DNA from: a virus
Virus record (IMG/VR): IMGVR_UViG_3300010885_051426
Span: 1 to 64,000 of that record
DNA: 64,000 nucleotides
Direction: 5' to 3' (one strand)
The notes under the pieces were generated by a model. The model saw only the letters and a program-made list of their open reading frames with translations, was not told the DNA's origin and ran no database searches. Shown here in pieces: positions 1 to 64,000 of the stretch (within the stretch, counting starts at the first letter, position 1; the number at the start of each line of letters is the position of its first letter). Position numbers and translations under genes: made by a program.

Positions 1-196
1 ACTGGATGAACTCGATTTCTCGGTCGTCGTGCCACACATTGACGCGCACCCTGAAATGAAACATGTGACGATGAGGATTAGCCAAAAACGATACATCATC
101 TGCTCCTCCGGTTTTTAATTTAGGATCAGTAGCCGCTGCAGGATAGCAGTGAATACCTTCCTTTTGAAACGTTACTTCAATCCATCTTGTTATCAT
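1..196 (-). CDS. Partial QueD-like (6-pyruvoyl/carboxy-tetrahydropterin synthase-fold) protein, N-terminal 65 residues
   Basis: The reading frame opens with ATG at 194-196 and runs off the left window edge, so only the N-terminus is visible. The ATG overlaps the TGA of the upstream gene (ATGA, 193-196), which indicates translational coupling. I see a VTF strand ending in a GIH motif, then a PHRHMFHFRV segment, then DREIEF. This order resembles the QueD fold, in which one histidine plus an HxH pair bind zinc ahead of a beta strand. That reading is by pattern only. The context (folE, queE and a dpdA-like gene next door) would need exactly this step, converting dihydroneopterin triphosphate to carboxytetrahydropterin. 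The same kind of protein is usually left hypothetical in cyanophage-like genomes, so the function is an inference. Confidence 0.5.
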   Translation of the reverse strand, partial: MITRWIEVTFQKEGIHCYPAAATDPKLKTGGADDVSFLANPHRHMFHFRVRVNVWHDDREIEFIQ

Positions 197-1446
197 GCAA
201 ATAATCCTCCAAGGGTAACTGGTTCAACATATTCCTGCACAGGTTCTGACGCAACATATGGACCAACATTACGTAGCCAATGATCAAAATCCTGTTTATT
301 CTTTACTGAGTATAAGGCATTAAAGGCTGTTGCGTCAATACCGCGAGACATTTTCATGATCTCAGCCTGACTATTCTGTAATTTTTCTACGTGAGCCAGG
401 AAGTTTTTAATGGCACTGGACACAAATGCACCATAGGTTTGCAGACTTGGATCAATGTTGCCGTGCTTTTCCTGATAGGTTCGGCTGCTGATATTCAGCG
501 CTTCATAGAAAGTATTTAGATCATAATTATAAAATGGGAAATTCTTTTTAATGTCTTCCCAGACAATTCTATAGTTGTCATCAAATGCTCGGGTAAAATT
601 AAGTGCCAGGTCATCTTTGTAATACCGACCCTGAGTCACGCCAGACGTATGTGTGGTAGAGTCATAACTCATTTCAACATTTTCATATAGTCCATTTTGC
701 ATGAAGATGAACTGTGGAATCATTCTGTACACACTGCCTACACCTAACAGATGCAGATGTTTACTTTCTAAGTTAATTGGTAACTCAGTAAAATAAAATG
801 CTCGTTTGAAATCTTCCAGACTGCCTTTGCCCAGAGCAGCTGCTCCCATGGCTATGCCACCAATGCGACTGAGGTGATATGGAGTAAGTTCTTCAACCAC
901 GTACTGGACCCATTTCATGTATGAGTCATAATCATTGCCCTGAGCTATGAGCATGGTACGAGCCTTAGAATTTTTTTCATCAAAGAAATCAATCTGGCGT
1001 CTGAGGTTTTTACCAGTTGCCCTGGCAGCACTTTCTAACTGAGTACGATCGAAGCGACGATTGCTTAGATCCAATCTTTCACTGCGGCCGCCAGCATCCA
1101 AAGTACGAACTGGAATGACATCAAAGCACATGGCAATGTCAGAATTTTTAGCCTGGCTGGCATATACTTCTTCTTTGAGTTCTGTGGTTATGGTACGACC
1201 CAGGGTTATCATTTGTAGTCCACCTGAGTCACCATGAATACTATGCACCAGTGGACGATAATGCTCACCCATCCATTCGCCTGGACGTTTTTCGGTATAG
1301 GCATTATACAACAGGCTGATTTTGTGATTGTGTGTGTTGTTGAGACTACCAAATGTACGAGCGAAGAAGTCTAGATTTTGTGGTTCTAGACTTTCTGCAT
1401 ACATTAATTTAAAATAACTACTACCACTGGCTACATATTCTAACAT
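193..1446 (-). CDS. dpdA: DpdA-like 7-deazaguanine transglycosylase (TGT superfamily)
   Basis: The 417-residue protein carries tRNA-guanine-transglycosylase-like signatures. HGDSGGLQM (D73) matches the substrate-binding aspartate motif TDSGGFQ. RIGGIAMG (about 194-201) matches the GGLAVGE loop. HLLGVGSVYRM (about 232-242) matches the LMGVG strand. SYDSTTH places a candidate nucleophile at D262. DpdA proteins insert 7-deazaguanine bases into phage or bacterial DNA, whereas Tgt acts on tRNA. Only one cysteine (C107) is present, so the usual C-terminal zinc site of Tgt and of many DpdA proteins is absent. The gene lies just downstream of an exonuclease, folE and queE in the same direction, and its stop overlaps the start of the next gene. 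A tRNA-modifying role is the main alternative; the phage setting and the pathway genes favour DNA. Confidence 0.75.
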   Translation of the reverse strand: MLEYVASGSSYFKLMYAESLEPQNLDFFARTFGSLNNTHNHKISLLYNAYTEKRPGEWMGEHYRPLVHSIHGDSGGLQMITLGRTITTELKEEVYASQAKNSDIAMCFDVIPVRTLDAGGRSERLDLSNRRFDRTQLESAARATGKNLRRQIDFFDEKNSKARTMLIAQGNDYDSYMKWVQYVVEELTPYHLSRIGGIAMGAAALGKGSLEDFKRAFYFTELPINLESKHLHLLGVGSVYRMIPQFIFMQNGLYENVEMSYDSTTHTSGVTQGRYYKDDLALNFTRAFDDNYRIVWEDIKKNFPFYNYDLNTFYEALNISSRTYQEKHGNIDPSLQTYGAFVSSAIKNFLAHVEKLQNSQAEIMKMSRGIDATAFNALYSVKNKQDFDHWLRNVGPYVASEPVQEYVEPVTLGGLFA

Positions 1447-1448
1447 GT

Positions 1449-1955
1449 TTAACTTTCTAGTATTTTTAATAGGTGTCGGGTCTGATGCAGAGCATCGTCC
1501 AGAGCATTATGATATACTCCCTGACGCTCATCTGCAGGAACCTGTATGATATTTTTTATGGTACGGTAACAACGGTCTTCCCAGGGACGCCAGGGTCGTT
1601 TCATACCACAGGCCACAAAGGCATTTTCCATGATGACGTTGTCAAAGCCCGCTCCATTGCCCCAGGTTGGTAGGCTACTGCGGCCAAACCAAGCTGTAAA
1701 ATCATCTAATGCCTGGGCAATACTTACATTGTCTTTTAACAGGGCCTGACGAGCTTCTTTGTTTTGTTGATTCCACCAGGCAACAGTTTCTGGATCTACA
1801 TGTAGTCCAACTGCCTTGCAGGTTCTAAGATCAACAGTACGATAAAACTTATCAATGATGCCTGTGCCGACTTCAAATTTAACTGCACCTATGCTGGCTA
1901 TGGCTGCATTTGATCGCACACTCATGGTCTCCAGATCTAACATTACCTGTATCAT
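1449..1955 (-). CDS. DEDDh 3'-5' exonuclease (RNase T / Rv2179c-like, DexA-related fold)
   Basis: The 168-residue protein has the whole DEDDh exonuclease pattern: MLDLETMS (D7, E9), a middle GFDNVIM with D105, and YHNALDDA with H149 and D153/D154. The stretch ETVAWWNQQ after the first motif is typical of the small Rv2179c-like 3'-5' exoribonuclease family found in T4-like phages. It is shorter than T4 DexA (227 aa). Activity on RNA or single-stranded DNA ends cannot be separated from sequence. The gene overlaps the end of folE by 4 bases (1952-1955) and sits 2 bases from dpdA, so it is co-transcribed with the 7-deazaguanine genes. Whether it has a role in that pathway or is only a neighbour is unknown. 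Confidence 0.85.
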   Translation of the reverse strand: MIQVMLDLETMSVRSNAAIASIGAVKFEVGTGIIDKFYRTVDLRTCKAVGLHVDPETVAWWNQQNKEARQALLKDNVSIAQALDDFTAWFGRSSLPTWGNGAGFDNVIMENAFVACGMKRPWRPWEDRCYRTIKNIIQVPADERQGVYHNALDDALHQTRHLLKILES

Positions 1956-2647
1956 CTGGGAGCAAACTCCTGCTGTAATTTAACATTCTCAAAAAATTCA
2001 TTCTTGGTGCTCTGATCTTCGATAAAGCGACCTTTTAGTACTGTGGTCTGAGTCAGACTACTATGCGCCATGATGCCTCGGTTCTCACAACAACCATGTG
2101 TGGCCTGGATATAAACTGCCACATCTTTGGCATTGGTTGCCGTCATGATCTCACGAGCAATATCATTGCATAGTTCTTCTTGCAAGGTGCCACGACGCGC
2201 ACACCATTGAGCAATTCGGGTATATTTACTTAGTCCAATGACTTTGCCATTGGGAATGATACCAATATAAGCGACACCGCTTACTGGTTGATGATGATGG
2301 CTACACATACTGCGAAGTTCGCTACGAACCACCAGCATGCCTTTATAGGCTTCGTCGCCATCATTAGGAAATGCCGTGGCCGTTGGAACAGGTTCATAAC
2401 GACCAGACATAATCTCATAGATGTACATCTTGGCCAGACGACGAGCAGTTCCTTTACTATTAGGATCATTTTCACGATCAATTACCAGACTATCCAGAAC
2501 GCCTTCGAACTTTTCAGTCAATTCGTCTACTAGTAGATCTTTGTCTTTGTCAGTAACATACTCGCTGATATTATCACCAGCCCAGTATCTTTTATTATTT
2601 CGTTTCAGATGCGAGCGAATTTCTTCGCTAACCGGAATATACTTCAT
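1952..2647 (-). CDS. folE: GTP cyclohydrolase I
   Basis: FolE converts GTP to dihydroneopterin triphosphate, the first step of 7-deazaguanine (and folate) synthesis. The 231-residue protein has the zinc ligands at C115 and H118 (MCSHHHQP) and C186 (THGCCENRG), the substrate loop KVIGLSKYTRIAQW and the TLQEELCNDIA segment that corresponds to the QERLT helix. The length matches bacterial FolE. It has its own perfect promoter (TTGACA, 17 bp, TATAAT at 2672-2700) and an AAGG ribosome binding site before the ATG. It overlaps the next gene by 4 bases. Its neighbours QueE and DpdA-like indicate that it feeds base hypermodification rather than folate. Confidence 0.95.
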   Translation of the reverse strand: MKYIPVSEEIRSHLKRNNKRYWAGDNISEYVTDKDKDLLVDELTEKFEGVLDSLVIDRENDPNSKGTARRLAKMYIYEIMSGRYEPVPTATAFPNDGDEAYKGMLVVRSELRSMCSHHHQPVSGVAYIGIIPNGKVIGLSKYTRIAQWCARRGTLQEELCNDIAREIMTATNAKDVAVYIQATHGCCENRGIMAHSSLTQTTVLKGRFIEDQSTKNEFFENVKLQQEFAPR

Positions 2648-2671
2648 ACTCGCCTTTCTATTTTATATAAC

Positions 2672-2700
2672 ATTATATAGTATAATTTATTTAGTGTCAA
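2672..2700 (-). promoter_or_regulatory. Sigma70-type promoter for folE
   Basis: Read on the minus strand: TTGACA at 2700-2695, a 17-bp spacer, TATAAT at 2677-2672. Both hexamers match the consensus exactly. The -35 box starts right after the queE stop codon (2701-2703). Confidence 0.85.
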
Positions 2701-3621
2701 TTACTTTCCAATGACATTACCGAATACATAACAATGATTACGAGTAGCTATGTTATAACCACGGCGCATACCTTCCATGCTGATATCAGCAACCGTTTTA
2801 GCTTCTTGCTGATCTTTGGTGGCACCCACAGGCATGACCCAGACTTCAGGCATCCAACGAATCAATAATTCATTGTCGGCATCATGTTCAAAAATATGTT
2901 TATTGATACGGTCTAAATGATCTCTGAGTTCCATCCAACAGGCTTCGGTTCCAGATACTACAAATTTTAATATTGCAGAACTATTGGGCTGTAGATATTC
3001 AAAAATGATGTCAGGTTTAACTGCATCAACTTCACCGCTTACAGTATGCAACTTAGGACTCATGGCCCAGTGCCAGCGACCATTGAATCCATTGATAAAT
3101 TCAGCTAATTCAGGTTTAAGCGGTTTAGTGGCATTGGTCTCCACTGTTACGGTCTGAACTGGATTGTCTCGGCGATCAAATTCGTCCATGATGGTCATCA
3201 TGGCTTCCTGATTGAGCATGGGCTCACCACCAGTAAAAGCCAACTGAGTATCCTGACCAGTAACTGGATGTCTGAACAGTCCAGTTGGGTTGGTGGGACT
3301 TTTCATTAGTTCAGTTAATTTGTCGCAGATAGTTTCAACTGTATCATCATGAACTAACTTTTTATATTTAGCACTCCAGCTATAACTGCTGTCACAGCCC
3401 TGATGCCAGACTGGAAGATCTTCCAGCCGTGTCACTGTACTAATGTCAAAATCTTTATAGGGTAGCACATGTGTTTCGGGTTGGGTTGGATGTTCTTGCC
3501 CAAAACCATTGCATTCTAGATTACAGCCAAAGAAGCGAATCCAAACTGTTGGTTTACCAGCCATTTCGGCCTCACCCTGGAAACTGTAGAATATTTCGCT
3601 GTATCGAATTTTATCTCTCAT
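2701..3621 (-). CDS. queE: 7-carboxy-7-deazaguanine synthase (radical SAM), phage-type with insertion in the cluster motif
   Basis: QueE converts carboxytetrahydropterin to 7-carboxy-7-deazaguanine using SAM and a [4Fe-4S] cluster. The N-terminus SEIFYSFQGE and FFGCNLEC are typical, as is FTGGEPML (SAM binding). Usual QueE proteins have CNLxCxxCDT. Here C33 and C37 are followed by NGFG, and the next cysteine, C76, sits in GCDSSYSW, which looks like the normal CDTxYAW. So about 38 residues separate the second and third cluster cysteines. At 306 residues the protein is longer than typical bacterial QueE (about 210-250). It has its own consensus promoter and an AAAGG ribosome binding site. Confidence 0.92.
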   Translation of the reverse strand: MRDKIRYSEIFYSFQGEAEMAGKPTVWIRFFGCNLECNGFGQEHPTQPETHVLPYKDFDISTVTRLEDLPVWHQGCDSSYSWSAKYKKLVHDDTVETICDKLTELMKSPTNPTGLFRHPVTGQDTQLAFTGGEPMLNQEAMMTIMDEFDRRDNPVQTVTVETNATKPLKPELAEFINGFNGRWHWAMSPKLHTVSGEVDAVKPDIIFEYLQPNSSAILKFVVSGTEACWMELRDHLDRINKHIFEHDADNELLIRWMPEVWVMPVGATKDQQEAKTVADISMEGMRRGYNIATRNHCYVFGNVIGK

Positions 3622-3647
3622 ATTTGCCTTTCTTCAGAATTACGTCT

Positions 3648-3676
3648 ATTATATTATTCTTCTGTGTCTGTGTCAA
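3648..3676 (-). promoter_or_regulatory. Sigma70-type promoter for queE
   Basis: Minus strand: TTGACA at 3676-3671, 17-bp spacer, TATAAT at 3653-3648, all consensus. The -35 box lies inside the 3' end of the gp55 gene. Confidence 0.85.
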
Positions 3677-4220
3677 TATCTGTATTTAATATAGTTTCGG
3701 TCTTTTTAGTAATGGTACTGACTACTTTTTCATACTCGTACTGATCCATTTGAGTTTTTAGGAATTCCAGGAACTGGTTGGTGAATTCGCCGTTGTCGTG
3801 GTCCTGTGTGACCAGATCATTGATGTCTAATTGATCAATGTAGCGAAATTTGGTTGCCATCTGCTTTTTTTCTTTCTGTATGCGTCGTACAAATGCAAAG
3901 AAAGTAATCTGCGTAAAATAGGCAAAGGGATTTTTACTTTTAGCCGGATCGAAATTATTAACAACTGCCAGACAATTTTCTATGGCGTCTGAAATCATTT
4001 CGTCCTTGTAGCTATAATTTATAAAGTTGGACTTGTAGCTCAGATGTCGAGCAATTTTAATAAAACAATCACCCAGATAATTGGTTACTGGTGGCATAGT
4101 GGTTTCATTAGCACGAGCTATCTGAACCTTTTCTCTGTGTGCCAGCAATGCTGCCAGAAACTCAGCATTGTCAATGTAGTGGTTGGTTTTAGTTTTTGAT
4201 GGTTTTATTGCTTTGGTCAT
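3654..4220 (-). CDS. 55: RNA polymerase sigma factor for late transcription (T4 gp55-like)
   Basis: The 188-residue protein is a small divergent sigma factor. It contains the region-2-like core NYSYKDEMISDAIENC followed by NPFAYFTQI and AFVRRIQKEKKQ, which recognises the TATAAATA late promoter and contacts core RNA polymerase. Matching TATAAATA boxes are found in this window before virion genes. The C-terminus ends in an acidic, polar tail and I do not see the hydrophobic sliding-clamp-binding motif that ends T4 gp55. The gene has its own consensus promoter 10-40 bases upstream of the start. Confidence 0.92.
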   Translation of the reverse strand: MTKAIKPSKTKTNHYIDNAEFLAALLAHREKVQIARANETTMPPVTNYLGDCFIKIARHLSYKSNFINYSYKDEMISDAIENCLAVVNNFDPAKSKNPFAYFTQITFFAFVRRIQKEKKQMATKFRYIDQLDINDLVTQDHDNGEFTNQFLEFLKTQMDQYEYEKVVSTITKKTETILNTDIDTDTEE

Positions 4221-4229
4221 GATAATCCA

Positions 4230-4258
4230 ATTATATGTTAATTATTAAAAAATGTCAA
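4230..4258 (-). promoter_or_regulatory. Sigma70-type promoter for gene 55
   Basis: Minus strand: TTGACA at 4258-4253, 17-bp spacer, TATAAT at 4235-4230. The -35 box overlaps the stop codon (4255-4257) of the upstream gene. The -10 box is only 9 bases from the ATG, so the leader is very short. Confidence 0.8.
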
Positions 4259-4668
4259 TGTAATTTTGATACAGCAGCTTCTTCCAGTGCGTCCCAGATT
4301 TCTTCAGCCAGTGCTGGGTCTATGCGGTGAGATTGTTCAGGCTCGTCAAGTTTACCTGCCTGTTCTTTGTGCATCATATCCAAATAGCTGTCATATCGAA
4401 TCTTTGCACCAGGCCTAAGATTACATACAGTTAATATGCTTTCGGTTGGAACCAAAATTTCATGATCACTTGTGCTGGGTATGAAAGGTGCCATGCTTAT
4501 AGTTTCTACTATTTGGCCCTGTTGATTTAAATATTTAAATGTACCAAACTCAACTGGATCCCGTATAATAATAAATTCATAATCATGCAGAGTTTCTGTG
4601 GTTAATTTATCATCTACACCACAGGCTATGACATCACCATTTTTAAAACGTATGGTTTTTAATTGCAT
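4255..4668 (-). CDS. Conserved phage protein of unknown function (137 aa)
   Basis: I do not recognise a named family. The N-terminal half (residues 1-90) has alternating beta-strand patterns such as IRFKNGDVIACGVDD and a VPTESILTV strand, reminiscent of a small barrel (Sm/Hfq-like) fold. The C-terminal 40 residues are acidic and helical. The gene lies directly between uvsW (1-base overlap at 4668) and gp55, so it is part of a recombination/transcription operon. A similar small gene is commonly present beside uvsW and gp55 in cyanophage-like T4 relatives. The function is open. Confidence 0.8.
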   Translation of the reverse strand: MQLKTIRFKNGDVIACGVDDKLTTETLHDYEFIIIRDPVEFGTFKYLNQQGQIVETISMAPFIPSTSDHEILVPTESILTVCNLRPGAKIRYDSYLDMMHKEQAGKLDEPEQSHRIDPALAEEIWDALEEAAVSKLH

Positions 4669-6176
4669 TAGTTTAATTTAACCTTAACAAGTTTATAGTC
4701 AAAGTGTTCGTCATTGTATATTTTTATGCGTTCTGCCAGATGCAACAGAGTAAAATTCTTTTTGGTTTTCCAGCTTAGATCGTCACCAATGTCAAATAAT
4801 TTACAGCGATCTTTGCTTTCAGAAGTTCGTAATCCTCGTCCTATGCTCTGCAGGTTTCTAATTCTGCTTTTACTTGGACTAGCAAATATAATATTATGCA
4901 GGTTTCGTATATTTATACCTGTACTAAATGTGCCATAGCTGGCAACTATAATGGCATCGGGTTGAGATTCAGTAATATGACGAACCTGTTCACGCTGATC
5001 TGTATCAGTTCCACCATACACAAAAAATATTTTTCTGCCATCAGCTGCCCGTTCAGATATTAGCTGATGCAGATGTTTGCCATGTTTTTCCACGTACTGA
5101 AACAACACCAGTGTATTACCTGTCTGAGCCAGGGCCAGGTTGCGTATGAAACGGTTTCGAGGCTCGTGGCCTGTAAGAAAATCCATTTCTTCCTGATAGG
5201 TAAAAGCTCGGCTGGATTTGCGTTCTGCATCAGGATATTCCAGCGTCAATACCGTTATGTCTAAATCAGCCAATTGTTCATTTTTAATTAACTGGCGCGT
5301 AGTAGTTACTTTGTGTACAGCTCCAAAGATACCTTCTAGTATGAGCTTATGTGTCTGCAGACCATCCAGTGTGCCAGTGGTGCCAATTCTATAACCACAT
5401 TCAGGCATTTTGTTCAATATACTGGTCAGACTTTTTGCCTTGAATAAGTGAGCCTCATCTCCGTAGACTACATTAAATCCTTCAAAGAAAGATTTTGGAA
5501 GTTTGTATAAACTTTGCCAGGTTGAAATAACCACAGGCCAGGTATTACTCTTTTCATGGCCACCATAGATTCTGTGTACGTTTTCGCTGGTTCGCCAACC
5601 ATTGGCGCTGGAATAATCCTGAAAGTCAGCATATAATTGTTCTACCAGACTTGTTGTTGGCACCAGAATTAACTGGCGTCGTCCCTGATCTAAATGATGT
5701 CGCATTATGCCATAGATAATTAAACTCTTACCACTTCCAGTAGGACTTAGCAACAAAGATCTTTCAGCAAATATGGCATGACGAACAGCATCAATCTGAT
5801 AGTCTCGAATCTGTATGGGTTTGCCATGACCCATGAGCTTAAGGTCTTCCAGATACTGAGCTACATCTACATAGGGCTCTGGGCTGGTTGGTATGGTATT
5901 TTCAACCGTATAATTATTCAGATCAGCAAATGCTTTAACATAGGGTATGAGCCCGGTATACAGCTCCTGTGTGAACATGCTGTATAAACGAACCTTGCCG
6001 TCCCAGAGTTTGGCTCTGTACTGAGGCATGAAACGTGCACCTGGCTGTTCAAAAGTAAAATAATCAGACAATTCTTGCATCATGCTGACATCAGCATCTA
6101 CACGACAATGTACTTGATTTTTCGGCTTGATGGTTATGTTGGCCACTAGATCATTCCGTTGGTAAATTTGGTCCAT
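4668..6176 (-). CDS. uvsW: UvsW RNA-DNA and DNA-branch helicase
   Basis: UvsW is the superfamily 2 helicase that unwinds R-loops and branched recombination intermediates and shifts T4 replication from origin-dependent to recombination-dependent. The 502-residue protein shows Walker A SPTGSGKS (about 144-151), motif II GDEAH (about 239-243), GTTGTLDG (motif III region) and SIGRGLRTSE (motif VI). The N-terminal part, PGARFMPQYRAKLWDG, is the small UvsW substrate-binding domain. The ATG at 6176 overlaps uvsY by 31 bases and has no clear ribosome binding site. A GTG at 6144-6146 that shares a base with the uvsY TAG stop is a possible alternative start, giving a protein 10 residues shorter. Confidence 0.95.
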   Translation of the reverse strand: MDQIYQRNDLVANITIKPKNQVHCRVDADVSMMQELSDYFTFEQPGARFMPQYRAKLWDGKVRLYSMFTQELYTGLIPYVKAFADLNNYTVENTIPTSPEPYVDVAQYLEDLKLMGHGKPIQIRDYQIDAVRHAIFAERSLLLSPTGSGKSLIIYGIMRHHLDQGRRQLILVPTTSLVEQLYADFQDYSSANGWRTSENVHRIYGGHEKSNTWPVVISTWQSLYKLPKSFFEGFNVVYGDEAHLFKAKSLTSILNKMPECGYRIGTTGTLDGLQTHKLILEGIFGAVHKVTTTRQLIKNEQLADLDITVLTLEYPDAERKSSRAFTYQEEMDFLTGHEPRNRFIRNLALAQTGNTLVLFQYVEKHGKHLHQLISERAADGRKIFFVYGGTDTDQREQVRHITESQPDAIIVASYGTFSTGINIRNLHNIIFASPSKSRIRNLQSIGRGLRTSESKDRCKLFDIGDDLSWKTKKNFTLLHLAERIKIYNDEHFDYKLVKVKLN

Positions 6177-6586
6177 TCAATGCTGTTTTTAATATCCCAG
6201 GTTCGACTGTGTATGCTTTTTAATATGCCTTCCAGCATGCTTAATACGGTTCGATGATATTCTAGTTTATCCTGCAGGAGAATTAAATCCGTATCAGTAG
6301 CTATGAATTCATCCATTTCATTCTTCAGGGGTTTGATACCCTGCCACTGAGGCCAGTTCATTTCGTCCAGTTCTATCTGAGTCATTTCGCCACGATAATA
6401 TCGCCATTTAAGACGACGCATGCGTAAATATTCTGATTCACTTCGACGAGTTGTTAGTTTGGTATTGACCAACAGATTGAGATATTTGGCGTGCAACTTG
6501 GGAATTTTAGCGCTTTCGGATCCCAGATTGGTTTCGTCTATGCGACTATCAGTTACCCACATTTCCTGTATTTCAGCAAGTTTCAT
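6146..6586 (-). CDS. uvsY: UvsY recombination mediator
   Basis: UvsY loads the UvsX recombinase on gp32-coated single-stranded DNA. The 146-residue protein has the family layout: an N-terminal IQEMWVTDSRID motif, a basic central region rich in arginine (TTRRSESEYLRMRRLKWRYYRGEM in outline), and a C-terminal helix used for hexamer formation. The length is close to T4 UvsY (137 aa). It is preceded by a consensus sigma70-type promoter and a GGAG ribosome binding site, and is followed by overlapping uvsW. This matches middle-gene expression. Confidence 0.92.
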   Translation of the reverse strand: MKLAEIQEMWVTDSRIDETNLGSESAKIPKLHAKYLNLLVNTKLTTRRSESEYLRMRRLKWRYYRGEMTQIELDEMNWPQWQGIKPLKNEMDEFIATDTDLILLQDKLEYHRTVLSMLEGILKSIHSRTWDIKNSIEWTKFTNGMI

Positions 6587-6612
6587 AATTACTCCACGAT
6601 TCAGATACTGCC

Positions 6613-6641
6613 ATTATATAATAAACTAACCTTTGTGTCAA
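6613..6641 (-). promoter_or_regulatory. Sigma70-type promoter for uvsY-uvsW
   Basis: Minus strand: TTGACA at 6641-6636, 17-bp spacer, TATAAT at 6618-6613. The -35 box overlaps the stop codon (6638-6640) of the upstream structural gene. Confidence 0.85.
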
Positions 6642-7213
6642 TACTGTTCTATGGTAAATAATCTATATCTGAAAGCGGCTATGCCTATGAAGTATTCCAT
6701 GCCAGCTGTGGTTAGATCAAAATCCAATCCTTCGATGCTAACTGGAAATAAATCCTGGAAGTTTAATTTAACCACAGGATTGTTGTTGCTGTTCAATATG
6801 ATCAAACTGGCATCACTAAAGTTACTTTGATATTTTTCAGCACTAAATGAACTAGCTCGGTTACCTAAATACCCCCATTGTTCACCACGACTTGGAACAC
6901 CCATGCTGACTATCCAGTCATAGAGTTCTTTGTAGTTGCTCATGTCTTCGTTGATTAAAAACCGTATGGTAAAATCACCAAAGTTAATTTTATCGCCAGG
7001 ATGTGGTATATCAACAAACGGGCTGGTCTGAATAGCAGCACCTAGTTGTAATGGTGGTAAATTAGCACTCTGACAAGTATAAGTGATATTGGGTAATTTT
7101 GCAATCTGAAATCTAAAACTATTGGGTTTTAAATAATTTGTAACTGCACTCAGTCCCAGAGATGCACCAATGCTGGTAGTAGCTGTAAATCTTGTTGTAA
7201 ATGAAGTAATCAT
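6638..7213 (-). CDS. gp19-fold tail-tube-like virion protein
   Basis: The 191-residue protein resembles the T4 gp19 tail-tube family. FRFQIAKLPNITYTCQSANLPPL is the characteristic strand-turn-strand, and GDFTIRFLINEDMSNYKELYDWI matches the second half of the fold. It is a paralogue of the tail tube protein at 13332-13940 rather than a copy. T4 relatives use such paralogues as tube terminators or initiators. It sits after gp23 in the head cluster, separated from it by a terminator. An AGGA ribosome binding site lies 6 bases before the ATG. The exact role (tube completion or a minor tube component) cannot be decided. Confidence 0.65.
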   Translation of the reverse strand: MITSFTTRFTATTSIGASLGLSAVTNYLKPNSFRFQIAKLPNITYTCQSANLPPLQLGAAIQTSPFVDIPHPGDKINFGDFTIRFLINEDMSNYKELYDWIVSMGVPSRGEQWGYLGNRASSFSAEKYQSNFSDASLIILNSNNNPVVKLNFQDLFPVSIEGLDFDLTTAGMEYFIGIAAFRYRLFTIEQY

Positions 7214-7312
7214 AAGGTCCTATTGACTTTCTATTGACACACCTATAGTATTAGCGTGTACCTGGGTTACGTGATCTATTAATACCTTTAACTATATTTA
7301 TCAAGTAAAGAA

Positions 7313-7334
7313 AAGGGAGTCCGAAAACTCCCTT
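7313..7334 (-). terminator. Intrinsic terminator after gp23
   Basis: An 8-bp perfect stem (7313-7320 with 7327-7334) closes a 6-base loop and, on the minus strand, is followed by TTCTTT. It lies 33 bases after the gp23 stop and would separate the abundant capsid mRNA from the downstream recombination genes. Confidence 0.85.
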
Positions 7335-7366
7335 GACTTGATTACTATGTTTCCTACCAATCCATA

Positions 7367-8641
7367 TTACATTAAGTTTGTTACTTTTACTCGTCTGTAG
7401 TATGTATTTGTACCAGCTGTTAAGCTTGTGAACGGATTTGTTACTAGACCGTAACGTGTTTTGAATCCGATCTTAGGTTGGAATGTTGATGGATCAACTG
7501 CACGAACCATTTGTAATGGTACGTATGGGCAATAGAACATACCAGCGTCATATGGGCTTGTACCTTTGTAACCTACTACGTAGAACTGGTTAGCTGTGTT
7601 CAGGTTAGCTGAATATGGATCAACATAAACTTTGATCTTACCGTTTAATACACCAGCAAATGTATTGCCTGTGTCGTCAACGTTCAATGTTGTTGAAAGT
7701 GCAGGTGTGTAATCTAGGATACCAGCCATTGACAGAGCTGACGCTACGTCTGCTGATACGATTAACACATTACCTTTACCTCTACGTGTTGTTTGTGCAA
7801 TACTGTTAGCATCACGTTCGATTTGGAACAGTAAGCCTTTAAAGCGTTCTACTGACCAACGACCGTTTGCATCAGTGTCTAAGTCGAATGTACCGAAAGT
7901 AGTTGTCGCACCAGTTTGTGCACCAGGTTGTGCTGCATTGTAGATAGTACGGATAACTTCACGGTTGATTTCGAATAAGATTTCTTGGCTAAGAATGTTA
8001 GCTAATTCACCTTCTGCGTCAAGACCATGAACTGCTTTTAAGTCTTGTGCTAATTCAACTGTGTACTGAGCTTTTAAACCACGTGTCTTAGCAGATACGG
8101 TTGTTTTCTCAATTGAAAAAGCCATTTCGCCAAAAGCATATGTGTCGCCTAATTGCTCTGCGTCACCAGTTGCAATACCAACACCTGTTGTGTATGGTGA
8201 GTTTACTGGATTTGAACCAGCGTGTGCAGTGATTGAAGAACCAGCGAAGTCTGTGTCAGCTTCGTTGAATAAAGCTTCTGTACCGCCTTGTGTTGAATAG
8301 TTTGACTTCATAGCGAAGATCAAACCGGTTGGGCCTGTCATTGGTTGTACACCGCAAACGTCGTATGCCATTAAGTTAGGCATTGCACGGCGAACTAAAC
8401 TGATTAAGATTGGATCATAACCTGCTAAGTTAGCATTTGCTGGTGAGTTTACTTGACCTGAGAAACCAGCACCTGCAGCGTTAGCTGGAGTTGTTTCCCA
8501 AAGTGCTTGTTTTTCTTCGATTAGAGCTTTTTCTTGATTCTCTAAAAGAATGCTTGTTACATGACGTTTGTAGTCGTCTTTGATTTCTGGTAGGGCGTCA
8601 TGGTTAATAACCGGTGCCCATTTTTCCATTAATGTTGCCAT
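7367..8641 (-). CDS. 23: Major capsid protein (T4 gp23-like)
   Basis: The 424-residue protein is the HK97-fold shell protein. Recognisable blocks are ISLVRRAMPNLMAYDVCGVQPMTGPTGLIFAM near residue 80-110, IEKTTVSAKTRGLKAQYT (about 180-197) and a C-terminus ending in YYRRVKVTNL. The N-terminal 49 residues are charged and helical, and end in LWE before TTPANAAG, which fits the (L/I)xE cleavage rule of the gp21 protease. It is shorter than T4 gp23 (521 aa), like cyanophage versions. It has a strong AGGAG site and its own terminator, consistent with very high expression. Confidence 0.97.
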   Translation of the reverse strand: MATLMEKWAPVINHDALPEIKDDYKRHVTSILLENQEKALIEEKQALWETTPANAAGAGFSGQVNSPANANLAGYDPILISLVRRAMPNLMAYDVCGVQPMTGPTGLIFAMKSNYSTQGGTEALFNEADTDFAGSSITAHAGSNPVNSPYTTGVGIATGDAEQLGDTYAFGEMAFSIEKTTVSAKTRGLKAQYTVELAQDLKAVHGLDAEGELANILSQEILFEINREVIRTIYNAAQPGAQTGATTTFGTFDLDTDANGRWSVERFKGLLFQIERDANSIAQTTRRGKGNVLIVSADVASALSMAGILDYTPALSTTLNVDDTGNTFAGVLNGKIKVYVDPYSANLNTANQFYVVGYKGTSPYDAGMFYCPYVPLQMVRAVDPSTFQPKIGFKTRYGLVTNPFTSLTAGTNTYYRRVKVTNLM

Positions 8642-8675
8642 TTTAGTGTTTCTCCTGAAGGAATTGTTGATTCAA

Positions 8676-9917
8676 TTATTTATTAAACTTGACTGTTCGG
8701 CCTAGGGCTTCAGTATACATTTTCATGTTAGCTGGAACAACCTGTTCGGTTATTTTTTCGCCTTCGTTTTGAACTTGTTCTTCAAGCGTTTTCTCTGGAC
8801 TAACCGGAGTATTGCCTGGGAAATAGTTCTCTTTAACAACCTTAACTTTTTCAATGAATAGTTTTTCGTTGTCAAATTCTACGCCTTCGAGCAGTTTAGA
8901 CATTTTTTCCGCATCTGTTGCTGTTAGGTCTTTGCAAGCTGATTCAATGATACGATCACGCTTGATAGCGTCTAACTCTGCCTTAAGAGCAATGTTAGTT
9001 TGGATTGTTTCATCAAGTTTAGCACCTGCTTCGTCAACCTTGGCTGACATATCTTCCAATACGTCGACGCGGTCTTCTGGTACTTCAAAGTAATGTTCTT
9101 GGAAAAGATTCTTTAAACCAAGCATAAAGTCTTCGGCAACTTCTGTGCGTAAACCTTGTTCCACGCCAATCTCATTGTCTTTCATCCATTGTTCTATAAC
9201 ATAATTTAGATATGAATCAACCTTTTCTACAAGACCTTCTTTGAGGATTTCAAATTCTGCAGCGTTTTGTTCGGTTAATTCCGTAGTAAGAGCTTCTACT
9301 TCGTTGTTAACGCGTGCAATAACAGCAGCTTCGAAAATTTTACTAGCTTGAGTTTTAAACTCTTCGCTAAGATTAGTGTCTGCAGCAAATACACTATCAA
9401 TGTCTTTGCGCAAATCTTCTAAATTCATTTCGATTCTACGTGGCTCAACAACTACTGTTTCTTCAGCGTCTGTTGTTTCGTCATCGATATCTTCTTCGGT
9501 AATAATGTCTTCAGAATCTGTATCTACAGCTTCTTTTTTAACATTACCAACGCTTGATGCCTGATTTACCACACTGGCAGAATCTACACCAGCTTCGTAA
9601 TTAGGTGCCTGGCCTGCGCCCTGACCCTTTTGAACTGATTGAGCTGTTGTAACTGCTTGTGCATTATGAGGATCTTGTTCTGTGTAGGATGCGGTTTCAC
9701 TGGAGCCTTGTTTAGCCTGAGCTTCTGCTGCACCTTTCTTAACAGTGGTGTCTTCTGGATTTACAGCAGCACCTGTATGAGGATCAATTTCAGTATAAGT
9801 AGCTTTTTCACTACTGCCTTGCTGCACTGCGCCTTCTTGGCCCAGAGCTTCATCTAATTGCTGAGCTTTGGATTTTTTAGCTTCCATGAGCTCGCGAATT
9901 TTTGTTTCTAATGACAT
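8676..9917 (-). CDS. 22: Prohead core scaffold protein (T4 gp22-like)
   Basis: The 413-residue protein is acidic and mostly helical, as expected for the internal scaffold that is degraded by gp21 during maturation. Residues about 165-360 form long coiled-coil-type helices, and the C-terminus ends MYTEALGRTVKF. The N-terminal region has two near-repeats of a QGSSExAxYTExDPH unit (about residues 33-47 and 70-84) plus a run of acidic residues (about 135-155). Identity rests on position between protease and capsid protein and on composition. It has an AGGAG site and a late promoter just upstream. Confidence 0.85.
   Translation of the reverse strand: MSLETKIRELMEAKKSKAQQLDEALGQEGAVQQGSSEKATYTEIDPHTGAAVNPEDTTVKKGAAEAQAKQGSSETASYTEQDPHNAQAVTTAQSVQKGQGAGQAPNYEAGVDSASVVNQASSVGNVKKEAVDTDSEDIITEEDIDDETTDAEETVVVEPRRIEMNLEDLRKDIDSVFAADTNLSEEFKTQASKIFEAAVIARVNNEVEALTTELTEQNAAEFEILKEGLVEKVDSYLNYVIEQWMKDNEIGVEQGLRTEVAEDFMLGLKNLFQEHYFEVPEDRVDVLEDMSAKVDEAGAKLDETIQTNIALKAELDAIKRDRIIESACKDLTATDAEKMSKLLEGVEFDNEKLFIEKVKVVKENYFPGNTPVSPEKTLEEQVQNEGEKITEQVVPANMKMYTEALGRTVKFNK
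8677..8684 (-). promoter_or_regulatory. Late promoter variant AATAAATA before gp23
   Basis: Minus-strand AATAAATA overlaps the stop of the scaffold gene, 36 bases before the gp23 start. It differs from TATAAATA by one base. Confidence 0.5.
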
Positions 9918-9946
9918 TTTAAGGTCTCCTAAAACGGGGTTTCTAT

Positions 9947-9954
9947 TATTTATA
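9947..9954 (-). promoter_or_regulatory. Late promoter TATAAATA before gp22
   Basis: An exact minus-strand TATAAATA, 30 bases upstream of the scaffold start and just before the end of the protease gene. Confidence 0.75.
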
Positions 9955-9961
9955 AGTTCTA

Positions 9962-10621
9962 TTATTTTGATATTTGTTTTAGATAAGTTTCAAATACCGC
10001 AATTTTTACTGCGTCAAGATCTTTACCTTTGGTCTGCTGAATTATATCTCGGACCTGGTCGTATTGTCTTTCTACAAATCGACCCTCAACCATCATCCAT
10101 TCTTTGCCTTCCATGATACCACGTACAAACGCGTCAGGGGCACTTGGATCAGCGACAATGTCAGCTGCGGTTGCTAGATAAAAGTCATCTTGAACTTCAT
10201 TTACACCTTCTGAATTCACTTTTAAACTACCCATTCCACGAGAGCTAACACCTAACTGGGCACCTTCGTCAATGAGATTCTTGACTATGCGACCCATGGG
10301 TGTTTCGGTCATGATCTTGGCACGACCCATGTAATTGTTGCCTTCGGCTTTGAGGCTGACAATCATATGGCTAACACGATCCAGATTGATGCTTGGACCA
10401 TCAGGATGACCTAACTCGCCAAAAGCTCGTTTCGTGTTAACATATTCTTTGATGTATCTTTGGACTTCTTTGTCCATGGTTTCTTTACGATATACTCGAC
10501 CATTGCGATTGGCAATTTCGGTCTGCAGGAAAGGACCTTCGATGAAGTAGCTTTTACCGCCCTCTTCTCGAGCTTCTTTGATGTATTGTATATCCTGTAC
10601 GGTTTCTGTGATTAGCTTCAT
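9962..10621 (-). CDS. 21: Prohead core protease (T4 gp21-like)
   Basis: The protein is a serine protease that cleaves scaffold and capsid proteins during head maturation. Motifs are FIEGPFLQ and NRNGRVY at the N-terminus, FGELGHPDGPSINLDRVSH with the candidate catalytic histidine, and LGVSSRGMGS with the candidate catalytic serine. I start it at the ATG at 10621 (MKLITETV, 219 aa) because GGAG sits 6 bases upstream. The longer reading from 10654 adds 11 residues inside the upstream gene without a good ribosome binding site. It precedes gp22 and gp23 as in T4. Confidence 0.94.
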   Translation of the reverse strand: MKLITETVQDIQYIKEAREEGGKSYFIEGPFLQTEIANRNGRVYRKETMDKEVQRYIKEYVNTKRAFGELGHPDGPSINLDRVSHMIVSLKAEGNNYMGRAKIMTETPMGRIVKNLIDEGAQLGVSSRGMGSLKVNSEGVNEVQDDFYLATAADIVADPSAPDAFVRGIMEGKEWMMVEGRFVERQYDQVRDIIQQTKGKDLDAVKIAVFETYLKQISK

Positions 10622-10622
10622 G

Positions 10623-11030
10623 TTATACTCCAACGTTGGTGTTTGGACCAGCATACCCAGCTACTTTTCTAAGGTCCAGCATTAACATGCCGGATGCTCT
10701 GAACAATACAAAAATGCTGCTGGTGTTGTTGATATCCAAATTAGGCAATTGCTGACTGCCTGGATATTCCGTAAAGCCATGCAGATCTAATACAACTGTT
10801 CCTGAACTACCACCACGGCGCACTGTGATGCTGCTATCAGTTACTGTAGGACCATTAGCATATGCACTAGAAACACTTATTGCTAATTCGCTGGTTGTTG
10901 AAGTAGCAATCTCATCTGCTCTGCGCAGACTTAACAGTGTAACTGTAGCACTATCACCAGGTGCACTGGCATAAAAATGCAATACTGCTCTTTGGCGATC
11001 GTTTTTAACTACGGTATATTGTACGGCCAT
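10623..11030 (-). CDS. Putative virion/head protein between gp68 and gp21 (135 aa)
   Basis: The protein is beta-rich with many Ser/Thr residues, for example SATVTLLSLRR and SGTVVLDLHGF, and has no motif I can name. T4 has gp21 directly after gp68, so this gene is an extra between them. Its location inside the prohead core operon, sharing one base with the gene before it (11030), suggests a head-associated role such as a small capsid or decoration protein. That role is inferred from position only. Confidence 0.75.
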   Translation of the reverse strand: MAVQYTVVKNDRQRAVLHFYASAPGDSATVTLLSLRRADEIATSTTSELAISVSSAYANGPTVTDSSITVRRGGSSGTVVLDLHGFTEYPGSQQLPNLDINNTSSIFVLFRASGMLMLDLRKVAGYAGPNTNVGV

Positions 11031-11458
11031 TATTTGTCTCCGGCTAGTTTATCTATGGCTTTTTGTATGTTGTCTTCGCGATTCCAAGCCTTTTCTTTAT
11101 ACTTTTTGGCAATTTTAGCATATGCATCTTTTTTACCAGGTTTTCTAACTGCTTTGCTTCGTTGTTCAAAATCCGAGGCAATCTGACCATGTATGCGAGC
11201 TGACTTAGGCGCCTTGGCCAAATAGCTGCGTGTAGTTTGTGGACTCAGTTCGTTTAACTGTTCCTCTGTCATGTCCAGTATGTGATCAAAATTTTCGTTG
11301 GCTTTGATCTTTTTGGCAATTTCATGTGCCTTGGTGATGACACTTTTTGGTACATCAGCAGGTTCTGCAGTAATACCAGCTTTTTTCTTGGCTACTGCCA
11401 TGCCTATGGCATAGGGATTGTAGCGTGTAGCTTCTCTAATCTGCCTGAATTTGGCCAT
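11030..11458 (-). CDS. Prohead core protein, gp68 position (142 aa)
   Basis: The protein is strongly basic and helical (KKYKEKAW, KAVRKPGKKDAY) with a central DMTEEQLNELSP segment. It occupies the gp68 position between portal and protease, and its length equals T4 gp68 (141 aa) within one residue, but I cannot show sequence homology by eye. A basic, lysine-rich core protein fits an internal prohead component. It overlaps the small upstream gene by 23 bases. Confidence 0.7.
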   Translation of the reverse strand: MAKFRQIREATRYNPYAIGMAVAKKKAGITAEPADVPKSVITKAHEIAKKIKANENFDHILDMTEEQLNELSPQTTRSYLAKAPKSARIHGQIASDFEQRSKAVRKPGKKDAYAKIAKKYKEKAWNREDNIQKAIDKLAGDK

Positions 11459-11606
11459 GGTTAGCTCCGAGATTTTGTGCGACTTCTACCTTGCGTGCAT
11501 CCAATGCCGCAGTAACTTTTGCACCCATGATGTCTGCAAAGTTTTGCATTGCATCGGCATTGTTGTCCTGTAAAATATTGTCAACTAATTCTGTTGTCAT
11601 GTTCAT
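11436..11606 (-). CDS. Small prohead core protein, gp67-like (56 aa)
   Basis: This short frame reads MNMTTELVDN at its start and has a KVTAALDARKVEVAQNL helix, which resembles the short gp67-type prohead core proteins of cyanophage-like T4 relatives. Its ATG overlaps the TGA of the portal gene (ATGA, 11603-11606), and a GGAG site lies 7 bases upstream. It ends 23 bases inside the next gene. T4 has gp67 in the same place. It is below common gene-finder length limits. Confidence 0.75.
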   Translation of the reverse strand: MNMTTELVDNILQDNNADAMQNFADIMGAKVTAALDARKVEVAQNLGANHGQIQAD

Positions 11607-13303
11607 AATTTAACTCCGTGTTGTTTACTAAATATTCTTAAACGATCTATGTTTTCAACCTGAGGGTTACTGGGATTATAGGCTGCTGATTCAGCTGGCT
11701 GAGTTGCTGCATCTCCGGTAACATTCCTACTAAAAGCCGCTGCCTGTTGAGATCCAGGACCAGCATTTTTTTGCATTTCCATTTGTTGCAATTGCCATGG
11801 TTGTTGTTGTTGCAATATTGTTTGCAGTTCTGTATCGTTCTGTATTTCTTTTTGCATTTTTTCACGATCTTCTTGAGTCAGCTGTAATATTTCTTCAAAT
11901 ACAAACTCGCGACTAAAGTAAGTTCCCACATAGGGATTAACGGCATTTAATAAATCTATGCGGTTACGTTGTATTTCGGCCTGTTTGGCTTCGGATATGT
12001 AGGCATCTTGTGTATAGTTATAATAAATATCTTCTTTGATTTTATCCCAGTCTTCTGCACGCATTATGCCCTTGAGAATTAACTGAGTTCGTAATAAATC
12101 ATCGAACAGTTCACCAAACTTTTTACGTAAACGATTAACAAATTTACTAAATTTTAATTCGTCTCGGGTAATTTCTGCCTGACGACCAAAATTCATGCCT
12201 GTATCTGAGCGCATGCGACTGAGAGGTACATTTAGACTCTGATACAGTTTGTTCTGGAAGTAGTTGATGTCCTGTATTTCCCCCAGATTGGCACCTCCAT
12301 CCAGCGTGGTGATTTCCGTTCCTTTACCGCCTTCACGGCGTGGCATCCAGAAGTCTTCCAACATGCTCATGGTTTTCTTTTCGTCACGAACTTCGCCAGT
12401 TGTAGCATCATAGGTTACCTTGTTACGATACTGATTCATGATGCCTTTTACATATTGTTCGGCCTTGGCCTTGGGTAAGTTACCCACATCAATGTAAAAC
12501 ACTCGACGCTCTGGTGCGCGAGTCATGCGATAAATTACCAGGCTGTCTTCAACCATTCTAAGCTGATTAACAACCTTGATGGCCTTGTGCAAATGACCCA
12601 TGACAATGTTTTTGTCCAGATCCATGAGCCCAGATGTGCAATAGGCTATGGCATCAGGCGCAATCTTAACGCCTTGCATGGCATTGGGTGCTGTTGGGCC
12701 AACTGCCACCAGGCCTTTTTCATTGTAAATAAAAAATTCTTCCATGTTGGTGATGAACTCAACACCAGTAGTAGGATCTTTTTTACGTTCTAGTTTACGA
12801 ACCTTTTTAATCTTGCGAGGATCTATGTAGCGTAATTCTAAGATGCCCTGTTTGGGTTTGCTAGTATCAACAATTTTGTGATACACAGTACGTCCATCAA
12901 CATACCAGCGTTTAAAAATGTCATGACTCTTACTGTTAAAGTCCAACAGGTTGAGTATGTTGTTGAATTCTTCTTCAACAGATTTTTTAATGTTGGCGCT
13001 GAGCTCAACCTTTTCCAGGTCAATCTGTACTATGGCTTCGTCATCTTCGGCTGCTACAGCATCGTTGACAATGTCTTCGATGGCGCTGTCGCAGTCTGGA
13101 TACAGGGCTATGTCACGATATCGATTGATTAGATCAACTTCGTTTTTAGCGCTTGCATCTATGTCATAGTAAGTGCCGAAGAAGCCAGCGGCATTGACTG
13201 CCATGGCTCCGTCGTCGTTCTGAGGCTGGACAAAACTCTGAGCATTTTCAGGCTCAGGTCGGTCTCGAGTCAATTTATATCCAAATAACGAAATGTCTGC
13301 CAT
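11603..13303 (-). CDS. 20: Portal vertex protein (T4 gp20-like)
   Basis: The 566-residue protein forms the dodecameric ring through which DNA is packaged and to which the neck attaches. Typical blocks are LINRYRDIALYPDCDSAIEDIVNDA (about 58-82), WYVDGRTVYHKIVD (about 132-145), YRMTRAPERRVFYIDVGNLPK and LNVPLSRMRSD. The length is close to T4 gp20 (524 aa). The last 80 residues are Gln-rich with low complexity. A TAGGA site precedes the ATG. Confidence 0.96.
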   Translation of the reverse strand: MADISLFGYKLTRDRPEPENAQSFVQPQNDDGAMAVNAAGFFGTYYDIDASAKNEVDLINRYRDIALYPDCDSAIEDIVNDAVAAEDDEAIVQIDLEKVELSANIKKSVEEEFNNILNLLDFNSKSHDIFKRWYVDGRTVYHKIVDTSKPKQGILELRYIDPRKIKKVRKLERKKDPTTGVEFITNMEEFFIYNEKGLVAVGPTAPNAMQGVKIAPDAIAYCTSGLMDLDKNIVMGHLHKAIKVVNQLRMVEDSLVIYRMTRAPERRVFYIDVGNLPKAKAEQYVKGIMNQYRNKVTYDATTGEVRDEKKTMSMLEDFWMPRREGGKGTEITTLDGGANLGEIQDINYFQNKLYQSLNVPLSRMRSDTGMNFGRQAEITRDELKFSKFVNRLRKKFGELFDDLLRTQLILKGIMRAEDWDKIKEDIYYNYTQDAYISEAKQAEIQRNRIDLLNAVNPYVGTYFSREFVFEEILQLTQEDREKMQKEIQNDTELQTILQQQQPWQLQQMEMQKNAGPGSQQAAAFSRNVTGDAATQPAESAAYNPSNPQVENIDRLRIFSKQHGVKL

Positions 13304-13331
13304 TATATTTTCCTAGTAAGGAGTTAAGGTA

Positions 13332-13940
13332 TTAAAGACCTAATATACCAGTTCCAGATCCAATGGTGTTATTAACAACATTAGCAGCACTAAGAAGTGT
13401 ATCAAAAGTAGTTTCATAGTGTTGATATTGGAACTCTACAGTATATGTTTCAATTGTATCATTGTCACCGTAGTTTAAAACTATATCACTGAGGTTTGTT
13501 GGAAATGCACTAAACAGTGTATAAACCTTCAGTGGGTTATTGTTGCGATCTAGCTGAGTAACTGAAATGTTAGCCTGATAGTCTGTTGGGTTAGTACGAC
13601 CATTGTTATTTTTAAGGTCGTTCATGCCAGCCATCCATTTTTCTAACTGGTTACGTATGTTAAAACTAACGTCGTTGAGAACCTGCATGCTCCAAGGAGC
13701 AAATATACGTTCACCTGCAAGTTTAACTTCGCGACCACGATATGGAACAATGGTTGGATTAACTACACTACCTGGTAAAGCAGCAGCATTAACTAAAAAT
13801 GCTGCCTGAGCACTGGCTACACTGCCCAGAGTTACGTACGTTGGGAAACTCAGCGCCACAAAGAATTGGTTAGCACGAGCGCCACCACCAACTAATGCGG
13901 CTTTAAACTGATCAACGTTAAATATTGATCTTTCTGCCAT
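13332..13940 (-). CDS. 19: Tail tube protein (T4 gp19-like)
   Basis: The 202-residue protein is the main inner tube subunit. FFVALSFPTYV near the N-terminus, then YRGREVKLAGERIFAPWSMQVLNDVSFNIRNQLEKW, then a C-terminal NDTIETYTVEFQYQHYE strand are typical of the gp19 family. It follows the sheath gene as in T4 (18, 19, 20), separated by about 20 bases with its own ribosome binding site. Confidence 0.94.
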   Translation of the reverse strand: MAERSIFNVDQFKAALVGGGARANQFFVALSFPTYVTLGSVASAQAAFLVNAAALPGSVVNPTIVPYRGREVKLAGERIFAPWSMQVLNDVSFNIRNQLEKWMAGMNDLKNNNGRTNPTDYQANISVTQLDRNNNPLKVYTLFSAFPTNLSDIVLNYGDNDTIETYTVEFQYQHYETTFDTLLSAANVVNNTIGSGTGILGL

Positions 13941-13959
13941 TTTCTTTCTCCTTTATTCC

Positions 13960-15885
13960 TTAAGCGCCAATTTCTTCAAAAGCAATACCTGTGCGGGTAG
14001 CCACGAAGTTCAGGGTAATGTAATTGATGCTCTTAGCTGGTTTGATGTAAATGTCAGCAATAAATTCATTGCGATCAATTACCTCACCTGTGTTGTTGGT
14101 GTCATCGCACACTACTCTAAAATCAATGATACCACGGCGGCCTTGTACATCTCGTAGGAATGGTTCTACCAGACTTGTAAATTGACTACGTGTAAATGCA
14201 TCATTAAACTCAAATAATTGAAATTTAGCTGCAGTAGCAATGGCTTTTTCTAGGACAATGAATAAACGACGTACGTTGATTCTGTCAAAAGCACTGGGTT
14301 TCTGTGTCAGAGTCTTGTCACCAAATAATACTGTACCTAATCCAGGCTGTGTTACTACTGGATTAACCTGATATCTATATAGGATATCTCGTTCAGTTTT
14401 TGTGGGTGTCCAGTTTAATTTAACCAGATTTTTAATCTGACCGCGGTTGTAACCACCTGGGCTATACCATGGATCAGCTACAAAGTCTGTGCGAACACAT
14501 AAGCCAGCTATGTCGCCTGCTAGTGGAACCCAACGATAAACATCGTTGTAACGGTCGTATTGATATTTCCAACCTGAGTCCATGACAGCATATGAACTGT
14601 CCTTGTTGAAGTTTGCATTTCTGTCAGCTGTAACACTTTCTGCGGTTGTTAATACGCTGCTGGTTGGGCTGGCAAATACCACACAGTCTCTGCGAACATC
14701 TGCAACATTGTCTACAACACTGCGAGCTGTTTGATTGTCAAAGTTTACACCAACTACTGGAATTAAACTAACGTCAAATAACTCAGCATTGGCTAATTTA
14801 GCATACTGTGTTTGCAATAATGCATCAGTCGGTGTAACATCTACACCACCAGCAAGACTCTTGGCCACGACTTGATTCATGACATTAAAACCAGTTGCAC
14901 CAGTTGCTGGGCTTACTGCACCCCAGGCCAGACTGTTACCAGCTGAGCTGGTTGTGCTGGCAGTATGACTACCCCAGTAAACCCACTGACTGTTTTGATT
15001 TAAATAAGTTTTGTAATAGTTACTTAGACCGTCTGAACTAACTGCATCTGCAGCCTTGCTCAGTCCTTGAAATTTTTCTAACACTGTACCAGCTGTACCA
15101 CTTATGGCACCGTCTTCGTCTACAACAAATACATGCAGTTCGTCATAGATGGTTGCACTAGAACTAGCATTGGCTTTGCTTAAAACATAGCGACTGTTGC
15201 TAGGACGACTTTCTACCTGATTCCAGAATTCCCACAACAGTGTTGCTGTGCTGGTTGTACCAGTTGACAAACCACTGGAATTTGTAAATGTCAGTGTAGT
15301 TGCGCTCTGTGCAGCTGCAGCTGTAGTTTGAAATCTTTGTACTGAACTATCAAGGGTAACTTCAACCCAGCTACCTGCTGGAACTGGTCTGGTTAAGCTA
15401 ACAACTGCTGCACCAGTGGTATACACTGCTGTAACTGTTGCTGCAAAAGCATAACTGCTGTAGTCACATACACTGACTTTTAGGTTATTACCTAATGTGC
15501 CTGGATATTTTGCTACATATTCTGTTGATGTTAAAGTTGGTGCTGTATAACCTAAACTGCCATTATAGTTGTCTTCATTTTTAATCAGCGGTGCTGTACC
15601 ACCAGCGCTGGCATTGCGGCTTGCGCTGTCAGCAACACGATTGATCTGGAGATTATTACCATAGCTAAGGAAGTTAGCTGCGGTCAACCAGTATTTAAAA
15701 TTATTATCATCGGGTTTACCGAAAATATTATACAGTGTTTTTTCACTATCGATTGTAACGAATTGTTCGGCTGGACCCCAATTAAAGTTACCTACAAAAG
15801 CACCAGCTGTTGTAGAAACCTGAGGTACAAACAAGCTAACGTCACGCTCCTGGACTAATACATTGGGCGAAACTTGGAAAGCCAT
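13960..15885 (-). CDS. 18: Contractile tail sheath protein (T4 gp18-like)
   Basis: The 641-residue protein has the sheath family N-terminus (SPNVLVQERDVSLFVPQVSTT), GAFVGNFNWGP and a C-terminal block FQLFEFNDAFTRSQFTSLVEPFLRDVQGRRGI that forms the inner conserved domain. The end NFVATRTGIAFEEIGA is the strand-exchange arm. The length is close to T4 gp18 (659 aa). A late promoter sits 59 bases upstream. It is followed directly by the tube gene. Confidence 0.97.
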   Translation of the reverse strand: MAFQVSPNVLVQERDVSLFVPQVSTTAGAFVGNFNWGPAEQFVTIDSEKTLYNIFGKPDDNNFKYWLTAANFLSYGNNLQINRVADSASRNASAGGTAPLIKNEDNYNGSLGYTAPTLTSTEYVAKYPGTLGNNLKVSVCDYSSYAFAATVTAVYTTGAAVVSLTRPVPAGSWVEVTLDSSVQRFQTTAAAAQSATTLTFTNSSGLSTGTTSTATLLWEFWNQVESRPSNSRYVLSKANASSSATIYDELHVFVVDEDGAISGTAGTVLEKFQGLSKAADAVSSDGLSNYYKTYLNQNSQWVYWGSHTASTTSSAGNSLAWGAVSPATGATGFNVMNQVVAKSLAGGVDVTPTDALLQTQYAKLANAELFDVSLIPVVGVNFDNQTARSVVDNVADVRRDCVVFASPTSSVLTTAESVTADRNANFNKDSSYAVMDSGWKYQYDRYNDVYRWVPLAGDIAGLCVRTDFVADPWYSPGGYNRGQIKNLVKLNWTPTKTERDILYRYQVNPVVTQPGLGTVLFGDKTLTQKPSAFDRINVRRLFIVLEKAIATAAKFQLFEFNDAFTRSQFTSLVEPFLRDVQGRRGIIDFRVVCDDTNNTGEVIDRNEFIADIYIKPAKSINYITLNFVATRTGIAFEEIGA

Positions 15886-15943
15886 TTTTTTATCTCCTTA
15901 TTTTAGATCATTCACGATGCAGATACGAATCTTAATTATACGC

Positions 15944-15951
15944 TATTTATA
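15944..15951 (-). promoter_or_regulatory. Late promoter TATAAATA before gp18
   Basis: An exact minus-strand TATAAATA, 59 bases upstream of the sheath start, in the gap between terminase and sheath. Confidence 0.78.
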
Positions 15952-15955
15952 TAAT

Positions 15956-17650
15956 CTAAGAATTTAACCAATTTGAGCCGTCTTTTTGCACAGTCCAAAG
16001 ATCTCCGTCGTGTACATATTGTTCGGGTTCGATGTTTTCTCTACCATCTTCTATGAATCCAAACGGTGTTAATTCTTCTTCGATGCGATTAATCTGAGTT
16101 TCAAATATGGTTTCTCTCAGATTCACATCAGTTAATTCTTTAAAGTACGGATTGGTTGTTAGCCAACCAAACAGCACCAGAGGCATGACCAAATCATCAT
16201 GATAGCCCTCGTCGGCAGCATAACTGCCCTTGCTTTCTATAAAAGTACTAAATTCACTAATGATGTCGCGATCAAATATCAGCATACGCTGAGTTTCTAT
16301 CAGTGTTTTAAGCTGACTACAGCCCACACGTTTAATTCGTTTATCGGTGCGAACACCGTTGGCACTGCTGCCACCACCAAAACCACCACTTACTACCTGA
16401 CCATTTTTACCACGATTTACATATAAAATTTGTTCGTATTCCAGCTCATGATGCAGTATGTCGGCTATTTGCTGACCATTGTCATTGATTTCCACCAGTG
16501 TCCAGGCATTGTTGTACATCTTGGCAACATTGTAGATCATGGTGGGATACAGCAGGGGTGCCATTTTGTTGTCTCTGAACTTGGCCACCACCTGATAGGG
16601 ATTGGCCGTGATGTCTATGACTACAAAAGCACTATAATCGCCTTCAACTCCACGACTGGTGTCTACAACTATGCTGTAGACATGGCCAGGCTGAGTAATC
16701 TTACCAGCATCATCCTTGATGGCTCGTATGGGTTCTTCCAGCACGTCCAGACCGTCTTTGCTCCAGACAAACGATCGCGGACTCATTTTGCTCAGTGTGT
16801 CGGCATCCAATAGGGTATAGCTGGAACCCAGGAAGCTGCATAAAACTTCTTGACTAAACTTTACGTCACCCAGCACACCTTTTTGTTCAGCTGCCCAGCG
16901 TGCATCTCGACCTGGTATTTCAGTATAGGGTATGAACAGATTTACAAAGTCATTGATGCCCTGTTCGCTGTCATTCCAAAACTTCCAAAAATGGTTATAC
17001 CCCAGAGGTGTTGAACTCAAAAGTACCTTGGTAGTTTCACCAGCCATGATGGTTGGATATGTACTAGTAAAGAACTCTTCGGCTACATTGTTGGGTATGA
17101 TGGCTGCTTCGTCAATGTACAACCAGTTAACTGACTTACCACGAATACCTGACGCTGCTGTGGCTGCGGTAAATACCTTGCTGCCATTTTCCAGCTCTAT
17201 GCTGCCCTTGTTCCATTCTCTGACGCCCTGCTGAATCCATACAGGTAAATTTTCATACATGCCCTGATATCGACTCATGACCTCTCGAGCCGCTGCGGCC
17301 TTGTTGGCCAGTATGGCCACGGTCTTGTTGTCAGAAAATAATGTATACCAAAGTATGCACGCCGCACTGGTAATGGTCTTACCCTGTTGTCGACCTTCCA
17401 TGAGTATGACCTTGCGGTTATCCAGTATGGTTCTTACCTTGCGTTTCTGGCATTCATATAATTTAAATGGAACCAGTCCATGATCCAGGCTAACAATCTT
17501 GCAATAATTTTCTATGAAGTAAATGGCATCAGTTGCACATCGTTGCAATTCTAAAATCTGCTCAGGTGTATAGTCAATCCTATAACCAATCTGTTTTAGC
17601 TGACTATTGCCTAGGTAACTACTCTTGAGTCTTTGTAGGATCTGCATCAA
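15956..17650 (-). CDS. 17: Terminase large subunit, ATPase and nuclease (T4 gp17-like)
   Basis: The 564-residue motor protein packages DNA into the prohead. Walker A is EGRQQGKT (about 85-92), Walker B is WLYIDEAA (176-183, D180/E181) and LLSSTPLG is the coupling motif. The C-terminal nuclease part carries YSIVVDTSRGVEGDYSAFVVID with acidic metal ligands, and GYHDDLVMPLVLFGW. The start at 17650 lies 32 bases inside the small subunit gene, the usual T4-like overlap. Two adjacent ATGs are possible starts. Confidence 0.97.
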   Translation of the reverse strand: MMQILQRLKSSYLGNSQLKQIGYRIDYTPEQILELQRCATDAIYFIENYCKIVSLDHGLVPFKLYECQKRKVRTILDNRKVILMEGRQQGKTITSAACILWYTLFSDNKTVAILANKAAAAREVMSRYQGMYENLPVWIQQGVREWNKGSIELENGSKVFTAATAASGIRGKSVNWLYIDEAAIIPNNVAEEFFTSTYPTIMAGETTKVLLSSTPLGYNHFWKFWNDSEQGINDFVNLFIPYTEIPGRDARWAAEQKGVLGDVKFSQEVLCSFLGSSYTLLDADTLSKMSPRSFVWSKDGLDVLEEPIRAIKDDAGKITQPGHVYSIVVDTSRGVEGDYSAFVVIDITANPYQVVAKFRDNKMAPLLYPTMIYNVAKMYNNAWTLVEINDNGQQIADILHHELEYEQILYVNRGKNGQVVSGGFGGGSSANGVRTDKRIKRVGCSQLKTLIETQRMLIFDRDIISEFSTFIESKGSYAADEGYHDDLVMPLVLFGWLTTNPYFKELTDVNLRETIFETQINRIEEELTPFGFIEDGRENIEPEQYVHDGDLWTVQKDGSNWLNS

Positions 17651-18086
17651 TTACCTTCTCATTTTGATTCTTCAGCATTTTTAATAGGTCATTGGTGCTG
17701 CCCGAAAACACTATGTTGTTCTGTGTGCCTATTTGTTTGGGTGCTTCACCGGCTTCGGGACGGCTTAGTTCTTTTTTCTGTTTTTGCAGTGCCAAAAGAT
17801 CCTTGGCTGTTTCAGCAACTGTTTTAATTAACTGACCAGTTACTTCAAAAGCTCTGGGATGATCGCTCTGACGAGCTATGCCCATGATGTCGTCCACGGC
17901 CGTCTGTCCCTTTTTAATCATGTCTTTGAGAGCCAGACGTGCCTGATCAAAATCGTCGTCTACGGTTTTTTCTTCAGATGCAGGAATAACCCGAACAGGC
18001 GCCTGTTGGATCTGGGCTTCAACCACGGGCGTAGCCACTGTATTGAATTTTTGATCCAGAGCACCATAGACATTTTTATCGAGCAA
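17619..18086 (-). CDS. 16: Terminase small subunit (T4 gp16-like)
   Basis: The 155-residue protein has the central coiled-coil core of gp16: DFDQARLALKDMIKKGQTAVDDIMGIA followed by HPRAFEVTGQLIKTVAETAKDLLALQKQKKEL. These helices form the ring that recognises DNA and regulates the large subunit. Flanking regions are polar and disordered-looking. It overlaps gp17 by 32 bases and the preceding fibre-like gene by 11 bases, so all three are translationally linked. Confidence 0.92.
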   Translation of the reverse strand: MLDKNVYGALDQKFNTVATPVVEAQIQQAPVRVIPASEEKTVDDDFDQARLALKDMIKKGQTAVDDIMGIARQSDHPRAFEVTGQLIKTVAETAKDLLALQKQKKELSRPEAGEAPKQIGTQNNIVFSGSTNDLLKMLKNQNEKVIDADPTKTQE

Positions 18087-19905
18087 GGCGGAATCCTGTG
18101 GTTGTAATCTGCATTAATGTACTGGTTATTGGGGTCTTGGTTCCTTCGTTGTTGGCATTTTGCATGATCCAACGAAGTTTTAGACCAGTGCTGGTCGTTA
18201 TGGCTAATAAACCGGCACCACCATAGGTTCCATCAGGTATGTAACAACCATCGGGAATCATGGGCACCTGTATGTTGTGCAGACAGGTAACACCAGTTGT
18301 GGTACTGCGGAATGTTTCAAACGGTGGAAATAATGCACTAATTGAACTGTTAACTGTCCAGCTATCACCATACATGAATACCTCGGGCAATGTACTGTTT
18401 GCAGCTGTTAAATGTCGCACTGTTAAATGTGCTGTTATGCCAGGTATGGGTGGTACTGTAGTCAACACTGCACTGTTGTAGTCCTGCAATGTAAATGCTG
18501 CACTGCTGCCAACAATTTTAAGACTGCTGGCTGTATTTACTGTAAGTGTATAACTGGTATCGCCAGCTGCATTAGGTTGCAGTCCCCAGTAATATTCAAA
18601 CCCACCATGGTCAATACGTTTGACATTGAATGGAATTATACCTGTACCAGTTGCATTAGATTTAACTGGACCCAGTCTGCGTACTGTTTGCCAGACACCA
18701 CCATAGCCAGCTGCTGCGAGCTGGGCATCAACAGACGCAATGTCTCGGTTACTGGAAACTATGACGTTGCTGGAACCTGGATAAAATTCATTTCCAACTC
18801 CAGTACCAAAACTACTGGTATAGACCAAACAGCCCAGATAGTACAGATAATACCAGGTATTGGCATTAATTGAAGCGTCTATGACGGCTGGTGTGGTTCC
18901 TGCTGGATTATATTGTGGAGTCCATCCTGCTGTAAATGTACGAATAATAGGGTTATAACTGGCTACAACAGCTATGGCAGTTGTTGGTATGATACCTGCT
19001 ACACCAGATGTATTATAACTCCAGTGACAGGCAGCACCAGTCACCAGGGTGATTTTATTGTCTATGGTGTTGTAGTTATAGATCAGGCCTTCAACATGTT
19101 TAGGATGATAAACTCCGTCAATGACTATGGTTGAGCTGCTGGCTAAACTGCCTGGACCCCAGGTGCCTATAATGCCTCGTTGTCCACGAATGACTGTTGA
19201 ACTCAGAGGATATTGCGCCAGATTAATTTTAACAAAGCCCGTATGTGCTATGGCTGTGCTGCTGTCAGACCCAGTTCTAACAGCACTGTTAAGACTGTTT
19301 AGGTCTAAACTTGGTGTTTGGTATAGTGTTATACCAGTACTGGTGCCAGGACTGGCAATAAGAGGTGTATAAACTGCTGTGTCTTCGGCACTGGCCTTGT
19401 AGACTTCCAGTCCATTAAAACCACGTACAACTACAGATGTTGTATATATGCTGAGACTGGTAACATTGGCATTGCCCAGACTAAATTCAAAACTACCGCG
19501 TGTAGTTGCAGTGCTGGTGTTGCGCATGGCTCGTAGCAGGAACATGTTACGACCGTCAAGTTTACTGACCAGGGTGTTGGCAATGCTGGTTAGGCTGGTA
19601 TCGGCGCCACCGCTGATGCCTGAGTTATTTGTAATGAACAGGCTGTTTTCACTAACCGCACCAGGGGTTCTGATGCTGTCGGGTCTGACGCCAACATATT
19701 GTTGTTCGAATGAACTCCAGCCCAGCACAGTGCTGGTAACTGCGCCTACGCCACCGGCTACGTCAATTTTTAAAGCAGCACTGCTGGATCCAGCTAGACC
19801 AACATAGAGCTCTGTAAAATTATCATTGATCTTGGATCCACCAGCATACAACGAATCACCATCGTTATTATTTGGAGTTCCTAGGTTGATTGGTTGATAT
19901 GTCAT
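18076..19905 (-). CDS. Tail-fibre-like virion protein inserted between gp15 and gp16 (609 aa)
   Basis: The N-terminal 35 residues (INLGTPNNNDGDSLYAGGSKINDNF in outline) form a widespread phage fibre/baseplate attachment motif. The rest is a low-complexity Ser/Thr/Gly-rich beta protein with no catalytic motif, ending in a LKLRWIMQNANNEG strand. In T4 genes 15 and 16 adjoin, so this 1.8-kb gene is an insertion relative to that order. It overlaps gp16 by 11 bases. It probably forms a fibre or decoration; the receptor role is inferred. Confidence 0.72.
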   Translation of the reverse strand: MTYQPINLGTPNNNDGDSLYAGGSKINDNFTELYVGLAGSSSAALKIDVAGGVGAVTSTVLGWSSFEQQYVGVRPDSIRTPGAVSENSLFITNNSGISGGADTSLTSIANTLVSKLDGRNMFLLRAMRNTSTATTRGSFEFSLGNANVTSLSIYTTSVVVRGFNGLEVYKASAEDTAVYTPLIASPGTSTGITLYQTPSLDLNSLNSAVRTGSDSSTAIAHTGFVKINLAQYPLSSTVIRGQRGIIGTWGPGSLASSSTIVIDGVYHPKHVEGLIYNYNTIDNKITLVTGAACHWSYNTSGVAGIIPTTAIAVVASYNPIIRTFTAGWTPQYNPAGTTPAVIDASINANTWYYLYYLGCLVYTSSFGTGVGNEFYPGSSNVIVSSNRDIASVDAQLAAAGYGGVWQTVRRLGPVKSNATGTGIIPFNVKRIDHGGFEYYWGLQPNAAGDTSYTLTVNTASSLKIVGSSAAFTLQDYNSAVLTTVPPIPGITAHLTVRHLTAANSTLPEVFMYGDSWTVNSSISALFPPFETFRSTTTGVTCLHNIQVPMIPDGCYIPDGTYGGAGLLAITTSTGLKLRWIMQNANNEGTKTPITSTLMQITTTGFRLAR

Positions 19906-19916
19906 GGTATTTTTTC

Positions 19917-20681
19917 CTAACTAAAAATTGGGCCTTCGTCAAAAGTTTCTAAAAACTTATAAGTATCTGACGATGTGGCATCGTTTGGATCTGTGGTTAC
20001 TGTATATTTATTTATGCGGGCTTCGAAGTTTTCGTCATTAAATGTATTAACAATGGCAGTACGAATAATTTCCTGAGTCTGTACTGGACCATAATAATAG
20101 AGTTTCATGGTAAATGTATAGGTCCAGATGATCATTCTGTGATCGGCCAGATTGCCTTCGTACTGATCGTCATAGGTTACTGAATTTAAAATTATGGGTA
20201 AATCGTGTTTGATGCCCAGCTCAGGTATGTAATTTACAGTAACGTTGAAATCTGGATTAAATGATGGTGCTATTTGTTCAAAAATCTGCAGTCCATCATC
20301 CTGATTTTTAGCATAGGCATAGAGATTTACGGTCAGATTATACGGGACAGGTCCATATACTCGTTTACTCTGAGTTTGATTTATGACCGAAGTAACCTGA
20401 TTGTTCAGGTTAATTTTACGAGCGCCATCGTATTCAAAGGCTATGACTTCAAAACTCAGGCGAGGCAGCACGGTTTCGACCTGAGGATTTTCTGGTGTTG
20501 GTAGTCTGTTGATTCTGCTCAGCATTTTGTTCTTGGCCGCATAGGCCAGCGGAACTCGTATGGTCTGTTCAATACCACCGCCGGCATTGCGACGACGTAT
20601 GTTGATGTTGTTGAACATTACACCAAAGGCAACTATGGCTTTGCGAGTTATGCTATGATACCAGACCGTGTTCTCAAACAT
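19917..20681 (-). CDS. 15: Tail sheath stabiliser and completion protein (T4 gp15-like)
   Basis: The protein caps the tail at the neck end. It aligns by eye with T4 gp15: a short hydrophobic start (MFENTVWYHS), FNNINIRRR, IRVPLAYAAKNKML, ETVLPRLSFEVI, YDLTV-like strands, and a MIIWTYTFTMKLYYYGPV block. The ATG at 20681 gives 254 residues and matches where T4 gp15 begins. The longer frame to 20702 would need a TTG start. It overlaps the gp14 end by 8 bases. Confidence 0.9.
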   Translation of the reverse strand: MFENTVWYHSITRKAIVAFGVMFNNINIRRRNAGGGIEQTIRVPLAYAAKNKMLSRINRLPTPENPQVETVLPRLSFEVIAFEYDGARKINLNNQVTSVINQTQSKRVYGPVPYNLTVNLYAYAKNQDDGLQIFEQIAPSFNPDFNVTVNYIPELGIKHDLPIILNSVTYDDQYEGNLADHRMIIWTYTFTMKLYYYGPVQTQEIIRTAIVNTFNDENFEARINKYTVTTDPNDATSSDTYKFLETFDEGPIFS

Positions 20682-21450
20682 TATTTCGTATAACCTCACC
20701 AAAAGGATTAATTTCTGTAAAGTCCAGTATGTCCAGAGCTTCGTTGTTAAGATCTATGTTGTCTGCACCAGCATCCTGTGCGTTGATGTTCCAGCCTTCC
20801 CAGAGTAAATATCCTGAGTCAGAGGCTGTATAATCATTGCTGTCCAGTATGAGTTTGGTATTATCTTCCAGTAATAGTTGATAATCACTGATGCTCATGC
20901 TGCGTGTAGCTTCTAGACTATCTATCTCGGCTACACCAGTGTCAATGTTTTCTGAACTGTATTGCCAGAGTTCACACTGCAGTTTGTATACATGCAGTTT
21001 GCCCAGCTGATAGAATGGATTGGTGGCATCAACGCGTTTAATTTCAAAATAGCTCTTGGTCAAAGGCATGTACAGCAAATCGCCTTCGCTTGGACGATTG
21101 GGTAACTGTAAAAAGTTTAAACGACCAGCGCCAACTACATCATCCCAGCGTCCTCGGCTGATGACAAAACTGGCAGTGTCTCGTATTTCTATGCCAAACT
21201 TGCTCATGAGCTCACCGTCGCCACCGAAACCATCGACATTTTCCAAGTAGGCTTCAACTGGTATGGCCATGTCATAGCTGGCCAGAACATCATCGTCAAA
21301 TAAATGATCGGTATTTACTTGGGTGCGGGGCAGGTAGTACAGATCAAAACCATAGATTTTTATGCTTTCTACAATTAGGTCTTCGATGACACGTTGTTCC
21401 CCAACTCTACCACCTGGAACACCGTTTTGAAAATAAAAGTTGGTGGCCAT
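20674..21450 (-). CDS. 14: Neck protein (T4 gp14-like)
   Basis: The 258-residue protein has the conserved gp14 start FYFQNGVPGGRVGEQRVIEDLIVESIKIYG and the YYLPRTQ segment, followed by EAYLENVDGFGGDGELMSKFG and FEIKRVDATNPFYQLGKLHVYKLQCELWQYSSE. gp14 joins gp13 to complete the head so that the tail can attach. It lies between gp13 and gp15 as in T4, with spacers of only a few bases. Confidence 0.95.
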   Translation of the reverse strand: MATNFYFQNGVPGGRVGEQRVIEDLIVESIKIYGFDLYYLPRTQVNTDHLFDDDVLASYDMAIPVEAYLENVDGFGGDGELMSKFGIEIRDTASFVISRGRWDDVVGAGRLNFLQLPNRPSEGDLLYMPLTKSYFEIKRVDATNPFYQLGKLHVYKLQCELWQYSSENIDTGVAEIDSLEATRSMSISDYQLLLEDNTKLILDSNDYTASDSGYLLWEGWNINAQDAGADNIDLNNEALDILDFTEINPFGEVIRNNV

Positions 21451-21453
21451 GTA

Positions 21454-22419
21454 TTAGCCTACCATGAAGTCTGGGGGTTCTACGTAGGTGCTCTGAGCTT
21501 CGTTTTCTAGATATTCAATTTCAGCCACGGCTTCATCGTATATTTCTTTGCCGTTGAGAGTTACTCCGCCGGGCATCTGTATGCCAGCGAATTTTTTAAG
21601 ATTGTTGCCCCATTGTTTTTTAATCAGGGCGGTGGCATAGCGTTTTAAGAAACGATCGTTGTAGACATCAGTCCAGGTATTAGGATCTAAAATCTTGTAA
21701 CATTCCACAATGACATATTCGCCCACGCTGACATCAGTATTCCAGCTCATGTCCAAAAATAGTCGGTTCTGATGACGCTGAAATCTAAAACTCTTGCTGC
21801 CTACCAGCAACTGATCTATCAGAGCCAGGTGTGATTTGACCTGTTCATAGTAGATGATGCTGGTGCTTAATAAATCAAACATGTCGTTGAGTCGCATCTG
21901 GTAACGTATGTCCCACATGTAGCTCTGACCAGTGTTTACAGCACTAAAAGGCAGCACTCGGCGCACGCCTATGATACTGTCGTCTAGTTCAAAGTATTGT
22001 TTGTCTACGTTGCCCAGGCTGACTGATGCCACAGTTGAAGTAGTGCCATTGGCACCGACTATGGTTTCACCAGTGGTCCAGGTTCCAGTAGAACCACGGA
22101 CCAACAGTGTTGTGCCGTTGCTGGTGGTATTTAATTCTGAACAAACTGTGGCATAAGCACCTGAACTGCTGCCAGTAACTGTGATGCCCAGAGCAAAGTT
22201 ACTGGCATTGCTGGTGCCCAGTGTGATGCGCGTGGCTGTTACCTGTTGTTTGAGATATAAACGTTCCACACCGTCATAGTGATAGTCCTGATAGTACTGC
22301 AAAGCAGCGTCGATGCGATCAGAAACCTGATCGTCATCGACATTTATCTCTATGACTGGGTGGCCTAATTCTCTGAGGCAATAGTCTATAAGTTGTTGTC
22401 TGGTAGCAGGCGCGGCCAT
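21454..22419 (-). CDS. 13: Neck protein (T4 gp13-like) with inserted beta segment
   Basis: The 321-residue protein begins RQQLIDYCLRELGHPVIEINVDDDQVSDRIDAALQYYQDYHYDG, the hallmark of gp13, and ends with YATALIKKQWGNNLKKF and GVTLNGKEIYDEAVAEIEYLE. Between them, residues about 65-137 are a Ser/Thr/Gly-rich strand-turn pattern (SGAYATV, GETIVGANG) that interrupts the usual continuation from LYLKQQ to QYFELDDSIIGV. This looks like an inserted beta domain. Position before gp14 supports the call. Confidence 0.93.
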   Translation of the reverse strand: MAAPATRQQLIDYCLRELGHPVIEINVDDDQVSDRIDAALQYYQDYHYDGVERLYLKQQVTATRITLGTSNASNFALGITVTGSSSGAYATVCSELNTTSNGTTLLVRGSTGTWTTGETIVGANGTTSTVASVSLGNVDKQYFELDDSIIGVRRVLPFSAVNTGQSYMWDIRYQMRLNDMFDLLSTSIIYYEQVKSHLALIDQLLVGSKSFRFQRHQNRLFLDMSWNTDVSVGEYVIVECYKILDPNTWTDVYNDRFLKRYATALIKKQWGNNLKKFAGIQMPGGVTLNGKEIYDEAVAEIEYLENEAQSTYVEPPDFMVG

Positions 22420-22428
22420 GCTGTCTCC

Positions 22429-25335
22429 TTAAGCCTGAGCTTCGGTCCAGCTTAGTCGAGCTCCTTCTACACGGGTTGCACTAGAAGAAATATTATTGGC
22501 AACAATGACTAAAACGTCTGGACCAACCGGGAAGCCAGGTGTGGCATTACTTCCATCACCACCCAGGATACTGCTGCCCAGCTCTCGAACTTCGTTTAGA
22601 GCATAGGTATCGGCACCTGAGTCAGCAAAGAAGCTGAATATCTGTTCGCCGCCTATGCAGGTCTGTGTGGTACTGGTAAAGTCACAGTATTGTGCCAGAC
22701 TGCCTGAACCAGTCAGGGTTGAAATTGAAGTCACAGCCCATTGTCCTGGCATGTTGCTGGCCGTTATGGTCTTGGGATTTAAAATACCAGTGATCAGCAC
22801 AGGTCCTCGGCTAATAACACCCAAGCTCAAAGGTTTTAATTGCATTTTGTTTAGTATGTCGCGTTGTCCCAATGCTCCAATAATGCTGTTGTCCACACTG
22901 GGTGCCAGACGTATGGATAATAGGTTAGTACTAGTACCTGCATTGATGTTCTTACTACCGCCACTGAAACGAGCAGTACTTACACTGAACACAATGCTTC
23001 GATCTTCTTTATAACCACCGTCCATGATCACGCTTGAGCCCCAGTGACTGACTATGGGAGCACAGGTACAATCAACAAAGTTAATGGTGGCCTGACTACT
23101 ACCAGTACCACCTTGCCAGGCTGAGGGTGTAAATGTTACATTGCTGGTTGAACCACCAGGTTGTCTACGAGACACACCAGTAAGATTCCAGGCACTCAGT
23201 GTGGAGTTATAGGTTTTGTTTGTATACGTCATGACTTCGGATTTATTATCCTGCTGTACTATAACTGTACCTGAGCTGGGCCAGTATGTAGAATAAGTAT
23301 CTTTGACCACCAGTGTGGTTGCACTTGATACCAGAGCCACACCGGCTGTGCTGGTGCTGCCACTGTACAGTGCTGTGACTGGGCCAATGTTGTTGACTTC
23401 GTAACGAGCAGGAAGGTTACCTGAACGCATGTAGGCCTGGTTGTTCACGTTGTTGTTAACAACGTTGTGTACATACTGTATGGATCCATCAGTCACTCTA
23501 AAACCAAATTTAACACGACCCGCGCCATACCAGCTATAGTCTATGTAGAACATCTGCATTTTACGGGTGTCAATGTTGAATCCGCTTGGGCCAGTACCAT
23601 CACATTTGTCCAGATTCCAATGAGACGCAGTGGTTCTTGTATCTTCGGTTAGGTTGGCACGGACATTGCTGATGCTGATACCTTTGTAGGTTGGAGCAAT
23701 TTGCAGGCTGGTATCAGAGGCTATGGACAGAACCAAATAAGTCTGACCGCGTATGACTATGTAATCACCAGCAACTAGTTGTTTACTAAATTGTGTATTT
23801 GTACCAGTAACTGTGCTTGAACCTCGTACAACAGTTACTCGACCCATGATTTCTTTGGTGCTGCGGCGTACCACCACATAAAAATATTCACCATCGTATT
23901 CAAAAAAGAATCCGTTTTGACTGTCAAACAAACCTATGCGGCATACACTGCCTTTCCAGTTTGTACAGGTCATCTGTGGTTGCCCACCAGGTGATAGATC
24001 TGTTGGTGTTTCAGCTACATTAAATCGTACAGTGTTGCTTGAGTATATGACATCAGTTACAGTAAATGTACCATTGTAGGGATTGTTGGTAGCAGTAGCC
24101 TTGCATTCAATACCTTCGATACGTATGGTTGCACCTGAAGTTATGCTTAAACGCTGATCTGTGGTTACAGTAACGCTGGTTCCAACTGCAGTTATGGTGT
24201 CCAGGTCCCAGGTTGGTGTAACCTTGGTGCCCGTGCTAAACTGTATGCCCTTGCCTGACTGGTAACGGAAATATTTACGAGTCTGACGTATGGCCTGCAC
24301 ACCTTCTTGAGGTCGTCCTGTGCTAATCAACACACCACCATCACTGGGGCGGTGATTGAAGTTTGCTTCTGGTCTGGGTATGATGTTGCCAGTGGCGCCA
24401 ATGACTGGCGTACTTGTACCAGTTTTAATGGAAGCTGTTTGATATCTAAAACTCTGTGGTGTTGGAACATCATACACAGTCCAGTTACCATTGATGTTTG
24501 TGGTTGTCATGCTTCGAACCATGATGGGGCTGTTGGGCAACAGTCCATGATTACCAGTGGTTGAAACTGTAATGGTGCTGCCAGTTATGTCATCGCTGGT
24601 CAGGCTGCTGACTGCAATGCACTGCAGTATGTTGTCGTTGTCGAATACACCACCGGCCTGTATGATTATGCTGCTGTTGTATGGAGCAGATGCCACTACT
24701 GCGTTTGCAGTATAAGTAAACTGTCTGGGTCCGGCTGCTGCGCTTACTATGAAGACGCCGTCGGCATTGAAGTCGCTGGAGTAAATGACATTGACTACTT
24801 CACCTGCACTTAGATTTGTGTCTTCGGCACTGTTGACCGTGATGGTACTGTAAGGAGATGCACCGTTAGTAGTAACACTGGTTACGTTCAGGCTGTTACC
24901 ACCGCTTTTAAAATAATAGCTGGGTATGTTGTTTACCAATGGGACACTTTCCCATTTAATTGGTTGTAGACCATATTCAAAGTCAGTATCGATCAAACTT
25001 TCTGGCTGCGACGTACGCAGTTTGTTTACGGCATCCTGTACAGTTTCACCAAAATCTATGTTGGTGTTTGGAATATCTTCCATGATCAGTATGGGATCAC
25101 TGCTGCTCATGGCAGTTGTATTATACCCCAGTGTGAATCTTGTACCATACGAACTATATGGACACACATAGTTAGTAGTACCCAGATCTGGATCGCTGAA
25201 GTTAAATATTACAGTGTTGCTGGTAGCATTGGTTACCAACAACAGATTTTGCTGAGGTATGATCTTATTGGGTATGGTGATGGTTCTGGTGGCTGGGTCA
25301 AATTCATAAAATTCAACCACAATTCGTTTTGCCAT
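22429..25335 (-). CDS. Large tail/whisker-region virion protein (968 aa)
   Basis: I cannot assign a T4 number. The N-terminus (RIVVEFYEFDPATRTITIPN) and FGETVQDAVNKLR resemble a family of structural proteins found before gp13 in cyanophage-like genomes. The body is a series of Ser/Thr-rich beta modules, one of which (DNA about 23683-23850) carries the GTNTQF...VAGDYIVIRG...ASDTSL pattern that recurs in other virion proteins here. Position between the fibre cassette and gp13 is that of T4 wac/gp12, so a collar, whisker or fibre role is possible. It has its own late promoter. Confidence 0.7.
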   Translation of the reverse strand: MAKRIVVEFYEFDPATRTITIPNKIIPQQNLLLVTNATSNTVIFNFSDPDLGTTNYVCPYSSYGTRFTLGYNTTAMSSSDPILIMEDIPNTNIDFGETVQDAVNKLRTSQPESLIDTDFEYGLQPIKWESVPLVNNIPSYYFKSGGNSLNVTSVTTNGASPYSTITVNSAEDTNLSAGEVVNVIYSSDFNADGVFIVSAAAGPRQFTYTANAVVASAPYNSSIIIQAGGVFDNDNILQCIAVSSLTSDDITGSTITVSTTGNHGLLPNSPIMVRSMTTTNINGNWTVYDVPTPQSFRYQTASIKTGTSTPVIGATGNIIPRPEANFNHRPSDGGVLISTGRPQEGVQAIRQTRKYFRYQSGKGIQFSTGTKVTPTWDLDTITAVGTSVTVTTDQRLSITSGATIRIEGIECKATATNNPYNGTFTVTDVIYSSNTVRFNVAETPTDLSPGGQPQMTCTNWKGSVCRIGLFDSQNGFFFEYDGEYFYVVVRRSTKEIMGRVTVVRGSSTVTGTNTQFSKQLVAGDYIVIRGQTYLVLSIASDTSLQIAPTYKGISISNVRANLTEDTRTTASHWNLDKCDGTGPSGFNIDTRKMQMFYIDYSWYGAGRVKFGFRVTDGSIQYVHNVVNNNVNNQAYMRSGNLPARYEVNNIGPVTALYSGSTSTAGVALVSSATTLVVKDTYSTYWPSSGTVIVQQDNKSEVMTYTNKTYNSTLSAWNLTGVSRRQPGGSTSNVTFTPSAWQGGTGSSQATINFVDCTCAPIVSHWGSSVIMDGGYKEDRSIVFSVSTARFSGGSKNINAGTSTNLLSIRLAPSVDNSIIGALGQRDILNKMQLKPLSLGVISRGPVLITGILNPKTITASNMPGQWAVTSISTLTGSGSLAQYCDFTSTTQTCIGGEQIFSFFADSGADTYALNEVRELGSSILGGDGSNATPGFPVGPDVLVIVANNISSSATRVEGARLSWTEAQA

Positions 25336-25364
25336 GGTGTTCTCCGACTCTGTTAATTATATAA

Positions 25365-25372
25365 TATTTATA
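25365..25372 (-). promoter_or_regulatory. Late promoter TATAAATA before the 968-aa gene
   Basis: An exact minus-strand TATAAATA, 30 bases before the start codon and 10 bases after a terminator hairpin. Confidence 0.8.
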
Positions 25373-25381
25373 TGATTTGAA

Positions 25382-25405
25382 AGAGGGTCATTTGCATAAC
25401 CCCCT
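25382..25405 (-). terminator. Intrinsic terminator after the 177-aa gene
   Basis: A 7-bp stem (25399-25405 with 25382-25388, one G-U pair) with a 10-base loop is followed on the minus strand by TTTC. It closes the single-gene unit at 25426-25959. Confidence 0.65.
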
Positions 25406-25425
25406 GACAATTCAATTTAGTAAGA

Positions 25426-25959
25426 TTAACTTACTGTGATAGACCAGGTAATTTGAAGTGTATCGTCGTTACCCTTGTTAACAGCTGCGAATGTAGTACG
25501 GCAAAGCATTGTACCACCCAGAGCTGCGGTTGAGCTATTGAAAATACCAGCTTCAGTAATGGCTGTTGTATTACTTGTATTTGTACGTTGTGGATTATTT
25601 GTACCAAATACTGCTACATAGGTAACAACACCTGTACTTTGTGTGGTACTGGCTATGGTTGCTCGTGTATAAGCAGCAATATCGCCAGCTACAGTAACTT
25701 CTGAACTTAACGCTGTGTCAGTTACCAGAGCTGTTGTTGTACTTGTACCCAGTGCCATGTGTGTCATGCAGCTGGTTGTTGAATTAGTTGTTGCTACTGC
25801 GGTTGCATTGCTTGTACCAATCATGCGTGTTGCAATGTAGTTTTTACCTGCTTGTACCACCAAGTTTGGAATGAATCTATCTTCTTTTAGGCTACCGTCT
25901 GGACCCCAAACCTTGATGTCAACACTGCCACGAAGTTTTAAGAATTCGTCAGTTAACAT
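25426..25959 (-). CDS. Conserved small virion protein in its own late transcription unit (177 aa)
   Basis: The protein starts with a regular beta region containing DIKVWGPDGSLKEDRFIPNLVVQAGKNYIATRM and MTHMALGTST, and ends TAITEAGIF...GTMLCRTTFAAVNKGNDDTLQITWSI. I recall this block order from a family widely spread in tailed phages that is detected in virions, but no function is established that I know of. The gene stands alone between a late promoter and a terminator, which suggests a high and separate expression level. A tail or fibre accessory is likely from the neighbours. Confidence 0.75.
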   Translation of the reverse strand: MLTDEFLKLRGSVDIKVWGPDGSLKEDRFIPNLVVQAGKNYIATRMIGTSNATAVATTNSTTSCMTHMALGTSTTTALVTDTALSSEVTVAGDIAAYTRATIASTTQSTGVVTYVAVFGTNNPQRTNTSNTTAITEAGIFNSSTAALGGTMLCRTTFAAVNKGNDDTLQITWSITVS

Positions 25960-26049
25960 TTATTATACTCCTTGATTTAGTTAGTTATAATTTTCGCACA
26001 TCACTGCTGATGAAATAATTATCTGCAGAAATTTATCAATTTCTATGTA

Positions 26050-26057
26050 TATTTATA
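26050..26057 (-). promoter_or_regulatory. Late promoter TATAAATA before the 177-aa gene
   Basis: An exact minus-strand TATAAATA, 91 bases before the start, between the fibre cassette and the 177-aa gene. Confidence 0.72.
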
Positions 26058-26074
26058 AGATATACGTATTTGAA

Positions 26075-27151
26075 CTAGGGTGTTTTTACTACTGTAATAC
26101 TTTCCGTAACTAATATTATATCAGTATTTTCTGGGCCAATATCTAAGGGGTTTAAACCACTACTTGTTATATTAGTGATATTGCCTGTAGTTGTTCTATT
26201 ATTACCCGAATCATCTCTTAGGAAGTTGGCATCATTGCTGGTATTCAACAATAAATCTGTGCCAGGGATAGCAGTCAATGGCGGTGTTGGTGGTGTAAAA
26301 TTACCTGTATAAACTGCAGTTCCTCTAACATAACGGAAGTTACTAATATTTCCATTAAGGCGGTCACCGTCATCATCTGTACCCAGTGCAAATTGTGTGG
26401 CGGTAAGTCCTGTTTTTGCAAATGTTCCAATACTAGAACCATTTAGATAAACAGTACAGGCTGAAGTGCCGTTTCTAACCAGGGCAATATGATTCCAAGT
26501 GTTTACTAATACAGTACCTACACCTGTTGTTAATCCCCCCAGCAAGGTGGTGAAGGCACCCGTTAAAACATTAATACTGCCATATGATCCAGCTCCTTTA
26601 ATACTAACATCTATACCATCAGTACTATTGAATAATCCCAGGCGAGTACATAGCATACCTTGAGTGTATCCCACGGCTGCAGAAGTAACGTTGTGCCTAA
26701 ACCACCATTCATAGGTTATACTAGCTGTACCAGGCGCAGTAACCCCAGCTGTCGTCGCGCTGGAGCTTCCGTTAAAATTAATGCTACCTTGTGCACTAGC
26801 ACCTCCAGCACGTTTGGCTCGTTTAACATAGTTAAATACTGTATGTTCCAGGGGTTTGTCTGTGCCAGTACCAGTCTGCAGCCTGGTTGGGCTGCCAACA
26901 CCACCTATGGTAACAGTATCAATGCGATCATCATAGCCATATCTGATGCTGGCCAGGTCTCCGGCTGAGCCCAGACTACGTATGTATCTGTAGCTGCCAG
27001 CAAATGCTCCCTGAGCTCGGTCAGCAACTTCACTGCCTAATTCAAATACTGCGCCCCAGAGCCGCAGATTGCTGGTGCCATTGCCCTGATACTGAATATC
27101 ACCTGCAGAGTTTTGAAATCTTATGCTTAATGTTAAGCCGCTCTGTGCCAT
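26075..27151 (-). CDS. Fibre protein with LamG/concanavalin-like domain (358 aa)
   Basis: Residues about 120-300 fit a laminin-G/ConA-like lectin domain: SINFNGSSS, ITYEWWFRHN, NTWNHIALVRNGTSACTVYLNGSSIG and ISNFRYVRGTAVYTGNFTPP are its standard strands. Such domains bind carbohydrates and are common in phage tail fibres. The N-terminal third is a different beta region. The ATG overlaps the stop of the gene before it (TAATG at 27151), so the two are coupled. A receptor-binding function is inferred from fold and position. Confidence 0.8.
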   Translation of the reverse strand: MAQSGLTLSIRFQNSAGDIQYQGNGTSNLRLWGAVFELGSEVADRAQGAFAGSYRYIRSLGSAGDLASIRYGYDDRIDTVTIGGVGSPTRLQTGTGTDKPLEHTVFNYVKRAKRAGGASAQGSINFNGSSSATTAGVTAPGTASITYEWWFRHNVTSAAVGYTQGMLCTRLGLFNSTDGIDVSIKGAGSYGSINVLTGAFTTLLGGLTTGVGTVLVNTWNHIALVRNGTSACTVYLNGSSIGTFAKTGLTATQFALGTDDDGDRLNGNISNFRYVRGTAVYTGNFTPPTPPLTAIPGTDLLLNTSNDANFLRDDSGNNRTTTGNITNITSSGLNPLDIGPENTDIILVTESITVVKTP

Positions 27152-27720
27152 TATACTGTTGCTCCTGGTAAGTATGAATTGACCCAGGCAGAATCAGCCC
27201 ACCATTCTGCACTCAGAGTTGATGAATTAAATCGAATCTGTCCCTTGGGTGCCACTGCTGTGCCTCTGAGATCCCACATGTACATGGCACTGTTGTCATC
27301 AAAAGTATAACTGCCAGCTGTATAATCTCTGTAGTATACATGTGTATTAGATCCATCTATGCCATAGGACTTGAAGGTTTCATACAGTGTCCAGCCAGTG
27401 GTGCTGACAGCAGTCCAAGTAAGACTTCTTAACATGTAGACCCGGCAGTCATGACTGATTGTAAAAGTGCCGGCATCAGTGGTGTTGACATAACTGGTGC
27501 AGACCAGACCAGTTAAATATACTGGTAAATTGGCGTACGCAGACCATTTGGTCTGATTTGGGCTAACACCTATGTATAATTGCAGATTGTTGGCTGAAAT
27601 ACGCAACGGATTGGTAGTACCTGTGATGGTGACTGTTGGCGTAGTAGCACGCTGTGCAGTGGTTCCCACTGGCAATTTAAAATTCTGCGTGGCTGGCGTG
27701 GTATTTGTTAGATTGGCCAT
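27151..27720 (-). CDS. Small fibre protein with shared N-terminal adaptor (189 aa)
   Basis: The first 25 residues (MANLTNTTPATQNFKLPVG) follow the same pattern as the two upstream genes: MA, a short polar stretch, then F-x-LP and a Gly/Thr turn. The C-terminus has GQIRFNSSTLSAEWWADSAWV, a motif common near fibre ends. The middle is a beta region without a recognisable catalytic site. It is probably a fibre or fibre-tip component that docks by the same N-terminal peptide as its neighbours. Confidence 0.68.
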   Translation of the reverse strand: MANLTNTTPATQNFKLPVGTTAQRATTPTVTITGTTNPLRISANNLQLYIGVSPNQTKWSAYANLPVYLTGLVCTSYVNTTDAGTFTISHDCRVYMLRSLTWTAVSTTGWTLYETFKSYGIDGSNTHVYYRDYTAGSYTFDDNSAMYMWDLRGTAVAPKGQIRFNSSTLSAEWWADSAWVNSYLPGATV

Positions 27721-27726
27721 GTTGAT

Positions 27727-28461
27727 TTAATTGTACAGATATAACTGTACATGAGTTAGGTACATGGCTTCGTCAGCCTGTGCTTGATCGGCACCCAGAT
27801 AGTGTCTGGCACTGAATGAATCAGCCGTGTGTTCATATTGGCCAGAATCAAGGATATAATATCCATCTTGAGCTGAACCACTACCCCAGGGCAGATATGA
27901 ATAACTTTTTTTACCACTCCAGGTTGCACTGGCCCCGGCTTTGCTAAAACTCAGAGCAGGAGCAGCCGACAGTGACTTGGTCCAGGTAAAAAATCGATCA
28001 TAGGTGCCGGCAGAATTTGTTAGATCCAGATAGTTGGTTTCGTTGTCTGGGCTGTCCACCATGTGCCAGAGTACTCGGTATCTGAGGCTGGTATGATAGG
28101 GTAAACTGGACCGGGTAAATATATATTCTGCAGGTCCGCTGGTCCAGCCATGTGCGGTACAGCGACCCAGCTCACCAAAGTTGTCCATGGTAAATGTAGT
28201 GGCATTGTTCCAGTACGTGGTGGTTGCTGTTGATCCTTCGTTGTAGTACAGACCGTGAGTGTTTTGACTCCTCAGAATATTGACCCAGGAAACCGCAGGC
28301 GCATTATAAAAATATATGTATTGACCAGTTCCAACTGCGGCAACTGAGGTGTCATAGTAAATGCTGCCATTTACTGGAGAAAGCGGACGACCAGCTGTGC
28401 TTGTTGCTGGTAGTTGTATAAATCCACCATCAGTGATGCTTGTATTTTTTAAACTGGCCAT
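27727..28461 (-). CDS. Fibre protein with shared N-terminal adaptor (244 aa)
   Basis: The N-terminus SITDGGFIQLPATSTAGRP plus GSIYYDTS matches the adaptor seen in the upstream glycine-rich gene and the downstream 189-aa gene. The C-terminal 170 residues contain HGLYYNEGS, SLRYRVLWHMVDSPDNETNYL and a WSGKKSYSYLPWG stretch. The many aromatic residues suggest a compact beta-sandwich ligand-binding domain, but I cannot name the family. It lies in the middle of the fibre cassette, co-directional and tightly spaced. Confidence 0.68.
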   Translation of the reverse strand: MASLKNTSITDGGFIQLPATSTAGRPLSPVNGSIYYDTSVAAVGTGQYIYFYNAPAVSWVNILRSQNTHGLYYNEGSTATTTYWNNATTFTMDNFGELGRCTAHGWTSGPAEYIFTRSSLPYHTSLRYRVLWHMVDSPDNETNYLDLTNSAGTYDRFFTWTKSLSAAPALSFSKAGASATWSGKKSYSYLPWGSGSAQDGYYILDSGQYEHTADSFSARHYLGADQAQADEAMYLTHVQLYLYN

Positions 28462-28479
28462 GTTTGATGTTCCTGCTGT

Positions 28480-30249
28480 TTACCTGACATAGATTTCTAC
28501 CCGTGCTGATCTGTTGATACCAGTGCTGTCCTGACAACAGTTAATTTGATCGCCAGCACTGTAATTACCAAAACCACTATCCATGCCTATGCCACCAGAT
28601 ACGTCATTGCTACCAGCTGCACCGCTGCTTTCCATTGTGGTGTAGTTAACATAATCGCCTTCGCCGTTTTCGTTCCAGCCAAACCCCCAGCGCACATAGG
28701 CACGTGTGCCATAATCTTGCATGTTTTTATAATTAAATCCATAGAAATTAATGGCATCCTGACTGGAAAATATACCCGATCCCCAGTTAGCCGAACTCTT
28801 GGCCAGGCCTTTGAAATACCCACCATAATTACTGCCTGTGCCAGGATTGCCAGTATTGTAATATCCTGCTGTGTTGAAAAAATTAACCAGTGTCATGGGC
28901 AGACCTTCATAAAAATTATTTTGTAACCAGCTCCAGCAATTATAGGGATTTGAACCCAGGCCGCCACCGTTGGTGCCTATGTCTGGCCACAATGCCATGA
29001 TGTCTCGGGCATTATAATAATTAAATACATTAAACTTGGCATCACCATCGTTGCGGTTGGCATTGCCAGTGTTCAGCGTGTTGATGGCAGTCCAATAGGC
29101 CGAGCTGTAATTAAAAGTAGTTCCTCTGGTGGCCTTCATGGCCAGCATCCAACCGCCACCATTGGCACTGGAATTCATTAGACAATACACCTGAGTAGCT
29201 CCCACTGTGGGTAAATTAATCCAGTATAAACCATCGGTATTTGTGCCTGTGGTTGCCTTGATGTATTCAGCCGAGGGTGCAGCTCTTTCTGCGGTCGAAC
29301 CATCATAGACATTTTTTATAGATTTCCATGCTGTTCCAGTAAAATATTCAGGAACATTGCTTGAGTTATTGTATCTGAACTGACCGGCTTTGGGTGATAT
29401 CACTGGCAGAGTGTATGATAATATGACTATGCCATGTCCACCGCGCGCACCTGTTATGCTGTCAAAGGTTACTGGAGAGGGCATCTGACTGGCGCCGCCG
29501 CCGCCACCGCCGCCCAGTCCATCAGTGCCTTGCGTTGGAGCACGTGATGCAGGTAAAGCTCCATTGCCACCTCCACCACTGCCAGTACCTGCACTGCTGT
29601 CAGCACCACCACCGCCACCGCCAGCATAGATTACTGAACTTCCAGTTATGGTGGATGACGATCCACCGCCACCGTTGCCTGAGGGTGAACCACCTACTGC
29701 ACCTGCACCACCACCGCCACCGCCTTGATATGGGCTGATAGGATTTCCAGCTCCGCCGTTGTTACCCTGTCCAACTGTGCCAGTTCCTGCGGTCCTTGGA
29801 ACTGCTGGCCCACCACCTCCGCCTGAAGCACCATTGCCACCCACTGACGCAGGACTTCGTCCGCCGCCCGCACCGCCACCCTGAGCAACAAAGGAAAAAC
29901 CAGCCGTGGCTGAAAATTGTGAAAATCCACCTGAGTTGTCTGGTGCACCACCGGCTCCAACTACAACAGTATATTGAGTTCCTGCAGTGACCGCAACTGT
30001 ACCAGTTAAAAATCCACCACCACCGCCGCCGCCACCGTTGTTGGTACTGGCTGCTCCGCTACCACCACCGCCTCCGCCACCCACCACCAGATATGTTACC
30101 GAAGTAACTCCAGTGGGGCAGATCCAGTAAGTGGTGCCCAGACTGCTAAAACTATCAATGCCAGTGCCACCAGGGCGCGATCCAGATCCACCCAGGGGCA
30201 AGGTTAAAAACCCAGTGTCGTCGACAGTAAAATCTTGTACATTAGCCAT
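28480..30249 (-). CDS. Glycine-rich adhesin with C-terminal fibrinogen-like domain (589 aa)
   Basis: After the shared adaptor (FTVDDTGFLTLPLGGSGSRP), residues about 55-275 are packed with runs of 4-7 glycines, resembling the polyglycine-II sandwich of phage adhesins such as T-even gp38. A linker GQFRYNNSSNVPEYFTGTAW follows. Residues about 320-589 look like a fibrinogen-related domain: GLYWINLPTVG, QVYCLMNSSANGGGWML, then a long aromatic-rich body with DNDVSGG-like calcium-site spacing. Such domains recognise sugars or acetyl groups. The combination suggests the receptor-binding tip. It overlaps the S74 gene by one base (30249). Confidence 0.75.
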   Translation of the reverse strand: MANVQDFTVDDTGFLTLPLGGSGSRPGGTGIDSFSSLGTTYWICPTGVTSVTYLVVGGGGGGGSGAASTNNGGGGGGGGFLTGTVAVTAGTQYTVVVGAGGAPDNSGGFSQFSATAGFSFVAQGGGAGGGRSPASVGGNGASGGGGGPAVPRTAGTGTVGQGNNGGAGNPISPYQGGGGGGAGAVGGSPSGNGGGGSSSTITGSSVIYAGGGGGGADSSAGTGSGGGGNGALPASRAPTQGTDGLGGGGGGGASQMPSPVTFDSITGARGGHGIVILSYTLPVISPKAGQFRYNNSSNVPEYFTGTAWKSIKNVYDGSTAERAAPSAEYIKATTGTNTDGLYWINLPTVGATQVYCLMNSSANGGGWMLAMKATRGTTFNYSSAYWTAINTLNTGNANRNDGDAKFNVFNYYNARDIMALWPDIGTNGGGLGSNPYNCWSWLQNNFYEGLPMTLVNFFNTAGYYNTGNPGTGSNYGGYFKGLAKSSANWGSGIFSSQDAINFYGFNYKNMQDYGTRAYVRWGFGWNENGEGDYVNYTTMESSGAAGSNDVSGGIGMDSGFGNYSAGDQINCCQDSTGINRSARVEIYVR

Positions 30250-31238
30250 TATTTATTTTTTAAAGCATCTATTTCGGATTTTAAAGATTTAACAGCCTCG
30301 ATCAGATACGCAGTAAGTTTGGTATACTGTATGCCAGCAGTATGACCATGTTCATCCAGGCTGACTATGTTGGGTAAAATTTTATTAACTTCCTGGGCAA
30401 TTAATCCAGCTTCATTTTTTCTGCTGCCATCGCGTCGATCATAGGTCACACCAGTGAGCTGCAGTATGGAATTCAGAGCATCAGTTATGGGCAGAATGTT
30501 TTCTTTGTATTCTGCTGCAGATAATTCAGTTATGGTTCCACCCACAAATAAACTACCAGCTATACCTGCACCACCATTGCAGACAATGGCTCCGCTGGTG
30601 ACTGAAGTTGAACTTGTTGTTGCTATCACTGTCAATGAACTCAGCACCACATTGTTGTTCACACTGATGATGCCAGCATTAATTACTATGCTGGTGTTGT
30701 TGGGGCGCGATATACCTGCAGATGTAGTATTGGCAGTACTAATGGTGGCCTGACCAATGCTGATTACACCACTGGTGACCAATATGCTGGTGCCGTCTGG
30801 TCTGAGTATGCCAGCCAATGAGCTAGATCCTACGCTGATGTTGGCACTGATCACTCCAGATGTAACTAATATGCTGGTTCCATCAGGTCTTAGTATACCT
30901 GCAGTTGAGCTAGATCCAAGTCTGGCAGCAATGACACCAGACGTAACTAATATGCTGGTGCCATCAGGGCGTACCACACCTATGACCACAGTAGTAGCAG
31001 TATTTACATAGGTGCTGATGTTGGAACTTAGGGTATTTAGATTGGAACTTAATGTACTCAGAGCCGAACTAACAGCTGTTACTGAGGTTTCTGTAGCCAA
31101 GGCCACCCCGCCCTGCAGTATACCGTCCATGACCACCAAGGTGACCTTGCTGGTATCTACAAAAAGCTCACCAGCTGCACCAGTTATACCAGATACCTGG
31201 GCTGTGGTTCCTCTGCGATGTTGTACTATTTTTGGCAT
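30249..31238 (-). CDS. Tail fibre with N-terminal MPKIVQHRRGTT module and C-terminal S74 chaperone (329 aa)
   Basis: The N-terminus (KIVQHRRGTTAQVSG, GELFVDTSKVTLVVMDG) is the common phage fibre head also found in major tropism determinants. Residues about 90-190 hold four copies of a RPDGTSILVTSGVI repeat, expected to make a triple-stranded beta fibre. The C-terminal 90 residues (SAAEYKENILPI, AGLIAQEVNKILPNIV, YTKLTAYLIEAVKSLKSEI) are a peptidase S74 intramolecular chaperone, which trimerises the fibre and often cuts itself off before the Ser. A late promoter precedes the gene. Confidence 0.88.
   Translation of the reverse strand: MPKIVQHRRGTTAQVSGITGAAGELFVDTSKVTLVVMDGILQGGVALATETSVTAVSSALSTLSSNLNTLSSNISTYVNTATTVVIGVVRPDGTSILVTSGVIAARLGSSSTAGILRPDGTSILVTSGVISANISVGSSSLAGILRPDGTSILVTSGVISIGQATISTANTTSAGISRPNNTSIVINAGIISVNNNVVLSSLTVIATTSSTSVTSGAIVCNGGAGIAGSLFVGGTITELSAAEYKENILPITDALNSILQLTGVTYDRRDGSRKNEAGLIAQEVNKILPNIVSLDEHGHTAGIQYTKLTAYLIEAVKSLKSEIDALKNK
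30774..30990 (-). repeat. Tandem coding repeats in the S74 fibre gene
   Basis: Three close copies and one divergent copy of a unit encoding RPDGTSILVTSG recur about every 80-85 bases. They are in frame and encode the fibre shaft, so they are protein repeats and a likely site of recombination. Confidence 0.8.
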
Positions 31239-31254
31239 TTTATTTTATTCCTAG
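31195..31254 (-). repeat. Direct repeat copy 1, start of the S74 fibre gene
   Basis: About 60 bases covering the ribosome binding region and first 15 codons of the S74 fibre gene recur with only a few mismatches at 31332-31390, 137 bases further on. Confidence 0.85.
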
Positions 31255-31264
31255 AATTCTATAA

Positions 31265-31272
31265 TATTTATA
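31265..31272 (-). promoter_or_regulatory. Late promoter TATAAATA before the S74 fibre gene
   Basis: An exact minus-strand TATAAATA, 27 bases before the fibre start and between the two direct repeats. Confidence 0.78.
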
Positions 31273-31291
31273 TGTTGTAGTTATCATAAAG

Positions 31292-31375
31292 TTAAATAAT
31301 TGTAAAGGTTCCATCACCTGTGATGCCTGCGACCTGGGCAGTGGTTCCTCTGCGATGTTGTACTATTTTTGGCAT
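31292..31375 (-). pseudogene. 27-codon remnant of a fibre gene start
   Basis: An ATG at 31375 opens a frame of 27 codons that ends TAA at 31292. Its first 20 residues match the head of the downstream fibre (KIVQHRRGTTAQVAGITG), then it reads DGTFTII and stops. The same ribosome binding context is present (about 31376-31390). It is best read as the leftover start of an earlier fibre gene whose body was lost, or as a duplication in the fibre locus. A functional micro-peptide cannot be excluded. Confidence 0.7.
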
Positions 31376-31390
31376 TTTATTTCATTCCTA
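31332..31390 (-). repeat. Direct repeat copy 2, start of the remnant fibre frame
   Basis: Second copy of the repeat that also covers the start of the S74 fibre gene. It extends from the ribosome binding region into codon 15 of the remnant frame and overlaps the 3' end of the large gene at 31388. Confidence 0.85.
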
Positions 31391-34300
31391 ATTATACTCA
31401 TCTGCACCACTGAGAATCTGATAGTCTTCGTTGCTATCTAATAGTTCAAAATCCTGAACCAGACCAGATATAAAATTGTCCTGCGCCTGCAATGGGGTTT
31501 CTTTAAACACCCGATTAAACTCAACCAACCGAATAACATTAGTACTGGTGGTAAACACCACAGCAGCATCTGTAAAATCCTGACTGCTAAAGGTCTGAGT
31601 AATTCTCGCAGCTGGTCCAACTATTCTGCACAGATACACCTGATTGCTGCTGTCTATGGTCTGTATGTTACTGTAAAATATATTTGTGCTGCTGCTGACA
31701 ACACTGACTGAGCTCAGATTAAAGTCTGCAAACTGGTTATTGTTGACCTGCATTCTGAATTTATATACACCACCCACAGGGCTGGCATACACACTATAAC
31801 CAAACACATTTTTGGTTACATCGTCGTCATAAATTATGGTCTGCACCAGATGTTCACCAAACAGGGGCTGTTCATATACATCACAGACCACATTGCTGGT
31901 ATAGTCTGGCAGATTGCTCAGGGGTGTCATTTCATACCAGCGATTGATGTAATAGGTATTGGGCCTTGGAACATCAAACAGCTCCATGAGTTGGCTGGCA
32001 TCATCATAGGTGCTTCTATAAGGCAGGTTACCCGAGGTTAATAACAGACTTCGGAATGATATGGTGCGAACCTTGGTCCAGCTGGGTCGGCGGAAGTCTT
32101 CACTGTTGGTTATGTAATTGGTTCTGGTCCAGCGTTCGGCTACTGTAGGGTCAGCATTGTAGCCTCGTTTACCTGTCTTGATCATGTAACGTTTTACATT
32201 TTCTAGATTATCGGTTGTACCATTATCGCCAGTCTGGCGACCCATAAACACAAAGTCACTGCCTGTACCTGCAGCCACTGTTGTACCACTAAATTGTATT
32301 TGCTGATCTAGTTTTGCAGTAAACACCTGAATTCGATTTTTTATAAATTCATCTGAGGCCTGTAAAACGTCTAATTTTTGCTGACCAATTAAGAAATCAA
32401 CGCGTTCGTTTTCGTCATTATGTAGTCTGGTAGGCCAGATGCTGCGTTGACGGTGTAATGAACCTGTGAACACACGGTCTGTGTCCTGTGGCATGATGTT
32501 GAACCCATACTTACTGGCCTGTCCACCCACAGTTTTTATATAGGTTAGACTGTTTTTTTCCTGTTCAACCTGATCACCAGTTTCTAATTGCGCACCCCAG
32601 GCATAGAATGCACCAGTTCCAGAGCCTAGATAAACTTCTGCCAGACTAGAATTCTGCAGTGCAGATATGCGTACAATTTTTTGTCGTGTACTGGGCAATA
32701 GGCTCCAGCGTCTAAGACTTCGTGGATTGTCAGGAGCATTTAACAGCACATCCAGTACAAACATTTCTTCTGGGTTGTCTGTTTCATAGGGCGATAGTCT
32801 GGCTGTTAAAGAACACAATAACCAACCATCAGTGCTGGCTCGACCTATCTGGGCACTGTCAGCATTGGTGCCTACTACAACACCAGTTTGCAGATCAAAA
32901 ACAGCATAATATTCGTCTGTAACATCGATGCGAACAAACCGTCTGTTTGCTGGTTTTAAATGTATGGCAAAGGCAAATTTTTCCAGATCTGGTAGATCTG
33001 CTTCCACAATGGCTTCTATATAATGTCGACCTACTGTGGTGTCTTCTATAATTAAATCAGCTGCACTTACAGCCTGAGTCTGACTGGTTAATTTGGCTTC
33101 TCTGAACCAAGAGGCTCGACCGGCCGGATTTCTGTACTGGTATCCTTCAAAAATTTCCATGAGGTTGGCAGCTTCATAGGTTGGATCATATACAGTTGTA
33201 CTGGGGTTGGCATAAACCAGATCAGGGAAAGGATAGCTATCACTTTCTACGTCGGTGTTGAATTTTTCCCAATAGTTAGCACCAAATTGTTCACTAAAAT
33301 AAATTAAATTAGTTCTCAACAATGGAACGTTGCGATAGGCACCTGAGCCTACACCAATGCCCAGATCTGAACGTAAAGCATCGGGTTCTGTTACAGCATG
33401 TGCAAATCCCTGTACAGGTACTCGAAAAAAGGTGGCTGTTCTGGCCAGGTATTCAGACACTTGTGCAGTGTCTGTTGGTCGTTTAATAAAATAAAAACGA
33501 TCAACACCCAGCGTTTTTCTATTGTCAGCACCAACTGTATCAGATACCAGTAATCCCCGAGTAAAGGCTCTTAGAGTCAGGTCTGCAAGTGTAACTGTAT
33601 CTGCAAAATTAGTTGGTCTAAATATTTGAAATAATTCTGGTGTATTAACAGCATCAACCAGTAATTTATTTAAATAATAATTCTCAGCACTGCCCATGCT
33701 AACAGATAAATTTGGTGCTTTATTAAACCATAGTATCTCATTATCAGGTGGTGTAATAAAGTCTGTGTTGGCTGTTTTACCCTGATAAAATGTTATTCGA
33801 TCAAATTGTTCAAAGGCATCGTCCAGATCTTTGATGGCATTATACAACAACTGATCGCCCAGATCCAGGTTGTCTATCATGCTGGCCGTATCAGCCAGAG
33901 ATTTCAGTACTGTAAATAGTAGTTTTTCAAACCCAGCTTCAAATCTATCAGTAACTGCTTTGTTTAAACGCGTGGTTGTGGTGTCTGCATTGACCAATGC
34001 ATCAGTGAATGGTTTGGTGGTCCTGAGCTGATCAACTTCGGTTACCACCACTGGTGGGTCTGTTAGTTGTTTTGATGCAAGTTTTGCAATCCTGTCAATA
34101 TTAGTAGTAGAATCTCTTAGTAATTTTGTGCTTAAAAAGCTAATATTTTCCGCAGCATTGTTGCTGACTCTGCCAGGTATGTTTGAACCTATGGTTAAAA
34201 ATTCACGTATGCCCTTGTTCAGTGTATAGGTGCTGCCATCTATGAGCGTAAAGTTGTCTATCATGCCAACGTTATCAGCAAATACTCTGAAGGCGCTGAA

Positions 34301-34735
34301 TCTACGGCTCAGGCTATCAGCCAAGGTAACTGTATCTTCTGGTTTTCTAGCCAGAATTCTATCCAGTCTTATGGACTCAATGATTGATATCAGATCCTGT
34401 TTGATACCAGGTACTTGTAATAAGAATGGTCGTTCAGCTATGCTGACAGTATCGTTTACAGCTCTGAGAACCGCAGTTACAAATGATACAATGCTGACAT
34501 CGGTCAGTGTTACTGAGTCGGCAAATCCGCGTCTTGAAATTAAACGCAGTACAATGTCATCCAGACTGCTGTAGGAATCCCTGAGGCCTTTGAGTTGTAT
34601 TACACTAGGACTATCAGAAATAACAACACGTTCCAGTAAGAACCTGTTGTTGGGGATACCAAACGGATCATAAAGAATATGATCTACGAGTTTGGATATG
34701 GTTACTCGAACTTTGGGGATGCGTAAATAACTCAT
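31388..34735 (-). CDS. Large tail virion protein with duplicated beta-sandwich domains (1115 aa)
   Basis: Residues 1-450 are made of degenerate units of the DTVTLAD/ADxVxxxD type spaced 40-60 residues apart, which suggests a repetitive shaft. Residues about 480-720 form a phage-fibre carbohydrate-binding-like unit (RTNLIYFSEQF...W, FAIHLKPANRRFVRIDV, FYAWGAQLETGD). A second, more divergent copy begins at RTNYITNSEDFRRPSW (about 860-1050). Both copies contain an ANLMEIFEG/SQLMELFDV helix. It stands between the DUF4815 giant and the fibres, the gp11/gp12 zone of T4, so a fibre or baseplate-fibre connector is likely. Confidence 0.72.
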   Translation of the reverse strand: MSYLRIPKVRVTISKLVDHILYDPFGIPNNRFLLERVVISDSPSVIQLKGLRDSYSSLDDIVLRLISRRGFADSVTLTDVSIVSFVTAVLRAVNDTVSIAERPFLLQVPGIKQDLISIIESIRLDRILARKPEDTVTLADSLSRRFSAFRVFADNVGMIDNFTLIDGSTYTLNKGIREFLTIGSNIPGRVSNNAAENISFLSTKLLRDSTTNIDRIAKLASKQLTDPPVVVTEVDQLRTTKPFTDALVNADTTTTRLNKAVTDRFEAGFEKLLFTVLKSLADTASMIDNLDLGDQLLYNAIKDLDDAFEQFDRITFYQGKTANTDFITPPDNEILWFNKAPNLSVSMGSAENYYLNKLLVDAVNTPELFQIFRPTNFADTVTLADLTLRAFTRGLLVSDTVGADNRKTLGVDRFYFIKRPTDTAQVSEYLARTATFFRVPVQGFAHAVTEPDALRSDLGIGVGSGAYRNVPLLRTNLIYFSEQFGANYWEKFNTDVESDSYPFPDLVYANPSTTVYDPTYEAANLMEIFEGYQYRNPAGRASWFREAKLTSQTQAVSAADLIIEDTTVGRHYIEAIVEADLPDLEKFAFAIHLKPANRRFVRIDVTDEYYAVFDLQTGVVVGTNADSAQIGRASTDGWLLCSLTARLSPYETDNPEEMFVLDVLLNAPDNPRSLRRWSLLPSTRQKIVRISALQNSSLAEVYLGSGTGAFYAWGAQLETGDQVEQEKNSLTYIKTVGGQASKYGFNIMPQDTDRVFTGSLHRQRSIWPTRLHNDENERVDFLIGQQKLDVLQASDEFIKNRIQVFTAKLDQQIQFSGTTVAAGTGSDFVFMGRQTGDNGTTDNLENVKRYMIKTGKRGYNADPTVAERWTRTNYITNSEDFRRPSWTKVRTISFRSLLLTSGNLPYRSTYDDASQLMELFDVPRPNTYYINRWYEMTPLSNLPDYTSNVVCDVYEQPLFGEHLVQTIIYDDDVTKNVFGYSVYASPVGGVYKFRMQVNNNQFADFNLSSVSVVSSSTNIFYSNIQTIDSSNQVYLCRIVGPAARITQTFSSQDFTDAAVVFTTSTNVIRLVEFNRVFKETPLQAQDNFISGLVQDFELLDSNEDYQILSGADEYN

Positions 34736-34741
34736 GGTTAC

Positions 34742-35080
34742 CTACCTGGTAACACGCGGAGTTACTGTTATAATACCCTCTACAGCACGAGTTTTGGTGC
34801 CCGTGGTGCCATTGGTTAAAACGACATCATACAGATATCTACCATATTTTATGGCAGTACTGCTGGCTGCTGCCAGTGCCAGCACAACCTCACCATTGGT
34901 GGGTATGGGTATGCTAACTGATAAAACAGCTGTTGAACTAACACTGTCATAGCTACGGCGCATCTGAGCCTGGCCAGTATAACCGGTTAAATCCAATGGG
35001 CTAACTATGTCAGCATAGAGTTTAACCGTAGCCTGAAAATCTGTTCCCTGCTCTAGTACGATGTTTTGTTGAATGGCCAT
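34742..35080 (-). CDS. Small Ig-like/BppU-type baseplate protein (112 aa)
   Basis: The protein follows the pattern QGTDFQATVKL, PLDLTGYTGQAQMRR, GEVVLAL, YGRYLYDVVLTNG, RAVEGIITVTPRVTR. This is a short immunoglobulin-like unit seen in many phage baseplate upper proteins (BppU N-terminus) and often standalone in cyanophage-like genomes. It probably sits on the baseplate or fibre base. It shares one base with the upstream small gene (35080) and is 6 bases from the 1115-aa gene. Confidence 0.75.
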   Translation of the reverse strand: MAIQQNIVLEQGTDFQATVKLYADIVSPLDLTGYTGQAQMRRSYDSVSSTAVLSVSIPIPTNGEVVLALAAASSTAIKYGRYLYDVVLTNGTTGTKTRAVEGIITVTPRVTR

Positions 35081-35304
35081 TACTTATCCAGCAGTTGTTG
35101 AAGGAGTTGTCTGATATCTACAAGAAGGTTCTCATGGTTATTTATACGTTCCTCTAACTGTGATATTTTCTGTTGATGCTGTATACGCGATTGTTTTTGT
35201 TCAGTATACTTGCTAAATGCCTCTGTATCAACATCAACGATGGCATTAGAAATGCAGTCGCGAACCAGGTTGGGATGATCCGCGACTTTTATTCTGTTAT
35301 GCAT
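35080..35304 (-). CDS. Small coiled-coil protein (74 aa)
   Basis: The N-terminal part (HPNLVRDCISNAIVDVDTEAF) resembles a short conserved protein found in the same place in cyanophage-like T4 relatives. Residues about 30-72 are a heptad-rich coiled coil ending IRQLLQQLLDK. It overlaps the end of the giant gene by 8 bases and the next gene by 1 base. A role as adaptor or trimeriser in the baseplate-fibre junction is a guess. Confidence 0.75.
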   Translation of the reverse strand: MHNRIKVADHPNLVRDCISNAIVDVDTEAFSKYTEQKQSRIQHQQKISQLEERINNHENLLVDIRQLLQQLLDK

Positions 35305-38300
35305 GTGCTACAACTCTCAGTGTTTTAAACTGAGGAATTCTAGCACCATTGCTGCTGCGCATTACTATTTTAATTTGGAATGCTGTAAACGGTGTTAAAT
35401 CTACAGGATTTTCTGTGCTGTCAAGATCGCTGATATTAAATTCAATATCAGTGTACCTGCCCCGTACATCAGATTTAACTATGCTTACATAACTGCTGGT
35501 TGCCCCTATGGTTGTTTGTCGAGGAGCCACAAATTTTTCCCAGACCAGTTTGTTAAAGTCTGTGCTAACGCTACCTGTTTTATAATAAACGTCAAAGTCT
35601 GCTGCACTAGGAATACAACTCTCAGCAATGATTCTAAGTGCTGTAGCTGGATTTTCTAAATTAATTTTACGTATAATGTATTTACTTTCACCAGATGCAT
35701 TAATGGTGGTGGTTTCTTCAGTATAATCATCATACTGGTAAATGGTTATGCCTGGTCCAGAAACCGCTGAGGTTAAAACTGCACTGACATAAACTGTCTG
35801 TGCATCTTCACTAACCCTGGTTACTAAAACCGGTGAACTAGTAAATGTATTAGTACTTTCTGTGCTACCCCTGATGTTTAAATAACGACCTGGAACAACG
35901 GCTTCAAAGCCACGAATGTCTGTGGTGGTAATAGCCTGTTGATTTCCATCAAAAGCTATGGTTGTACTACTATTGGCAACAGTGGTCATTAAAATAATAT
36001 TGCTGGTACTGCCTATGGCTGGTAATGGAACTGGTAATCTGCGGGTTACTGCAGGATTATCAATTCTATGTGTCATAAGATCCAGATACAGAGTAGACAG
36101 GTCTATGACCGGACTAACGTGATCTGTAGTTGTGCTTAGATTAATAACACCAATAAAGCTGTCAGACCAGTTATTGTTTACACCACCGCTGGTTATGCTC
36201 AGAGGATTTACACGATCATATTCATTGGTTGCGGTTAAAATTACACAACTGGTGTCTAAAATATTATTGGTGTTGAATTCTAAACTCTTGGTTAAATGTG
36301 TATATGGAGTAATTGGATCTGCTCCATCATAGGTAAAACTGCGTAATATTTTACCAGTAATGCCCATGTTGGTGGGTTGGAATGACATTATTCTAGCACT
36401 AGGTTTAACAATATGATACAACACATTGGCATGACCAATTACGTCTTCACCACCAGATATCAGAGCAGTAACTCCTGTAACAGCAGTTGCACCTAGATTA
36501 GCCACACTGCTTACTGTAACTTCAAAGGTGTCCATGGTTACACGGCTGGCAGTTAGTTTAAGGTCAATGTCCAGACTTTGGAATTCTGTAAGTGTAGAGC
36601 TGATATATTTACCAAAAAGTTCACCAACCGGAATATTGGCAATACGAGCATCGTTGTTCAGAGCATATTGACCAGCCCAGTATTTACTAAACAATTTAGT
36701 AGTATCACCTGAACTAAATCCATGATTTGGTTGTGTAACACGAACTTTGTTACTGCCATGTATGAATGTCAGTGGATTAATTGGTAACTGTTCGGTATCA
36801 ATGTCTTTGTTGACAACATGAACCTGAGCTGGATTTGTGCTGAATACTGCTCGATTGATGTTGAATTTCATGTCACTGAACTGATCTTCAGTCCATAAAG
36901 TACCATCCTGAGATTTAAAGAAACTACCCAGAGTTGCCTGTGTTGTATAACTGCTGGTAGGAGTATTTACGTCATTCTGTCCCAGTGTGGCAATCCAGAT
37001 CTTATAGTTCTTGCTGTCGGTTTTTAATACCACAGCATAATTTTTCTCTGGCATTAAATATACAGGAGTTTTAAATGTAAATTTAGTTGGCGTTTGTGCA
37101 CGAGTTGCATCTACATTTACCTGTTCAGGATACTTAAGTACATCAGAACCTGGAACAATTTCTGTTCCACTGGGTCTGCCTGTGCTGTCGCATGTACGAA
37201 TTTCTAACTGTACAGGCGCCTGTTCGAATACAGGTTTTTGCGCAAAGAAAACATCAACGTCTGTGATAAACGCACCATTTTCAAATTGGCTAGGCAACTT
37301 GAAGCTCTGTGCTACAGGATCATAGGGTCTGGCAGTAAATGTCTTGGTGCTTAGATAATTGGTTGTAACTGTTACTGTGAATCCTTCAACTGTGTATAGG
37401 GCATCAGCCTTGCTGGTCCAATTATCTGGATGATTTTCTGGATCATCGGTCATGACCACGGGTTTCTTACCTGTGATGAATTTCAGGGTGTCGGTGTCTG
37501 GTAAATCTAGCAGACCTACTACTACACCCTTGGCATCTGAATACAGGTTACCATTGGCATCACTGGTGCAGACCTGAGCGGCTGTATAAACTGCTCGTAC
37601 AAATTTAGGTTCTTTCTGATCCACGCTTAGGTAGAATGTACCAGCACTATAATCATAGTTGGTTACACTACGAAGGAATTTATCGCTTAATTTTCCGCGA
37701 CCATTGACTATGTACAGTGTATTACCATCCTGATATACAGCAACACCAGTACCAACAATGCGATTAACACCGCCAGTTCTTTCGTAGTACCAGACACTGC
37801 TGCCCGACGACAAGGCTGTTCTAAATGCATCGCGATTGGCTGCACTTGGTATGTTTAAATCATTGTCGCGAGGATTTAATGATCTGCGTATCCAACCATT
37901 TTCGTCTACCCATTGATTGCCTACATTGACTCGAACAGTTCCACGTACATCCACTGTTTCATATGAGCTTCTGTAACGAGGTAATTCATCCTTGAGTGTT
38001 CCATTGACTCTGTTTTGTGTAAATTCTAAAACTGGTAATGAGTCAAAAGTAAATTTAACTGCACCAGTAATGTAATTATCAATTGGTGTGTCATCGAAGA
38101 ATGTAAAAAATTTGCCCCGTGGTTTCATGCCTTCGGCAATTAATAATATGCTCTGAGCTCGACAAAATGGAATTAATTCTGTGGTTGAGTTTTGACTCTG
38201 CAGGGTCACAGTTTCACTCACGTCCAGCTGATATGGTCGCCAGTCTCTGGTTGCTCTATATGCGGCCACGGCCTGTTCAGCTGATGTACCTACTGTTTGT

Positions 38301-41300
38301 GTTACAATTTTATTTTCAATTACATTTTGATAAATGTCCTGATCAGGTATAACTCGCAATTTGCCCAAGAATGTTGCTGTTAGGAATGGTGCCACTGCAA
38401 TACTAGTTGTAGCCAGTACCTGTTTGAGTACATTGCTGGTTGTGTAGTATACTGTTAATAAATCGCCAGAAATTTTATAATTGTCTGTGAATCGACCCAG
38501 GCGTACTGGATCTAATTCTGTTGCTGTTGTATTGGCAACTGTATAGTTTAATTTTTCCACCAATGGGAAACTATAGTAATCAACATTGGGATTCATGGTT
38601 TGATTTTGGAAATCAATGCTGTAACGAGCATCGCCACCATTTTCACCATTGTTGGCATCGGCAAAATTATCAACAAAGAATCCGGTCTTGTAACGTTCTA
38701 AAGTGCTGTCCAGGTTGTCTCGAATTTGCAAACTCTTGGTGGCAGTCTCTAATAGATTTAATGCAGATACTTCTTCAAGTTGCTGAACTCTGCGATTAAT
38801 ACGACCTATGTCTCGCATGGTATAGCGTTTATTATCATAATTTTTAATTAATACATCAGGATATTCTGATGTTTTAGTATAGGGTTTTAACTCAATATCA
38901 TATAAATTAATGCTGTTGTTGTTCTGAGCAACCTTTGGAAATTCTGGTGCCTCTTCACTGACACCACTGACGTTGTAAAATTCTGAGTTTCGATCCAGAT
39001 AGATTTTTTCTTTACGACCCAGATAAAAACTAATATCTGCTGTATAATTAGTACCAAAACGAGGAGGTGCTAAACTATCTAAATTACCAGAAGCAACATT
39101 AATTTTACTTCTAAAATCTAAAACATCACCAAGATTGTAGTTATTGTAAACTGGAATGGTTTCGTAAGGAACAACTAATTCATCATAGCTGCTACGAGCA
39201 AAAAAGTCACCAGAACCATGATCAAAATAATCATAAAATACCTTAATACTGCCCGTGGGTGTTGGGAATCCTGGTTGTAAAATAGCCCTACCAACATCAT
39301 AATAGATGTCTCGTTGACCATTGTCCAGATAATATCGAGCTGATACATCAGTTGCGTTTGCCTGTGTGGCTGCACTCCAGCTGGCAACAAAACTGCTGGC
39401 CATGTAAATTTTAACAATGCGATAAACATCGCTGCGGGTAAAATTCAGGGTGGCTTTGATGGCTGCACTAGAACTCAGGTATTCATCACTGGCAGAAAAT
39501 GTCAGTGTTTTGCTTCGTACATGACCCAGACTGTTGGCACTGTCTGCGCTTCTTTGTACTGGGAAATTAACACGAGCACTGTTGCTGCTAAATGTACTGT
39601 TGATGCTTAGAATAACTGTTGTACCGCTCAATGTAACATTATTAACTGTTATTGGCGGACTAAGTGAAGCCGCAGTATCTTGTGCAACATAAAAAGCATT
39701 GACATCAGTTGTGGCTAAACTTTCAACTGCAGCATTTAACGAAGGATTGGCAGCTGCTAAATTTACTGATATGCTGCTGCTACCACTGACACCGCTAACA
39801 GATTGTGTTTTGTATATGGTATATACGTTGTCCACGATATTCTGAGTTGCGTTTTTTACAGGGTATATTAATTGAGATGATTTAGTATCAACCAGATTAT
39901 TGTTTAGTCTAAATCCTGGATATATAGTTGAACCACCTAAACCAGTATTAGTAACATCGACATCCAAACACACACCATAGGCAACAGAATTGCTGCTGAC
40001 CTTGGTTATGAATATTCTATTGTTGTTAAGATTAATTAAATCATTGGTGCGAAGTTCAGTTAACATCCTGGCGTCATTTGTGCCTTGAATAATTAATCCA
40101 CGATGTACGCCAGCACCAATGGCAAATTGTGCACTGAATGAACCAGTTAATTTACGAGCATTGATACCATACTGATAGCTGTCAAAAACATCACCAACAA
40201 AACTGGCAACTGGGCCTGTATAGTATATGCCTATGGCTGTGGAAGCTGTAATAGTTGATAATGCACTACTGACCAGTACACGTCGATCTCCATTGAAACC
40301 TAAAACTGTTCCTGTTGCACCTATGGTGGCATTTCCCAGATATAAACGATCACCAATACGTAATTCCGAAGTAAATAATGTAGTATTACCAGTTCCCAGA
40401 CCTATAACTGTTTGTGCAGGCACTCTTACCAGAACCGCTGTACTGGCTGCCCCAGCCAATGGTTTACCACTTAGATACATGACTGTGTTGCTGCTAATGC
40501 CAACAACTGTCCAGCTGCTGGTTGCGCTATGACCTGCAACACCCAGTGTTATAGTATCCCCAACTCTAAATTCATTGGTAAACGCAGTCAGTGTACCAGT
40601 TACACCCATGTAGGTGGAACCCTGTGAACTTGTGCCTATGGTTCCACTTAAGGTTAAAAATGCACTGGTTGAGTTACCAGCATATCGAACCAAACCAGAT
40701 AAACTATAACTGGTGGTTGCTGTACTGGTTGTAGAGTCTGCAACCAACACACAATTGGCATCCTGATCAAAACTGCGATTAGGTTCCATGACAATGTCGC
40801 TCAGACCCAGACGAATACTACCACGTGCATCGGGCTCAGCCCAGTTTATGCGAGCAACACCAACCTGTTGACCATGACCAAATTTTTGTGTTTCGGCAGT
40901 TCTATAACCAACTGTACGATCGAATAAAAGCACCTTGCTGCCCTGGCTTAGATTTGGTGTACCCCAGCTATAACGTTTGTCCACATAGATATAGTTGCCC
41001 TGTGGAGTCTGTATGTTAGCATTGTTCTGACTGCGTATATCTCTGGCTTTGCTAATGGTAACATTGCTGTTAATGGATTTTTGAATTTCATAACCACCAA
41101 CATAGGCTTTGCCCAGACCAAAAGTAGCTGTTAAATTACTAGAACTTCCGTTTAAAATATATCCGCCATTGTTGCGGGGATTACCAATGTAGCGCCATTT
41201 TGTGCTGCCATCGGTAATTACTACGCTTTCATCACTGGTGCTAACGTCAAAATTTGATGGTTCTGTACTGGCTGAACTACCAGACTGTATACAGGTAAAA

Positions 41301-42304
41301 TATTTGCCACCGGTGCTTTTTACATAGTCACCGACTTTAAAGGCCCCCTGGGACCAATTACCACGATTGTTGGTACGATTTTCTCTGATATCAAAAATAA
41401 AGTTATCAACAACGTAGTTTCCACTTTCGTCAAAGGTTCTGCGTGCTAAAGTTTCTTCAAGTATATTATACTGACTGGCATTGATAATGCTCTGTAGTAC
41501 ACCTTCTTCAACTCGTAATAATTCAAAAAATTGTTCTGGATCTTCATCCAGGCCGCACTGAAAAAATACTACATCAATTTTAAATCTATGTGCTCCGGGT
41601 GCAGCATAGTTTGGACTGCCAGCAGCATTGTCTAATAAACTACTATCTTCATCTGAGGTAACCACGGATTCAGTATATTTAATACCAACTCGAACATTAA
41701 TATCAGTAAGAGTATCAGCATATTTTTTAACACTGATAACCTGGCTGCTAACTGAAACAAAATGATCTGCCAGATAATAAACACCATTCTGTATGCCAGC
41801 TGCAACGCTTCGACCAGATATGTCAGAACCTGCAGCCACAGTTAATGTTTTGGTGTTGTCTTCTACAACATACAGGGTTGAGCTGGCAGCAAAAGTAGAT
41901 CCTGTATTTGTGCCGTCTTCATTACCGGCTGTGTATAACAGTACCAATGTAATAGGATCAGTTGTTGTAGCTGCTATGGCATTGACAATTAATGCTGTGA
42001 TACCAGTACCATCAGAAAACTGACTGATGGTTTTATCTTGCAAATAACTTAAACTTTCGGTTCCTAAACTAGTACCACTAATTTTAAGATATTTTAATTT
42101 GTCATTATAGTTAACCTGTCCAGGTATAACCATGCTGCCTTCACGGAAAATGTGATCACCTAATTTTGTAATCTGATTTTGAAGTATGCCCTGTAGTTGA
42201 TTTACTTCTCTGGTCTGTACAGCTACGCCAGGACGAAATAAAACTTTGTAGAACTTTTTTTGTTCATCAAAATCGTCAAAGTACGGTGTTTGGTTAAAAT
42301 TCAT
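35297..42304 (-). CDS. Giant DUF4815-type tail protein (2335 aa)
   Basis: The N-terminus (YFDDFDEQKKFYKVLFRPGVAVQTREVNQLQGILQNQI in outline) is the DUF4815 signature of very large cyanophage-like virion proteins. This is the largest gene of the window. The body has many beta modules, several with the GDTITL...ISSNT pattern shared with other virion genes (DNA about 40190-40680). The C-terminal third has long extended strands (PYDPVAQSFKLPSQFENGAFITDVDVFFAQ). Position after gp8 corresponds to gp9/gp10 of T4, so it may link wedge and fibres. The ATG has an AAGGG site; a TATAAATT box at 42324-42331 may be its late promoter. Confidence 0.85.
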   Translation of the reverse strand: MNFNQTPYFDDFDEQKKFYKVLFRPGVAVQTREVNQLQGILQNQITKLGDHIFREGSMVIPGQVNYNDKLKYLKISGTSLGTESLSYLQDKTISQFSDGTGITALIVNAIAATTTDPITLVLLYTAGNEDGTNTGSTFAASSTLYVVEDNTKTLTVAAGSDISGRSVAAGIQNGVYYLADHFVSVSSQVISVKKYADTLTDINVRVGIKYTESVVTSDEDSSLLDNAAGSPNYAAPGAHRFKIDVVFFQCGLDEDPEQFFELLRVEEGVLQSIINASQYNILEETLARRTFDESGNYVVDNFIFDIRENRTNNRGNWSQGAFKVGDYVKSTGGKYFTCIQSGSSASTEPSNFDVSTSDESVVITDGSTKWRYIGNPRNNGGYILNGSSSNLTATFGLGKAYVGGYEIQKSINSNVTISKARDIRSQNNANIQTPQGNYIYVDKRYSWGTPNLSQGSKVLLFDRTVGYRTAETQKFGHGQQVGVARINWAEPDARGSIRLGLSDIVMEPNRSFDQDANCVLVADSTTSTATTSYSLSGLVRYAGNSTSAFLTLSGTIGTSSQGSTYMGVTGTLTAFTNEFRVGDTITLGVAGHSATSSWTVVGISSNTVMYLSGKPLAGAASTAVLVRVPAQTVIGLGTGNTTLFTSELRIGDRLYLGNATIGATGTVLGFNGDRRVLVSSALSTITASTAIGIYYTGPVASFVGDVFDSYQYGINARKLTGSFSAQFAIGAGVHRGLIIQGTNDARMLTELRTNDLINLNNNRIFITKVSSNSVAYGVCLDVDVTNTGLGGSTIYPGFRLNNNLVDTKSSQLIYPVKNATQNIVDNVYTIYKTQSVSGVSGSSSISVNLAAANPSLNAAVESLATTDVNAFYVAQDTAASLSPPITVNNVTLSGTTVILSINSTFSSNSARVNFPVQRSADSANSLGHVRSKTLTFSASDEYLSSSAAIKATLNFTRSDVYRIVKIYMASSFVASWSAATQANATDVSARYYLDNGQRDIYYDVGRAILQPGFPTPTGSIKVFYDYFDHGSGDFFARSSYDELVVPYETIPVYNNYNLGDVLDFRSKINVASGNLDSLAPPRFGTNYTADISFYLGRKEKIYLDRNSEFYNVSGVSEEAPEFPKVAQNNNSINLYDIELKPYTKTSEYPDVLIKNYDNKRYTMRDIGRINRRVQQLEEVSALNLLETATKSLQIRDNLDSTLERYKTGFFVDNFADANNGENGGDARYSIDFQNQTMNPNVDYYSFPLVEKLNYTVANTTATELDPVRLGRFTDNYKISGDLLTVYYTTSNVLKQVLATTSIAVAPFLTATFLGKLRVIPDQDIYQNVIENKIVTQTVGTSAEQAVAAYRATRDWRPYQLDVSETVTLQSQNSTTELIPFCRAQSILLIAEGMKPRGKFFTFFDDTPIDNYITGAVKFTFDSLPVLEFTQNRVNGTLKDELPRYRSSYETVDVRGTVRVNVGNQWVDENGWIRRSLNPRDNDLNIPSAANRDAFRTALSSGSSVWYYERTGGVNRIVGTGVAVYQDGNTLYIVNGRGKLSDKFLRSVTNYDYSAGTFYLSVDQKEPKFVRAVYTAAQVCTSDANGNLYSDAKGVVVGLLDLPDTDTLKFITGKKPVVMTDDPENHPDNWTSKADALYTVEGFTVTVTTNYLSTKTFTARPYDPVAQSFKLPSQFENGAFITDVDVFFAQKPVFEQAPVQLEIRTCDSTGRPSGTEIVPGSDVLKYPEQVNVDATRAQTPTKFTFKTPVYLMPEKNYAVVLKTDSKNYKIWIATLGQNDVNTPTSSYTTQATLGSFFKSQDGTLWTEDQFSDMKFNINRAVFSTNPAQVHVVNKDIDTEQLPINPLTFIHGSNKVRVTQPNHGFSSGDTTKLFSKYWAGQYALNNDARIANIPVGELFGKYISSTLTEFQSLDIDLKLTASRVTMDTFEVTVSSVANLGATAVTGVTALISGGEDVIGHANVLYHIVKPSARIMSFQPTNMGITGKILRSFTYDGADPITPYTHLTKSLEFNTNNILDTSCVILTATNEYDRVNPLSITSGGVNNNWSDSFIGVINLSTTTDHVSPVIDLSTLYLDLMTHRIDNPAVTRRLPVPLPAIGSTSNIILMTTVANSSTTIAFDGNQQAITTTDIRGFEAVVPGRYLNIRGSTESTNTFTSSPVLVTRVSEDAQTVYVSAVLTSAVSGPGITIYQYDDYTEETTTINASGESKYIIRKINLENPATALRIIAESCIPSAADFDVYYKTGSVSTDFNKLVWEKFVAPRQTTIGATSSYVSIVKSDVRGRYTDIEFNISDLDSTENPVDLTPFTAFQIKIVMRSSNGARIPQFKTLRVVAHA

Positions 42305-42318
42305 GGTTTACCCTTGAT

Positions 42319-43776
42319 TTAGAAATTTATAACTATGTTTATTTTTTCATTCTGGCCAGCACTACGTGTTACTGGACTACGATAGTCCAAATACAGAATC
42401 TGACCTGTGTATGGTTGTATTTCTGGTACTACGCCAGTTATACCAGTACTGCTGTTGATTAGTTTGCTATAACCATTTTGAGCTGTTATGGTGTCACTGG
42501 TATTAAAGTCATAGAGTTTAAAACTGGTAACTGTATTGATGCGTGTTAGATCTATGCTTTCTGGAGCATCAGAATTAATTGGAACAATGTATTCCAGACG
42601 CGTTGTACCAGAACTTTGGAATACAAATATCCCAGATGCCAGACTGTTACTGCCTGTTATAACTTCATCTGGACCTGGTTGTGTTGAACCATCAGTCATG
42701 TTTAAAGTTCGAAGAATTCTACCAGAACTGCTGGTAAACAATGTACCTGTATTACTGCTGACTCGCCAACCTATGCTGGTTGAATATGCACGGGGATTTT
42801 TAACCAGTGCAATGGTTCTGAAGTCCTGATTAACAGGAAAATCGCCCTGTTCATAACCACTAACGGTGGTAGAAATCATGAGATTGTGAGCATGTGTTTC
42901 ATACATAAGATCACTGCCATGACCGCCCATGGGGGCCAGGATGGCTATGGCATTGGCTGTTGTTGGTGTGCCACCACCGGTTAATGTAATCTTTGCCCAG
43001 GTATAACCAGATCCAGCGTTGGTTACGTTAATGGCTGTAATTTTACCTGTGCTGGTGTTGGCAACCGCAGTTGCAGCTGCACCAGTTCCATCACCATAGA
43101 TTACAACGCCTGGTGTACCTGTATATCCAGAACCTGCGCCTTCGACTGTAATTACATCTATGCCATTGATGCTGCTGATACTGCTGGAATTTATGTTTAC
43201 AGGTATGTAGTTGGCCGTGACAAAATCTGCATCAGCTGCTGTGATAGTATACAAATATTTCCAGATATAACCATCAGCTGTCTGTTGAGGAGCAGTGCCT
43301 GTGGTTGATGGCTGTACAGTACTTACTGTTCCTGTGGTGGCCAAGGCACTGCGATTGTTGTACAAACACTTGTACACACAACCAGTGCTGGTTACATACA
43401 CAATAAAATTGCTGTTGCTTAGATCAAAATTACTATTTTCAGTTGGACTACCTGCACTAACATTGTGTCGATACATGTCATATCGATTACCAGAACTCCA
43501 ATTATATCGGTCAATACAAAGTTTAACATTGCTTGGATTAATTTTAACTGCAGCCATGGCATCTCGCCATAATGAAGTTTCATTAAGTACATTGTCTGCA
43601 GGATTAGGTACGTTTATGTCTGAAACTGTACCTGATGCCTGAATACTAAACCTGGTGCTCAGAGCATTGGCCCAGCTCTGTGGGCGAGCCAGTATCAAAT
43701 AGATGTTATCAGTGCTAAATGTGCTGGCAAACCCGCTGGTTGCGCTGACTCTAAATTTATGTGTTAAAATGGCCAT
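42319..43776 (-). CDS. 8: Baseplate wedge protein (T4 gp8-like) with GSGYT insert
   Basis: The 485-residue protein matches gp8 at both ends. The N-terminal half has THKFRVSATSGF, IYLILARPQSWAN, SLWRDAMAAVKINPSNVKLCIDRYNWSSG and the C-terminus has SPVTRSAGQNEKINIVINF, like the end of T4 gp8 (334 aa). The extra length is a central insert with two GAGSGYT/NAGSGYT units and glycine-rich turns (residues about 205-265), a module typical of marine phage baseplates. Position after the gp7-like gene agrees with T4 order. A late promoter lies 26 bases upstream. Confidence 0.9.
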   Translation of the reverse strand: MAILTHKFRVSATSGFASTFSTDNIYLILARPQSWANALSTRFSIQASGTVSDINVPNPADNVLNETSLWRDAMAAVKINPSNVKLCIDRYNWSSGNRYDMYRHNVSAGSPTENSNFDLSNSNFIVYVTSTGCVYKCLYNNRSALATTGTVSTVQPSTTGTAPQQTADGYIWKYLYTITAADADFVTANYIPVNINSSSISSINGIDVITVEGAGSGYTGTPGVVIYGDGTGAAATAVANTSTGKITAINVTNAGSGYTWAKITLTGGGTPTTANAIAILAPMGGHGSDLMYETHAHNLMISTTVSGYEQGDFPVNQDFRTIALVKNPRAYSTSIGWRVSSNTGTLFTSSSGRILRTLNMTDGSTQPGPDEVITGSNSLASGIFVFQSSGTTRLEYIVPINSDAPESIDLTRINTVTSFKLYDFNTSDTITAQNGYSKLINSSTGITGVVPEIQPYTGQILYLDYRSPVTRSAGQNEKINIVINF

Positions 43777-43801
43777 GCTTGTTGTTCCTTAATTAATCTT
43801 A

Positions 43802-43809
43802 TATTTATA
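43802..43809 (-). promoter_or_regulatory. Late promoter TATAAATA before gp8
   Basis: An exact minus-strand TATAAATA, 26 bases before the gp8 start. It overlaps the last codons of the gp7-position gene. Confidence 0.75.
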
Positions 43810-46800
43810 TGGTTCCGATGGTGGTTATGTCAAGATAATCATCATCGGCTAAGTATAGGTTTGTCCCACTACTAACACTAACACATATGTTTACAACACC
43901 AGTTGAATCCTGGTATCTAAATGCGTCGAATCTAATGTTGTTTATGGCATAGGTATTTTCTGTACTAGATCCCGTAGATGATCTAAGAATTCTAACCGTA
44001 ATACTGGTTTCGGGACCTGGTCCATATACTGTTAAACTTGTGGTCTGAAACTGAGCTGCAGCTGGCAATACTCTAAAGAATGGAACACCGCTGATCTGTA
44101 AATAACTACTAACACTGGCACCAGTGCTGGTTACCCTCACAGCTGTTAAACCAGAGCTAGTATATAAAACTGGCATATTTACTGTGATGCTGGTATTTGA
44201 ATTAATATTTACAATGGTATAACTGGTATTGTCTGCTGTGGCAGCATTGAGTTTTATCACACTACCCGTGGTTAATTGTGATGTAAATGTTGTTAATGTA
44301 CCCACAATGCTTGTCGATGCTGATGTAGTATTAACAGTTCCTGACAATGTCAGCACACTGCTGATATAACTAAACGGTAATTGAGGTGATATATCAATTT
44401 CAGTATCATTGACAATGTTAATTACAGTATAGGCTGTGGTTGTGGACGATCCAATACTGATTAAACTATCTCGAGTAAGACCAGTAAATACAGTACCTGC
44501 GCCTAGTAATCGGCTGATACTGCTTCCAAATGTATTATCTGGACCCCAGGTTCGACCAACTATGGCCACGCTGCTTCGTAATGCCTGTGTGGTTGTTGGC
44601 GTAACAGATATTTCATTGTTGTTGATTATGGAAGTTATGGTATAGGCTGTTGTATTAGAACTATTTTGAAAATATAATCGATCACCAATGGCAAAATTAG
44701 TAGCAAAGTTTGTGCCAATACCATATACAGTATTATTAAATACACTGGTGATAATCTGCCCAGTTAAACTGGTAGTACCATAGGTCCAAACATTGCTGCT
44801 ACCACCCAACCAAATATTAGCTGCTGTAAAATAACTAAGTCCATTGTTGTTACTGAATTGCAATGCAAGATTTTGTCCAGCACCTGGTACATTGCCACCA
44901 TTGCTGACATCACCAACCAGGAAATCAATGCTAAGATCTAACTGACCACATTCTACAAAACTAGTAGTTAAAACAAAAGGTGTTATTGTGCCAATACTAG
45001 AACAATTTAATATAAATGCATTGGTGGCAAAAGTAAATGCTGTAGCAGGAGTACTAGTACCACTAAAATTATTAGTGCTGACACTAACAGGCACTGCGCT
45101 CCAGCTAGCCACGAGACCAGTACTGGTAATGTTATAACTATCAAAAGTTTCTGACATGCTGGTGGTGTATTGTTTTTCCTGATCAATTTCAATGCGCATG
45201 GCAAATCTATCATAGCTAGAACCGCGCTGACCATTATAGGGTTTAAATCTAAATATACCCTGACTACCAGGCACATAGGTTGTTGAGCTAACTGGAGCTC
45301 CACTGGCTCGAGCATGATAAACTATGCTGCTGGTATAACTACTGACTGGTCTGGGCGCCACCAGCATGCTGGTATTGCTGTATAGATCAAATATGGTATA
45401 AATGGTATCATAGTTGTTCAGACAAATTCTGTCGCCTACTCTAAAAGTAGATACAAACGTTGTGCCTGTTCCTACCAAAATGCCAGTACTGCTGCTGGCT
45501 GTTACATAACCCGGTGTTGGTACTGTAAACTGTATGCTGTTTGAACTGTGAAAATAAATTGATTGACTAAGTCCAAGTGAATTGTTTAGGGCTATGTCCT
45601 TGTAATTTCGCTGAGTTTCATTATCAAAATAGGGAACAAATGAAGCCGTGGAGCTCACGGTTATGTTGATGATGTTATCTTCTTCGCCTGCAAGATTACC
45701 TCGACTATTTTTACCATAGGTTATGAGCATGATCATGCTGCCAACGCTGGTGTTTGTAATGTTGGCTTCGGGAATTTTGTAGGTTAACAATCCACTGGTT
45801 ATATTCACCAGCACAGTTTGACCAGAGGTAACGCTGTTGGAGTTTACGTATCTGGTTACAGTCAGTCCGGAGTTAGTATCATATGGCCAGGCTATGAGTT
45901 GTTCGGTTAAATCTATGGTTTGTCCAAACTTGTCCCAGCTGGGACCTTCAAATCTGGTTCGTTCGCGTAGATTATTGCCAGTAAAAGTATCAGTCAATGT
46001 TTGTAGTGCAAATGTTATGTGTTCACCTGGATAGTCATAGAGTGTACTATAGCTAATATTACCTATGCCAGCATAGGTCTGCGTTGAAAATCCAGTGGTT
46101 GTAGCCACCTGTGTGGTACTAGTACCAGTTTGTAGATCCGCAGTGCGGTCAAAGGTAAATGTTGGCGCAACCAGAAAGTCCAGGCTTGTGGGGAATGAAA
46201 CAGTTGTATCAATAACAACGCTGGTTCCAAAGTCAACATTGATGTTGTTTGGATTGGTACGAGCAGAAAATTCATTAAACATGGCTGTACCAGTTGGGTG
46301 CAGCTGTTTTAGTATGTGATCAGCCCAGCGTTCGCGATCCAAACCACTTTTGATGACATAGCTAAAGTCCTGATAGTATGTACTGTCCTGCAACACCTGA
46401 TTGTAGCTAAGCTGACTGTTGCTGTTTCTGTATATGCCGTTCTGGGTAGTCATGGTACTCATGGAACTTACGGTGACTAAACTGGTGGTGGATTCGGCAA
46501 AGTTATACACGATGCCTCGTATACTTTCACCACTGGTAAATGTACCACGAACTGCACCAGTCTGAAACACCAGATCATATACACTGATGCCATTTTGACC
46601 TACTACTTTGATGACATCATTGACCACGGCATGGGCTGTACTGGTCAGACCCGTAACCCAGCTATGTTTTAGATCTTCAGGGTTACCAGTTGTACTGCGT
46701 ACACGCAGACTGCGTTCAACATACCAAAGACCATCGCTGGTTTTGAACATAACTTCACGCGGATAGTTTATCTGTATGTCATCATTGAAAAATGCTTTAA

Positions 46801-47122
46801 AAAAGAATCTAAAACTTTTTTCGTTGCCTTTGTTTTTAAAACATTCTTTAAAATACTTTACCAGTATGCTTCGATCCACAGCACTAGAACTGGGTAAATT
46901 AGGCACATAGGTATTTAAAAATTGTATGGCTAGATTATCAGCAGTGGTATCTATGTCTCGATTGAGCTGTATGTTTTGTATGCTGTGCTGTACGCCAGTA
47001 CTGCTGTTGTCCAGGTATTCAAAATACTTGGTCATGAAGATCACATACAGTGGATAATAATCACTGACGTAATCTGGGATCTGCTGATCCAGTATGTGGG
47101 TTAATTTACGATTTTGTTCCAT
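43805..47122 (-). CDS. Baseplate wedge protein in gp7 position (1105 aa)
   Basis: The order gp25, gp6, this gene, gp8 places it as gp7, whose T4 length (1032 aa) is similar. The N-terminal 150 residues (HILDQQIPDYVSDYYPLYVIFMTKYFEYLD, then FKNKGNEKSFRFFFKAFF and YPREVMFKTSDGLW) are a helical domain typical of this cyanophage family. The remainder is beta-rich, with at least four copies of the recurrent GTxFxxxFxxGDxI...YTIxxIxxxT module (DNA about 44110-44790 and 45325-45540). Sequence homology to T4 gp7 is not evident by eye; the name rests on position. Confidence 0.78.
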   Translation of the reverse strand: MEQNRKLTHILDQQIPDYVSDYYPLYVIFMTKYFEYLDNSSTGVQHSIQNIQLNRDIDTTADNLAIQFLNTYVPNLPSSSAVDRSILVKYFKECFKNKGNEKSFRFFFKAFFNDDIQINYPREVMFKTSDGLWYVERSLRVRSTTGNPEDLKHSWVTGLTSTAHAVVNDVIKVVGQNGISVYDLVFQTGAVRGTFTSGESIRGIVYNFAESTTSLVTVSSMSTMTTQNGIYRNSNSQLSYNQVLQDSTYYQDFSYVIKSGLDRERWADHILKQLHPTGTAMFNEFSARTNPNNINVDFGTSVVIDTTVSFPTSLDFLVAPTFTFDRTADLQTGTSTTQVATTTGFSTQTYAGIGNISYSTLYDYPGEHITFALQTLTDTFTGNNLRERTRFEGPSWDKFGQTIDLTEQLIAWPYDTNSGLTVTRYVNSNSVTSGQTVLVNITSGLLTYKIPEANITNTSVGSMIMLITYGKNSRGNLAGEEDNIINITVSSTASFVPYFDNETQRNYKDIALNNSLGLSQSIYFHSSNSIQFTVPTPGYVTASSSTGILVGTGTTFVSTFRVGDRICLNNYDTIYTIFDLYSNTSMLVAPRPVSSYTSSIVYHARASGAPVSSTTYVPGSQGIFRFKPYNGQRGSSYDRFAMRIEIDQEKQYTTSMSETFDSYNITSTGLVASWSAVPVSVSTNNFSGTSTPATAFTFATNAFILNCSSIGTITPFVLTTSFVECGQLDLSIDFLVGDVSNGGNVPGAGQNLALQFSNNNGLSYFTAANIWLGGSSNVWTYGTTSLTGQIITSVFNNTVYGIGTNFATNFAIGDRLYFQNSSNTTAYTITSIINNNEISVTPTTTQALRSSVAIVGRTWGPDNTFGSSISRLLGAGTVFTGLTRDSLISIGSSTTTAYTVINIVNDTEIDISPQLPFSYISSVLTLSGTVNTTSASTSIVGTLTTFTSQLTTGSVIKLNAATADNTSYTIVNINSNTSITVNMPVLYTSSGLTAVRVTSTGASVSSYLQISGVPFFRVLPAAAQFQTTSLTVYGPGPETSITVRILRSSTGSSTENTYAINNIRFDAFRYQDSTGVVNICVSVSSGTNLYLADDDYLDITTIGTI

Positions 47123-48984
47123 TAATTATTTACCGCTAACACGCTGATGTTGATGCCATTTTCAACGTTGCATATGGTTTCAGCCAGGGCATCGTCCAGA
47201 GTTATGAATTCATTATAGCTGGGGAATACTGCACTGACACTGCCCTGTACGCCGGCATAGACATAAAGTTCATTCACAGTACCCAGGTATCCAGCAACGG
47301 TTAATACGCTGTTAGAATTGATTGTAATTGTCCCAGTAGCATAGTCTACTGTACCTAAATTATCATTCATGATTGCGCCGTTGTCCAGATTATAGGTTTT
47401 TAAAGTTCCTGTACCTTCGTAATTTGGTGGTGATTCGTTTGGCACATCGCGAATCTGAGCCGGCACTATGCTGCCGCTGTTGTTAAAATAAAAATAACTG
47501 CTGCGAATTTCAGCTGGATGTAATTTAGTTGGAAACTGAATGGTCTGAGCACCAGTAAATCGAACATTGGGAATCAACCCAAATCTTCGAAGTAATTTAA
47601 ATTCAATGTTAACATTCAGTATAGCATTGTCTATGTCCATGATCTGTTCTTCAAGCTGACTGCGATAAAAGTTAGCATTAAATTGATTTAAATTGGTATT
47701 CATGAATGATACAACAGTATCATTGACCAGTGTCTGAATCTGAGCCGCAGTCTTGGCAGTCTGCGCGCTGCTGTATCTAACATTAATATCAAAATTCAAA
47801 TAGGTCAGTGTTGGATCAACAAATTCGTGTACGGCTGTTATAATACTACGAGGTTTTAATACCTGATTGACAATGTATTCTTTTTCAGCGGTTGTTAATA
47901 CATAACCAGTTTTAGGTTTCACACTGATGAATGTCTTGCCATACTGCGGAGGATTGTTTTCTTCGCCACCCCAGATGTTTACGCTTTGTATTCCAGGCAA
48001 ATAATTGCTGATCAAAGTAGAATAATCTGTTTTAGTAACGGCTCGGCCCTGAGCCGTATAATTGTTGAGGCTGCGGAATCTGATGCTGTCTATGGTTTCT
48101 TTTTCTGATCCACTGGCAGGTTTGCTTACTGTTGTTATGGTGCGATCATTGGCACCTTCGCCGGCTATGCTGTTTAAACTCCAACTCAGTGCAACGTTTG
48201 TACTGACATTGGCTGCATCACCGTCGCTGATCAGATAACGAACTTTTACAATGTCGCCCTGATTAAGTTTTTGCCCTAGTACATCGTCGCCAAAATAAAT
48301 TTCATACAATCCGCGTGTATTTTCCTGCACATAATAAACTGTACTGTCTGAATCAACTGCGGTTATGTCTGTAACCGGAGTATACAGAGTATCAAACTGG
48401 CCAACACCATTGCGTTGAATTAAAACCTGCATGGTCTGGGTGTCGACATTGGCATTGTTGATTTCGTAACGATCGTTTGGACTGCTGTTTGCACCCACGG
48501 TAAAATACTGTTCAATAATACGACCCTGATAGACTAAAACATCCGTAAAGGTATAGGTGCTGTTGATTGGTGTTGCACTATAACTACTGATGTTGTAAAA
48601 GGTATAGGCTGTGCCATCTATGATGGTGGTAAACTGTGTATAGGGTTCCAGAGTCAGGAAGTTTGGTGTGCTGGGAACATTTGAAACTGCCAGTGTTAGA
48701 TTGGCTGTTGCACTGCGACGACTCTGTGGTGTATAGTTGATCTGCTTGGCCAGGCTTACCACACTGGATCTTTTTAAGGCTGTATCCAGGAACATTTCGT
48801 TGCTGACCATGTTGGCCAACACTGCGTTATAATGTGTATTATAGGCCAGGATATCCAGCAGCACACTTAGGTTACTGGCATCAAAATCATAGTCTGTAAA
48901 CTGACTTTGATTTTTTAAATAGGTTTTTAAATTGTCTTTGATGGTATCAAAGTCAAGTTCGGTTACGCGGACGTTGTTGGCCAT
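47122..48984 (-). CDS. 6: Baseplate wedge protein (T4 gp6-like)
   Basis: The 620-residue protein begins RVTELDFDTIKDNLKTYLKNQSQFTDYDFDASNLSVLLDILAYNTHYNAVLANMVSNEMFLDTA in outline, the most conserved block of gp6/J-like wedge proteins. NNPPQYGKTFISVKPK and FRSQLEEQIM-type segments follow. gp6 forms the iris ring that joins the six wedges and triggers sheath contraction. The length is near T4 gp6 (660 aa). It shares one base with each neighbour (47122, 48984), so it is coupled to gp25 and the gp7-position gene. Confidence 0.96.
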   Translation of the reverse strand: MANNVRVTELDFDTIKDNLKTYLKNQSQFTDYDFDASNLSVLLDILAYNTHYNAVLANMVSNEMFLDTALKRSSVVSLAKQINYTPQSRRSATANLTLAVSNVPSTPNFLTLEPYTQFTTIIDGTAYTFYNISSYSATPINSTYTFTDVLVYQGRIIEQYFTVGANSSPNDRYEINNANVDTQTMQVLIQRNGVGQFDTLYTPVTDITAVDSDSTVYYVQENTRGLYEIYFGDDVLGQKLNQGDIVKVRYLISDGDAANVSTNVALSWSLNSIAGEGANDRTITTVSKPASGSEKETIDSIRFRSLNNYTAQGRAVTKTDYSTLISNYLPGIQSVNIWGGEENNPPQYGKTFISVKPKTGYVLTTAEKEYIVNQVLKPRSIITAVHEFVDPTLTYLNFDINVRYSSAQTAKTAAQIQTLVNDTVVSFMNTNLNQFNANFYRSQLEEQIMDIDNAILNVNIEFKLLRRFGLIPNVRFTGAQTIQFPTKLHPAEIRSSYFYFNNSGSIVPAQIRDVPNESPPNYEGTGTLKTYNLDNGAIMNDNLGTVDYATGTITINSNSVLTVAGYLGTVNELYVYAGVQGSVSAVFPSYNEFITLDDALAETICNVENGINISVLAVNN

Positions 48985-49379
48985 TATCGTACTCTGGTAA
49001 AGGTTGTTGTAAACTCAGATATATTCTGAGTATTTTTATTTTTATATACTATGCTAATATAGACTTCGTTGTTGTCTTTGTCACTGGGTGCTATTTCTAC
49101 GCTCAGAACATCAACACGGGGTTCATACTTGGTTATGGTATTGTACAGCACTCGCTGAGCCACACTGAGAGTAAAATCGTCCAGCTGTTCAAACAATAAA
49201 TTAGTCAATTGACAACCAAAGTCTGGTTCAAATGGTTTGTCATAGTTTTTGCTCATGATCAGATTGCGCAATGCACCACGTATGGCGTTGTCGTCGCTTT
49301 TACTAGCTACGTCGCGAGTTCGGACATTATAGGTAAATGCCGCGTCTAGATCTATGAATTGTCGGGTTGCTCTGGCCAT
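48984..49379 (-). CDS. 25: Baseplate wedge protein (T4 gp25-like)
   Basis: The 131-residue protein is the gp25 sheath-initiating wedge component. FIDLDAAFTYNVRTRDVASKSDDNAIRGALRNLIMSKNYDKPFEPDFGCQLTNLLFEQLD in outline matches the family, including the PFxPxxG signature (KPFEPDFGCQL). The length equals T4 gp25 (132 aa) almost exactly. A late promoter box lies only 5 bases before the ATG, so a transcript starting there would have no leader. Confidence 0.95.
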   Translation of the reverse strand: MARATRQFIDLDAAFTYNVRTRDVASKSDDNAIRGALRNLIMSKNYDKPFEPDFGCQLTNLLFEQLDDFTLSVAQRVLYNTITKYEPRVDVLSVEIAPSDKDNNEVYISIVYKNKNTQNISEFTTTFTRVR

Positions 49380-49384
49380 GTTAT

Positions 49385-49392
49385 TATTTATA
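49385..49392 (-). promoter_or_regulatory. Late promoter TATAAATA before gp25
   Basis: An exact minus-strand TATAAATA that ends 5 bases before the gp25 ATG. With the T4 late spacing, transcription would start at the A of the ATG. Confidence 0.65.
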
Positions 49393-49397
49393 CCGTT

Positions 49398-49682
49398 TTA
49401 TCCAAAAAATACTCTGGGACTGCCTTCTGCACTAACACTACCACAACTAACAGCATCGCCTATGCGAACCGCAGGCAACCCATTTACAAACACTGTGGGA
49501 CTTCCTGTGGCTGCTGCACCATCATGGCAATCGCCATCACAACAGTGTACAACCCAATGATCGCCCAGTCTATGCACACCTAACCCATTGACAAAAACAT
49601 CTTCACTGGCACTGTCATTGGGACGCGGTGGATAACAGCCATGTCCACTACAATAATCACCTAGTCTGGTCACAGCTGCCAT
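49398..49682 (-). CDS. PAAR-repeat tail tip protein (T4 gp5.4-like)
   Basis: The 94-residue protein has PAAR features: AAVTRLGDYCSGHG, VHRLGDHW and PAVRIGDAVSCGS, with repeated short strands and several Cys/His residues that can bind a metal at the point of the spike. PAAR proteins sharpen the central spike (gp5) that pierces the outer membrane. It lies between the tail-fibre assembly gene and gp25, close to gp5. A Gram-negative type host is consistent with such a tip. Confidence 0.88.
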   Translation of the reverse strand: MAAVTRLGDYCSGHGCYPPRPNDSASEDVFVNGLGVHRLGDHWVVHCCDGDCHDGAAATGSPTVFVNGLPAVRIGDAVSCGSVSAEGSPRVFFG

Positions 49683-49683
49683 G

Positions 49684-50049
49684 CTAGTCCTTGGGGTATC
49701 TGGTTTTTACAGCCAGACAATCTGCTATGTATTTGTTTATCTGTTCCTGATCATTTTTTACTATGCCGTCTAAGTATTCATATAAACTAGGATACGCAGC
49801 CGCTCTTAAATCAGCATAGGTAGGTACAACTGGTTCAGGTTCGGGTTCTGCGGCCGCAACAATGACATCTTTATACACCCATTGTTGATTTTCAAAGTAT
49901 AGTTCCTTGCCTTCGATGTTTGCGGGTGGCGCATCCAGAGTAGCATGAGCAGGAATTAAAAAAATTCCAGGTTCTAACGGACTTTCGTCAGCCAGACTGG
50001 AACCTATGTATTTAAATGTGTCTTTGTCGTAATTATAAATTTGTGTCAT
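49684..50049 (-). CDS. Tail-fibre assembly chaperone-like protein (121 aa)
   Basis: The N-terminus YNYDKDTFKYIGSSLADESPLEPGIFLIPAHATL and the C-terminal helix YPSLYEYLDGIVKNDQEQINKYIADCLAVKTRYPK resemble short proteins that follow collar-domain fibres and act as assembly chaperones or fibre partners. The middle holds a proline/glutamate linker. It directly follows the collar-domain gene. I cannot tell whether it is a chaperone or a virion part. Confidence 0.6.
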   Translation of the reverse strand: MTQIYNYDKDTFKYIGSSLADESPLEPGIFLIPAHATLDAPPANIEGKELYFENQQWVYKDVIVAAAEPEPEPVVPTYADLRAAAYPSLYEYLDGIVKNDQEQINKYIADCLAVKTRYPKD

Positions 50050-50050
50050 G

Positions 50051-50770
50051 TTAGAATTTAATACAAGCTAATAAAGAAATATTTCTAGGACGAGTTTCTG
50101 CTGCAGTGTTTACTACACGACTGGCATCAAATGTAAAATCTATAGTGGACGCACCACCAGCATTGGAGTCACCAGAGCTTATCCCCACAGTACCTTGAAT
50201 CGCTCCAGATGCAGTAAAATCTTGATTCAACCTGACACGAATCCGACCAAACGCACCCGTAATATTTTGCAAAGCATGTGCCTGGGCTGAGGCAAAACTG
50301 CGTCCACTATCTACACCTCGACCATCATCCCAGCTTCGAAGAAATTCGCCTCTGAGATCTGGAACATTAAATGTAGTGGATCCATCACCTGAGCCAAAGG
50401 TTATTCCTATGCTGGTGAATAAACTAGCATAGGTTGTTCTGGACAATGCAGCACCATTGGCTTTGACCCAGCCAGAGGGAGCAGTACTGGCAGAGAACAT
50501 CATAACAGTACCAGCTGTTATAGGATTAAACACTGCCAATGACGAACTTACTGTACTAATCTGTGTAGAAAGACTGCTGATCTGTGCTGTTATGCTGCTA
50601 ACAGAAGCAATCAATGTTGTAAATGACGATGATGCTCCACCACTTAGTAGATCAATAGAACCTGATATAGTATTAATCTGCGCAACAACACTGCTAAAAT
50701 TTTCATCTAACAGAGCCAGTCTGGCTGTGTCTTGACGTGTTCTAAACTGATTGGGTATTACATAGGTCAT
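50051..50770 (-). CDS. Phage tail collar domain short-fibre protein (239 aa)
   Basis: Residues about 95-150 form the tail collar domain: GTVMMFSASTAPSGWVKANGAAL, FNVPDLRGEFLRSWDDGRGVDSGR. The C-terminus ETRPRNISLLACIKF is also standard, as in gp12-like short fibres. The N-terminal 85 residues have a coiled-coil repeat (ISSLSTQISTVSSSL) that can make a trimeric stem. It likely forms a short receptor-binding fibre attached near the baseplate. It overlaps the next gene by 4 bases. Confidence 0.88.
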   Translation of the reverse strand: MTYVIPNQFRTRQDTARLALLDENFSSVVAQINTISGSIDLLSGGASSSFTTLIASVSSITAQISSLSTQISTVSSSLAVFNPITAGTVMMFSASTAPSGWVKANGAALSRTTYASLFTSIGITFGSGDGSTTFNVPDLRGEFLRSWDDGRGVDSGRSFASAQAHALQNITGAFGRIRVRLNQDFTASGAIQGTVGISSGDSNAGGASTIDFTFDASRVVNTAAETRPRNISLLACIKF

Positions 50771-51330
50771 GGTCCGGATATCCAGGTTATACTTGAATTT
50801 TCTATGTTATCATTAAGCCAGATAACTTGTTCTGCATCTATATTTATCCAACGAACTTGAGTGACTTTAGGCACAAAAACTCTGCGAGTTAAATCTGTAT
50901 AGTATAATAAATTAGCCTTGCCCGTGTCCCAGTTGTTTAAAACTACTATGTTGTATATTTGTGTTTCACCACCAGCACTGGCTGTATAATAATAGGTTTT
51001 ACTGATGGTGGGATCAGGACTCCATTTATAAATTTCTAATATGCTGCTAAATGTATCTGCTGCATTAACTTTGTCTTCTATGGCCAGCCAGCTGCTGGTG
51101 GTAACATTAGTTCGGTCTTTGCTTAGATATACTATGGTATTAGAAGTAAATACTTCACTGTAATAGTTGTATATGGTGTTGCTGGTAACCGTAACACTGG
51201 TATTGAACATATCAGTAGTTATGGTCACAGGAAAACTTGTACCAAAACTATTGGTGTAGCTAATACTATAGAAAAAATTTTCTAGTTCTAAATGAGTTCC
51301 TAAATTTGCATTACTAGGTATAAATGGCAT
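50767..51330 (-). CDS. Baseplate-region protein of unknown function (187 aa)
   Basis: I do not recognise the family. The protein is beta-rich with many Thr/Ser/Tyr and a central YKWSPDPTISKTYYYTAS stretch; it ends in VRWINIDAEQVIWLNDNIENSSITWISG. No signal peptide or catalytic motif is seen. It sits between gp5 and the collar-domain fibre, 1 base from gp5, so a structural role at the hub or as attachment for the short fibre is probable. Confidence 0.7.
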   Translation of the reverse strand: MPFIPSNANLGTHLELENFFYSISYTNSFGTSFPVTITTDMFNTSVTVTSNTIYNYYSEVFTSNTIVYLSKDRTNVTTSSWLAIEDKVNAADTFSSILEIYKWSPDPTISKTYYYTASAGGETQIYNIVVLNNWDTGKANLLYYTDLTRRVFVPKVTQVRWINIDAEQVIWLNDNIENSSITWISGP

Positions 51331-51331
51331 G

Positions 51332-54229
51332 TTAGGCGCTGGTCATGTCGACCAAATAGTTAGCAACCACCTGCCCATTTACCACAGTTACAACTTTGTC
51401 CGTGGCATCAACGTCCCGATTACCTTCCTGTTTGTTTACAACCGTGATCCAAGGAGTTCCTGACCCCAGGGTAGTATATTCTAGTTTGATCTGATCATAG
51501 GCTACGTTGTCTCTGGCCCATTGAGCTATATTATAATATTCACCAGCATCTACACCCTTGAACTGAATATTAGCAGCCTGACCCAGATTAAATGGTGTTG
51601 CTGTATTAAGTTCTCGTTCTACTGCAGTTAAAACCCCAGGTCCTAATGATGCTGTTATACCTGTAAATAGTTTACCCAGAGGGCTGTCTGGATCCGAATT
51701 AATTAATTCACCAGCTACTGGTTTGAATGCATCACTTATGATCATGTTGGGATACTGTTCTTTGAGTGGATCCAGAACATTTACTGCCAGAGATTTTAGA
51801 TTGGTTGCAATTTCGCCTATGCCCAGATTGCCCTGAGGACTCAGGAAGTTTTGCAGACCTACTTCCTGTACTCGACTACTTAGGTCACCAACATTGAAAT
51901 ATTTGCTCAGCTGCGCAACTGCAGGTATGTCAGTCCAGCTGGAAAATTCATTGACTACAGGTATGTTGCCCAGTAATTGTCTGGGCAGGCTCTTGTCAAA
52001 ATTGGTAATATTGCCTGCTACAAATGAGTTGATTAGGTTGTTGCCCTGGTCTAGTAAATTACCAGGTAATAAATCACTGAGACTGCCACCAGTACCAAAA
52101 AGATTACCCAGTCCAGTTCCTGTGGCAGTCAGGCCTGAGGCTGAACCACCCAGTAATACTGCACCACCACCCAGACTATTTTCTGCTGAACTAGGCAGCT
52201 TGCTCAGCAGACCTAACAAACCACCAGAACTACTGCCACTGCCCAGAATACCACTCAGCCCCTTGCCTATGGCATTTTGTGGATTGGCAATGTTTGTGGG
52301 TAATGGATTTAGACCAGTTTGTGTAAAGGCATTGGTGGTTGAACCATAGATGTCGCTTAGGGCACCATTGCCCAAGCCTGTGTCTGCAGCTGATTGAGAA
52401 TTGGCCGTGCCTGAATTTATGTTGACCGTGGCTGCATCCAGATCAAAGTCACCCTGTATTTCATGTTCTTCGTCGCCACTGACAGCATAGTTTAAATCTC
52501 CGCCTACGCGTGCATTTAAATAGTTGCCCGTGACTATGTTTAAATCCTGCTGAGCTTCAATGTTGATGTTTTTAGCCTTGATGTTAAAGGTTCCAGACAC
52601 ATTTAGGTCTGCATCATTTTTAATATTAATGGTTGTCTTGCCCAGCACTTCAACATCCAGTGCATTTTTAACCAATAAAGTTTTAGCACCATCCACGGTT
52701 ATGTCGTGATTTCCCATGACATACATGCGATTGTTGCGATTGTATATCTCGTAGTTTTCGCCTTTGACTTTATAAGAAACTGAACCTTCACGGTCTATTT
52801 CAACATAGGTTCCGGTTCTGTGATAAATGTGTATGCGTTCAGCATTGGGAGTATCATCCAGTTCTATGATGTGACCGCTTTCAGTTTCGCTTACATGATT
52901 GTAGGGATACTTGGCATTGAAAGCACTCTGTGGTTCGTTCCAGTTACCACCACTGGCATTGTTGGCAGTTGGTATGTTTTCACTGCGATTACGATCTTTT
53001 TCAGCCAACAATGTAGTAGTCAATCCAGTATTATTTGTGGCTAGTTTGTTGGTATCGGCTCGGCCTGTATAATCACATGTTGGATACACACTGTTAGGAT
53101 CACTGAATGCCGGTGGTTGGCCTAGTTTTACACTGTTTAATGAACCAGCCCAGTCTATTAGATTATTAAAAATATTTTTATTGCTTTTAACAGATGCAGC
53201 AACTACATTGTCAGCACTGGGTAATGTTGCATTGGAATTAATGGATCTGGCACCAACTTCCCACCAGGTTGAGGCCTGAGTGCCTACACCATCTGCAGTA
53301 TTTTTACCCTGTTTTAAATCTCGAGCACCAGTCCAACCTGTGAGATGTGCTGCACCCAGGTAGCCTGCAACCTGATCTGCTGGCATTTCGGCTTCTATGA
53401 CGCCCTTGCTGCGCAATATACTGTAATTACTAACAGTATTTTCATACATGGCTCGTTCTTGTGCATTGTTTTTATTCTGTTTAAAATCTTCTAGACTATA
53501 TACACCACTTTTACCAGTCCAATTTGCAGCATTGTTCATTTCAGCATTGGTTAAACTGCGAGCCGGAACTGGTGTTTTTAAATAGCCTATGGTTTGCAGT
53601 GCTTCGGCACCCACCTGATATTTTCCAACATAACCAAAGCTGTTCACAGTACCATAATTTTGTGTGGTGCCAGTACTGGAACTTTCTTTAAACCCTATGG
53701 AATTCATATAGGACTGTATGTTATCCTGAGACAATGGCGGCAGGGTCAAACTAATAGCATTGCTGCTGGTTGAGGTTGCATCCACGGGTTGGGGATTGTT
53801 GGGCAGGGCAACACCATTGGGATTCAGCACAACTCTATTGTTGGTGTCTCGTTGTGAATTAGTAGCATTGGATTCGGCCAGTGCCTGGGCCACACAGGCA
53901 TTGCTGGTATTGGGTATACCACCAAAAGTACCTAAAATCAAGGGCTGCTGACAATCTGCTCCATCTGCAAAGAATCCAACTACCCAGGTGCCTTCCAGTG
54001 GCCCCAGAGGAGCATGACCTTTACCAGATATGGCAGCACTTAGTATGGGCTGCATGGGCAGAGCCCAGGGCAAATCATTGGTGGGCAATACTGCTTTGTT
54101 ATCGTTATGATAACCAGTTATGCGAACTCGTACGCGACCCAGTTTGAGTGGATCCATGCGATCTTCGACCACACCCACCCACCACCAAAATCCATCGCGG
54201 GCAAATAAATTATCTATGCTGCTGCTCAT
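51332..54229 (-). CDS. 5: Baseplate hub spike protein gp5 with lysozyme-like and degenerate M15-like domains (965 aa)
   Basis: Residues 1-110 are the gp5 OB fold (WWVGVVEDRMDPLKLGRVRVRI, LGTFGG). Residues about 160-330 look like a lysozyme/transglycosylase domain with GFKES and SFGYVGKYQVGAEAL, which would open peptidoglycan. Residues about 400-610 carry the gp5 C-terminal spike (NAKYPYNHVSETESGH, then NDADLNVSGTFNIKAKNINIE repeats). After a Gly/Ser/Leu-rich linker, residues about 780-965 resemble an M15 peptidase (LGQAANIQF, EYYNIAQWARDNVAYDQIKLEY, GTPWITVV), but the zinc ligands appear replaced by F880, N887 and T929. T4 gp5 is 575 aa. Confidence 0.92.
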   Translation of the reverse strand: MSSSIDNLFARDGFWWWVGVVEDRMDPLKLGRVRVRITGYHNDNKAVLPTNDLPWALPMQPILSAAISGKGHAPLGPLEGTWVVGFFADGADCQQPLILGTFGGIPNTSNACVAQALAESNATNSQRDTNNRVVLNPNGVALPNNPQPVDATSTSSNAISLTLPPLSQDNIQSYMNSIGFKESSSTGTTQNYGTVNSFGYVGKYQVGAEALQTIGYLKTPVPARSLTNAEMNNAANWTGKSGVYSLEDFKQNKNNAQERAMYENTVSNYSILRSKGVIEAEMPADQVAGYLGAAHLTGWTGARDLKQGKNTADGVGTQASTWWEVGARSINSNATLPSADNVVAASVKSNKNIFNNLIDWAGSLNSVKLGQPPAFSDPNSVYPTCDYTGRADTNKLATNNTGLTTTLLAEKDRNRSENIPTANNASGGNWNEPQSAFNAKYPYNHVSETESGHIIELDDTPNAERIHIYHRTGTYVEIDREGSVSYKVKGENYEIYNRNNRMYVMGNHDITVDGAKTLLVKNALDVEVLGKTTINIKNDADLNVSGTFNIKAKNINIEAQQDLNIVTGNYLNARVGGDLNYAVSGDEEHEIQGDFDLDAATVNINSGTANSQSAADTGLGNGALSDIYGSTTNAFTQTGLNPLPTNIANPQNAIGKGLSGILGSGSSSGGLLGLLSKLPSSAENSLGGGAVLLGGSASGLTATGTGLGNLFGTGGSLSDLLPGNLLDQGNNLINSFVAGNITNFDKSLPRQLLGNIPVVNEFSSWTDIPAVAQLSKYFNVGDLSSRVQEVGLQNFLSPQGNLGIGEIATNLKSLAVNVLDPLKEQYPNMIISDAFKPVAGELINSDPDSPLGKLFTGITASLGPGVLTAVERELNTATPFNLGQAANIQFKGVDAGEYYNIAQWARDNVAYDQIKLEYTTLGSGTPWITVVNKQEGNRDVDATDKVVTVVNGQVVANYLVDMTSA

Positions 54230-55563
54230 TGTGTTTGATTCCCATTAAAACTATCCTTGACTAATTCTAAAACCATCATGTGTCTGGCCAGGTCCACCTT
54301 GTGTCTGATAGCTGTTACCAAATAAGTACCTGTAAAAATTTTATCATAATTAGGTTTATTTTTATCAGTGGCATCCAGAGGAGCTGATATAGGATAAACA
54401 AATCTTACCATGCTGCCAACTTCCATGTCTGTGCGACCTGGAACTGTAATTTCAATTTTAAAGTTGTTTAATTCATTCAAAGTGCTGGTTCGGCGTGGAA
54501 CAATGTCAGGTGCTCGATCAGCTACATTGTCGCGGAATCCTGTGTATAAATCAAAATGCTGCAAAGCAATTTGTTGATGACCAGCTGGTGCTTTCAGAAC
54601 ATCATCGCGAAATGGTGCCACTGGTGTTGATTCCATGTGTTCATATCCAGACCAATTGACTACGTGATCATAGTCATAAATTTCGTATTTTTTAGATATC
54701 ACATCCAGTGTGAACAGACGGTTGGCCAGATATCCATTTAGACTATTTTTAAGTAGGTTAATGTTTTCTATGATTTTAAAATCACTGACAGTCTTGTACT
54801 GACGATCAACCTCACTGGTAAAAAAGGATTCATCATTTATGGTATGTCCTAGAGGAGCATAGACATAGGTCTGGGCCACTTTTTGAATGTCATGATAGGT
54901 TTTATAAATCTGTTCGGCATTGATAAAATAAAAATTTTTATTACTTTCAAAAAATAAATATCCAGGATTGTTAAATCCATCGCCTATGGCCTTGCTGGCC
55001 AACCAGTTTAGGCATTTAAGTGGACGCCAACCTGGACTGGTAAATTTAACCTGATTGGTAGTCTGTCCCAGTATGACTAATTTAGTATATTCAGAGTCGC
55101 CATTTCGACTGACTGCAACATATTCTTCAAATATTTTTTTAACTACAGCATCTACCTTACCACTAAAAGTTTTGTAAATAGGACTCAGAGCATCTATCAT
55201 GATTTCTGGACTGACAAAATGCATGATATAACTTTGTTTGGCTGTATCATTGGTGAGTATTTTGTCAGTAATGCTGTATACCTTGAAGGTTTTATAAATG
55301 ACAGTATTTTCCATGCTGGGTGTATAAAATTTAATGCGTACATATTCATCACCAATGATGCCATGCTGTTGTGCCAGATTGGCATTGTCAATGATTAATA
55401 TGTTGCCGGCCAGACCGGTTCTAAACATGTCTTCGTAGAGGTTTAACTCACTAACAAACAGTCTAATGTCAATTTCTTCACCAGAGTTTGTAATCAAGGT
55501 AACTTCGTCTAGCTGTACATCACCGGCTGCATTAACGCCAGTGGTTAAATCAGTCTGAAGCAT
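54226..55563 (-). CDS. 27: Baseplate hub protein (T4 gp27-like)
   Basis: The 445-residue protein begins with a beta barrel region (EVTLITNSGEEIDIRLFVSELNLYEDMF, LAGNILIIDNANL) and continues with CLNWLASKAIGDGFNNPGYLFFESNKNFYFIN, the pattern of hub proteins that form the trimer between tube and spike. It stands directly before gp5 and overlaps it by 4 bases, as expected for gp27. T4 gp27 is 391 aa. Assignment is by pattern and context, as homology is weak by eye. Confidence 0.82.
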   Translation of the reverse strand: MLQTDLTTGVNAAGDVQLDEVTLITNSGEEIDIRLFVSELNLYEDMFRTGLAGNILIIDNANLAQQHGIIGDEYVRIKFYTPSMENTVIYKTFKVYSITDKILTNDTAKQSYIMHFVSPEIMIDALSPIYKTFSGKVDAVVKKIFEEYVAVSRNGDSEYTKLVILGQTTNQVKFTSPGWRPLKCLNWLASKAIGDGFNNPGYLFFESNKNFYFINAEQIYKTYHDIQKVAQTYVYAPLGHTINDESFFTSEVDRQYKTVSDFKIIENINLLKNSLNGYLANRLFTLDVISKKYEIYDYDHVVNWSGYEHMESTPVAPFRDDVLKAPAGHQQIALQHFDLYTGFRDNVADRAPDIVPRRTSTLNELNNFKIEITVPGRTDMEVGSMVRFVYPISAPLDATDKNKPNYDKIFTGTYLVTAIRHKVDLARHMMVLELVKDSFNGNQTQ

Positions 55564-56296
55564 TGTTTAATATTCCTATGAAGCTTTCAATAAAACGAGG
55601 TACATACTGTGGTTTAACAACTTTAATGGTTCTGCGAGCTTCGTTGATGGCTTCTTCGTACTCGGTGTTGGTGATACGAGTAACTGTTGAACTATAACTA
55701 TAATTATCTATCATAACCTGACCAACCACAGGTGTAACTATGGGTAATCCTGCTATTGTTAGACTGGTATTAGAATTTACTGCTAATACTGAATAACTAC
55801 TTGTAGTAGTTCCAAATCTAACACCAAAAGATGTACTTAGTACTTCAGTAGTAAATAATGTGTTAGTACCAATAACAGCAATGCTGGTAAAACTAGTACC
55901 AGCAGCTATGTTCACAGTACCAGTAAATACCTTGTAGTATACAGTATCGCCAGAACTATTTTCGTAATGATGCGCAGCATTAACTTTGTCTGCGCCATAT
56001 TTGTCCTTGATATATGCAGTTAATGCTGTTTTGGTCTGTACCCATTCAAATCTGGGATCCAGAGTTTCATTGGTAATTAATATGACCCAATGCAGATTAG
56101 AATCGCCATAGAGTTTATGAGCCACAATTTCTGGAGTTTCACCATCGGTCAGCTCATATTCATAATAGGCACTGCTGCCCAATATGCTGTTGACATCGGC
56201 TTTGACTCTGCGAAAAAAGTCAGTCATGGCAAAACTACTGACTCCCTGGTCCAGACTGTATTCAATCACAGGAAAATTTTCAAAATATTTACTCAT
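55550..56296 (-). CDS. 53: Baseplate wedge protein (T4 gp53-like) with inserted beta module
   Basis: The N-terminal 120 residues match gp53 (YFENFPVIEYSLDQG, YELTDGETPEIVAHKLYGDSNLHWVILITNETLDPRFEW), including the LysM-like block. The C-terminus has NTEYEEAINEARRTIKVVKPQYV, also conserved. Between them residues about 125-192 (DNA 55721-55924) form a separate beta module with FTGTVNIAAGTSF, GTNTLFTTEV, SYSVLAVNSNTSLTI, which splits the family sequence. The same module type occurs in other virion genes here. It overlaps gp27 by 14 bases. Confidence 0.92.
   Translation of the reverse strand: MSKYFENFPVIEYSLDQGVSSFAMTDFFRRVKADVNSILGSSAYYEYELTDGETPEIVAHKLYGDSNLHWVILITNETLDPRFEWVQTKTALTAYIKDKYGADKVNAAHHYENSSGDTVYYKVFTGTVNIAAGTSFTSIAVIGTNTLFTTEVLSTSFGVRFGTTTSSYSVLAVNSNTSLTIAGLPIVTPVVGQVMIDNYSYSSTVTRITNTEYEEAINEARRTIKVVKPQYVPRFIESFIGILNNASD
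55721..55924 (-). other. Inserted beta module inside gp53
   Basis: A roughly 68-residue unit lies between two conserved gp53 blocks. It follows the pattern GT-x-F ... YSVLAVNSNTSLTI that recurs in the 968-aa, 1105-aa and 2335-aa virion proteins. Confidence 0.65.
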
Positions 56297-56298
56297 GG

Positions 56299-57564
56299 TT
56301 AGAATCCTTCTTGGTCTATGCGTTCTTTAGTCAGGCGTTCTAGTTCTCTGAATTCAAGACTTAGATTAATTTCTGTTGGCATACCATCAGCAAAGGTATT
56401 CCAGGCCTGACCACCATAGTCTACACTCATGCGTTCCAGCACACAGGTGCTGATTCTGTGCAGATTTTTATTTTCTCGACCATTGAAATAATAGGCTATA
56501 TCAAAGGTGCTGGGATACACATAGAATAACTGACCTGCACTTACTTCAGGATGCATGTGTAGTTTAAATCTCTTGACGATGTTTTTTATAGCCTCGGCTT
56601 CGTTTGGGCTACGCGGAAACAATTTATAATCAAAACGGAATGTACGATTTTCTACGTTGCGGAAAATTTGTTCTCTGAAAGGATTTGGTGCTAGTCCAGA
56701 TCCAAACTGTAGTGCATCTGCCAGTGCAAAATCTGCACCCAGTACATTGGCTATGCCCTGAGGTAACTTGGCTGCAGTAAGAGCTAAAATTCTGGTTAAA
56801 TCATTGCGGCGTTCGCCCTGTAATTGATCACTAAAACTACCTGTGCTCAGGGCACCTATGAATGTTCCCAGATCCTTACCATCATAATCAACACCATATT
56901 TAACACTGGGTTTTTCATTCACGGCCAGCATTATGGCATCACTGATGCGAAATGAACGATTAGGTGTAAACAAACCCAGGCTGGTATTTAACCAATCACC
57001 TACGTTGTAGCCTGCAACACCACCAACAGCGCCACCTGTTAGTTGTGAACCTATCTGTATGACCTTGCCAGTTAAACTACTTTGCCCTAGATTTTTTGTT
57101 ACAATACCGGCACCAGCAACACCAACAGCGGCACCCAGGCCAGCACCAAAGATCTTAACGGCTGAACCAGCAACATCTCTGCCACTTAAACTAGTGCCTA
57201 CAGATTTAACTGCTACTTTATTTCCAGTGCCCTTGAATTTGCTTTTTTCTCGTACATTGATAAAAAACACCATGTAGTGAGGTAGGTCCGGAGCCGAGGC
57301 TGTTTTTTCAGGATAGCGATGCAGACTTACGTTATAACGTAAACCGCCAGCTGAACCTGTATCTGGGCCAAAATATTCAGGCTGCAGATCGCGTGGTGAT
57401 TTCTGATCAACTGTTCCTGTAGGTGTGCCTTTGAAATAGGACGTAGATCCAGGAACATTGGCTGTTGTTAATCCTGGTGTAGTACCGAATTTAACAGCAT
57501 CCTGAGGTGATACCATGCCACCATTAAAAAATGGATTGTTAGAGGGGGTGTCTGTTAAAGCCAT
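56299..57564 (-). CDS. 48: Baseplate tail tube cap protein (T4 gp48-like)
   Basis: The 421-residue protein ends with the gp48 block YVYPSTFDIAYYFNGRENKNLHRISTCVLERMSVDYGGQAWNTFADGMPTEINLSLEFRELERLTKERI in outline, and has NVENRTFRFDYKLFPRSPNEA before it. gp48 caps the hub and starts tube growth together with gp54. The middle (about 130-200) is unusually glycine/alanine-rich and hydrophobic. It is the first gene of the long leftward late region, next to the divergent promoter zone. Confidence 0.93.
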   Translation of the reverse strand: MALTDTPSNNPFFNGGMVSPQDAVKFGTTPGLTTANVPGSTSYFKGTPTGTVDQKSPRDLQPEYFGPDTGSAGGLRYNVSLHRYPEKTASAPDLPHYMVFFINVREKSKFKGTGNKVAVKSVGTSLSGRDVAGSAVKIFGAGLGAAVGVAGAGIVTKNLGQSSLTGKVIQIGSQLTGGAVGGVAGYNVGDWLNTSLGLFTPNRSFRISDAIMLAVNEKPSVKYGVDYDGKDLGTFIGALSTGSFSDQLQGERRNDLTRILALTAAKLPQGIANVLGADFALADALQFGSGLAPNPFREQIFRNVENRTFRFDYKLFPRSPNEAEAIKNIVKRFKLHMHPEVSAGQLFYVYPSTFDIAYYFNGRENKNLHRISTCVLERMSVDYGGQAWNTFADGMPTEINLSLEFRELERLTKERIDQEGF

Positions 57565-57574
57565 GTGCTGGTCC

Positions 57575-57582
57575 TATAAATA
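57575..57582 (+). promoter_or_regulatory. Rightward late promoter TATAAATA before gp4
   Basis: An exact plus-strand TATAAATA in the 44-bp divergent gap, 26 bases before the gp4 start. Confidence 0.8.
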
Positions 57583-57600
57583 AGTAATACTATTAAGAAT

Positions 57601-57608
57601 TATTTATC
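57601..57608 (-). promoter_or_regulatory. Leftward late promoter variant GATAAATA before gp48
   Basis: Minus-strand GATAAATA, 37 bases before the gp48 start and facing away from the rightward box. It differs from TATAAATA at the first base. Confidence 0.5.
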
Positions 57609-58061
57609 ATGTATTCTAATAATGTTTATAAAGGTCGTTACCGTGTTATTAATTATAAAAAATACACTGGTAATCCTAACAATGTAATTTATCGCAGTTT
57701 CTGGGAATTTAAATTCATGAAATACTGTGATAACAATCCCAATGTGTTAGAATGGGGCAGCGAGGAAATCGTCATACCTTATTTATCACCGGTGGATGGT
57801 AAAGCACACAGATACTTTGTAGATTTTTATATGAAAGTACAGGACAGTGCAGGTAAAGTATCTAGGTATCTTATAGAAATTAAACCAGCTAAATTTACAC
57901 GACCACCCGAAATACCCAAACGACGCACCCGACAGTTCGTGCAGGAAGTATTTCAGTATGGAGTTAATCAGGCCAAATGGAAGAGTGCACGAGAGTTTTG
58001 TGAGAATCGTGGCTGGAAATTTGAGATAATCACCGAAAAAGAACTAGGACTGGATAAATAA
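57609..58061 (+). CDS. 4: Head completion protein (T4 gp4-like)
   Basis: The 150-residue protein equals T4 gp4 in length. VYKGRYRVINYKKYTGNPNNVIYRSFWEFKFMKYCD, EIVIPYLSPVDGKAHRYFVDFYM and YLIEIKPAKFTRPP are the conserved blocks. The FVDF and EIKP elements follow the restriction-endonuclease (TnsA-like) fold with acidic and lysine residues, so a nuclease-type role in trimming packaged DNA is possible. It is the first gene of the rightward late unit. Confidence 0.95.
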   Translation: MYSNNVYKGRYRVINYKKYTGNPNNVIYRSFWEFKFMKYCDNNPNVLEWGSEEIVIPYLSPVDGKAHRYFVDFYMKVQDSAGKVSRYLIEIKPAKFTRPPEIPKRRTRQFVQEVFQYGVNQAKWKSAREFCENRGWKFEIITEKELGLDK

Positions 58062-58063
58062 AC

Positions 58064-58621
58064 ATGGCCACACCGTTCGAAGCACTCAGAGTTGATGCTG
58101 CCAGTACTCGTCGCAGTCAGCAATGGTATCAACAGCAGATAAAAAATCTCAAGGACGTGCAATCACGAACCAGTGCAGCCATTAGACAGGGCGATCAGAA
58201 CATTGTTCCGGGTAATTTGTATCTGTTCAGATATGATCCCAAACACAAGGATACATTGCCTTATTATGATACCATGCCACTGGTGTTGCCCTTTGCCTGG
58301 GCTCAGGGTGGATTTTTAGGTATCAATCTGCATTATTTGCCCTATGGGCTAAGATTTAAGCTCATGGGAGCTTTGCTGGAACTGGTAACAGATATTTCAG
58401 ATCCCAAGAGCAGAGCCAGAGTAAGCTGGGCCATATTAAACAATACGGCTCGTTTCCCTGGAGTTGCACCCTGTGTTAAACATTATTTGGGTGCGCAGAT
58501 TCGCAGTAAATTTTTAAACATACCCAACGATCAATGGGTGGCAGCAAGCATGATGCCACTGGAGCAGTTCAAGGGTGCTACAAAAGAGCGCGTGTTTACA
58601 GACAGTAGGAGAATGGCCTAA
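58064..58621 (+). CDS. Conserved T4-superfamily protein of unknown role (185 aa)
   Basis: I recognise the block NLYLFRYDPKHKDTLPYYDTMPLVLPFAWAQGGFLGINLHYLP as conserved in cyanophage-like and other T4 relatives beside gp4, but I cannot give it a reliable name. The C-terminus (WVAASMMPLEQFKGATKERVF) is also conserved in feel. No catalytic motif or membrane segment is visible. It is coupled to the next gene by TAATG overlap at 58621. A head-completion or baseplate role is likely from context. Confidence 0.8.
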   Translation: MATPFEALRVDAASTRRSQQWYQQQIKNLKDVQSRTSAAIRQGDQNIVPGNLYLFRYDPKHKDTLPYYDTMPLVLPFAWAQGGFLGINLHYLPYGLRFKLMGALLELVTDISDPKSRARVSWAILNNTARFPGVAPCVKHYLGAQIRSKFLNIPNDQWVAASMMPLEQFKGATKERVFTDSRRMA

Positions 58622-59448
58622 TGGCTAGATTACCAGTAACACAAGTAACTGTTAAAACCACTAAAGTAAGTGGTGCAGCTAATTTTACTTTAAAAAACTT
58701 TTTAGCTGAAGTTCGTCGAGCTGGGCTGGCCAGACCAAACCGCTTTGAAATTCTTGTACAGCCACCTGGTGTGTTGTCTGGTACTGAAAGTCAGTTGGTT
58801 AGCCTCATGGCTGACGCTACATTGTTGCCTGGTAAACGAGTGTTAACTAGTCGTCAGCAACTATTTGGACCACCTGAATTTTTTCCTGTGGGGGTGGATT
58901 ATGGTGGTGACTCTTTAAACATACAATTCATAGTAGATCGTGAACTACGAACAAAATTATTTTTTGATTCCTGGATGGAACAAGTAATATCACCTACACA
59001 GAGTAATAATCGTACCTGGCACGCTACCAGATACAGATCTGACTACATAGGTCGTATTGTGATTAATCAGTTAGACGAAAGTGATTCTGTAATGTACAGT
59101 GTTACTGTGTATGATGTGTTTCCTGTGGCTATCAACCCCATGCAAATGGACAATAATATCACAGGAGCCGTACACAAGCTCAACGTATCATTTAACTATA
59201 GATACTGGGATACCAATCAGATAGCACCCAATACACGAGCCAATAGTTCTATCTGGAATGATATATTTGGCATATTTGGATCTAAATCAATTAACAATCC
59301 TGGGTTGCCTACATTGCCTGTTGTAGATACCAATACCAATCAGAGTCAATTTATTTTAACGCCGCAGCAGCAGGCTCAGAATGTATTACAACCAGGATCT
59401 AATCCAGGCACGGGTTCACAGGGTGGTGAGTTCTTTTTAATTAAATAG
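58621..59448 (+). CDS. gp54-like baseplate tube initiator / tube-fold protein (275 aa)
   Basis: The protein has the tail-tube fold order: ARPNRFEILVQPP, ATLLPGKRVLTSRQQLFGPPEFFPVGVDYGG, LNIQFIVDRELRTKLFFDSWMEQVISP, SVTVYDVFPVAINPMQMD and HKLNVSFNYRYW. This is related to gp19 and to gp54, the protein that initiates tube growth on the baseplate. A C-terminal 60-residue polar tail is rich in Gln/Asn and Pro. The location in the hub block (gp26 next) supports gp54. A separate tube paralogue (6638-7213) leaves some doubt. Confidence 0.68.
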   Translation: MARLPVTQVTVKTTKVSGAANFTLKNFLAEVRRAGLARPNRFEILVQPPGVLSGTESQLVSLMADATLLPGKRVLTSRQQLFGPPEFFPVGVDYGGDSLNIQFIVDRELRTKLFFDSWMEQVISPTQSNNRTWHATRYRSDYIGRIVINQLDESDSVMYSVTVYDVFPVAINPMQMDNNITGAVHKLNVSFNYRYWDTNQIAPNTRANSSIWNDIFGIFGSKSINNPGLPTLPVVDTNTNQSQFILTPQQQAQNVLQPGSNPGTGSQGGEFFLIK

Positions 59449-59460
59449 CAGGAGTAAATT

Positions 59461-60162
59461 ATGTCTTTGCCTCGCATTGATGTGCCGTCATATACCTGTA
59501 TGCTACCCAGCACGGGTCAGCAATTACAGTTTAGACCATTTTTGGTCAAAGAACAAAAGCAGTTACTCATTGCCATGGGCGGTGATGAACTAGAAAGATT
59601 TAACACAGTTAAAGCAGTTGTATCAGTATGTTTTGAAAATAATAAACTGGATGTTGATGCTCTGAGCTCAGCTGATTTAGAATTTTTGTTTTTACAGCTT
59701 AGAATACGCAGCGTTGGTGAATCCGTGGATTTAATTTTAACCTGTGCTGAATGTGGTAACAAACAGGATTCAGTACTGGATTTATTAAATGTGGTTGTTA
59801 CAACGCCAGCTGGTCATGTTAGAGACATTGAACTGGAACCAGGTCTGAGCATTAGTCTCAGAGACCCAGACATGGCACAGGTTGCTGCAATCAAACAGGC
59901 CACCACTGTAGATGAAATCATAGCTGTTATAGCTGGTTGCATAACAGGTATCTGGAAAGATGATGAATTTTTTGCTGCACAGGACTATAGTCACACACAA
60001 CTGGTGGAATTCATAGAAAATCTAAGTCCTCAGCATCTGGAACATTTTAATGAATTTTTTAAAACATTACCTACACTGACTCATACATTAAATTACAAAT
60101 GTAAAGAGTGTGGTGCAGATAATGCCGCAGTCCTGGAGGGACTGCAGAGTTTTTTCGTCTGA
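59461..60162 (+). CDS. 26: Baseplate hub assembly protein (T4 gp26-like), zero-frame product
   Basis: The 233-residue protein belongs to the T4 baseplate gp26 family: RPFLVKEQKQLLIAM, TVKAVVSVCFEN, DLEFLFLQLRIRSVGESVDL. Two CxxC pairs (TCAECGNK and KCKECGAD) could hold a zinc ion. The family parallels the lambda gpG tail chaperone. The last codons AGT TTT TTC form an in-frame slippery heptamer just before GTC TGA, so a fraction of ribosomes may shift to the -1 frame and add the gp51-like tail. An AGGAG site precedes the ATG. Confidence 0.9.
   Translation: MSLPRIDVPSYTCMLPSTGQQLQFRPFLVKEQKQLLIAMGGDELERFNTVKAVVSVCFENNKLDVDALSSADLEFLFLQLRIRSVGESVDLILTCAECGNKQDSVLDLLNVVVTTPAGHVRDIELEPGLSISLRDPDMAQVAAIKQATTVDEIIAVIAGCITGIWKDDEFFAAQDYSHTQLVEFIENLSPQHLEHFNEFFKTLPTLTHTLNYKCKECGADNAAVLEGLQSFFV
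60135..60156 (+). promoter_or_regulatory. Candidate -1 ribosomal frameshift signal (gp26 to gp51-like)
   Basis: The heptamer T TTT TTC lies at 60150-60156 in the gp26 frame. GGAGGG (60135-60140) sits 9 bases upstream, like the stimulatory Shine-Dalgarno sequence of dnaX. The -1 frame is open from 60150 to the TAA at 60348-60350. Confidence 0.7.
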
Positions 60163-60182
60163 TTCTTTCACACGAGACACTC

Positions 60183-60350
60183 ATGAACTATTATCAGACC
60201 AATTTTAGTCTCATGCAGTTTCATCAATATAGTCTAACCGAACTAGACAATATGTTGCCGTGGGAAAGAGAAATTTATGTGATGATGTTGGTCAATTATT
60301 TAAAAGAAGAAAATTTAAAACTTCAACAACAGAAAGCACAGGGAAATTAA
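60183..60350 (+). CDS. gp51-like hub/tail assembly protein, -1 frame partner of gp26 (55 aa alone)
   Basis: From the ATG at 60183 this frame encodes NYYQTNFSLMQFHQYSLTEL, then DNMLPWEREIYVMMLVNYLKEEN and a polar coiled-coil end. The PWEREIY-type motif is conserved in tail assembly proteins that follow gp26 in T4 relatives (T4 order 26, 51). The frame is open in the 5' direction across the end of gp26 to the slippery heptamer, adding RLILSHETL before the ATG. No strong ribosome binding site precedes the ATG. Both a separate protein and a gp26 fusion are possible. Confidence 0.75.
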   Translation: MNYYQTNFSLMQFHQYSLTELDNMLPWEREIYVMMLVNYLKEENLKLQQQKAQGN

Positions 60351-60351
60351 C

Positions 60352-60699
60352 ATGGCAAAAGAATACATGGCTGAACACATCAAGCAGGACAAAGAAGACT
60401 GGATGACTAAAAAATGGCGTCCCATGATGGCAATAACCTACATGGCCATCAATATTTTTGATTTTATTCTAGGACCAATATTGTTTAATCTATTACAATT
60501 TTGGAATCCAGGCCAGGCCATAGGTATGTGGCAACCGCTTACTCTGCAGGGTGGTGGTTTGATTCACATCAGCTTTGGTGCTATTCTGGGTGTAGCTGCC
60601 TGGACACGAGGTCAGGAAAAAGTAGAAGCAATTAAAAATCCTCCACCAGCACCAGCAGCTGAACCAGAGCCAGCACCCAACAGTAGATATGCTGAATAA
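60352..60699 (+). CDS. Holin-like membrane protein (115 aa)
   Basis: Two hydrophobic stretches are seen, about residues 25-50 (MMAITYMAINIFDFILGPIL) and about 67-86 (GGLIHISFGAILGVAAW). WRPMMAI, LTLQGGG and a GAILGVAAWTRGQEK end resemble the three-segment GTA-type holin family. The C-terminus is an Ala/Pro-rich tail of about 25 residues. A holin would open the inner membrane at lysis, but T4 holin (gpT) is different and I see no endolysin next to it. The gene shares its stop with the next start (TAATG). Confidence 0.65.
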   Translation: MAKEYMAEHIKQDKEDWMTKKWRPMMAITYMAINIFDFILGPILFNLLQFWNPGQAIGMWQPLTLQGGGLIHISFGAILGVAAWTRGQEKVEAIKNPPPAPAAEPEPAPNSRYAE

Positions 60700-62156
60700 T
60701 GACACAGGATCCTAATCAAAAGAATTTTGAGGACCTAACCAGTACTCGTATCAAGTCCAATAAAGTTGGGCTTGGTACAGTACATAAAGATCTACAGGAC
60801 ATACGACAAGAACTACGTGGTGATGCTTCTCTAAGTTCCAGTCCAGTAAATCCTTTGATTAGTCTTGTTCCAACCAAGAAGGAACAGAATAAAGACACTG
60901 GTGCACCCAGTCTGTTGGATCAACTCAAGATCAGTGCCATCATGGGTATCAAACAGGCCCTGGGAGTTGATACTGATCAGGATGCTGTTCCCACTACAAC
61001 ACCAGCAACCGGCAATCAACGCATCTATGATGAATTCATACAGCAGGTAAAACAGCAGCAGGATTTATTATTAGATGCCACCAAAGAACAGACTGACATA
61101 TTTAAACAACTGGAAGCTTCGGTAGAAAAATTAAAAACAGCCAATCATGAAGACAGCAGCAAATTATTAGCCAGCATAGATAAGTTGGCCAAACAGCTCC
61201 AGAGTACGCCAGATACCAAGGCCAAAAGTAACATTGAAAAAATGATGCCTTTGCAACAGGCTCGAGCTCAGGCTACTGCGGCACGTACCAGTTCCATAAT
61301 TGCTAACCCTGCCCCAGCTCCTCGCAGTGCAGCCATACCGGCTTTGTTACAATCAACACCAGCTGCTGCCTTATACGAAGATGCTGGATTGATCAGCAGT
61401 GAGAGCGAAGGTGATAAAGTACAGACTGGTGAACGAGAAGCCGACATGGCCTCCATATTGGGATTTCTGGGTAACATGATGTCTGGTGGCGGTGGCGGTG
61501 GCGGTGGTGTTGTTCCCATAATACCCAGGTCAGGTCCGCGCAAAACACCACCAGCATTACCAAAAACAAAACCAACTACCAGACCTACTCCGCCACGCAT
61601 TCCTGGTAATAAAGTTAAAACTCCTTCAGTCATGGACCGCGTCAAGAGTCCTGGTGCACGTTCAGTATTAAGCAAGGTTCCTTTTTTAGGTCCCTTGGTT
61701 ACTGGCGGCTTCATGGGCGCTGATGAATATGAAAAATCCGGTAATCTAGGCAAAGCCTTGGCAGTTGGTACGGGGTCTGCAGTAACTGGCGAAATTGGTG
61801 CATTGTTTGGTGCAGGCGCTGGATCATTGTTGGGCCCAGTAGGCACCTTTGGAGGTAGCATAGCAGGAGGTATAGCCGGAGCAACTGTAGGGGCAAATTC
61901 GGCCGGCAAGTTATATGATAAATTTACAGGCACACAACCAGATACCGTAAAACCCAATACTCAGGTTTTACAACAGACTCTGGAAAATAAACAATTGGCT
62001 ACTGAAGTTCAACAACAACCAGCTGCACCAGTGATCATCAACAATCAACAGACCGCGAGTAGCAATACACCACCAGCCTATATAGCACCTAGTTTAGAAA
62101 CTCGTCCCAAGGAAAGTGCTCTGGATCGCTACATCAATCGCCAGACAGTATACTAA
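60699..62156 (+). CDS. Probable tape measure / hub protein (gp29 position, 485 aa)
   Basis: The N-terminal half (about 100-200) is a coiled-coil region (EFIQQVKQQQDLLLDATKEQTDIFKQLEASVEKL in outline). An octaglycine run follows near residue 265, then a Pro/Thr-rich linker, then a hydrophobic Gly/Ala segment (about 335-410: FLGPLVTGGFMG, GALFGAGAGSLLGPVGTFGGSIAGGIAG). This order resembles tape measure proteins, which ride in the tube and help DNA cross the membrane. It follows the gp26/gp51-like pair, as tape measures follow G/GT in other phages. T4 gp29 is 590 aa. Homology is not shown. Confidence 0.5.
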   Translation: MTQDPNQKNFEDLTSTRIKSNKVGLGTVHKDLQDIRQELRGDASLSSSPVNPLISLVPTKKEQNKDTGAPSLLDQLKISAIMGIKQALGVDTDQDAVPTTTPATGNQRIYDEFIQQVKQQQDLLLDATKEQTDIFKQLEASVEKLKTANHEDSSKLLASIDKLAKQLQSTPDTKAKSNIEKMMPLQQARAQATAARTSSIIANPAPAPRSAAIPALLQSTPAAALYEDAGLISSESEGDKVQTGEREADMASILGFLGNMMSGGGGGGGGVVPIIPRSGPRKTPPALPKTKPTTRPTPPRIPGNKVKTPSVMDRVKSPGARSVLSKVPFLGPLVTGGFMGADEYEKSGNLGKALAVGTGSAVTGEIGALFGAGAGSLLGPVGTFGGSIAGGIAGATVGANSAGKLYDKFTGTQPDTVKPNTQVLQQTLENKQLATEVQQQPAAPVIINNQQTASSNTPPAYIAPSLETRPKESALDRYINRQTVY

Positions 62157-62164
62157 ACAAAAAA

Positions 62165-62185
62165 AGAGGAGCGTTCAGCTCCTCT
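62165..62185 (-). terminator. Intrinsic terminator after the secreted-protein gene
   Basis: A perfect 8-bp stem (62165-62172 with 62178-62185), 5-base loop, then a run of T on the minus strand. It lies between convergent genes and may also stop rightward transcription weakly. Confidence 0.88.
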
Positions 62186-62211
62186 GTGATTCTATTACAA
62201 CTAGTTACCTA

Positions 62212-62529
62212 TTATCCAGCGATGAAACGATATTCATTCATGGCAGATACTGAGGCTTTACGGCATACATCTTCCTTTTGTTTTACAGCCGCTCCTACTA
62301 GATCATCACCTTTGGTGTGAACTTTAACCAGAGCATCAACCACTTGTGATTGTGCTTTACAAGCTAGATCGTAATCGCCTTTTTGCACTGCTGTGACACT
62401 TAGGTCAGACAAGCGTGTAGCACGTTCGAGTTCTGCTTGTTTAAAATTAGATGTTAGATATGTTGCTGATGCTGTTGCGATTGAAACGGCTGCAACAGCC
62501 AGAGATATTAATACTACTGATTTCTTCAT
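62212..62529 (-). CDS. Small exported protein of unknown function (105 aa)
   Basis: The first 22 residues (KKSVVLISLAVAAVSIATASA) form a signal peptide with an ASA-type cleavage site before T23; an uncleaved anchor is also possible. The mature part is helical and holds two cysteines (C57, C89) that could form a disulfide in the periplasm. No family is recognised. The gene forms a unit of its own, with a late promoter and a terminator at either side. Its product would be sent to the host envelope, which suggests roles such as superinfection exclusion or envelope change, but there is no direct evidence. Confidence 0.8.
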   Translation of the reverse strand: MKKSVVLISLAVAAVSIATASATYLTSNFKQAELERATRLSDLSVTAVQKGDYDLACKAQSQVVDALVKVHTKGDDLVGAAVKQKEDVCRKASVSAMNEYRFIAG

Positions 62530-62581
62530 TTGTTTTTCCTTGTGGGTAAATTTATCATTGTAAACTTTTGGTCTACCATGG

Positions 62582-62589
62582 TATTTATA
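62582..62589 (-). promoter_or_regulatory. Late promoter TATAAATA before the exported-protein gene
   Basis: An exact minus-strand TATAAATA, 53 bases before the start and just past the gp32 terminator. Confidence 0.78.
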
Positions 62590-62602
62590 GTATAATAAAA
62601 AA

Positions 62603-62625
62603 AGAGGAGCTGTTTAGGCTCCTCT
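62603..62625 (-). terminator. Intrinsic terminator after gp32
   Basis: An 8-bp stem (62603-62610 with 62618-62625), 7-base loop, then TTTTTTT on the minus strand. The stem sequence is the same as in the terminator at 62165-62185. Confidence 0.88.
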
Positions 62626-62651
62626 CAAAATCTCCTTCTTTAAGGGAGTTT

Positions 62652-63557
62652 TTAGTCTTCTGCTGCCAAATTAGCAAAGTAGCTGATTGAATCATCATCG
62701 GCTGCACCTAGATCTGGATCTGCCATTGCTGGAGATGAGATCGCTGCTGCTTTAGCTACTACTGGAGTACCTAAATCAACATGTTCGGCCTGAGCTACAG
62801 CTCGACCTGCACCACTTAATACGCTGGTTAATTTGTTCTTCAACTCGTCATATGATTTAAAATGACGGGCATCTAAAAAGTCAACCAGGCTCTGTTGCTG
62901 AGTCCAAATGGCTTCAATTTTTGTGTCGTCATCCGCTAAAGGACTAGAAGCTTCAAATTCTGATTTGTCATAGTTGCGGTATCCCTCAACGTTGCGAATC
63001 TTTAATTTAAAGTTAGCTCCCTTCCAAAAATCAAACGGATTAACTGGCTCTTCACCTGGAAATTCAGGTTGCATGCTATCCTTGATCTTATCAAAGATCT
63101 TTTTACCAAATTTGAATAATTTTACCTTACCCTCGTTGGCTGGATTGCTTGGGTCCTGGATCACCAGAATATTAACAATGTAGCTAAGGCGGCGTTTTTG
63201 TTCACGAGCAATGTTCTTATTGGCTTCAGTACCACTGTCCCAGAGCTCTGAATTCATCTCTGATACTGGGTCTGGCTTACCGATAGTGGTTAATGAATTC
63301 TCAATGTACCATTTACCTGTTGGGCCTTTGAAACCATGAGTCCAAACTCGTACCCAAGGCATTTCTTCGCCTTTAGGTGCGGCTAGGAATCGGATTACTG
63401 CGTAACCATTACCTGCTTTATCTACGGTGGGCTGCCAGAAACGATCATCATCACGACTGTCCTGTCCTTGAGGATTGGCAATCTTTTCGACCTCTTTCAT
63501 AAGGTTTTCAAAATTACCGCGACTGTTTCTTAGATCTGATAAACTTGTTATAGACAT
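62652..63557 (-). CDS. 32: Single-stranded DNA binding protein (T4 gp32-like), cysteine-free
   Basis: The 301-residue protein equals T4 gp32 in length. The core matches: YAVIRFLAAPKGEEMPWVRVWTHGFKGPTGKWYIENSLTTIG in outline, NPFDFWKGANFKLKIRNVEGYRNYDKSEF, and an acidic C-terminus (PDLGAADDDSISYF). T4 gp32 binds zinc through a His and three Cys; this protein has no cysteine at all, so the zinc site is absent, as I recall for cyanophage gp32. It has an AGGAG site, an upstream sigma70-type promoter and a terminator. Confidence 0.95.
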   Translation of the reverse strand: MSITSLSDLRNSRGNFENLMKEVEKIANPQGQDSRDDDRFWQPTVDKAGNGYAVIRFLAAPKGEEMPWVRVWTHGFKGPTGKWYIENSLTTIGKPDPVSEMNSELWDSGTEANKNIAREQKRRLSYIVNILVIQDPSNPANEGKVKLFKFGKKIFDKIKDSMQPEFPGEEPVNPFDFWKGANFKLKIRNVEGYRNYDKSEFEASSPLADDDTKIEAIWTQQQSLVDFLDARHFKSYDELKNKLTSVLSGAGRAVAQAEHVDLGTPVVAKAAAISSPAMADPDLGAADDDSISYFANLAAED

Positions 63558-63634
63558 TATATCTCCTAGTGTATGCGTTGTATGAATTGTATGTTGTTTT
63601 GTGTTACCATAATATAATATTGCTCATCATGTAC

Positions 63635-63663
63635 ATTATATAATAATTGTATTTATTCGTCAA
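63635..63663 (-). promoter_or_regulatory. Sigma70-type promoter for gp32
   Basis: Minus strand: TTGACG at 63663-63658, 17-bp spacer, TATAAT at 63640-63635. The -35 box overlaps the end of the upstream small gene. Confidence 0.75.
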
Positions 63664-63895
63664 TAGGTTTAGGTGGTGGACGTCGTTGTTTTACAGAATC
63701 TACTTTGATAAATGGCCAGGTAGAAACTCGTTCAGCCAGCTGCTGCTGATTGGTGGCTATTTTTATGATCATTTGCTGCATGTCTCGCATTAGCTGACGC
63801 TGATGCTGTATTTCAGCACTTAGATCCAGAACAGCATCTTCAAGCTGGGTTATGCGTTCTTTTACTATGCCATCTTCAAGTTCTGATGCAGCCAT
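63653..63895 (-). CDS. Small coiled-coil protein upstream of gp32 (80 aa)
   Basis: The protein is a single long coiled coil (VKERITQLEDAVLDLSAEIQ, then QQMIIKIATNQQQLAERVSTW) with a basic, Pro-rich C-terminus (VKQRRPPPKP). Similar short proteins occur next to gp32 in cyanophage-like phages without a known function. Position near gp32 could suggest the accessory factor gp33 of T4, but I see no sequence support for that. Its ATG lies within the 3' end of the upstream partial gene. Confidence 0.7.
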   Translation of the reverse strand: MAASELEDGIVKERITQLEDAVLDLSAEIQHQRQLMRDMQQMIIKIATNQQQLAERVSTWPFIKVDSVKQRRPPPKPIDE

Positions 63896-64000
63896 GATAT
63901 ATCTCAGTAAATTTGTCTAGATTAATTTTTAAAAAAGGTCTGTATTTGCGTATAAGTCGTTTGATGCCAGGCCATACCGGATCAGAGTCTGGTATGTTAA
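63876..64000 (-). CDS. Partial CDS, C-terminal 41 residues of an unidentified protein
   Basis: An open minus-strand frame enters from the right edge and ends with TGA at 63876-63878, giving PDSDPVWPGIKRLIRKYRPF and then LKINLDKFTEIYHGCIRT. It overlaps the start of the coiled-coil gene by 20 bases, the usual spacing here. The composition (basic helix, then a short acidic/polar end) looks like real coding. In T4 the gene before 32 is 59 (helicase loader), but too little is visible to identify it. Confidence 0.55.
   Translation of the reverse strand, partial: NIPDSDPVWPGIKRLIRKYRPFLKINLDKFTEIYHGCIRT

Follow-up and report, generated by a model that had tools for sequence, protein, structure and literature searches.

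The closest described counterparts of the locus analysed here are the tail assembly chaperones G and GT of phage lambda and the TAC-N/TAC-NC pairs of other long-tailed phages, in which a single gene yields a short form and, by −1 frameshifting, a long form, as is predicted here; their genes lie between the tail tube gene and the tape measure region, and the present locus follows a tail tube gene and precedes a possible tape measure gene. The lambda chaperones are required for assembly and absent from the particle; their slippery sequence, GGGAAAG, is unlike the T TTT TTC considered below, and no sequence similarity to lambda G or GT was found for the proteins of our window (the whole 64,000-nucleotide stretch of viral DNA that was analysed, positions 1 to 64,000 of IMG/VR record IMGVR_UViG_3300010885_051426). 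A −1 frameshift in the chaperone genes of a contractile tail is known from phage P2, in which E and E+E′ are made with the slippery sequence T TTT TTG, and to our knowledge these proteins and those of the window belong to unrelated families. T4 gp26 and gp51 are homologous to the window proteins, but T4 has two convergent genes where the window has one gene and a frameshift. Both T4 proteins were, it appears, identified as the tail assembly chaperones of T4-like phages by Vladimirov, Gautam and Davidson, reportedly in 2022 (Virology 566:9–15), and because of this naming the main identification counts as known; the fixed spacing of the Shine-Dalgarno (SD)-like element, the cyanophage stem-loop, the missing alternative starts and the one-gene/two-gene pattern, all described below, may or may not already be part of that work.

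The dnaX-type cassette, built from an SD sequence, a slippery heptamer and a stem-loop, is a further system of similar layout: all three elements occur in cyanophage members of the present family, although the dnaX-type heptamer is a different one and in the window only the SD-like sequence and the heptamer are clear. A review from 2016 describes the G/T frameshift as widely conserved in long-tailed phages "except T4" (PMC5009743). The TAC-N/TAC-NC genes of Pakpunavirus and the Vandenendeviridae have a conserved −1 frame and a poly-T motif, and their tail part is usually annotated as a hypothetical gene (PMC12846349); they are likened to the present locus by description, their motif being GTTTTT and their phage family a different one.

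All features of the locus in the window lie on the plus strand. The zero frame at 59461–60162 encodes a gp26-like protein of 233 amino acids, the putative short form (G, TAC-N), which matches PF12322 (T4_baseplate) with E 1.2e-52 and phrog_150 with E 1.9e-54, and which belongs to the T4 gp26 family by its PF12322 score of 179.2 bits against a curated cut-off of 24.5. At the 3′ end of this gene the codons read AGT TTT TTC GTC TGA, so that the heptamer T TTT TTC lies in the gp26 frame at 60150–60156; the SD-like sequence GGAGGG, the proposed stimulator, ends 9 nucleotides upstream of it (60135–60140), and the TGA at 60160–60162 terminates the short form. No stop interrupts the −1 frame between 60123 and a TAA at 60348–60350, and its translation across the heptamer reads FF-RLILSHETLMNYYQTNFSLMQFHQYSLTELDNMLPWEREIY.... 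The heptamer, the GGAGGG, the zero-frame stop and the −1 frame open to 60350 with its conserved PWEREIY-type protein had been named in a preliminary description of the locus, and all were found where it had placed them, with the PWEREIY-type motif recurring in relatives.

The −1 frame tail domain (T) occupies 60156–60350, with 64 codons after the shift and a stop, and is kept in all relatives. It matches phrog_634 ("baseplate hub assembly catalyst", the gp51 family; E 1.6e-23); a further match, to the final portion of phrog_150, gave a first hint of family members with both parts in one chain. The predicted fusion joins 59461–60156 to 60156–60347 and has 232 + 64 = 296 amino acids; the C-terminal peptide predicted for the short form is ECGADNAAVLEGLQSFFV and the predicted trans-frame peptide of the fusion is ECGADNAAVLEGLQSFFR. 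At the level of sequence, the locus encodes a short and a long form that share their N-terminal domain. A scan of 65 open reading frames of at least 100 amino acids on both strands of the window returned 79 in-frame X XXY YYZ sites, among which the heptamer at 60150–60156 is the only one that both lies near its stop and leads into a long −1 extension; a second match, on the minus strand and 238 nucleotides upstream of the stop in a 103-codon frame, is probably spurious. The whole 65.6-kb IMG/VR record that contains the window has one PF12322 gene.

A tail tube protein gene (58621–59448; phrog_45 tail tube, E 1.8e-31) lies immediately upstream, in the position that the tube gene takes before G/GT, and is followed by the gp26 gene with its −1 tail, by a gene for a holin-like small membrane protein (60352–60699; phrog_3427 holin, E 1.7e-5) and by a possible tape measure or tail lysin gene (60699–62156; 485 amino acids), identified by weak matches to phrog_1047 (E 2.6e-5) and phrog_973 tape measure (E 5e-4). 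The preliminary description had noted that the gene after the holin-like one looks like a tape measure; the tape measure identity comes from these weak profile matches. As a side observation, the head-closure gene at 57609–58061 (phrog_218, in the position of T4 gp4) gives a strong match to the N-terminal Pfam domain of TnsA-like endonucleases (E 1.6e-24).

The layout recurs throughout the relatives of this phage. A first scan of viral contigs yielded 22 loci with a complete junction, and the in-frame TTTTTT[C/A] just upstream of the stop and the −1 tail are kept in all 22; the tail consensus is R-[LI]-x-LSHE-x-L-x-NYYxTNF...YSLxExxxMxPWEREIY. The same arrangement was seen in the named phages S-PM2, P-SSM2, HTVC008M, Cr30 and a KVP40-type Vibrio phage, and also in Rhizobium phage AF3, Acidovorax phage ACP17, Aeromonas phage phiAS5 and Stenotrophomonas phage YB07. 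The preliminary description had proposed the conservation of heptamer and frame as a check, and relatives that encode the same two proteins with no slippery site, or with a stop in the −1 frame between them, as the outcome that would speak against it. T TTT TTN stands in frame, together with an uninterrupted −1 frame for the same C-terminal domain, in 192 of the 193 relatives with readable junctions, the sole exception being a Kuttervirus. Two groups stand outside these 192 loci, namely the T4-type phages, which have two genes, and the Ackermannviridae together with Vibrio phage D524, in which the tail occupies the −1 frame but T TTT TTN is missing (three Ackermannviridae gp26 3′ ends, L032, L213 and L214, and the D524 locus, L211). 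The tail in the latter group may be reached either by another slip site (U UUC) or by reinitiation; the Ackermannviridae junction GA[AG]ATTTTCATTTAAT.TTTGAAA is strongly conserved. Three further records deserve mention. The tail region is unannotated in the cyanophage records KJ019057 (L221) and OR003938 (L222), despite a slippery site and an open −1 frame. In Pseudomonas phage PA5oct (L212, 2456–3310) a gp26-like gene contains TTTTTTC in frame, 16 nucleotides before its stop, and the product of its open −1 frame has no match to the tail profile.

The comparison with T4 bears on what the two products are. T4 gp26 (208 amino acids) and gp51 (249 amino acids) both match PF12322, with E 9e-64 and 4e-52, respectively. 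In a small test set, a profile built from the −1 tails only matched the C-terminus of T4 gp51 with E 9e-7 and did not match the T-even gp26 proteins; it also matched Aeromonas gp51 (1e-11) and Va1_277 (2e-12). T4 gp26 stops, with ...RGLKEFFELL, at the position that the end ...EGLQSFFV of the short form has in the frameshift phages. These tail-profile matches, together with the position of the gp26 end, indicate that T4 gp26 is equivalent to the short form, and that gp51, which is a gp26-like domain plus tail, is a hard-wired long form. The preliminary description was correct that T4 has separate genes 26 and 51, but its pairing of gp51 with the small downstream reading frame does not stand, because gp51 consists of a full gp26-like domain and the tail. 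One record, L206 (2501–3246), has a T4-type gp51 gene broken mid-way by a reading-frame break, which is either natural or a sequencing error.

Among 14 phage records searched for PF12322, a single such gene was found in 10 of the 10 with a −1-frame tail (nine with T TTT TTN, and Klebsiella phage Magnus), and two were found in T4, Aeromonas phage 60AhydR15PP, Acinetobacter phage W16 and Vibrio phage Va1. In Va1 the two PF12322 genes are adjacent and on the same strand (L215, 1878–3220), the first type being short and the other carrying the tail, so that the counterparts of G and GT are tandem genes there, whereas in T4 they are convergent. In a tree built from the gp26 domain, gp26 and gp51 of the T-even phages cluster with support 96, each copy being monophyletic (99 and 100), and the Va1 pair is joined with support 68. 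The T-even part of the tree fits one duplication in that lineage, with branches long enough for attraction to be possible. We regard as tentative, and as rather doubtful, the wider proposal that the ancestral T4-like locus relied on the −1 frameshift, stimulated by an SD-like element and, in the cyanophages, by a stem-loop too, and that T4 represents a derived loss, the gene having been duplicated in the T-even line and separately in the Va1 line, with the short and the long form each fixed in a copy of its own.

Signs of selection on the junction itself were sought in 85 loci that remained after dereplication at 80% protein identity. TTT occupies the first slippery position in 85 of 85, against a background of 675 TTT among 915 Phe codons (74%, TTC being 26%), and of the 76 loci that encode Glu within the GGAGGG element, 61 use GAG, against a background of 27.5%; the corresponding P values, about 6e-12 and 1.6e-21, are overstated because the loci were treated as independent though related. 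The second slippery codon is TTA or TTG in some loci, which is still compatible with tandem tRNA slippage. An SD-like 4-mer is present within 20 nucleotides upstream of the heptamer in 76 of the 85 loci, compared with 12% in random stretches of the same genes, and its core lies at the identical 9-nucleotide spacing in 64 of the 85. At closer range, the junction block 60125–60226 (plus strand, 102 nucleotides) is identical between the window and one relative, L002, and extends to 60241 (117 nucleotides) with L003–L006, gp26 being 73–76% identical there; in the comparison of the window with L002–L006, synonymous changes affect none of 23 comparable codons at the beginning of the tail, but 42–45% of the conserved gp26 codons. 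Recombination could contribute to this identical block.

Downstream RNA structure varies between clades. In those cyanophages whose fifth tail codon is ATG (43 sequences), a stem-loop begins 5 nucleotides after the heptamer; 86.9% of the cells of the stem are paired against 28–47% for slid versions, a count that used a named structure partly derived from the same sequences, and its covariation score exceeds all 500 shuffles. RNAalifold predicted no pair in the 43-sequence junction alignment. Across the whole set, downstream folding is modestly stronger than in control stretches (mean z −1.26 vs −0.31), and in L016 another stem, of 8 bp, is found equally far from the heptamer (z −2.94). The window has no clear downstream stem-loop, but a weak possible stem, GUCUGAU...AUCAGAC, at 60157–60199 (plus strand, z −1.63). 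As for stimulatory elements in general, the SD-like sequence is found in most loci and the stem-loop in the cyanophage clade only.

The reading that we prefer, with a probability of roughly 0.92, is that the gp26 gene of this marine T4 relative ends in a conserved programmed −1 frameshift cassette that would give rise to two tail assembly chaperones of different length. Most ribosomes would stop at 60160 and release the 233-residue protein; a minority would pause where GGAGGG pairs with 16S rRNA, move back by one base on U UUU UUC and translate onwards in the −1 frame, producing a 296-residue protein (GT, TAC-NC) with an extra 64-residue helical tail. By analogy with lambda, both forms may coat the tape measure protein, the tail part may recruit tube subunits, and neither would stay in the virion. 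We infer both that frameshifting proceeds at a useful rate and that GGAGGG stimulates it, and a chaperone role is suggested by synteny, by the short/long logic and by T4 genetics, in which gp51 is needed for assembly yet absent from the particle (PMC3004832). The AlphaFold model of gp26 (pLDDT 93.6) has the HK97 gp13 chaperone (2OB9, 2ob9_A) as the most probable among the listed PDB matches, at 0.63, a weak match with E 1.0 and a TM-score of 0.49 relative to the target; 2OB9 is absent among the best 50 structure matches of the T4-type gp51 model. The proposal of the preliminary description, that the G/GT logic exists in this T4 relative, is supported by the 192 of 193 junctions and by the one-gene/two-gene pattern.

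The annotation of gp51 as a gene of its own in public records corresponds to a different reading, according to which gp26 and a small gp51-like protein (60183–60350, plus strand, from the ATG at 60183) are separate genes coupled by reinitiation, the T run being incidental. A weak ACGAG precedes this ATG, and in many cyanophages an ATG lies 5 codons after the heptamer, directly past the stop, where it could be used by reinitiation. However, in 29 of the 85 loci no ATG, GTG or TTG is present in the tail frame ahead of the conserved motif, and frameshifting is the only explanation of the tail in those loci. The residues RLILSHETL that precede the ATG at 60183 are conserved in the −1 frame even in L007 and L008, in which this ATG is replaced, and the codon appears dispensable for the tail; the slippery TTT is never TTC, and the tail is fused to a gp26-like domain in T-even gp51 and in Va1_277. 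We consider separate genes very improbable, and as the sole account of the family this reading was rejected on the 29 loci that have no start codon. It is less improbable, but still unlikely, that both processes operate, the fusion being made by frameshifting and some free tail domain by reinitiation where an ATG is well placed: Vibrio phage PVA8, Cr30 and Rhizobium phage AF3 combine a TAATG or TGATG overlap with the conserved heptamer, but the free tail domain has no known role, and conservation of the ATG does not extend through the family.

Two further readings concern the run of six T residues, which is conserved and is of a kind on which polymerase slips in some systems. Against such transcriptional slippage in place of ribosomal slippage stand the fixed spacing of the SD-like element, the phase of the heptamer, the TTA and TTG second codons and the downstream stem-loop, all of which are in keeping with slippage of the ribosome, and we give this reading slightly less credit than that of separate genes. 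Homopolymers of this length are also classic sites of sequencing or assembly error, which might have split one gene in two, but the same frame relation is present in 192 loci, including the finished genomes of S-PM2, P-SSM2 and KVP40-type phages; an error was rejected on this recurrence and retains a negligible probability.

The programmed frameshift, as the preferred reading, would correct how these two genes are annotated in hundreds of phages, marine ones among them, the tail domain being present in 586 phage records; at present gp51 either appears there as a hub assembly catalyst in its own right or is missing from the annotation. It would also amount to a natural experiment, in which one and the same pair of proteins comes from a single gene, through a tuned slippage ratio, or from two genes as in T4, and by which the ratio of short to long chaperone that assembly requires would become testable in the best-studied contractile tail.
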